Source: a virus
DNA: 21,955 nucleotides
IMG/VR virus record: IMGVR_UViG_3300032675_000147
Span: 1-21,955 of that record
Strand: one strand, 5' to 3'
A model generated the notes under the pieces. That model was not told the DNA's origin. It ran no database searches and saw only the letters and a program-made list of their open reading frames with translations. Positions 1 to 21,955 of this stretch are shown in pieces (position 1 is the stretch's first letter; each line of letters opens with the position of its first letter). A program made the translations under genes and the position numbers.

Positions 1-831
1 ATCTAGAGCCCCATAGTCAAGGAACCAACACTCTACACCCATATCCCTCGCCTTGTAAAGCAAAGACATGGAAGAAGATTTACCCGCTTTGTCATTGTCC
101 ATAGCAAATATGATGCGTTTAGCGCCTCGAATGATATTAAATTGAGCGTCTGAAACCATGGAGCCAAAGGTTGAGACTGAGCCCAAAATACCCAAAGAGC
201 TGAGGCGAACCACGTCTAGGGGAGATTCAACCACGATCATGTCACCGTCAGAGTAGAACTCGTACCCAAAGAGGGCGTTGCTCTTCTTTATACCTGAAGG
301 GACATTTTTAAAGTAACGGCGGTCAAATCCTTTTTCTTGCCAACCTAGAAGCCTGTGAGTGATTGGATCTCTGATAACAATAATCCAGTTGTTATTGCGT
401 TCGTCCCATAAAACCCCGTGAGCGCTACATGCGACAGCGGTTAAGCCTCTAGCTTTTAAAGCATGCTCTGGAACCTCTGTAAAAGCGCTGAGCATAGACT
501 CAGTCATATGCGTAGGCTCCTCGATAACAGGCTTTTTTTCCTTAAAGAGTCGGTTAAACCTAGCAGTCATGTAAGCGGGATCATTCTTAAAATCGCTGTT
601 CAAGTCCGCGCCAGTTATGTACTTGACTAAAGTAAAGATGTTGCCCTTCCAACCACAGGAAAAACAAATGAATGCTCCTGAGTCAGCATTGATCCACCAT
701 GACGGGTTATGGTCTATGTGACCAGTTCTTTCTTCATGGGCAGCACAATAGCTATTAATCTCGTCGCCTCGAGAGTCAATAATTTCTAAACCTAAGTTAG
801 CTAACTGATCTTCCATGTCTTCGAAGGTCAT
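1..831 (-). CDS. DnaG-like DNA primase, N-terminal part (cut by window edge)
   Basis: Probable DNA primase, which would make RNA primers on the unwound template beside the helicase encoded just upstream. The 277 visible residues hold a CHC2-type zinc finger (C29, H32, C56, C59, the second pair in a CFSC motif) and, after a linker, a TOPRIM core: an acidic E202 in VVESPLD and the D245-x-D247 pair in AMDNDKAGKSS. Zinc finger followed by TOPRIM is the DnaG arrangement; the end of the TOPRIM domain and any helicase-binding tail lie outside the window. The ATG at 831 forms an ATGA overlap with the stop of the helicase gene, so the two are probably translationally coupled. The frame stays open to base 1. 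Family assignment is strong; whether the full protein is a stand-alone primase or something longer cannot be seen. Confidence 0.9.
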   Translation of the reverse strand, partial: MTFEDMEDQLANLGLEIIDSRGDEINSYCAAHEERTGHIDHNPSWWINADSGAFICFSCGWKGNIFTLVKYITGADLNSDFKNDPAYMTARFNRLFKEKKPVIEEPTHMTESMLSAFTEVPEHALKARGLTAVACSAHGVLWDERNNNWIIVIRDPITHRLLGWQEKGFDRRYFKNVPSGIKKSNALFGYEFYSDGDMIVVESPLDVVRLSSLGILGSVSTFGSMVSDAQFNIIRGAKRIIFAMDNDKAGKSSSMSLLYKARDMGVECWFLDYGALD

Positions 832-2054
832 AGGTCTTCATCACTAACTTCACGGAACTGGCCTGTGTTCCAATCCCAAATCAAGGAGACCTCGCTTAGA
901 CCACCGTTACGGCTTGCAATAACACGAAGTAGACGAGTGTCGTCAATAGCTTCGTCTTCACGCTGTAGACCAAAGATAACGTCGGCATCTTGATGGAAAG
1001 AAGAGGAGTAACCAATAGAGTCGGCGCTTACATTGCCGCCCTTCATCTTCCAAGTCAGTGCTTGGGTAGAGATGACAATAGGCTTGTTAACCTTTTGAGC
1101 CAAGCGTTTTAGTGAGCGGGTAATACTAGTAATAGCCTGAGGCGTATTGGATTCTCCAGTAACCTCATCAATCATAAGGTAGGTTCCGTCGATAAAGATA
1201 ATGTCTGGACTTTTAGACTGGATCTTGCTAGCCACAGAGCTAACAGTTTGACCGTTAGCTGAGTCTACAAACCAGAACTTGTCATCCATGTCTTCAATAC
1301 TAGAAGCAATCTTTAGATACCTAGACTCTTCATCTGGAGTCAAGGTTCCGGTCATAAGACGTCGGTGGCTGATACGGGCACGCATAGCAAAGTAACGACT
1401 AGTCTGCTCTGAGTTGCTCATCTCAAAAGACATGAACATGGGAACTTTGCCAGCTAAGTGACTATTAATAGCTATCTGTAGAGCTAGCGTTGACTTACCT
1501 GTTTTAGGAGGAGCAACAATAACGATCAACTGACCGGGTTGTAAGCCTGAGGTAGCGTCATCAATAGTCTTAAAACCAGTAGGCAAACCTAAAAGCCCAG
1601 GGTTATTCTTTCTAAATTCATAATCTCTTTTAGCTTTACGAGCAGCCTCTGTAATTTCCATATCGTTAGAGCGAGTAAGTCCTTGCTCTTCAATACGAAT
1701 AATGCCTTGTTCAATGCGTTGAAGAGCCGCTTCATGGTCTTTTAACTTATCAAGAGCATCAAGAGCACCGCCAACAGTGTTTACAATAGTGATCTTACGT
1801 TGATTAGAGATCAACTGCTCTAAGTAATAATCAGTGCTATCTAGAGTAGGTAGAAGTTCGTATGTAGGGAAATTATCTTTGATGACTTCCATACTTGGGG
1901 TTTCTTGATACGCGCTGTAATGCGCATGCAAAAACCGAAACATCTTTTTATCTGAGGGATCTGCAAACCACTCTTCTCTTGCACCCTTTTCAACAATATA
2001 TCCAAAGGCTCTGTCTTCAATAACCTTACTAAGTAATTTTGCCTCGTTGTTCAT
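828..2054 (-). CDS. DnaB-like replicative DNA helicase
   Basis: Replicative helicase of the DnaB/RecA-fold type, expected to form a hexamer that unwinds the fork and recruits primase. Residues 1-110 look like the helical DnaB N-terminal domain. The C-terminal domain has Walker A APPKTGKST (181-189; the usual first Gly is Ala), a candidate catalytic Glu211 in MSFEMS, Walker B PDIIFIDG (283-290), the STQ motif near 329-331, and a DnaB-like C-terminal block (QDADVIFGL, then SRNGG at 381-385). At 408 aa it is slightly shorter than typical bacterial DnaB, which is common in phages. The start at 2054 gives an ATGA overlap with the gene before, and its own stop overlaps the primase start. The helicase loader gene lies three genes upstream, completing a primosome set. 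Confidence 0.95.
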   Translation of the reverse strand: MNNEAKLLSKVIEDRAFGYIVEKGAREEWFADPSDKKMFRFLHAHYSAYQETPSMEVIKDNFPTYELLPTLDSTDYYLEQLISNQRKITIVNTVGGALDALDKLKDHEAALQRIEQGIIRIEEQGLTRSNDMEITEAARKAKRDYEFRKNNPGLLGLPTGFKTIDDATSGLQPGQLIVIVAPPKTGKSTLALQIAINSHLAGKVPMFMSFEMSNSEQTSRYFAMRARISHRRLMTGTLTPDEESRYLKIASSIEDMDDKFWFVDSANGQTVSSVASKIQSKSPDIIFIDGTYLMIDEVTGESNTPQAITSITRSLKRLAQKVNKPIVISTQALTWKMKGGNVSADSIGYSSSFHQDADVIFGLQREDEAIDDTRLLRVIASRNGGLSEVSLIWDWNTGQFREVSDEDL

Positions 2055-2458
2055 AGTCCGTTTATATCCAATCCCCAGTGTCCGTATCTTAGTAGTCTAT
2101 CAGGTCTATCCAACACACCTAGTATTTCTGGGCGGTAAGGTAACTCATCAACTAACTGAGAAACTGAACTGTACGCCGTGTAGTATCTAAATGGATTGGT
2201 GCCCATGTTGTCAAGCATCTCGTTTAATATAGACAGCTGTTCTTCGTCCATATCAAAAGACGCCATCTCTAGAGTTATACCCTTACGAGATGTAAACAGA
2301 TAGAGATAACTAAGTATCTCTCGTTTAATAGTTTGATTCTTTTCCGGAACAGGGATAACCTTGAACCGTTTTTTTACTTTGAGCTCCGATAATAAGAATA
2401 CGTCTGTTGTCACTACTATTCTTTTGGGGAGCTCATTACTGATGTCCCCGTTGCGCAA
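2051..2458 (-). CDS. Unrecognised 135-aa protein in replication cassette
   Basis: I do not recognise this family with confidence. The 135-aa product starts with a beta-strand-like stretch, RIVVTTDVFLL (13-23), has a mixed helical middle, and ends with a conserved-looking segment ILGVLDRPDRLLRYGHWGLD (112-131). An early Asp, alternating strand/helix pattern and a V-x-D-R-P-x-R...YG tail recall small HAD-like or Rossmann-like phage proteins, but no complete catalytic motif set is visible, so no function is proposed. The start is TTG at 2458, preceded by GAGGTG with 7-nt spacing, and lies one base from the stop of the SWIM-type gene. The stop overlaps the helicase ATG. Its place between loader and helicase suggests a role in DNA replication or nucleotide handling; this is inference from context only. 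Confidence 0.75.
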   Translation of the reverse strand: MRNGDISNELPKRIVVTTDVFLLSELKVKKRFKVIPVPEKNQTIKREILSYLYLFTSRKGITLEMASFDMDEEQLSILNEMLDNMGTNPFRYYTAYSSVSQLVDELPYRPEILGVLDRPDRLLRYGHWGLDINGL

Positions 2459-2459
2459 G

Positions 2460-2771
2460 TTAGAACACCTCTATCTTTCCAAACTTAATAACGAAGTCAC
2501 GAAAGGCGTCGTTAGATTTTTTTGCCTTTAACACGTCTTCATCTGTAGCCCTGCTAGAGATCTCTAGAGGGTAATGCCCATCGTTGGTGCTTGTACGAGC
2601 AGATACAAACTTAGTGTGCTTACAAGAAGAGCGAGCCTTATACCCAGGGCATGTGCAGAACAGAACGCCGTCTTCATTAGACGATACCTCAAAGATTCCT
2701 GGTCCAGGGGTTTGCGTTTTACTGAGGAACACTTGTACTAAGCGCAAGTCGATCAATTTGTTCTCTTTCAT
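2460..2771 (-). CDS. Small SWIM-type zinc-finger protein
   Basis: A 103-aa protein with a C-x-C-x(8)-C-x-H pattern (C39, C41, C50, H52; core FCTCPGYKARSSCKH), the signature of the SWIM zinc finger, which in known proteins binds DNA or mediates protein contacts. A short strand-rich N-terminal part (about residues 8-38) leads into the finger, as in other SWIM domains, and a charged helical tail follows. No other domain is present, so it is essentially a free-standing SWIM unit. The ATG overlaps the loader stop (ATGA at 2771-2768) and the gene ends one base before the next start, so it belongs to the same co-translated replication run. A DNA- or protein-binding accessory to helicase loading is a reasonable guess but unproven. 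Confidence 0.85.
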   Translation of the reverse strand: MKENKLIDLRLVQVFLSKTQTPGPGIFEVSSNEDGVLFCTCPGYKARSSCKHTKFVSARTSTNDGHYPLEISSRATDEDVLKAKKSNDAFRDFVIKFGKIEVF

Positions 2772-3457
2772 TTTCTTAGGTCACCCTTTGCAGAGCTTAT
2801 TGGTAAGTACGTGAACGCTTCGTTAGCAAAACTTTCTGTAGCGTCGCCGTAAAGACTTGCCCAATCCTCTCTCTTTACATTGGTAGTAACAATGGTAGGC
2901 AATCCGTTGTTGAACCGTGTCCTTAACACATGATGCAACATGTTCTTTTGCCAACCGCTAAGAGATGCGTGCTCTTTACCTACGTCATCGATGATCAGTA
3001 CACGAATGTTGTATGCATCGTTTAAGCATTCGCCAAGCATGCCTTGGTATATAACCTCTTCATCATCTGTTGGGCCGTCGATCATTGCACCTTTAAGCTC
3101 TAAAACATCATTGAAGGTCATAAAGTAACATGGGCGAATAAGAGTTCGGCCATCGGCAACATCCAGTTGCGACATGGTGAAGTCCAACATCACTTGCTGT
3201 ATTACAGAGAGCGCAAGAGTTGTCTTACCAAGTCCAGGTGTACCCCACAGCATTAGGCCTTTACCGCACACAACGCTGTTCTTAGCACGTATTACTTTTC
3301 CGTCGGCAGTTCCTTTAAGCCAGCGCTCTACCTTGACCATATCTTCTGGTGCTACATCTTTACAATCAGAAAGAGACCAACCGATGCGAGCCTTAGGAAT
3401 GTTTGCCATCTGGATCCAAGTGCGTCTACGCATCTTTACAGCTTCTAGTTTAAACAT
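2768..3457 (-). CDS. DnaC/IstB-like AAA+ ATPase, probable helicase loader
   Basis: A AAA+ ATPase of the DnaC/DnaI/IstB group, expected to load the DnaB-like helicase onto DNA. With the preferred start it has 229 aa: an N-terminal helical part (1-60), Walker A GTPGLGKTT (72-80), Walker B VLIIDDVG (153-160, D157/D158) and a sensor-like TTN (191-193). I chose the ATG at 3457 because it forms a TAATG overlap with the preceding stop and is preceded by GGAAGG with ideal spacing. An ATG 15 bases further upstream (3472) is also open but has only a weak Shine-Dalgarno sequence. IstB-type transposition helpers share the fold, but there is no transposase here and a helicase and primase lie downstream, so loader is much the better reading. 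Confidence 0.9.
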   Translation of the reverse strand: MFKLEAVKMRRRTWIQMANIPKARIGWSLSDCKDVAPEDMVKVERWLKGTADGKVIRAKNSVVCGKGLMLWGTPGLGKTTLALSVIQQVMLDFTMSQLDVADGRTLIRPCYFMTFNDVLELKGAMIDGPTDDEEVIYQGMLGECLNDAYNIRVLIIDDVGKEHASLSGWQKNMLHHVLRTRFNNGLPTIVTTNVKREDWASLYGDATESFANEAFTYLPISSAKGDLRK

Positions 3458-4257
3458 TAAAAACCTTCCCATGACTTCTCAGCATCAAGCTTGATCTGCT
3501 CCATCTCTTCGGGTGTAACCATAGACTGCTCGTACTCAGTATGCAAGCGGTCAAACTCTAGGATGAACTTCTTCCAGACAATCTCGCCGTCGTTAAGTTT
3601 GGTGTCGTGCTGGATAGAGGCAAAGAAGCTAAGCATCATCTGGCGCTCCACTTCTCCATTGGTGTTGTACTCCTTGCGCTTATTGGCAAGAGCGTAGCGA
3701 AAACGGCTACGAGTAACTTTCCAAGGTTGGATGTGCCAGATCTTATGCATCTGTTCTGCGAACTCAAACGTAGAGTCAGTTGTGCTCCAGTTAACCGCGT
3801 TCTGAATAGAACGGTGGATCATGCGCTCTTCTCTACGAGCCTCGTGGTGCTCCATCTTCTCTTTGTGTTTGGCGGCACGATACTTCTCTTTCGCGGCATT
3901 GCGCTCTTCTTCTGTCTCGTAATACTCCACGTGTGTCTCCTCCCGCGAACTCGATTCGCTATTCGGTAAAAGAGAATTAGCTCTTAGTAATAAGTTGCTA
4001 TTCAACTTGGTCAATATAGTGTATGACCGGGTTTCCAGGAACTGGTTTCCCGCTGCTGTAAGTTGGGTAGTCTTGATGACTCTGCCGTTGACCATGGCGT
4101 TGGTTGTAGTCTCCAGATAACCTGCGTTCTTTAAATTATTGATGGCAGTCTGGACGGCATCCCGTCCTTCTCCCACCTTTAAAGAAATGCCCTTGGCACC
4201 CCCTGGGAAGGGTGTAAGTGCGAACTCCTCTAGGATAGCTATATCTCTGGCGTTCAA
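3457..4257 (-). CDS. Winged-helix DNA-binding protein, putative replication initiator
   Basis: A 266-aa protein whose first 75 residues read as a winged helix-turn-helix: DAVQTAINNLKNAGYLE gives the recognition helix and the next strands, with NGRVIKTTQ as the wing. A strongly charged, probably helical stretch follows (about 105-155, rich in Arg, Glu and Lys), then a C-terminal helical domain from W157 to about 250 with several Trp and Phe residues. An N-terminal winged helix with a helical C-terminal domain, directly before a helicase loader, is typical of phage replication initiator or DnaD-like organiser proteins. I infer that role but see no diagnostic motif. Translation starts at a TTG (4257) that overlaps the previous stop. 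Its Shine-Dalgarno sequence is weak, so expression probably depends on coupling. A transcriptional regulator is the alternative. Confidence 0.8.
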   Translation of the reverse strand: MNARDIAILEEFALTPFPGGAKGISLKVGEGRDAVQTAINNLKNAGYLETTTNAMVNGRVIKTTQLTAAGNQFLETRSYTILTKLNSNLLLRANSLLPNSESSSREETHVEYYETEEERNAAKEKYRAAKHKEKMEHHEARREERMIHRSIQNAVNWSTTDSTFEFAEQMHKIWHIQPWKVTRSRFRYALANKRKEYNTNGEVERQMMLSFFASIQHDTKLNDGEIVWKKFILEFDRLHTEYEQSMVTPEEMEQIKLDAEKSWEGF

Positions 4258-4901
4258 GGCTTCTTAGAGCCTTTACTAGGCGATTTACGGGCATCTATCT
4301 CGTCCACTACAGCCTTGGCTATCATCTTTGCCAGTGCCTCTATGCCAAAATAGACATCTTCGTACATATCGGACTCTTCGGACTCTTCCTCGTCATCCTC
4401 TTCAAGTTCTTCCTCAGGCTCTTCCTCAGGTCCATCTACCGTTTCATTCTCGGCTTCAGGTGTCACTATTTTTTCTTCAGCCTTTATGTTATCGGCTGGC
4501 TTGATGGCGTTCAGCCCGTCAGTCAGATCTAAGCAAGGTACACCTGCGTCTTTGCAGTAAGCGAGTGTGTTTAAGCAATCTTGGTCTTCGTCAGACCATA
4601 GGAAAAAGGCTGAGCCTTTGCCCATCATGTACTCAACCGCCAGTTCATGAGGCTTATCGCTCTCAACTACTGTACAGGAAGGTATTCCTGGCGCATCGTC
4701 TTTGTTGTTAAATACGATTACGTCGATAGATTTGTCTTTAGCTAGTTGGGCTGCAAACTGCTGCCCTTGAGTAGGTCTACCTTCAAATGGTAATAAGACA
4801 ATAGCTGTCTTATGTGCATAAAGATAGTCTTCCATAAGCGCTTCTAGGTTAGCGCGACTGGTTGTGCCTTTACCGACCACCAGTATGTAATCTTTGTCCA
4901 T
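4254..4901 (-). CDS. Rossmann-like protein with long acidic segment
   Basis: A 215-aa protein of unknown function. The N-terminal 130 residues have an alternating strand/helix pattern: YILVVGKG (5-12), AIVLLPFEG (33-41), DVIVFN (60-65), AFFLWSDEDQ (98-107) and VPCLDLTDGL (121-130). Strand ends are rich in Gly, Ser and Asp, as in nucleotide-binding Rossmann-type folds. Residues about 150-182 are almost entirely Glu and Asp, resembling DNA-mimic or histone-like acidic tails, and a helix (185-205) with a Lys-rich end closes the protein. I recall similar proteins with a DLT-x-GL motif in actinophages, without a known role. It has a strong GGAGGT at ideal spacing before ATG 4901 and sits first in the replication cassette. 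It may sense a nucleotide or act as an acidic scaffold; both ideas are speculative. Confidence 0.8.
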   Translation of the reverse strand: MDKDYILVVGKGTTSRANLEALMEDYLYAHKTAIVLLPFEGRPTQGQQFAAQLAKDKSIDVIVFNNKDDAPGIPSCTVVESDKPHELAVEYMMGKGSAFFLWSDEDQDCLNTLAYCKDAGVPCLDLTDGLNAIKPADNIKAEEKIVTPEAENETVDGPEEEPEEELEEDDEEESEESDMYEDVYFGIEALAKMIAKAVVDEIDARKSPSKGSKKP

Positions 4902-4923
4902 GGGACCTCCTTGTTAGGGGAGG
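4902..4923 (-). promoter_or_regulatory. Strong RBS lying in a small inverted repeat
   Basis: The ribosome binding site of the acidic Rossmann-like gene (GGAGG in mRNA sense, 4906-4910) is matched by CCTCC at 4919-4923 with an 8-base loop. The message could therefore fold the Shine-Dalgarno sequence into a 5-bp stem just before the start codon. The 40-base gap (4902-4941) holding it is the only clear break between the tail block and the replication block. No obvious promoter or terminator is visible in the gap. Confidence 0.4.
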
Positions 4924-4941
4924 CAAACGCTACCACACTTT

Positions 4942-5211
4942 TTATGACTGGTAAACAGTCACCTTGTACTTGGCAATTTTTTCTACCAACGTGTACAAGA
5001 ACACGCCCAGAAAAGCCCCAGCTACCGTATAAAGTACGAACTGCTTAACGCCAAAGTTCCCTGCTAGCCATGTGCTTAAGGTGGCTATTAGAAGAGACGC
5101 AAAAGTTTGAGACGCCCGTCCCCCGATAAAGTTGGCGATAAAGTCCAATGCAGGATCGAGGACAGCCAAGAAGAACGAGCAAGATAATCCAATTAGTAAT
5201 AGGTTTAACAT
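4942..5211 (-). CDS. Small membrane protein with three predicted TM helices
   Basis: An 89-aa, strongly hydrophobic protein with three likely membrane segments at about residues 2-20, 34-52 and 56-76 and a short basic tail (KIAKYK). It would sit in the host cytoplasmic membrane. Size and three-helix shape fit a class I holin, and the gene follows the tail genes, where lysis genes often lie. However, no endolysin is seen in the window and no other lysis gene adjoins it, so holin is only one option; a superinfection-exclusion or other membrane protein is equally possible. The ATG at 5211 lies 12 bases after the stop of the gpI-like gene and has no good Shine-Dalgarno sequence, so it may depend on translation of that gene. 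Confidence 0.75.
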   Translation of the reverse strand: MLNLLLIGLSCSFFLAVLDPALDFIANFIGGRASQTFASLLIATLSTWLAGNFGVKQFVLYTVAGAFLGVFLYTLVEKIAKYKVTVYQS

Positions 5212-5223
5212 GATCAGATTGTA

Positions 5224-7860
5224 CTACGTCTGTGGTTGACCCAGGTATAACGCGTAGGTTGTTCCTAAAGGCACCTGGTTGCTTAACGTCTCTGTGTATA
5301 GTCGATACTCTACGTTGTAACGGTTTTTATAGAAGTGGCTACGACCACCGTTTACGGTGCCACCTTCCCAGAAGTAATCTGTTGCGTTACCTGAATAGAT
5401 AAATCCGTTGCCATCAAAGTAGCCTTGTAGTGCTCCTGAGTTTTCAAACAAAGCCTCATCCAGTCTAAGGATGTGGCCGCTTGTTGTTGTCCAGTTAAGT
5501 TGAACAGCGGCATATGCAGCGTTGCTTGGAGCTGTAGATGTTACATAAGGACGAGCCCATGTGCCTGCTGTGCAAACTGTTGAAGCTCCTGTAGTGGTGC
5601 TAATAAGCGTGTGTGTAGAGTCGTACCAATCAATCGCTACAGTTGCATTCTCTGTTCCAGCATTTGCTAGAGCGTACGTACTAAAAGTATATGAGGTCTG
5701 TGGGTAGTAGATTCCCATAAGTTGAGATGTAGTAGATCCGTCCCAAGATTTAACTGTTACAGATGTTCCAGTGGCAGTTAGCTTAAGAGAGTTACCTGCA
5801 ACCCAAGCTGTTCCTGTTGTAGGTTTAGCGGCTTGATCCCCTGCAGTTACAGAGTAAGAGAACGACGTGCTTGATACTGAGGTTATCACTCTTTGACCAT
5901 TGTAGTTAGCTGCGGTTACTCCGGTACCAGTTATGCCTGAGATGTTTACGGTAGCTCCTACTTTAAGAACGTGCACTCCAGATAGAGTTACAGTTGCTAC
6001 GTTAGATGCTATAGCTGTGTAGGTAACCGTGTAAATATCTGTACCAGGTTCTTGAACAGTAGTGTCCACTGTTGTACTAGCGCCTGTTGCTGCCCACGGG
6101 GTGATAGGTGACGCAAAGTGTGGGTTAATAAGCTCATTAATTCTATTTGCGCGTAACGTTATGTGTAACTGCCTAGCCTCATCAAAAGATGATGGCGTGC
6201 TTGCTACTTCAAACTGAGCTGCATCAAAGAAGTGGTGCTCATTAGATGCTGATCCTGCCACTGATGCAATAGACACTCCAGGGCATGCATAGTAAGCGCC
6301 TGTAGGTGCTGCAGCAGAAACATAAGGTCGGTAAGAGGCGTTAAATGTTGCTGTGTTATCTGATACAGAAGACCCGCTTGACGTGCTAAGTAAAGCGCCA
6401 AAACGGTTAAACCATTTAATCTTTGCTGTAACGTTTCTGGATGTTGATCCTTCGCCAATAGCTGCGTATACGCTAAAGCAATAGGTAGTTCCTGCTGTTA
6501 CGGGTACACCCTTTATAACTGGAGCGTCATCCCCACAAAAAGCATTGATTGTCTGTGGGCTTGTAGATAAATTGTATACAGCAATAATGCCATTAGTTTT
6601 ATTAGGAAATAGAGACGGGGCTGTTGGTTCAGACCAAGGAGCTGGGTAAGGTGAAACAGTTCCGTAAGAAGACGTTGTGGTGTTGTAGCCAGACAACGTA
6701 GGTATGTTTGCACCTGTTAAAGCAAAACTTAACGATGTAGGGGTTACGGCTGTGATTGTTACAGGGGTAGTTGAGTTAAATAATGGATAAGGTAGCCCAC
6801 TAATTGTTATGTAATTTCCTACGTCATATTGCTGATTGTAGTTAGGGCTTACATTGATGGTTGCTACGTTTGAAGTGATAGACGCTGAAAGTATTTGCAT
6901 AACTGGAAGTTGGTCATAGTCAGCAGTTCCGTCTGTGGATACCCAGCTACCCGTACTTTCTTCAAAGGAAGAGTCGTTGTAGTCGAGCATTAAGTTATGC
7001 CCAGTAGTTATTCCAACTAAACTGGGGTTAGGTGCTTCGCTAGAGGTAGGGGCGTTTACAGAGTATTGTCCTGTTGACAGCTGTGTAAACGTGTATTTTG
7101 GCAAAGGAGATGGCACAGCCCAACCGCTAAAATCTTCTAAGTAGCCAACAAGACCCTGTTTAGATCCGCGTTGTTTGGTCAAGATAACGCTATCTCTTAA
7201 CAGAACTCTGTTTTGTTGCAAACTAATCGCTGGCTCATACGCTTGTCCAAATTGATTCAGCATAGTGGGTACTAGCTGACCGCTAACGGTTTGAATATTG
7301 TAGCGATCAAAAAGCAGAGCAGCGATGGTTTGTTCGTAATCCAACTGAAAGCTGAAGTTACTTAGGAACGCCCTTAGGTCCGGGTTATCCCAGTCAGAGG
7401 TGGCTGTATACACATCCGTTATCTTGTATATCTCTGGAAGATAGTTGTACATCTTGTCCGTATTGCCATAATCTTGTACAGACAAACCGATAGCGTTTCC
7501 AGCATTGCTCCATGTGTATTGTGTTAAGTTATACACAAATATGCTGTAGTAATAAAAAGCACCTTGAACAAGATTAGTATCAATTACAAACGTAGGGTCG
7601 CTGCCATATGAAGCCTCTAGGATTTGATTTCCGTCGTATGGGTTTACCGGAAAGCCGTAAGTATTCCTTACAACTATAAGCTTAGCCCAGTTTCCTCCTG
7701 GGTCATTCCAATTAAGAGTTATAGTTCCGTAGTTACTAAGACCTGTAAAAGCTGTAGACACTGCGCCAGATGACGCCGTAAATGGGGACGCATCAAACTT
7801 AATAGGGTTGTTGTTTCCGTAATACCCTAAACCATAGTAATCAATTCCATAGCGTGACAT
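5224..7860 (-). CDS. gpI-like baseplate wedge protein with jelly-roll receptor-binding domains
   Basis: An 878-aa structural protein with several parts. Residues 36-130 look like a fibronectin type III-like beta-domain. Residues 135-250 match the P2 gpI family: a YNYLPEIYK opening, then a helical region and TKQRGSKQGLVGYLEDFSGW at 228-247. This places it at the outer baseplate wedge next to baseplate J. The rest is two carbohydrate-binding-module-like jelly rolls, about 288-552 and 576-808; each starts with an N-x-(L/I)-x...F...W pattern and ends in a D(A/E)AxFE motif. Each is interrupted by the same beta-module (about 325-390 and 612-680). The C-terminal 70 residues are Tyr-rich. In most phages fibres are separate from gpI; here the binding domains are fused, so this may be the adsorption protein. 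Receptor type is unknown. Confidence 0.85.
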   Translation of the reverse strand: MSRYGIDYYGLGYYGNNNPIKFDASPFTASSGAVSTAFTGLSNYGTITLNWNDPGGNWAKLIVVRNTYGFPVNPYDGNQILEASYGSDPTFVIDTNLVQGAFYYYSIFVYNLTQYTWSNAGNAIGLSVQDYGNTDKMYNYLPEIYKITDVYTATSDWDNPDLRAFLSNFSFQLDYEQTIAALLFDRYNIQTVSGQLVPTMLNQFGQAYEPAISLQQNRVLLRDSVILTKQRGSKQGLVGYLEDFSGWAVPSPLPKYTFTQLSTGQYSVNAPTSSEAPNPSLVGITTGHNLMLDYNDSSFEESTGSWVSTDGTADYDQLPVMQILSASITSNVATINVSPNYNQQYDVGNYITISGLPYPLFNSTTPVTITAVTPTSLSFALTGANIPTLSGYNTTTSSYGTVSPYPAPWSEPTAPSLFPNKTNGIIAVYNLSTSPQTINAFCGDDAPVIKGVPVTAGTTYCFSVYAAIGEGSTSRNVTAKIKWFNRFGALLSTSSGSSVSDNTATFNASYRPYVSAAAPTGAYYACPGVSIASVAGSASNEHHFFDAAQFEVASTPSSFDEARQLHITLRANRINELINPHFASPITPWAATGASTTVDTTVQEPGTDIYTVTYTAIASNVATVTLSGVHVLKVGATVNISGITGTGVTAANYNGQRVITSVSSTSFSYSVTAGDQAAKPTTGTAWVAGNSLKLTATGTSVTVKSWDGSTTSQLMGIYYPQTSYTFSTYALANAGTENATVAIDWYDSTHTLISTTTGASTVCTAGTWARPYVTSTAPSNAAYAAVQLNWTTTSGHILRLDEALFENSGALQGYFDGNGFIYSGNATDYFWEGGTVNGGRSHFYKNRYNVEYRLYTETLSNQVPLGTTYALYLGQPQT
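5821..6027 (-). repeat. Beta-module copy 2 (in jelly roll 2 of gpI-like protein)
   Basis: Encodes residues about 612-680. The pattern is SNVAT, then VG-x(2)-V-x-(I/V)-(S/T)-G, then YNG, then a T-S-V-x-S-T-S-F-S-Y strand. The same order of motifs occurs in copy 1 and in baseplate J. DNA similarity is limited to short stretches, so this is a divergent protein-level repeat rather than a recent copy. Confidence 0.7.
6691..6888 (-). repeat. Beta-module copy 1 (in jelly roll 1 of gpI-like protein)
   Basis: Encodes residues about 325-390: SNVATINV, then DVGNYITISG, FNST, and AVTPTSLSF. It interrupts the first jelly roll at the position matching copy 2, between the opening Trp strand and the strand carrying IIAVYN. 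It is the most diverged of the three copies. Confidence 0.65.
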
Positions 7861-7862
7861 AG

Positions 7863-9620
7863 TTAGTTAGTAATTCCTCCACTAAGGTTGATTACCAAAT
7901 TACCCACACCTGTGGAATTTCCTCCGATTTCGTTAAGTGTAGGTATTTCATTAGATGCACAGATAATGTCCCCTACTGTCAACGCTGTAATAGACCCTGA
8001 TGAAGCTGTAGAAGATACCGTTCCAGCTACGAGAGTGTAAGAGAAAGTTGTAGAGGTTATAGCTGTTACCACAAAAGTTCCGTTAAATGTGGTGTCTACT
8101 CCAGTAACAGATACAGTCTGACCTACTTGTAAAGTGTGTGTTCCGATAGTTAAAGTGGCCACGTTAGATGAATTAAGTGCCTTATTAGTTACTGTGTAGC
8201 TTTGATCTTTATCTGCTCTAACCATCTTAATAATATTTTGATTAGCAACTCCATCAATAGCTCCAATGGCATTGTGCACGTTAGGAACTGTAACAGGGTA
8301 CCCAAACGCCACATTGTCAATACTTAATAGTGTATTTATCGCTGCAGTGACGTTTGATAGAACAGAAGATTGACTAAATTTACTATCTACAGTTATGTTC
8401 ACAATAAGGTAAACGCCAACATACGTTGGAGGTTGAAACGTGATGCTGGTATTGCCTGGCGTTTTATCCTGCAAGTAGGCTAAAACGTTATTAGTGATCG
8501 TGTTAAATGTAGAGGTGGGGGTTATATTATCTGTGGCTACTCCAGGGTCACCTGCAGGGCATACATATAAAGTTACAGAAGAGTAAACGTTAGCAGTAGC
8601 AATAGCTTTAGAAACACCGTTTACTTGAACAGCTAAGCTTGCATAATCTAGCACGGACACTGCTCTGTTTACTGAACGAATGCTTAAAGGTGCGTTGACA
8701 CGGATAGAGTCTGTAGACTCTGGGTCCGCGCCCCCTGTTGCAGCCCCTGTTTGGTTTGAAACAGTAAGTCCTGCTGGGATAGAAGAGCTGCCAGGAACCT
8801 TAATTACGTATTTAATGGTGTTCTGTGCAACATTTCCTACAGCACCTCCGCCAATACGGTATGTTGCGTAAATAGGAACCCCTGAAGGTGGGACGCGTCC
8901 ACTAACGTTGTCACCAAACTCGATAGAGGTAACTCCGTTTGCATCTGTAAATACTTGGTACACAGGGTCATATCCGCCAGCATCAATAAGATATTGAACT
9001 TGTTGATATCCAACGCCACTAATAGTGACATTGATAGATCCACTAATAACACTGGGATTAGCTAGTTGGTATGTCTGATATAGTCCATTTGTAGACGTTC
9101 CCACAATCTCATTAGAAATTGTTTGCCCTTGAGTGGCTGGTACAGATACAGACCCATTAGCAGGTACTGTCCAAGAACCATCTGAAGTAGCTGTATTAGC
9201 GTTAGCTTCAAATAAAATTTGAGAAGTAGTTGCATTAGCTACTAATGACGTAGCTACTTGAGTTAAGGCAGGTAACGTAATATCTGAGCCAGTAGAGTTC
9301 TGAAAGGTAAGTGTTACCGTAGACGCCACGCTGTCTGTAGGCGTGTATCCTAGAAGGGTGGCTAGGCTAAGCACACTTTGTCTTTGAACAGCGCTAGTAA
9401 TAAACCCTTCATTTGCTGCTACATCTACATAGTAATTAAGAATGTCGCCCATGTATGCAAATAGCTCTAATAGAGTTATGCCGAAATCTGAAGGGTCGCG
9501 GTTGGTCCAGTTAGGTGAAGTGTTAGGGATAAGGTTGATCATATCCTGAAGGATTGAAAAGAAATCTCTGCTTGTATAGTCAATAGATGGAACGTACGTA
9601 GCTACGCTATTAGTTGCCAT
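7863..9620 (-). CDS. Baseplate J-like protein
   Basis: Baseplate wedge protein of the P2 gpJ / T4 gp6-gp47 family, which bridges hub and wedge and drives the baseplate change that triggers sheath contraction. The N-terminal part is characteristic: DYTSRDF at 14-20, then DPSDFGITLLELFAYMGDIL (42-61), LGYTP (90-94) and a long beta-rich core with IEFGDNVSGRVPPSG (233-247). The end carries the usual closing sequence VGDIICASNEIP (549-560). Inserted just before it, at about residues 483-545, is a beta-module also found twice in the next protein. The start at 9620 is preceded by GGAGGT and overlaps the gp25-like gene by 11 bases; the stop lies two bases before the gpI-like ATG. Adjacent gpJ and gpI genes follow the P2 order. 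Confidence 0.93.
   Translation of the reverse strand: MATNSVATYVPSIDYTSRDFFSILQDMINLIPNTSPNWTNRDPSDFGITLLELFAYMGDILNYYVDVAANEGFITSAVQRQSVLSLATLLGYTPTDSVASTVTLTFQNSTGSDITLPALTQVATSLVANATTSQILFEANANTATSDGSWTVPANGSVSVPATQGQTISNEIVGTSTNGLYQTYQLANPSVISGSINVTISGVGYQQVQYLIDAGGYDPVYQVFTDANGVTSIEFGDNVSGRVPPSGVPIYATYRIGGGAVGNVAQNTIKYVIKVPGSSSIPAGLTVSNQTGAATGGADPESTDSIRVNAPLSIRSVNRAVSVLDYASLAVQVNGVSKAIATANVYSSVTLYVCPAGDPGVATDNITPTSTFNTITNNVLAYLQDKTPGNTSITFQPPTYVGVYLIVNITVDSKFSQSSVLSNVTAAINTLLSIDNVAFGYPVTVPNVHNAIGAIDGVANQNIIKMVRADKDQSYTVTNKALNSSNVATLTIGTHTLQVGQTVSVTGVDTTFNGTFVVTAITSTTFSYTLVAGTVSSTASSGSITALTVGDIICASNEIPTLNEIGGNSTGVGNLVINLSGGITN
7986..8183 (-). repeat. Beta-module copy 3 (near the C-terminus of baseplate J)
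   Basis: Encodes residues about 480-545: SSNVATLTI, LQVGQTVSVTG, FNGTFVVTAI, TSTTFSYTL. The motifs are in the same order as the two copies in the adjacent gpI-like protein. The flanking sequence returns to normal baseplate J (VGDIICASNEIP), so the module reads as an insertion near the end of the family core. Confidence 0.75.
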
Positions 9621-10026
9621 TTGGGACCTCCGTTAATAAGTTTCCTGACTGATCAAATAAAGATGTTTGTATGGCAACTACATCTGCAGCTGTCCCAGTG
9701 CCGTAGTTATATTCAACATTTACATACGTTACGTCGGATGAATCTGTTGACAGAGTAACCCCTAGGAAATTAAGGGATGGAAGCCATTTAGAAAAACCAA
9801 TACTTATATCCTGCTCAATAGCAGAGGTAAGTCCGTTTATGTTTTCAAATACTTGAGCTCTTACGTTAGTACCAAATCCAGGTCTCATTAAACGCTCACT
9901 TAAAAGCGTCATAACTACTATAACAATTCTGTCTTGTACTATCTTTCGTGGATCTTCTGTGTAGGAAACCGCACCGTTCACATCAAAGCTAAAAGGTAAA
10001 GAGATGGCTCTAGGCGTTACACTCAT
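9610..10026 (-). CDS. gpW/gp25-like baseplate wedge protein
   Basis: A 138-aa protein of the GPW/gp25 family, a conserved part of the contractile baseplate wedge that contacts the first sheath ring. Typical features are the N-terminal LPFSFDVNGAVSYTEDPRKI (10-29), the region IVIVVMTLLSERLMRPGFGT (34-53), in which the R-P-x-F-G-T segment is the family hallmark, and a beta strand pair at the end. The length is usual for the family. The start overlaps the stop of the gpV-like gene (ATGA at 10026-10023) and the 3' end overlaps the start of baseplate J, consistent with equal production of wedge parts. Confidence 0.93.
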   Translation of the reverse strand: MSVTPRAISLPFSFDVNGAVSYTEDPRKIVQDRIVIVVMTLLSERLMRPGFGTNVRAQVFENINGLTSAIEQDISIGFSKWLPSLNFLGVTLSTDSSDVTYVNVEYNYGTGTAADVVAIQTSLFDQSGNLLTEVPNGN

Positions 10027-10517
10027 AGTTCAACTCCCATCCATACTGGAAAATTAGGGTCTCCTGCGATAAACATTACCCAAACCTTTTGCCCAATATT
10101 AGGGACTAATCGATGCGGTGTATGCTCTAAAGTACTAGTAGCATCATTGAAAGCCGTGCCAGAAGAGGCATTCCATTTATTAGCTGTGCTTAGTGTTGCT
10201 ACATGAGGATGCTTCAAAGTTCCAGCTCCGCTCTTTGCCACAACAGTTAATGCAGGTATAGTCACAGACCCGCCTTGCGGATCTGATGCTGTAGTAGGAG
10301 TTGTGGTCAATAAGGCCGCAACCTGAGAGGCAGTATGGGCTTGATGATCTGGGTGGTTAGAGTTATCATTAACTGGAAGGCAGGGTTTTGCCCAATCAGT
10401 CTCATCGGTACCTAATACCTGAGGCACTTGCAATTTAATCTTATTTTTAAGATCTGGGTCTTCATTATTAGTGCATATGCCCTCATACATACCATAGAAG
10501 CGAATGTCGCCGTTCAT
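10023..10517 (-). CDS. gpV/gp5-like OB-fold baseplate hub or spike-base protein
   Basis: A 164-aa protein related to the N-terminal OB-fold of T4 gp5 and P2 gpV, which sits between hub and spike. The opening FYGMYEGICTNNEDPDLKNK with the following IKLQVPQV (7-34) and the closing IGQKVWVMFIAGDPNFPVWM (141-160) are the expected first and last parts of that domain. Between them, about residues 51-136, lies an insertion rich in Ala, Thr, Ser and His (H55, H58, H61, H103, H105, H132, H135) that is not part of the usual OB-fold. No beta-helical needle follows, so the piercing tip must come from another gene not in this window. The ATG overlaps the hub gene stop (ATGA). Confidence 0.82.
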   Translation of the reverse strand: MNGDIRFYGMYEGICTNNEDPDLKNKIKLQVPQVLGTDETDWAKPCLPVNDNSNHPDHQAHTASQVAALLTTTPTTASDPQGGSVTIPALTVVAKSGAGTLKHPHVATLSTANKWNASSGTAFNDATSTLEHTPHRLVPNIGQKVWVMFIAGDPNFPVWMGVEL

Positions 10518-11863
10518 AGTATTTTTGGCACCTTACCTTGTGGGGCCGTATTAGTCTGATAGACGCTAGTAGACGGCTGTGTAATTGGGTCTAGTGTAAG
10601 TGTACCAGTGACCCATACAGGTCCATTGACCAACTGGCCGCTAGTAGTTGGTTTAGATCTGTTGGTTGCGATTCCAAAGTAACCTTTGGACTGAGGCCCA
10701 AGATTAAGGGACCCTTTAATTAGTTTTGTTACTGGCGCGATAGCCGTTTGTCGTACCCCTGGAACTATAGTGCGCGCTGGATTACTGGCTGGTGCTGTGA
10801 TTGTATTTCCGTCTGTCCACGTAACAGCCGATCCTAATGAATCTGTTCCAAGATGAAGCACAGTCGTATATGTTTGAGAGTTTCTCTCTGTTTCAATTAT
10901 TTTGTGCTCTGTTCCAAGAATGGTCCAATAACCGCTGTATGTAGAGCCAACTCCTTGTATATAAACAGGCATGTCTGGGCGCAAAGATGCGTTACCTTTT
11001 ACTTCAGCCGTACCTCTGTAAGGAAACATGTTTCTATTTTCAGCGGCTTCAGACTCATGAGCAGCTACCGTAGAGTCTGTAATAACTGTGGAGGTATCAA
11101 ACCTATCAAAAAACTCTGGAGAAGCTGTATTTTTAGTTGTCTTAGCCCTGGACTGTTTTGTAATAGATATTGGTGAAAGCGTGTTAGGGTCTAAACCAGA
11201 GACAGCTACGGCTGCTTTTGTTTCATCTCCACCGTACTCCATAGACTCACTTATGGTAGGCATGAACGAATATAGTGTTGATCCGTTGGGGTCGTTAGAC
11301 TCTCTCATAGTAAATACTGGAGCATTAGCCCGCATATTTGTGTAATCATAAAGCATAGGTTGAAAGTAAAGTTCAGTGTTTTGAGTTCGAAGAGTGTAGC
11401 CAGATTGCTTAGCTAAGCGTACACAAAGCTCCCAATCACTGTGCCCTGCTTGAGATACTTGAGGGTATATACGAGGATGTGGCACAGAGAAACAGACAAA
11501 GTTATTTCTCTTTGCAATTTGTTGAATAATGGCGTCTGCAGACAAACCTTTATAAACTTGTTGGTACTGGTTCTTCATTACAAAGGATGCACTTATGGCA
11601 GTTACCTCTGTAATACTTGTTCCAGTATCGCGGTTTAAGTTTACGTGGTGAACATACCCATAAAAAGTTCTAGAGTTTGACAGACTCGCTATTGTAAAAG
11701 ATATAGGAGAGCCTGCTTGAACGGAATCGTAATTTACGTTCCAGTCTCGAAATTGAATAACCGCTACCTCATGCTCATACCTGTTTTGGTACAAAGCTAA
11801 GTTGTACACCATTACAGGAGGCACACTGGTATTAGGGAAGTCTACGGATACGTAATTAAACAC
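10514..11863 (-). CDS. gpD/gp27-like baseplate hub protein
   Basis: A 449-aa tail hub protein of the late control gpD / gp27 family, expected to form the trimeric ring at the end of the tail tube on which gpV/gp5 sits. Its recognisable section is GLSADAIIQQIAKRNNF (106-122), then GHSDWELCVRLAKQSGYTLR (140-159) and LYFQP (165-169), the usual signature of hub domains in which a double-barrel continues into a helical segment. The C-terminal third is rich in Thr, Pro and Ser. The start is GTG at 11863 with AAGGAT just upstream, overlapping the LysM gene by 8 bases; the stop overlaps the gpV-like start. Hub-LysM-OB order matches other contractile systems. Confidence 0.88.
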   Translation of the reverse strand: MFNYVSVDFPNTSVPPVMVYNLALYQNRYEHEVAVIQFRDWNVNYDSVQAGSPISFTIASLSNSRTFYGYVHHVNLNRDTGTSITEVTAISASFVMKNQYQQVYKGLSADAIIQQIAKRNNFVCFSVPHPRIYPQVSQAGHSDWELCVRLAKQSGYTLRTQNTELYFQPMLYDYTNMRANAPVFTMRESNDPNGSTLYSFMPTISESMEYGGDETKAAVAVSGLDPNTLSPISITKQSRAKTTKNTASPEFFDRFDTSTVITDSTVAAHESEAAENRNMFPYRGTAEVKGNASLRPDMPVYIQGVGSTYSGYWTILGTEHKIIETERNSQTYTTVLHLGTDSLGSAVTWTDGNTITAPASNPARTIVPGVRQTAIAPVTKLIKGSLNLGPQSKGYFGIATNRSKPTTSGQLVNGPVWVTGTLTLDPITQPSTSVYQTNTAPQGKVPKIL

Positions 11864-12137
11864 TAGGTATCCTTATAACTGTTCCAGGAACGATGTTAGT
11901 AAAGTCTGGGATTTGAGGGTTGTACTCAGGTATGATCCACCAGTACTCTGGGTTTTTATAGTAAAGGTACGCAAGCTGATCTAAACGCTCGCCCTCAACG
12001 TATACATGGTCTTTGTAAGTCAACTTGCCTAAAAGTACCCGCTCATAAAAAACTATTGGATTGCCGTCACCATTAGGGGTGTTAGTTACAAATTCAATAG
12101 TCGAACGCTCATACCTAGAACCTTTTAGAATCGTCAT
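11856..12137 (-). CDS. LysM-like baseplate protein (gp53/gpX type)
   Basis: A 93-aa protein. Residues 44-92 form a LysM-like unit: GERLDQLAYLYYKNPEYWWI (49-68), then NPQIPDFTNIVPGT and an IRIP ending, the usual last strand of tail LysM domains (P2 gpX, T4 gp53 C-terminus, Afp7 C-terminus). In contractile tails this domain glues tube or wedge parts at the baseplate rather than degrading cell wall. The first 43 residues are a short beta-rich extension. The ATG makes a TAATG overlap with the preceding structural gene, supporting a shared function with that protein. Confidence 0.88.
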   Translation of the reverse strand: MTILKGSRYERSTIEFVTNTPNGDGNPIVFYERVLLGKLTYKDHVYVEGERLDQLAYLYYKNPEYWWIIPEYNPQIPDFTNIVPGTVIRIPSV

Positions 12138-13300
12138 TAAATAGCTCCTGCCGTCTGTGTTAGCATTGAGAATCCAAGGAAAGAAACTGTTATCTCAGTG
12201 TGTAGTGGGAGCATGTCCTGAGTAAATATAGAGTGCACAATCTGCATACTATCTATGTAACCTACATAAGAAAGGTTATTAATAGTAGGGCCGAACTGAA
12301 TAGCCACTGCTGTTGGATTTAAGAAAGCTACGTCAGCTGTGTGCTTGCCCAAAGCATTTGTCCAGTTTTTTTGATTTGATCCGCTTCCAGTACCTGTTCC
12401 GTTAAGCATCTTAAATATATACTCGACATCTGCCATAGTACCTAGTCGCAGTAATGCGTTAAGTTGGTCAATCGGTTGTTCAGGGTTTACTGGTTTTGAC
12501 GGGTATCCTCCAGCATAATAGCCTTGACTAATTAAAGTGTTGAGGGCTCCTTGGTCATAAGATCTGGTTTGATCAGCTCCGGTAGTTAAGGCAGCTCCTC
12601 CAGCACATGCAAAGTCGTTAACCCTATCAATTACTATGGAGAATGATATCTGCTCCATAGCACTAAACATTCCAGCTAGTCCTGCATACTGGTCAGTAGA
12701 GCTTGGAGTAACACTCATATTACGTGTAAGAGATGTGGTAATACTAGTAGGGTTCCATAGAAATTGAAAACCCCACTGATTGTCAACAGGGACACTAGAC
12801 TGTTTTACAACAGTTCCTGCTAATTGTGCTGCTGTGTAGTCTGTTACTGTTCCACCATTAGTTGCTTGTTTTGATGCATCAGTGTTTGTTATTACAGGGT
12901 CAGGTGCTTGAAAACACCACATACGTGATAAACGGTATCCGTCTGTAGTGATAGGTCCTGTTTTTAAAGAGTCTGTTTTTGCGGGCAAACTCCACAAATG
13001 AGGAGGCAAGTTAAACTTAATGTCTTTTGGAGTTGTGTTGCTTGGTGTAGGTTGTGGAGGTGGGGGAGGGGTAAACACAGCCTGTTTATTTGTTGTAAGT
13101 TTGCCGTTTAGTTCATAGTAACCGCCACCGCTTGAAGTAACAAACGGAACAGATAACTTTACAGCTTTATTTGTGTTTCCATATATGGCGTAATCGACAG
13201 CAGCTGTCTCTAAAATAGTTTTTCTTACTTGAGGGTCAAGTTTGCTTAGATCAACTGTGCCTATAGCGCCTTTACCTGAACTAGTTGTATTAGCGGCCAT
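12137..13300 (-). CDS. Tail/baseplate structural protein with CIS-tube-like segment
   Basis: A 387-aa protein not recognised over its full length. Residues 176-187 (WGFQFLWNPTSI) followed by strands to SFSIVIDRVNDF resemble the N-terminal domain of contractile injection system tube/LysM proteins such as Afp7, whose hallmark is a strand with F-x-(F/W)-N-P-x-S. It has a Gly/Ser linker near 56-60, a poly-Pro run (PPPPP, 78-82), and a beta-rich C-terminal third ending in EITVSFLGFSM. In Afp7 the corresponding domain and LysM are on one chain; here the LysM unit is the next gene, coupled by TAATG. I infer a tape-measure-proximal tube-to-baseplate adaptor. The tape measure lies immediately upstream, with 4 bases between the genes. 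The Shine-Dalgarno sequence is weak. Confidence 0.75.
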   Translation of the reverse strand: MAANTTSSGKGAIGTVDLSKLDPQVRKTILETAAVDYAIYGNTNKAVKLSVPFVTSSGGGYYELNGKLTTNKQAVFTPPPPPQPTPSNTTPKDIKFNLPPHLWSLPAKTDSLKTGPITTDGYRLSRMWCFQAPDPVITNTDASKQATNGGTVTDYTAAQLAGTVVKQSSVPVDNQWGFQFLWNPTSITTSLTRNMSVTPSSTDQYAGLAGMFSAMEQISFSIVIDRVNDFACAGGAALTTGADQTRSYDQGALNTLISQGYYAGGYPSKPVNPEQPIDQLNALLRLGTMADVEYIFKMLNGTGTGSGSNQKNWTNALGKHTADVAFLNPTAVAIQFGPTINNLSYVGYIDSMQIVHSIFTQDMLPLHTEITVSFLGFSMLTQTAGAI

Positions 13301-13304
13301 GGCG

Positions 13305-15362
13305 TTACTTCTTTCCTATAGATGCGGCGGGATTACTAAGTATGTTTTTAACTGCAGCTGCAATCTTCGCTGTGTCTGTAATTCCGTTAAATTGTATAGT
13401 AAATCCTCCGTAGTTAACGTTACCTGCTCCTGAACCAAATTCTGAGGAGGCTGCGGACGCTGCAGCATTTAAACTAGTAGGCATAGGTGCCGAAGAGGAC
13501 CCAGAGGCTACTCCGCTTGAAGTTCCTCCGCCCGCACCATAAGAGGTTCTCTTAGGGTCAACTTTTCCAGTTACCCATCCAGATTGAACGATAGATGCCC
13601 AAGTCTTTGAGCTAGAATCACCTTTACGCAGATTGGCAAGAATAGACTCATAACCTTCACCCTTTGTGTTAAGAAGGGTATCGGCATTAGCCAAAGCTCC
13701 TTGAGTCAAACTTGAGTACTTCTGTACTCCCTCTGAGTTAACAGACGTAGAACCAGACATACTTAGTGTGGTGTTCATAGGGTTATTCCATTGGGTTGGG
13801 TTGCTTCCCTTTTCGTACATCATCCATTGTTCTAATGTAGACCTATTAGCAGCGGTATTGGGAGCACCTATATCTTTAAAGAAACTAGACTCATAGGCAG
13901 CTATATCTCCTCCGCCAGCTTTTCCAGTAAACTTTCCTAAAAGATGGTTAGGTATAATAGTTCCATCAGACTTAGGAATAAAAAGCTCAGGTCCTTTTTC
14001 ACCAACAACGTATGGAAGATCGCCCTGACCCATAGGGCCGCCCTCTTTAACAGGCCCTCCATCAGCAAAGCCAATAAACGGAAGTATCTTACCGATAACT
14101 TTTGCTATGGTTCCTATAGTTCCTCCGCCTATACCTTGAACCAAAGAGTTTACAGCAGCTGCACCAGCAAATATTTTTACAGCGCTTTCAAACGTTGTGG
14201 CAGCCGTATTAATCTTAGTCGCTGCGTCATATCCTCCAGAGGCTGCAGAGGCTGTGCTTGTAAGGAGCTGCGTTTGAGCAGCTGTTTGGCTAGCTATATC
14301 TGAGACTGTTTGAGTTTGAATGCCAGCTTTAATAAGTTGAGACTTGCTTATAGTGTCTAGTTGCTGTCCGCCAAATTGAGCTTTAGCTAGCAACATGTTA
14401 GTTACCATCTGAACCATTGTGGCATCCCCGTTGAATAGGTTATTCAACATCCCATAGATACCGTTACCTGGGATAAGAGACGACTGAAGAGCTTGCTTTG
14501 TGGGAACTTTACCGCCGTTGTACTTTGTTAAGTAATTCCAAATCTGATCTACTACTTGGTCCATTGTCATCATAGACCCGTTGGCGCCACGAAGATTGAT
14601 GCCGATGGTGCGTAACATGTTAACTGTTCCAGGAGCATTTAGGCTAGCGCCTATCTCCTGTGTGGCTCCAGCTACACCTAGACCAGGCGTAAAGTTTGAA
14701 GCGCTTGCAGCACCTTGCATTACTTGGTTGAAGTTACTTGCTCCAGTAAGTCCTGTTGCTTGAGCAGCAGCTAAGGCGTTAGTGGTATCCATCGAGTTTA
14801 AAGCTGTGCCATTTCTAGCCAAAGAGTTCTGAAGAGATCTTACTGCAGAAGTCTGTTGCCCTAGAGTTCCTCCGTAGCCACCTTGACCATAGAACGCAGA
14901 ACGATTGGTAAGAAAGTCCTGCATAACTGCCGTCTGAGTAGATGGCAAAAGGTTTGATACAGCATCAGATATACCTTGGGCTTTAGCCATACCTTGGCTA
15001 AATGAAGCGGCTCCAGCAGCAACTTTATTAAAGATGCCGTTACCATTACCGTTATCTGCAACTTGATTGGTTGTAGGACCGGCAGTAGATCCGGCATTAG
15101 TTGTTCCAGATTTACCGTTGTCAGCTACCTTGTCCCCACCAAAGTTAGACGAGCTAATAGGGTTACCTTTAGAATCTAAAAGGGTAGGGATTTTAACGCT
15201 ATTAAGAGAGCGCACCATCTTGTCAATGGCAGGTTGAAGCGTATTAGTTATTACGGTAGAAAGGCCAAGAATATCCTTTTTAATGTTGGTGATAGACATG
15301 GAGACACTGCTACCGCCACCAACGCTAGAACCTATGTTTAAGGCAGCTTTGCTGTCGTCCAT
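13305..15362 (-). CDS. Tape measure protein with embedded lysozyme-like domain
   Basis: Tape measure protein, which sets tail length and is expelled first on infection. Evidence is its size (685 aa), position after the chaperone-like genes, Ala/Gly/Gln-rich helical middle (115-400), hydrophobic stretch near 405-431, and the widespread C-terminal tape-measure motif ADGGPVKEGG...YVVGEKGPELFIPKSDGTII (433-470). Residues 487-600 resemble a muramidase- or transglycosylase-like domain seen in some actinophage tail or lysin proteins: W513...E517, NNPMNT, GVQKYSS, a Y571 region and W596. E517 would be the candidate acid. By the rule of about 1.5 angstrom per residue the tail should be about 100 nm long. 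The ATG at 15362 makes a TAATG overlap with the chaperone-like ORF. Confidence 0.92.
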   Translation of the reverse strand: MDDSKAALNIGSSVGGGSSVSMSITNIKKDILGLSTVITNTLQPAIDKMVRSLNSVKIPTLLDSKGNPISSSNFGGDKVADNGKSGTTNAGSTAGPTTNQVADNGNGNGIFNKVAAGAASFSQGMAKAQGISDAVSNLLPSTQTAVMQDFLTNRSAFYGQGGYGGTLGQQTSAVRSLQNSLARNGTALNSMDTTNALAAAQATGLTGASNFNQVMQGAASASNFTPGLGVAGATQEIGASLNAPGTVNMLRTIGINLRGANGSMMTMDQVVDQIWNYLTKYNGGKVPTKQALQSSLIPGNGIYGMLNNLFNGDATMVQMVTNMLLAKAQFGGQQLDTISKSQLIKAGIQTQTVSDIASQTAAQTQLLTSTASAASGGYDAATKINTAATTFESAVKIFAGAAAVNSLVQGIGGGTIGTIAKVIGKILPFIGFADGGPVKEGGPMGQGDLPYVVGEKGPELFIPKSDGTIIPNHLLGKFTGKAGGGDIAAYESSFFKDIGAPNTAANRSTLEQWMMYEKGSNPTQWNNPMNTTLSMSGSTSVNSEGVQKYSSLTQGALANADTLLNTKGEGYESILANLRKGDSSSKTWASIVQSGWVTGKVDPKRTSYGAGGGTSSGVASGSSSAPMPTSLNAAASAASSEFGSGAGNVNYGGFTIQFNGITDTAKIAAAVKNILSNPAASIGKK

Positions 15363-15559
15363 TAGTACCTTCCATTCTTCCTAGCTCGTTCTATCCAGTT
15401 CCAACGCTCTCTTACAGACATGCTTTTTATATCCGCTAGAGTCCAACCAGTAAAAGTACGGGTCAAGTACTCGTACTGGTCTAACAAGTTTTCATAATCT
15501 TTTTCGTTATAAACGAAACAAATCAACAAGGCTAAGCGGAAGAGCGATGTCTTCTGCAC
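15362..15559 (-). CDS. Small downstream tail-assembly chaperone ORF (second frame)
   Basis: A 65-codon open frame between the 263-aa protein and the tape measure, in the position of P2 E' or Mu/lambda GT. It overlaps the 263-aa gene by 53 bases in the +1 frame. The part after that gene's stop encodes a plausible chaperone-like tail: DYENLLDQYEYLTRT, then WTLADIKSMSVRERWNW, a pattern (W-x-L-x-D-I...R-x-x-W) typical of these short proteins in contractile phages and injection systems. The only early start is GTG at 15559, with a weak Shine-Dalgarno sequence inside the upstream gene, and the overlapping codons do not look conserved. It may therefore be made by +1 frameshifting or by reinitiation. 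Its TAA overlaps the tape measure ATG. The reading frame is well supported; its true start is not. Confidence 0.75.
   Translation of the reverse strand: MQKTSLFRLALLICFVYNEKDYENLLDQYEYLTRTFTGWTLADIKSMSVRERWNWIERARKNGRY
15507..15521 (-). promoter_or_regulatory. Candidate +1 frameshift site before the chaperone stop codon
   Basis: Just before the TAA of the 263-aa gene the message reads UUG UUU CGU UUA UAA C. UUU followed by C lets tRNA-Phe (anticodon GAA) re-pair perfectly with UUC after a +1 step, entering the frame of the small downstream ORF. CGTT/AACG arms with a 3-base loop overlap the stop. No -1 slippery heptamer (X XXY YYZ) is visible in the overlap, and the downstream frame would in any case need +1 or -2. 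This is a sequence-based proposal only. Confidence 0.35.
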
Positions 15560-16298
15560 ATGCCTTGCAGACCTTGGTCACCTCCCCAAGGCGTGGGCCT
15601 GGGTTACGGTTGATGATCTCTTCTACGATCTTTGTGCGGTCACCTATGCCTAGGCTAAGAACTGTGTAAGCTCCTACTGAAGGTTTTCCATTTACTGAGA
15701 GAACACATCCAGTTAATAGAAGAGTGTTAATTTCAGCAGAGGTTTTGTCAGCATTCTCTAGAAGTTTCTTCTGGGTTACTCCTGTAGGAAGTTCTACTTT
15801 AACAAAGCCATGCTTTGTCTCTACATCCCATACACGATCTGCCATAGGGTCTTCTAAAGTACGAACAGGAACATCTTCAACAAGATCTATTACTAGCTCT
15901 TGTTCAGCCAAACAGCTGCCGCATCGAATATTAAGTTTGATCTCTTGGCCAAAGGTAACTCGACGAATTCCAATAAGGAGCGCGTCTCTGTCTCCAGCTA
16001 AGAGGTTATCTAAATCTTCCTTAGTAGCGTCTCGAGAACCGATCTTAACTAGACCTCGTTGTAGAAGTACGTTTAGAGCTTTGCCTGTACTAGACGCTTT
16101 AGCGATAGCTTCTTCGTCAACACCGTTAAGCTCACGAACTTCTGCAGTTGTGATTAGTTCGCCTTTCTCAATGAAGCCTCCGGGAAGAGTTACTTCAGGT
16201 CCTAGAGGAGCCTTAGTCTCAACGACTGGTGCAGGCTCCTCCATTACCTTTGCTGCAAATTGATTGACTAGTTCTGCATCTGTTATTACTTTTGCCAC
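15507..16298 (-). CDS. Zinc-ribbon gp26-like baseplate/tail assembly protein
   Basis: A 263-aa protein between tube and tape measure genes. After a disordered, Pro/Glu-rich N-terminus (1-40) it shows a layout like T4 gp26-type baseplate proteins of contractile phages: VTLPGGFIEKGELITTAEVR (36-55), LNVLLQRGL (75-83), then DRDALLIGIRRVTFGQEI (103-120). Two cysteine pairs, C126/C129 (CGSC) and C244/C247 (CKAC), probably form one zinc ribbon. Position and the overlapping downstream frame also match the tail assembly chaperone slot (P2 E, lambda G). The start is GTG at 16298 with AAAGGAG upstream. I am confident it is a tail assembly or baseplate protein; whether it is a hub catalyst or tape-measure chaperone is open. 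Confidence 0.85.
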   Translation of the reverse strand: MAKVITDAELVNQFAAKVMEEPAPVVETKAPLGPEVTLPGGFIEKGELITTAEVRELNGVDEEAIAKASSTGKALNVLLQRGLVKIGSRDATKEDLDNLLAGDRDALLIGIRRVTFGQEIKLNIRCGSCLAEQELVIDLVEDVPVRTLEDPMADRVWDVETKHGFVKVELPTGVTQKKLLENADKTSAEINTLLLTGCVLSVNGKPSVGAYTVLSLGIGDRTKIVEEIINRNPGPRLGEVTKVCKACAEDIALPLSLVDLFRL

Positions 16299-16323
16299 GT
16301 TTATTGCTCCTTTTAATTAGTTA

Positions 16324-16986
16324 TTAGATATCTGAAGCGATCTTCAAACCGTCTGTTGTTGACACTCCGTCGTTAGTAAAGAAGGCTGAGATGCCTTCGT
16401 GTACTAGTGTCATTGTTTCAAACATAAGCGCTCCGTTTGTAGCGTCTAGGTCTGAGTAACTTAGGTTTGTGATCCAAGCATTGTGAATTTTAAAGCCCAT
16501 AGCTGGTGTAGGAGACCCAGCATTTGTGTTTGGGTGCTGGTTAACAAAGATTGTAACGTTAACACGAAACCCTGAACCAGAGCCTGTTTCACCGTCATAT
16601 GTGTTAACCGTTGTGTTAGCTCCAGGAAGAAGCCCTTGACCAGCAGAAGCGCCAAACAATCCGCGCATCCACACCATAGCTTGGTCCTGTCCAAAGATAG
16701 TTCCACGTGTGAATGTGAGGGGTTGGAATGTTGTCATGCCTGGGATCTGGTGAACAGTGGTGTTGAATCCGCCTTCACGGTATGTGATGTTCTGTGTTTG
16801 GATTGCCAAACCAGAGATTGTTGAAAATCCACCGGTCCAACCTGTTGTGATTTTAGAGCTGAACGCCGCATCAGTTGAGTTCGTCGAAGCGCTAGCTACA
16901 GGTTCAAACACAGCGTTAAATCTAAACGTGCGTAATGGATCTGTAATCAGGCTAGAGTTGTAAGCGGTAAGTGAGCTTGTTGTCAT
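16324..16986 (-). CDS. Tail tube protein (T4 gp19-like)
   Basis: Main protein of the inner tail tube, which stacks as hexamers inside the sheath. The 220-aa product shows the gp19-family layout: N-terminal LRTFRFNAVFEPV (18-30), FSTISGLAIQTQNITYREGG (54-73), then PLTFTRGTIFGQDQAMVWMR, and a late beta pair including KIHNAWITNLSYSDLDA before MFETMTLVHEG. It follows the sheath gene with 14 bases between and has AAGGAG about 10 bases before the ATG. The length is somewhat above the roughly 150 aa of minimal tube proteins, mainly because of Gly/Thr/Asn-rich loops. Sheath then tube is the standard order. Confidence 0.93.
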   Translation of the reverse strand: MTTSSLTAYNSSLITDPLRTFRFNAVFEPVASASTNSTDAAFSSKITTGWTGGFSTISGLAIQTQNITYREGGFNTTVHQIPGMTTFQPLTFTRGTIFGQDQAMVWMRGLFGASAGQGLLPGANTTVNTYDGETGSGSGFRVNVTIFVNQHPNTNAGSPTPAMGFKIHNAWITNLSYSDLDATNGALMFETMTLVHEGISAFFTNDGVSTTDGLKIASDI

Positions 16987-17000
16987 TTTACTTTATCTCC

Positions 17001-18509
17001 TTAAGATACAGTGACAGTGGTACCACCGCTGTACTGGCCGATGTTGATTACAATAAACTCAGCTGGACGTTGCAAAGCAACTCCCACCTGAATATTTACA
17101 TAACCATTGTCAATGGTTGTGGGTGTGTTATTAGTTGCGTCACAGATTACAAAGTAAGCCTGTGATGGGGCTGAACCTGTTAATCCGCCTTGACCCCAAA
17201 AGCTGGTCAAGAAAGCGCTAACTGATGCATTGATACGGGCCCACAGTTTTGCATCGTTTGGCTCGAAGATAGCAAACTGTGTGAGGTCCTTAAGAGACTT
17301 TTCAATGTAGATAAGGCTACGACGAACGGGCACGTACTTATCAACATATCCTGGCTTCAAGGTGCGAGCACCCATAACAACAATTCCGGAACCTGAAATG
17401 TAACGAATAGCATTAACAGGCGCTGAAGCGCTGTTTAGAGCATCTAGGTTTGCATTAGATAGGGCTGGTACAGAGACTGTTCCAGCTAAACGGGCTTGAA
17501 GACCCGCTGGAGCTTTAAAGATACCGCGTGAAGCGTCAGTGGCTGCATACAAACCTGCTACAGCTGCGCCTGCTCCAATGGTCTTAGTAGCTGAACGGTT
17601 ACCGCCAACTGCAATTGTTGGGTCAGAAACAGTGATCTGTGGGTAGTAGACAGCTGCTTGTGATGTTTGTGTGTAAGAAGCTGCAAGAGTTAACTGGTTA
17701 GCTACAGTATCATTCTCTCCGTCAATAACTACAAAGACGTCATTTGAACGGGTAGAGCCTGTAGCGTATCCGATAACGTTATTGATAGTTGTGGCGTCTG
17801 TATATCCTGGCACGTTCATAACCAATGATTGTGGGATAGTATCAAATGCGCTAAGAGCAGATGTGATGTTTGTAGAAGTTACCGCTGATCCGTCTGAACC
17901 AGACGTCAAAGCAACAGGTGTTGATTGAACTGCTGGGTTACGGGTTGCTCCTGTAGCTGTTGAACCTGAGTCAGCAAGTACAATGTAATTAGAGTTGCCG
18001 TTGACGATGTTCAAAGCATAACGAGGGTCTGATGCGGTCATTGTTAGTTGAAGCCATTGGCTTTCAACAACCGAACCGTTGTAGTAGACAGTGAGGTCAA
18101 AGTAACCAGTTACAGCGTTGCTTGTAATGGTTACGCTGATGTTATTTCCCCAGGTACCTGCACTAAGACCAGATACTGCAAGAGTATTTGCTGGTGTTCC
18201 CTCTGTGTCTTGAAACACACGAGTAGCTGCAGCAGCGCCTGAACCTGTTACACGAAGTACGTATAGAGGGGCACTTGTCTGTTGGAAGTAAGAGTTAACT
18301 GCTAGAGGCAAGTTGTTGCTCTGAACAGTGTTCCAGCTACCAAATAGGTTGTAGTACTGTCCCCATGAGGTTACTAGAGTAGGTACTGTTGGACCACGGT
18401 CATTAGCTCCTACTAGAGCAGAAACTGTGTTAGACGATGGGCCAGCGAGTGGTGAAATAGGGTTTAGCGTCTCTTGAACGTACACCCCTGGGCGTAGATA
18501 AGTTGTCAT
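17001..18509 (-). CDS. Contractile tail sheath protein
   Basis: A 502-aa sheath subunit whose contraction drives the tube through the envelope. It begins with the canonical LRPGVYVQE segment (5-13), followed by VSALVGANDRGP, the first conserved fold. The C-terminal 107 residues (396-502) are the conserved inner domain: RRSLIYIEKSLKDLTQFAIF, then EPND, LWARI, FLTSFWGQGGL, and VALQRPAEFIVINIGQY near the end. The middle (about 90-330) is variable and rich in Thr, Ser and Val and is probably the exposed outer domain. It has AAGGAGA before the ATG. This gene is the firmest evidence that the phage is a myovirus. Confidence 0.97.
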   Translation of the reverse strand: MTTYLRPGVYVQETLNPISPLAGPSSNTVSALVGANDRGPTVPTLVTSWGQYYNLFGSWNTVQSNNLPLAVNSYFQQTSAPLYVLRVTGSGAAAATRVFQDTEGTPANTLAVSGLSAGTWGNNISVTITSNAVTGYFDLTVYYNGSVVESQWLQLTMTASDPRYALNIVNGNSNYIVLADSGSTATGATRNPAVQSTPVALTSGSDGSAVTSTNITSALSAFDTIPQSLVMNVPGYTDATTINNVIGYATGSTRSNDVFVVIDGENDTVANQLTLAASYTQTSQAAVYYPQITVSDPTIAVGGNRSATKTIGAGAAVAGLYAATDASRGIFKAPAGLQARLAGTVSVPALSNANLDALNSASAPVNAIRYISGSGIVVMGARTLKPGYVDKYVPVRRSLIYIEKSLKDLTQFAIFEPNDAKLWARINASVSAFLTSFWGQGGLTGSAPSQAYFVICDATNNTPTTIDNGYVNIQVGVALQRPAEFIVINIGQYSGGTTVTVS

Positions 18510-18551
18510 TATATCTCCTTGTTTTTAACGAGTTTACGTTTAGAGGGCCGG

Positions 18552-19169
18552 TTAGTAAACAGTCGGGATGGACGGTGTAGTTGTTGTTATAGAAACTTCT
18601 TGTACAAGTTCTACAGCAGATGCAGCTTGCGCTGGCGTCATCTGGCTCATAACTCTTACAGATAGAACGTTTCTCAAGAGGCGACGGTTTCCAGTTTCAC
18701 TGTCAACTGCATCTCTTTTTACAAATCCATCAAGGAACATGGAACGGCTGCTATTCTCTGTACCTAGTTCATTAGGCACAATCAACCATCCGTACTTTGA
18801 TGGAAACTTATTTAGTAGCTGGTACATCAGCGACCTGTCGTGTCGCGGGTTACGTGAGTAAGATGTCACTTGATACACAATGTCATAAGCAACAGGGATG
18901 TCGTAGCTGTATGCAACTCCACTTACAGGTGAGATGGTTCCTTGAAAGTCGTCGTCCACCAGATTTCCAGACGTTTGGCGAGCGTTGCCGGGAACAATAT
19001 CAATAAGGTCAATAGTTACAAATGGAAAGGTTTGATCACGGATTTCAATGTCAGGGTACCCAAACCAGACCTTAATTGGGCGGTCGGCGTTCTTATCGTC
19101 TGACACTGTCATGCCTGATAGAAAAGTCTTAAGTGCTAGGTCTTCTGCAATGATAAATGGGTTACCCAT
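18552..19169 (-). CDS. Probable tail terminator / tail completion protein
   Basis: A 205-aa protein directly upstream of the sheath, the usual place of the tail terminator that caps the sheath and tube. Features are FVTIDLIDIVPG near the N-terminus, a Ser/Tyr-rich beta section, then YDIVYQVTSYSRNPRHDRSL and LLNKFPSKYG, a strand-helix pattern typical of these alpha/beta proteins (lambda gpU, Mu gp37 type). I assign it from layout and position, not from a decisive motif. I prefer ATG 19169 because AGGTG lies just before it. A TTG 15 bases upstream would add five residues. It overlaps the neck gene by 8 bases and is followed by a 42-base gap before the sheath. Confidence 0.8.
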   Translation of the reverse strand: MGNPFIIAEDLALKTFLSGMTVSDDKNADRPIKVWFGYPDIEIRDQTFPFVTIDLIDIVPGNARQTSGNLVDDDFQGTISPVSGVAYSYDIPVAYDIVYQVTSYSRNPRHDRSLMYQLLNKFPSKYGWLIVPNELGTENSSRSMFLDGFVKRDAVDSETGNRRLLRNVLSVRVMSQMTPAQAASAVELVQEVSITTTTPSIPTVY

Positions 19170-19497
19170 TGAACACCTGCGCAATCAGATCATCTAGAAC
19201 AGCATCTCTTATAGCCGCTTCTACAGAAGGACCTACTCGGTTTACAAATGGGCGGATAGCAGCGTTAGGCATACCAAACTCGATGCCGTACTCTTCGTCA
19301 TCTACTTTAGCCTTCATATTATCTGAGACTTTGACCTCTAGGTCATACAGAGTATCTACCTCTACACTCAAGCTGTCTATAAGCTCTTTAGGCCAGTCAG
19401 AGAGTTTAGCGATCTCTTGAAGTTGAGATGTAAGGTTAGGCAGGGCTAAAACAGCCTTATGTGCCAACGCGTCTATGTTATTTTTTCTTGAAGACAC
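19162..19497 (-). CDS. HK97-gp10-like neck/tail completion protein (probable)
   Basis: A 111-aa protein. A helical N-terminal half (LAHKAVLALPNLTSQLQEIA) leads to a strand pair and an EYGIEFGMPNAAIRPFVNRV segment (69-88), then a helix. This resembles the E-Y-G...P-x(3)-R-P-F pattern of HK97 gp10-like head-tail connection proteins. Position between head genes and the tail terminator agrees. Start is GTG 19497 with AAAGGT upstream inside the preceding 49-aa gene (20-base overlap). Confidence is good that it is a neck protein, lower for the exact family. Confidence 0.75.
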   Translation of the reverse strand: MSSRKNNIDALAHKAVLALPNLTSQLQEIAKLSDWPKELIDSLSVEVDTLYDLEVKVSDNMKAKVDDEEYGIEFGMPNAAIRPFVNRVGPSVEAAIRDAVLDDLIAQVFNG

Positions 19498-19627
19498 GCT
19501 TAAATACCTTTGCTTGGTACAGTGTTTCCCCAGGAGTCTTGAGCACAGATGTATCGATGTCGGGCACGTTTTGCGCTATAGCTCTAGCAAACTCAACGTC
19601 AGACGGCTTGTCAATTCTTTCAGCCAC
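19478..19627 (-). CDS. 49-aa protein opening the tail block
   Basis: A short gene with a strong ribosome binding site (AAAGGAG, 7 bases before a GTG start at 19627). The product begins MAERIDKPSDVEFARAIA, has a middle NVPDIDTSVLKTPGETLY, and ends in a basic KVFKRVFKKK. No known motif is seen. It overlaps the gp10-like gene by 20 bases and is the first gene after the terminator. The good start signal and tight spacing make it credible despite its length. Its role is unknown; a head-tail joining or tail-assembly factor is suggested by position only. Confidence 0.7.
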   Translation of the reverse strand: MAERIDKPSDVEFARAIAQNVPDIDTSVLKTPGETLYQAKVFKRVFKKK

Positions 19628-19633
19628 GATAAT

Positions 19634-19645
19634 CTCCTTTAGGAG
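19634..19645 (-). promoter_or_regulatory. RBS within a perfect CTCC/GGAG palindrome
   Basis: The Shine-Dalgarno sequence of the 49-aa gene lies in CTCC-TAAA-GGAG (mRNA sense), which could form a small stem masking GGAG. The same arrangement, with CCTCC/GGAGG, occurs before the first replication-block gene at 4906-4923. Confidence 0.3.
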
Positions 19646-19670
19646 GCACAGTACTTCGCAAGGGTAAATC

Positions 19671-19688
19671 TAATCCCGCACGGGATTA
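19671..19688. promoter_or_regulatory. Perfect 8-bp inverted repeat, possible operator or leader hairpin
   Basis: TAATCCCG-CA-CGGGATTA, arms of 8 bp with a 2-base centre, lies between the terminator and the first tail-block gene. On the minus strand it directly follows a TATAGT (19693-19688) that could be a -10 box; no convincing -35 box is seen. It could be an operator, or an mRNA 5' hairpin left after termination or processing. Confidence 0.45.
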
Positions 19689-19693
19689 CTATA

Positions 19694-19725
19694 AGGATAA
19701 ACGAAAGGCCCCATCTCTGGGGCCT
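19694..19725 (-). terminator. Rho-independent terminator at end of head/neck block
   Basis: On the minus strand AGGCCCC and GGGGCCT (19725-19706) form a perfect 7-bp, GC-rich stem with a 6-base AGAGAT loop, followed by the T-rich run TTTCGTTTATCC. It lies six bases past the stop of the Lys-rich Cys-motif gene and before the tail block. The T tract is interrupted, so read-through into the tail genes is likely. Confidence 0.8.
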
Positions 19726-19731
19726 AAGCGC

Positions 19732-19920
19732 TTACTTCTTTTTGAGGATCTTCTTGGCTAGAGCCTTATCGGTCTTCTCGTCCTCTTTTTCAAACTTCTT
19801 TTTCTGAGCTGGCTTCATTCCTTTTTCGAACTTAGCGTCGCTGTCTTTCTTCTTACCCTTTGGGCCTTTGCCGTATCCGACTTCGCCCTTTTTCTTACCG
19901 CAACCACATGAGATACAGAT
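19732..19920 (-). CDS. Lys-rich mini-protein with Cys motif, apparent AUC start
   Basis: An open frame of 62 residues rich in Lys (over a third) with an N-terminal CISCGCGKKK motif, a Gly/Lys stretch (GYGKGPKGKKK) and a helical, charged C-terminus ending KKILKKK. Composition resembles the neighbouring 60-aa basic protein and suggests nucleic-acid binding or packaging with DNA. There is no ATG, GTG or TTG at a sensible place: the frame has only one ATG, halfway along. An ATC at 19920, one base after the stop of the endonuclease VII-like gene and 8 bases after GAAGG, is the best start and would give M-C-I-S-C-G-C-G. A degraded start or sequencing error are alternatives. The gene is followed by the terminator. 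Confidence 0.55.
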   Translation of the reverse strand: MCISCGCGKKKGEVGYGKGPKGKKKDSDAKFEKGMKPAQKKKFEKEDEKTDKALAKKILKKK

Positions 19921-19921
19921 T

Positions 19922-20380
19922 TTAGTTACCTTCTTTCGTTGTATAGTTTGTTAGGTATTCAACAGCCCTTTTTAAGGTTTCCAAGTCGTCCTTAGCGTGA
20001 CCTATCAAAAGGTTGCAGTCTCGACAGAGTAACCCCCTAAGGCACTTTCCACACGTTGTTTCTTCAGGACAACAGCTGTGGTCGTGGTCAATATTGGATT
20101 CCCAGCGATTAGCATCTTCTAAGGTTGGATTAGACAACTTTTTTAAGCATATTGGGCACTGCCCATTTTGCTTCAAATAAAGCTCATTTAAACCCTCTAA
20201 AGTAAGGGCATATCGAAGCCTTATATGTTGACCGTATCTTACCAACCTATTGTATGGTTTTCTATAATACTTGTGCTTATTAACTTTATCGTAATCTTTT
20301 TTGCAAGGTAAGCAATAGCCTTGATTTTTATGAAAATCGGTTAATGGCTTAGTTACCCCACACTTAGGACAAGTCTTGAT
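19922..20380 (-). CDS. Endonuclease VII-like HNH nuclease with N-terminal zinc ribbon, apparent AUC start
   Basis: A recombination endonuclease VII-type protein, a family that cleaves branched DNA before packaging. The core has C75/C78 (CPIC), the catalytic-type segment NIDHDH (96-101, D100/H101), a Cys-rich loop, and C119/C122-N123 (CRDCN), then a helical tail. A canonical start exists only at TTG 20245 (107 aa). The open frame runs further and encodes a typical family N-terminus, KTCPKCGVTKPLTDFHKN with a second pair CLPC (C4, C7, C23, C26), so the real start is probably the ATC at 20380. It shares one base with the upstream TAA (TAATC), copying the TAATG couplings elsewhere. The shorter TTG form remains possible and would lose the zinc ribbon. 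Confidence 0.85.
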   Translation of the reverse strand: MKTCPKCGVTKPLTDFHKNQGYCLPCKKDYDKVNKHKYYRKPYNRLVRYGQHIRLRYALTLEGLNELYLKQNGQCPICLKKLSNPTLEDANRWESNIDHDHSCCPEETTCGKCLRGLLCRDCNLLIGHAKDDLETLKRAVEYLTNYTTKEGN

Positions 20381-20562
20381 TATTTCTTACCCTTCTTAGC
20401 ATCTTTCTTACCCTTGTGGGCCATGGCTTCCATTTTTTTGACTCCGTACTTTTTGATACCAGCTGCAGCCGCGACCGCTGCTGGATTCTTAGCTCCACCT
20501 TTTGCAGCCTCTTCTTCAACCTTCTTGAAGCGCGAGCCTGAGCCTAGTTTAGCTTTTGCCAT
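20380..20562 (-). CDS. Basic 60-aa protein
   Basis: A small Lys/Ala-rich protein beginning MAKAKLGSGSRFKKVEE, with a middle GAKNPAAVAAAAGIKKYG and a basic end HKGKKDAKKGKK. I recall similar small proteins (AK-x-K-LG-x-G...GAK(D/N)P...A-x-x-GRKKYG) among phages of Actinobacteria, often near head genes, without a known role. Two short helices are likely. Start ATG 20562 has AAAGGAG at 7-base spacing within the end of the 44-aa gene. The stop overlaps the presumed start of the nuclease. A capsid-internal or DNA-binding role is plausible but not shown. Confidence 0.8.
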   Translation of the reverse strand: MAKAKLGSGSRFKKVEEEAAKGGAKNPAAVAAAAGIKKYGVKKMEAMAHKGKKDAKKGKK

Positions 20563-20683
20563 GTCTTTTCTCCTTTACTTCCTCAGGTAGTTTACCTTTA
20601 GGGGTTTCTTTCTGCCATTGACGCGCCATCTGAGGATGAGTGGCGTACATCCACTTTTCCTGTTTACGGCTCTTAAAGGGCAT
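20549..20683 (-). CDS. 44-aa MPFKS-type phage mini-protein
   Basis: Encodes MPFKSRKQEKWMYATHPQMA followed by RQWQKETPKGK and a charged tail. The MPFKS-x-x-Q...W/Y...(N/H)P-x-(I/M)A-x-x-W pattern is a widespread phage small-protein type found near structural genes, with no established function known to me. The ATG at 20683 makes a TAATG overlap with the 32-aa gene, and the end overlaps the 60-aa gene by 14 bases, containing its ribosome binding site. The family resemblance makes this credible despite its size. Confidence 0.78.
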   Translation of the reverse strand: MPFKSRKQEKWMYATHPQMARQWQKETPKGKLPEEVKEKRHGKS

Positions 20684-20781
20684 TACTTACTCTTTACTGT
20701 AACTGAAGACTTGGCTTTAGTAGATGTAGCGCTACCGCTAAGAGTAATGGCTTCACCCTTTTTACGGATTCGGATACTCAT
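20683..20781 (-). CDS. 32-aa basic peptide
   Basis: A very short frame, MSIRIRKKGEAITLSGSATS followed by TKAKSSVTVKSK, linked at both ends by overlaps: ATGA with the decoration-like gene before it and TAATG with the 44-aa gene after. No motif recognised; strands with alternating Ile/Arg and Ser/Thr/Val suggest a short beta-hairpin. The two coupled junctions are the main argument that it is translated. Confidence 0.6.
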   Translation of the reverse strand: MSIRIRKKGEAITLSGSATSTKAKSSVTVKSK

Positions 20782-21092
20782 GCAGACGTAACCTTCAAGG
20801 TTGCTACGTTAGAGCTAGAGGCTGAAGAGATAGCGTAGATAACCTCATTTTGGCTAAGGCTATCGATTGTTGCTGACGCGCCTGCTGCAAGAGAAATTCC
20901 ATAGGAAGACGCAGTAACTCCTGGACCTCCAATGTAAACAGTGGCTGAGGCGTCTACGTTCTGAATAGAGATAGTAGCAAACGCCCAAGTAGGGTAGACC
21001 TCGCCCGTTACTGGGTTGGTCAAGTTTGCGTCTGTGTTTAACGCTACAGCTGTAGAGCTGTTGAGCGCAACGACTGCGTGTGATATTGCCAT
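20778..21092 (-). CDS. Small Ala/Ser-rich probable capsid decoration or fibre protein
   Basis: A 104-aa, low-charge, beta-rich protein. The central pattern ISIQNVDASATVYIGGPGVT (42-61), then SLAAGASATID and VIYAIS with a closing SNVATLKV strand, resembles short head-surface proteins of many phages in which a (V/I)-x-N-x-D-x-x-x-x-VYIGG-x-x-VT segment recurs. I infer a decoration or head-fibre role; sequence alone does not separate this from a minor tail protein. It is preceded by AAGGAG at good spacing and follows the HNH gene. The ending SNVAT recalls the start of the beta-modules in the baseplate genes. Confidence 0.7.
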   Translation of the reverse strand: MAISHAVVALNSSTAVALNTDANLTNPVTGEVYPTWAFATISIQNVDASATVYIGGPGVTASSYGISLAAGASATIDSLSQNEVIYAISSASSSNVATLKVTSA

Positions 21093-21100
21093 GGGTCTCC

Positions 21101-21634
21101 TTAGTTGGCATACTGCTGAGTTATAAGTTTAGCGTTCTTTTTTGTATTGCACAGACCATGAGAAGGTCTTACGTTATCTAGGGTATCTGGTCCGCCTTTA
21201 GACATAGGGATCAAATGGTCTATATGTAGGCCTTTTTCCCACCCCTCAGCTCCAGTACTTCTCTTAGCTCCTAGGTCAATCTTTTCGTTACATATATGGC
21301 ATAGCGTGCCGTACAGAGACAAGACTTCCTCTTCTGTGTAAGGCCCGCAGGTAGTGTTTAACATCCAAGCCCTACGCTTGTTATTAAACGCCCTAGTTCT
21401 GGCACGAACTTCTTCTATATTGCGCTCTCTGTAGGATTTATTAGTCCGTTTTCTTTCTTCTTTGTTTCTAACCCGCATTCGGTCACGTTCCTGTATACGG
21501 GCTAGTTTTTCAGGGTTTTTCCTGTATTGCTTGTCGTACTCAAGCTTAAAGCTTCGACACTCTTGGCAGTAATCTGTGCTATTTTTTCTATGCAGGTTCC
21601 AGCCAGCATAAGTGCCGCATTTATCAGTTTGCAT
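21101..21634 (-). CDS. HNH endonuclease, probable homing-type
   Basis: A 177-aa free-standing HNH endonuclease. The N-terminus holds a zinc motif C6-G-T-x-x-G...H15...C23-x-x-C26 like the CGT-x-G fingers common in actinobacterial and actinophage proteins. A long basic helical middle (30-100) follows. The HNH domain has C112/C115 (CHIC), H137-I-D-H140, then N154...H159 and C162-N163. Such nucleases often move themselves into phage genes. The preferred start ATG 21634 lies inside the end of the preceding structural gene, overlapping it by 11 bases, with no Shine-Dalgarno sequence. The frame is open to a TTG at 21718, but that extra part covers coding sequence of the other gene. The protein ends QYAN, as does the upstream gene. 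Confidence 0.85.
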   Translation of the reverse strand: MQTDKCGTYAGWNLHRKNSTDYCQECRSFKLEYDKQYRKNPEKLARIQERDRMRVRNKEERKRTNKSYRERNIEEVRARTRAFNNKRRAWMLNTTCGPYTEEEVLSLYGTLCHICNEKIDLGAKRSTGAEGWEKGLHIDHLIPMSKGGPDTLDNVRPSHGLCNTKKNAKLITQQYAN

Positions 21635-21955
21635 ATTGAAGGAATTGCGAATCGTTTTGAAGTTCTTCTCCCATAACTTGAATGCAGTCAATGGCCAGAA
21701 GAGTGTACTGTTCAGCAACTATACCTCTTTGTTGCGTCAAATATGGCCGATACACTTGTCCTTTCCAGACTACACGGCTCTTATCTTGCTGTCCGATATC
21801 GTAAATCTGGGACTCAAGGGTAGGATCAATGTTGTTTAGGTCATCAATGTTGATTGTTAGGTGAAGCTCATCGGCCTTATAAAAACCTGCCTGAGAGGTC
21901 TTAGCGCTACCCTGAGCGATTACGGCGCGGACAATAGGAATAGTGTACGGCCCAT
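21624..21955 (-). CDS. Probable head-completion or connector protein, C-terminal part
   Basis: The last 109 residues of a gene whose start lies beyond the right edge. The segment GPYTIPIVRAVIAQGSAKTS is followed by strands (ELHLTINI), then YDIGQQDKSRVVWKGQVYRP and EQYTLLAIDCIQVMGEEL, and ends FLQYAN. Mixed strand and helix with the W-K-G-x-x-Y-R-P turn suggests a small structural adaptor. Position before decoration and neck genes suggests head completion; I cannot name the family. Its last 11 bases are also the start of the HNH gene. Confidence 0.7.
   Translation of the reverse strand, partial: GPYTIPIVRAVIAQGSAKTSQAGFYKADELHLTINIDDLNNIDPTLESQIYDIGQQDKSRVVWKGQVYRPYLTQQRGIVAEQYTLLAIDCIQVMGEELQNDSQFLQYAN

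Follow-up and report, generated by a model that had tools for sequence, protein, structure and literature searches.

How are two adjacent phage genes translated when neither offers a canonical start codon where its protein should begin? The question arises on the minus strand of a 21,955-base virus record (the window; the term covers this whole stretch of DNA) from a contractile-tailed phage, in which genes for tail sheath, tail tube, baseplate and a DnaB-like helicase are recognised. A Lys-rich gene is followed there by an endonuclease VII-like nuclease and then by a small Cys-rich gene (Table 1), and the nuclease and Cys-rich frames both lack ATG, GTG and TTG ahead of their conserved N-terminal cysteines. 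At the 5' junction the stop codon of the Lys-rich gene (TAA, 20382-20380) overlaps an ATC (20380-20378) as TAATC, and is itself overlapped by an ATA at 20383, 6 nt after GAAGGG. At the 3' junction the nuclease stop TAA (19924-19922) is followed one base on by a second ATC (19920-19918). From its upstream in-frame stop to the TGT the Cys-rich frame reads CAA ACT ATA CAA CGA AAG AAG GTA ACT AAA ATC, with no ATG, GTG, TTG or CTG in this interval. The initial annotation had laid out the locus in these terms, and its positions, codons and stops, the GAAGG and the alternative ATA are all present in the sequence; of the TAATG couplings with which it compared the TAATC, one lies near 20685.

Table 1. 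Features of the nuclease locus, in window coordinates.
Feature	Position	Strand	Remarks
Upstream Lys-rich gene (MAKAKLGSGSRF...KKDAKKGKK)	20380..20562	-	ORF; stop TAA 20382-20380; conserved in 80 fetched loci
GAAGGG, Shine-Dalgarno-like	20390..20395	-	9 nt before ATC 20380; originally 5' of the invaded gene's ATG
Imported tract (nuclease plus ~27 bp of foreign flank per side)	19893..20406	-	identity to L003/L004 at least 99% outside, breaks inside
ATC, nuclease start-codon position	20378..20380	-	on the invaded gene's former ATG (TAATG to TAATC)
Endonuclease VII-like nuclease, inserted element, 152 aa	19922..20380	-	zinc ribbon CPKC...CLPC, IDHDH, CRDCN; PF02945, PHROG 2633
TTG, first canonical codon of the nuclease frame	20243..20245	-	rejected as start
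GAAGG, Shine-Dalgarno-like	19929..19933	-	within the last nuclease codons; 8 nt before ATC 19920
ATC, putative start of the Cys-rich gene	19918..19920	-	ATG there in un-invaded L003/L004
Small Cys/Lys-rich gene (ICISCGCGKKKGEVGYGKG...), 62 codons	19732..19920	-	family members in >160 distinct contexts

Relatives of the locus were gathered in searches that started from the Cys-rich gene, from the gene before the nuclease and from the profile of the nuclease, and the search with the Cys-rich protein returned 27 loci. The nuclease matches the PF02945 profile at 66.7 bits (cut-off 23.6; E 1.7e-18) and PHROG 2633 at E 2.3e-25. The IDH(D/N)H and CRDCN motifs and the CxxC pairs are invariant in four lineages, and the catalytic and zinc-binding residues of the window's protein are intact; the catalytic role of the Asp-His, the downstream Asn and the zinc cysteines we take to be that of their counterparts in T4 endonuclease VII. 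Homologues in cultured phages reach about 35% identity only, and a direct query of viral contigs with the window's nuclease gave no match.

Two relatives, L003 and L004, encode a Cys-rich protein 97% identical to that of the window and have no nuclease at the locus, with flanks at least 99.0% identical to the window on both sides. The window and L003 agree at every position for several hundred bases up to the break and for ~200 bases beyond it. Between these stretches, the nuclease is bordered by unmatched, imported flanks of ~27 bp each (20406-20381 and 19920-19893), and every difference from L003 in the Cys-rich gene falls in the imported part, among its first codons. Another un-invaded locus, L281, resembles the imported upstream flank, reading AAGAAAGACGCTAAGAAAGGTAAGAAATAATG and then TGC, with GAAAGGTAAGAAATAATG where the window has the Shine-Dalgarno-like GAAGGG; since L281 continues from this flank into TAATG, the TAATC of the window stands in the place of the target's own TAATG. 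Presence and absence in near-identical genomes, with attached donor flank, is described as the usual mark of homing in passages of PMC2988022 and PMC6083498, and this locus shows optional presence at one site, recurrence at homologous sites and transfer of donor flank. On these comparisons the nuclease is evidently a recent insertion with imported flanks, bearing the signature of homing. A group I intron or similar element was rejected by inspection, as the nuclease frame fills the whole insert. A related system is F-CphI, an endonuclease VII-motif homing endonuclease of cyanophage S-PM2 (PMC6083498). The two share the endonuclease VII-type catalytic motif, and both are encoded by phage genes that do not lie inside an intron; F-CphI, however, is encoded next to psbA and acts together with a group I intron, whereas the window's nuclease has no intron and its gene is at the start codon of its target.

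The arrangement recurs. Nucleases 53-58% identical to that of the window adjoin an MCxxCGC-type gene in L006, L097, L067 (many copies) and L113, and in all five lineages the insertion lies directly before the TGT of that gene. The downstream gene begins with ATC in the window, L067, L097 and L113 and with ATT in L006, TGT coming next in each case, and no in-frame ATG, GTG or TTG is found upstream of it in any of the five. The end of the element, GGTA-N6-AT(C/T)-TGT, is kept, with GG 8 nt before the ATC or ATT in 5/5 (counted in L113 from the second of two GGTA copies), and the Shine-Dalgarno core is weak in L067 (TAGG), L097 (GTGGG) and L113 (TAGG). Relative to the A of the ATC or ATT, the nuclease stop begins at -3 in the window and L006, +9 in L067, and +6 in L097 and L113. 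As read from these junctions, a homing nuclease has evidently settled repeatedly at the first codon of small Cys-rich phage genes, leaving AUC or AUU in place of AUG.

That the codon in question is usually ATG is clear from the rest of the family. L003 and L004 read GAAAAAGTAATGTGCATTAGC, with an ATG at the codon matching ATC 19920 and coupled as TAATG to the preceding gene. For the Cys-rich gene this answers a test set in the initial annotation, that relatives of both proteins be inspected for ATG at the same codon, and nearly the whole family agrees: where no nuclease lies directly upstream, 163 MCxxCGC genes start with ATG, as against 2 with GTG and 2 with ATT (distinct genes, all fetched loci). 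ATC or ATT starts are thus seen in 5/5 lineages directly after the nuclease vs 2/167 without it (Fisher p ~2e-8, uncorrected for shared ancestry), a value to be read as an association and not as five independent events, since the invaded lineages share ancestry. Lys-rich MCxxCGC genes occur widely among phage contigs from metagenomes, where several paralogues often stand side by side. The window's member has no PHROG match, cultured phages gave no match to the locus at the DNA level or to the Cys-rich protein, and the bacterial genomes searched for the family yielded no confirmed relative.

The start of the nuclease itself behaves differently. The column of ATC 20380 holds ATG in L113 (as TAAATG), GTG in L067, TTG in L097 and ACT in L006, and among these loci the ATC at 20380 is found in the window's record only. 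The three canonical codons in this column mark 20380 as the true start position of the nuclease, upstream of TTG 20245 as first proposed. The first 44 codons are conserved at the protein level between lineages (pN 0.16-0.37, pS 0.67-0.92), so that TTG 20245 is not the ancestral start; we rejected it as the nuclease start, which would delete the conserved zinc ribbon. On this alignment ATC 20380 apparently arose in the window's lineage, by mutation of a start codon that the nuclease had captured. The suggestion that the two AUC codons form a deliberate pair for low-level initiation is not supported, in that the 3' codon is constantly ATC or ATT in five lineages while the nuclease start varies (ATG, GTG, TTG, ATC, ACT), and the other start-less relative, L006, has no AUC or similar codon there (GTA ACT AAG). 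With the 3' AUC recurrent and the 5' AUC lineage-specific, the neighbouring codons are not one device.

With less certainty, the nuclease of the window may initiate weakly at AUC 20380. It is possible, though we think it unlikely, that its start is instead AUA 20383, or that its translation has been lost, the AUC of the Cys-rich gene then being the only real one. The AUA is suitably placed, overlapping the stop and 6 nt after GAAGGG, and the related L006 nuclease has no usable start at the same place; against this, the ATC occupies the exact column of ATG, GTG and TTG in relatives, and the catalytic and zinc-binding residues are intact. The L006 gene (1781-2233) likewise retains intact catalytic motifs, with no ATG, GTG, TTG or ATN at its start (GTA ACT AAG ACC). 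It may use an even less usual start or be in early decay, and its GTAACTAAGACC would be derivable from GTAACTATGAAGACC by the loss of three bases; the nuclease of the window could be on the same path of decay.

The explanation that we favour, and consider probable, is that of a free-standing homing element with a captured ATG, followed by stop-coupled re-initiation at AUC or AUU for the Cys-rich gene. An endonuclease VII-type free-standing element, with presumed cutting activity, would insert into small MCxxCGC genes immediately behind their start codon, and translation of the nuclease would use the captured ATG and ribosome-binding site of its target. The 3' end of the element, GGTA-N6-AT(C/T), would supply the invaded gene with a new ribosome-binding site and start codon, and ribosomes ending the nuclease -3 to +9 nt from the AUC or AUU would re-initiate there with Shine-Dalgarno help. 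To judge from the junctions, such stop-coupled, Shine-Dalgarno-assisted initiation is likely, and through it the Cys-rich protein would still be made, probably at a reduced level. In the window, where the inherited ATG is now ATC, nuclease synthesis is probably very low. We found no RNA structure that hides or presents either junction (z about +0.65 and +0.69), and no tRNA gene in the window able to read AUC as a start.

To our knowledge, there are hardly any documented cases of natural AUC starts in bacteria or phages. A gene that starts with AUU is pcnB. Another case is infC of E. coli, which is AUU-started and linked to IF3 feedback (Sacerdot et al. 1996, as cited in PMC2268962). Genes of the infC type share with the window a natural start codon that departs from AUG in its third base, although theirs is AUU, whereas the system described here uses mostly AUC, in phage genes, and is tied to a mobile element. 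Both AUC and AUU start very weakly in measured systems, AUU being quoted in PMC10666635 as giving ~0.3% of AUG, and raised IF3 inhibits initiation at non-canonical codons (PMC2268962), so the level of the Cys-rich protein should be low unless coupling helps. For the 5' junction there is a precedent in T4, where mobE is coupled to the preceding nrdA as UAAUGA, according to the part of PMC2988022 that treats it. The free-standing seg and mob genes of T4 resemble the nuclease of the window in being optional genes between two conserved genes, with a stop-start overlap upstream, and low nuclease synthesis is expected in both. The T4 endonucleases, however, start with AUG (mobA with GUG), and loss of a downstream AUG is not described in the passages of PMC2988022 on which we draw.

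In the proposed system AUC recurs at one defined place in several phage lineages, and the near-identical, ATG-started relatives are ready-made controls; these natural junctions allow AUC initiation and stop-coupled re-initiation to be tested. They may also illustrate one way for a coding sequence to tolerate a homing element at its start. It is doubtful, albeit conceivable, that the element holds its target hostage, having taken the AUG and made synthesis of the Cys-rich protein dependent on ribosomes arriving from the nuclease gene; were this so, deletion of the nuclease would cost the phage the Cys-rich protein. On this reading, loss of the ATG might in addition shield the invaded allele against cutting by its own nuclease. 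Gene finders limited to ATG, GTG and TTG would miss the Cys-rich gene, truncate the nuclease and drop its zinc ribbon.

Some members of the Cys-rich family have ATC or ATT and no nuclease. L037 and L063 (ATT) and L364 (ATC) have intact frames and a different phage gene upstream, which ends GGTAAATAA directly before A-ATT or A-ATC. These genes (L364 1-250, L037 about 3570-3850, L063 about 3150-3430) lie in the context GGTAAATAAAAT(C/T)TG. In L364 only GTA, AAT, AAA and ATC stand between an in-frame TAG and the TGT. L037 and L063 may use an extended start, an in-frame ATG located within the adjacent gene, 14 codons upstream. L364 was the one true ATC-started member without a nuclease in a broad search for the junction pattern, most of whose extra matches were unrelated CxxCGC proteins, and it was left out of the start-codon tally because it was recovered by searching for ATC or ATT. 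All three may be scars of a lost nuclease.

Change among the ATC and ATT members is mostly synonymous (window vs L006, dN 0.087 and dS 0.77; L067 vs L097, dN 0.20 and dS 0.97; L037 vs L063, dN 0.005 and dS 0.09). This argues that the Cys-rich protein is still made, an argument weakened because gene bodies may have been replaced recently by homing; the invaded alleles may be young, with gene bodies newly acquired from un-invaded phages. We regard it as improbable that the insertion simply silences the gene, its intact frame being a recent remnant with no AUC start and its function covered by paralogues elsewhere in the phage. The allele of the window, with its differences from L003 confined to the first Cys-rich codons, is indeed a recent import, and L097 has a second, ATG-started paralogue. 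However, ATC or ATT persists without frame decay in five lineages whose nucleases are strongly diverged, the frames of the nuclease-free members are likewise intact and have changed mostly at synonymous sites, and start codons lost at random would not be replaced each time by AT(C/T) with a Shine-Dalgarno-like GG 8 nt before it.

It is highly improbable that the Cys-rich protein is made as a fusion to the nuclease through a +1 frameshift shortly ahead of the nuclease stop. Its frame is +1 to that of the nuclease and open across the junction in 5/5 lineages, a constancy that follows from common descent, but the nuclease codons there (GGT AAC TAA, GGT ACC CAA or GGT ATT AAT) share no slippery codon and the nuclease-free ATC and ATT members have a different upstream gene. 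Least probable of all is that the start codons are artefacts of sequencing or assembly. The 5' ATC is indeed known from one record, and no other copy of the exact nuclease turned up in the viral collection, but an independent assembly built from a different metagenome (L189/L002, with 1 mismatch over 4275 bp) also has the 3' ATC, and L067-lineage copies from several metagenome records likewise read ATC at this codon. Together with its recurrence after the nuclease, the independent assembly makes ATC 19920 a lasting feature of the element and not a product of chance or error.

The window carries a second nuclease gene, of HNH type, on the same strand (21101-21634). Its last codons, QYAN-stop, repeat the LQYAN-stop with which the preceding gene ends near 21626, and L006 and L031, which are without this gene, show the QYAN end once, with GGAGACCCATGG after it. 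By this comparison it looks like another homing element, one that would preserve both of its neighbours.
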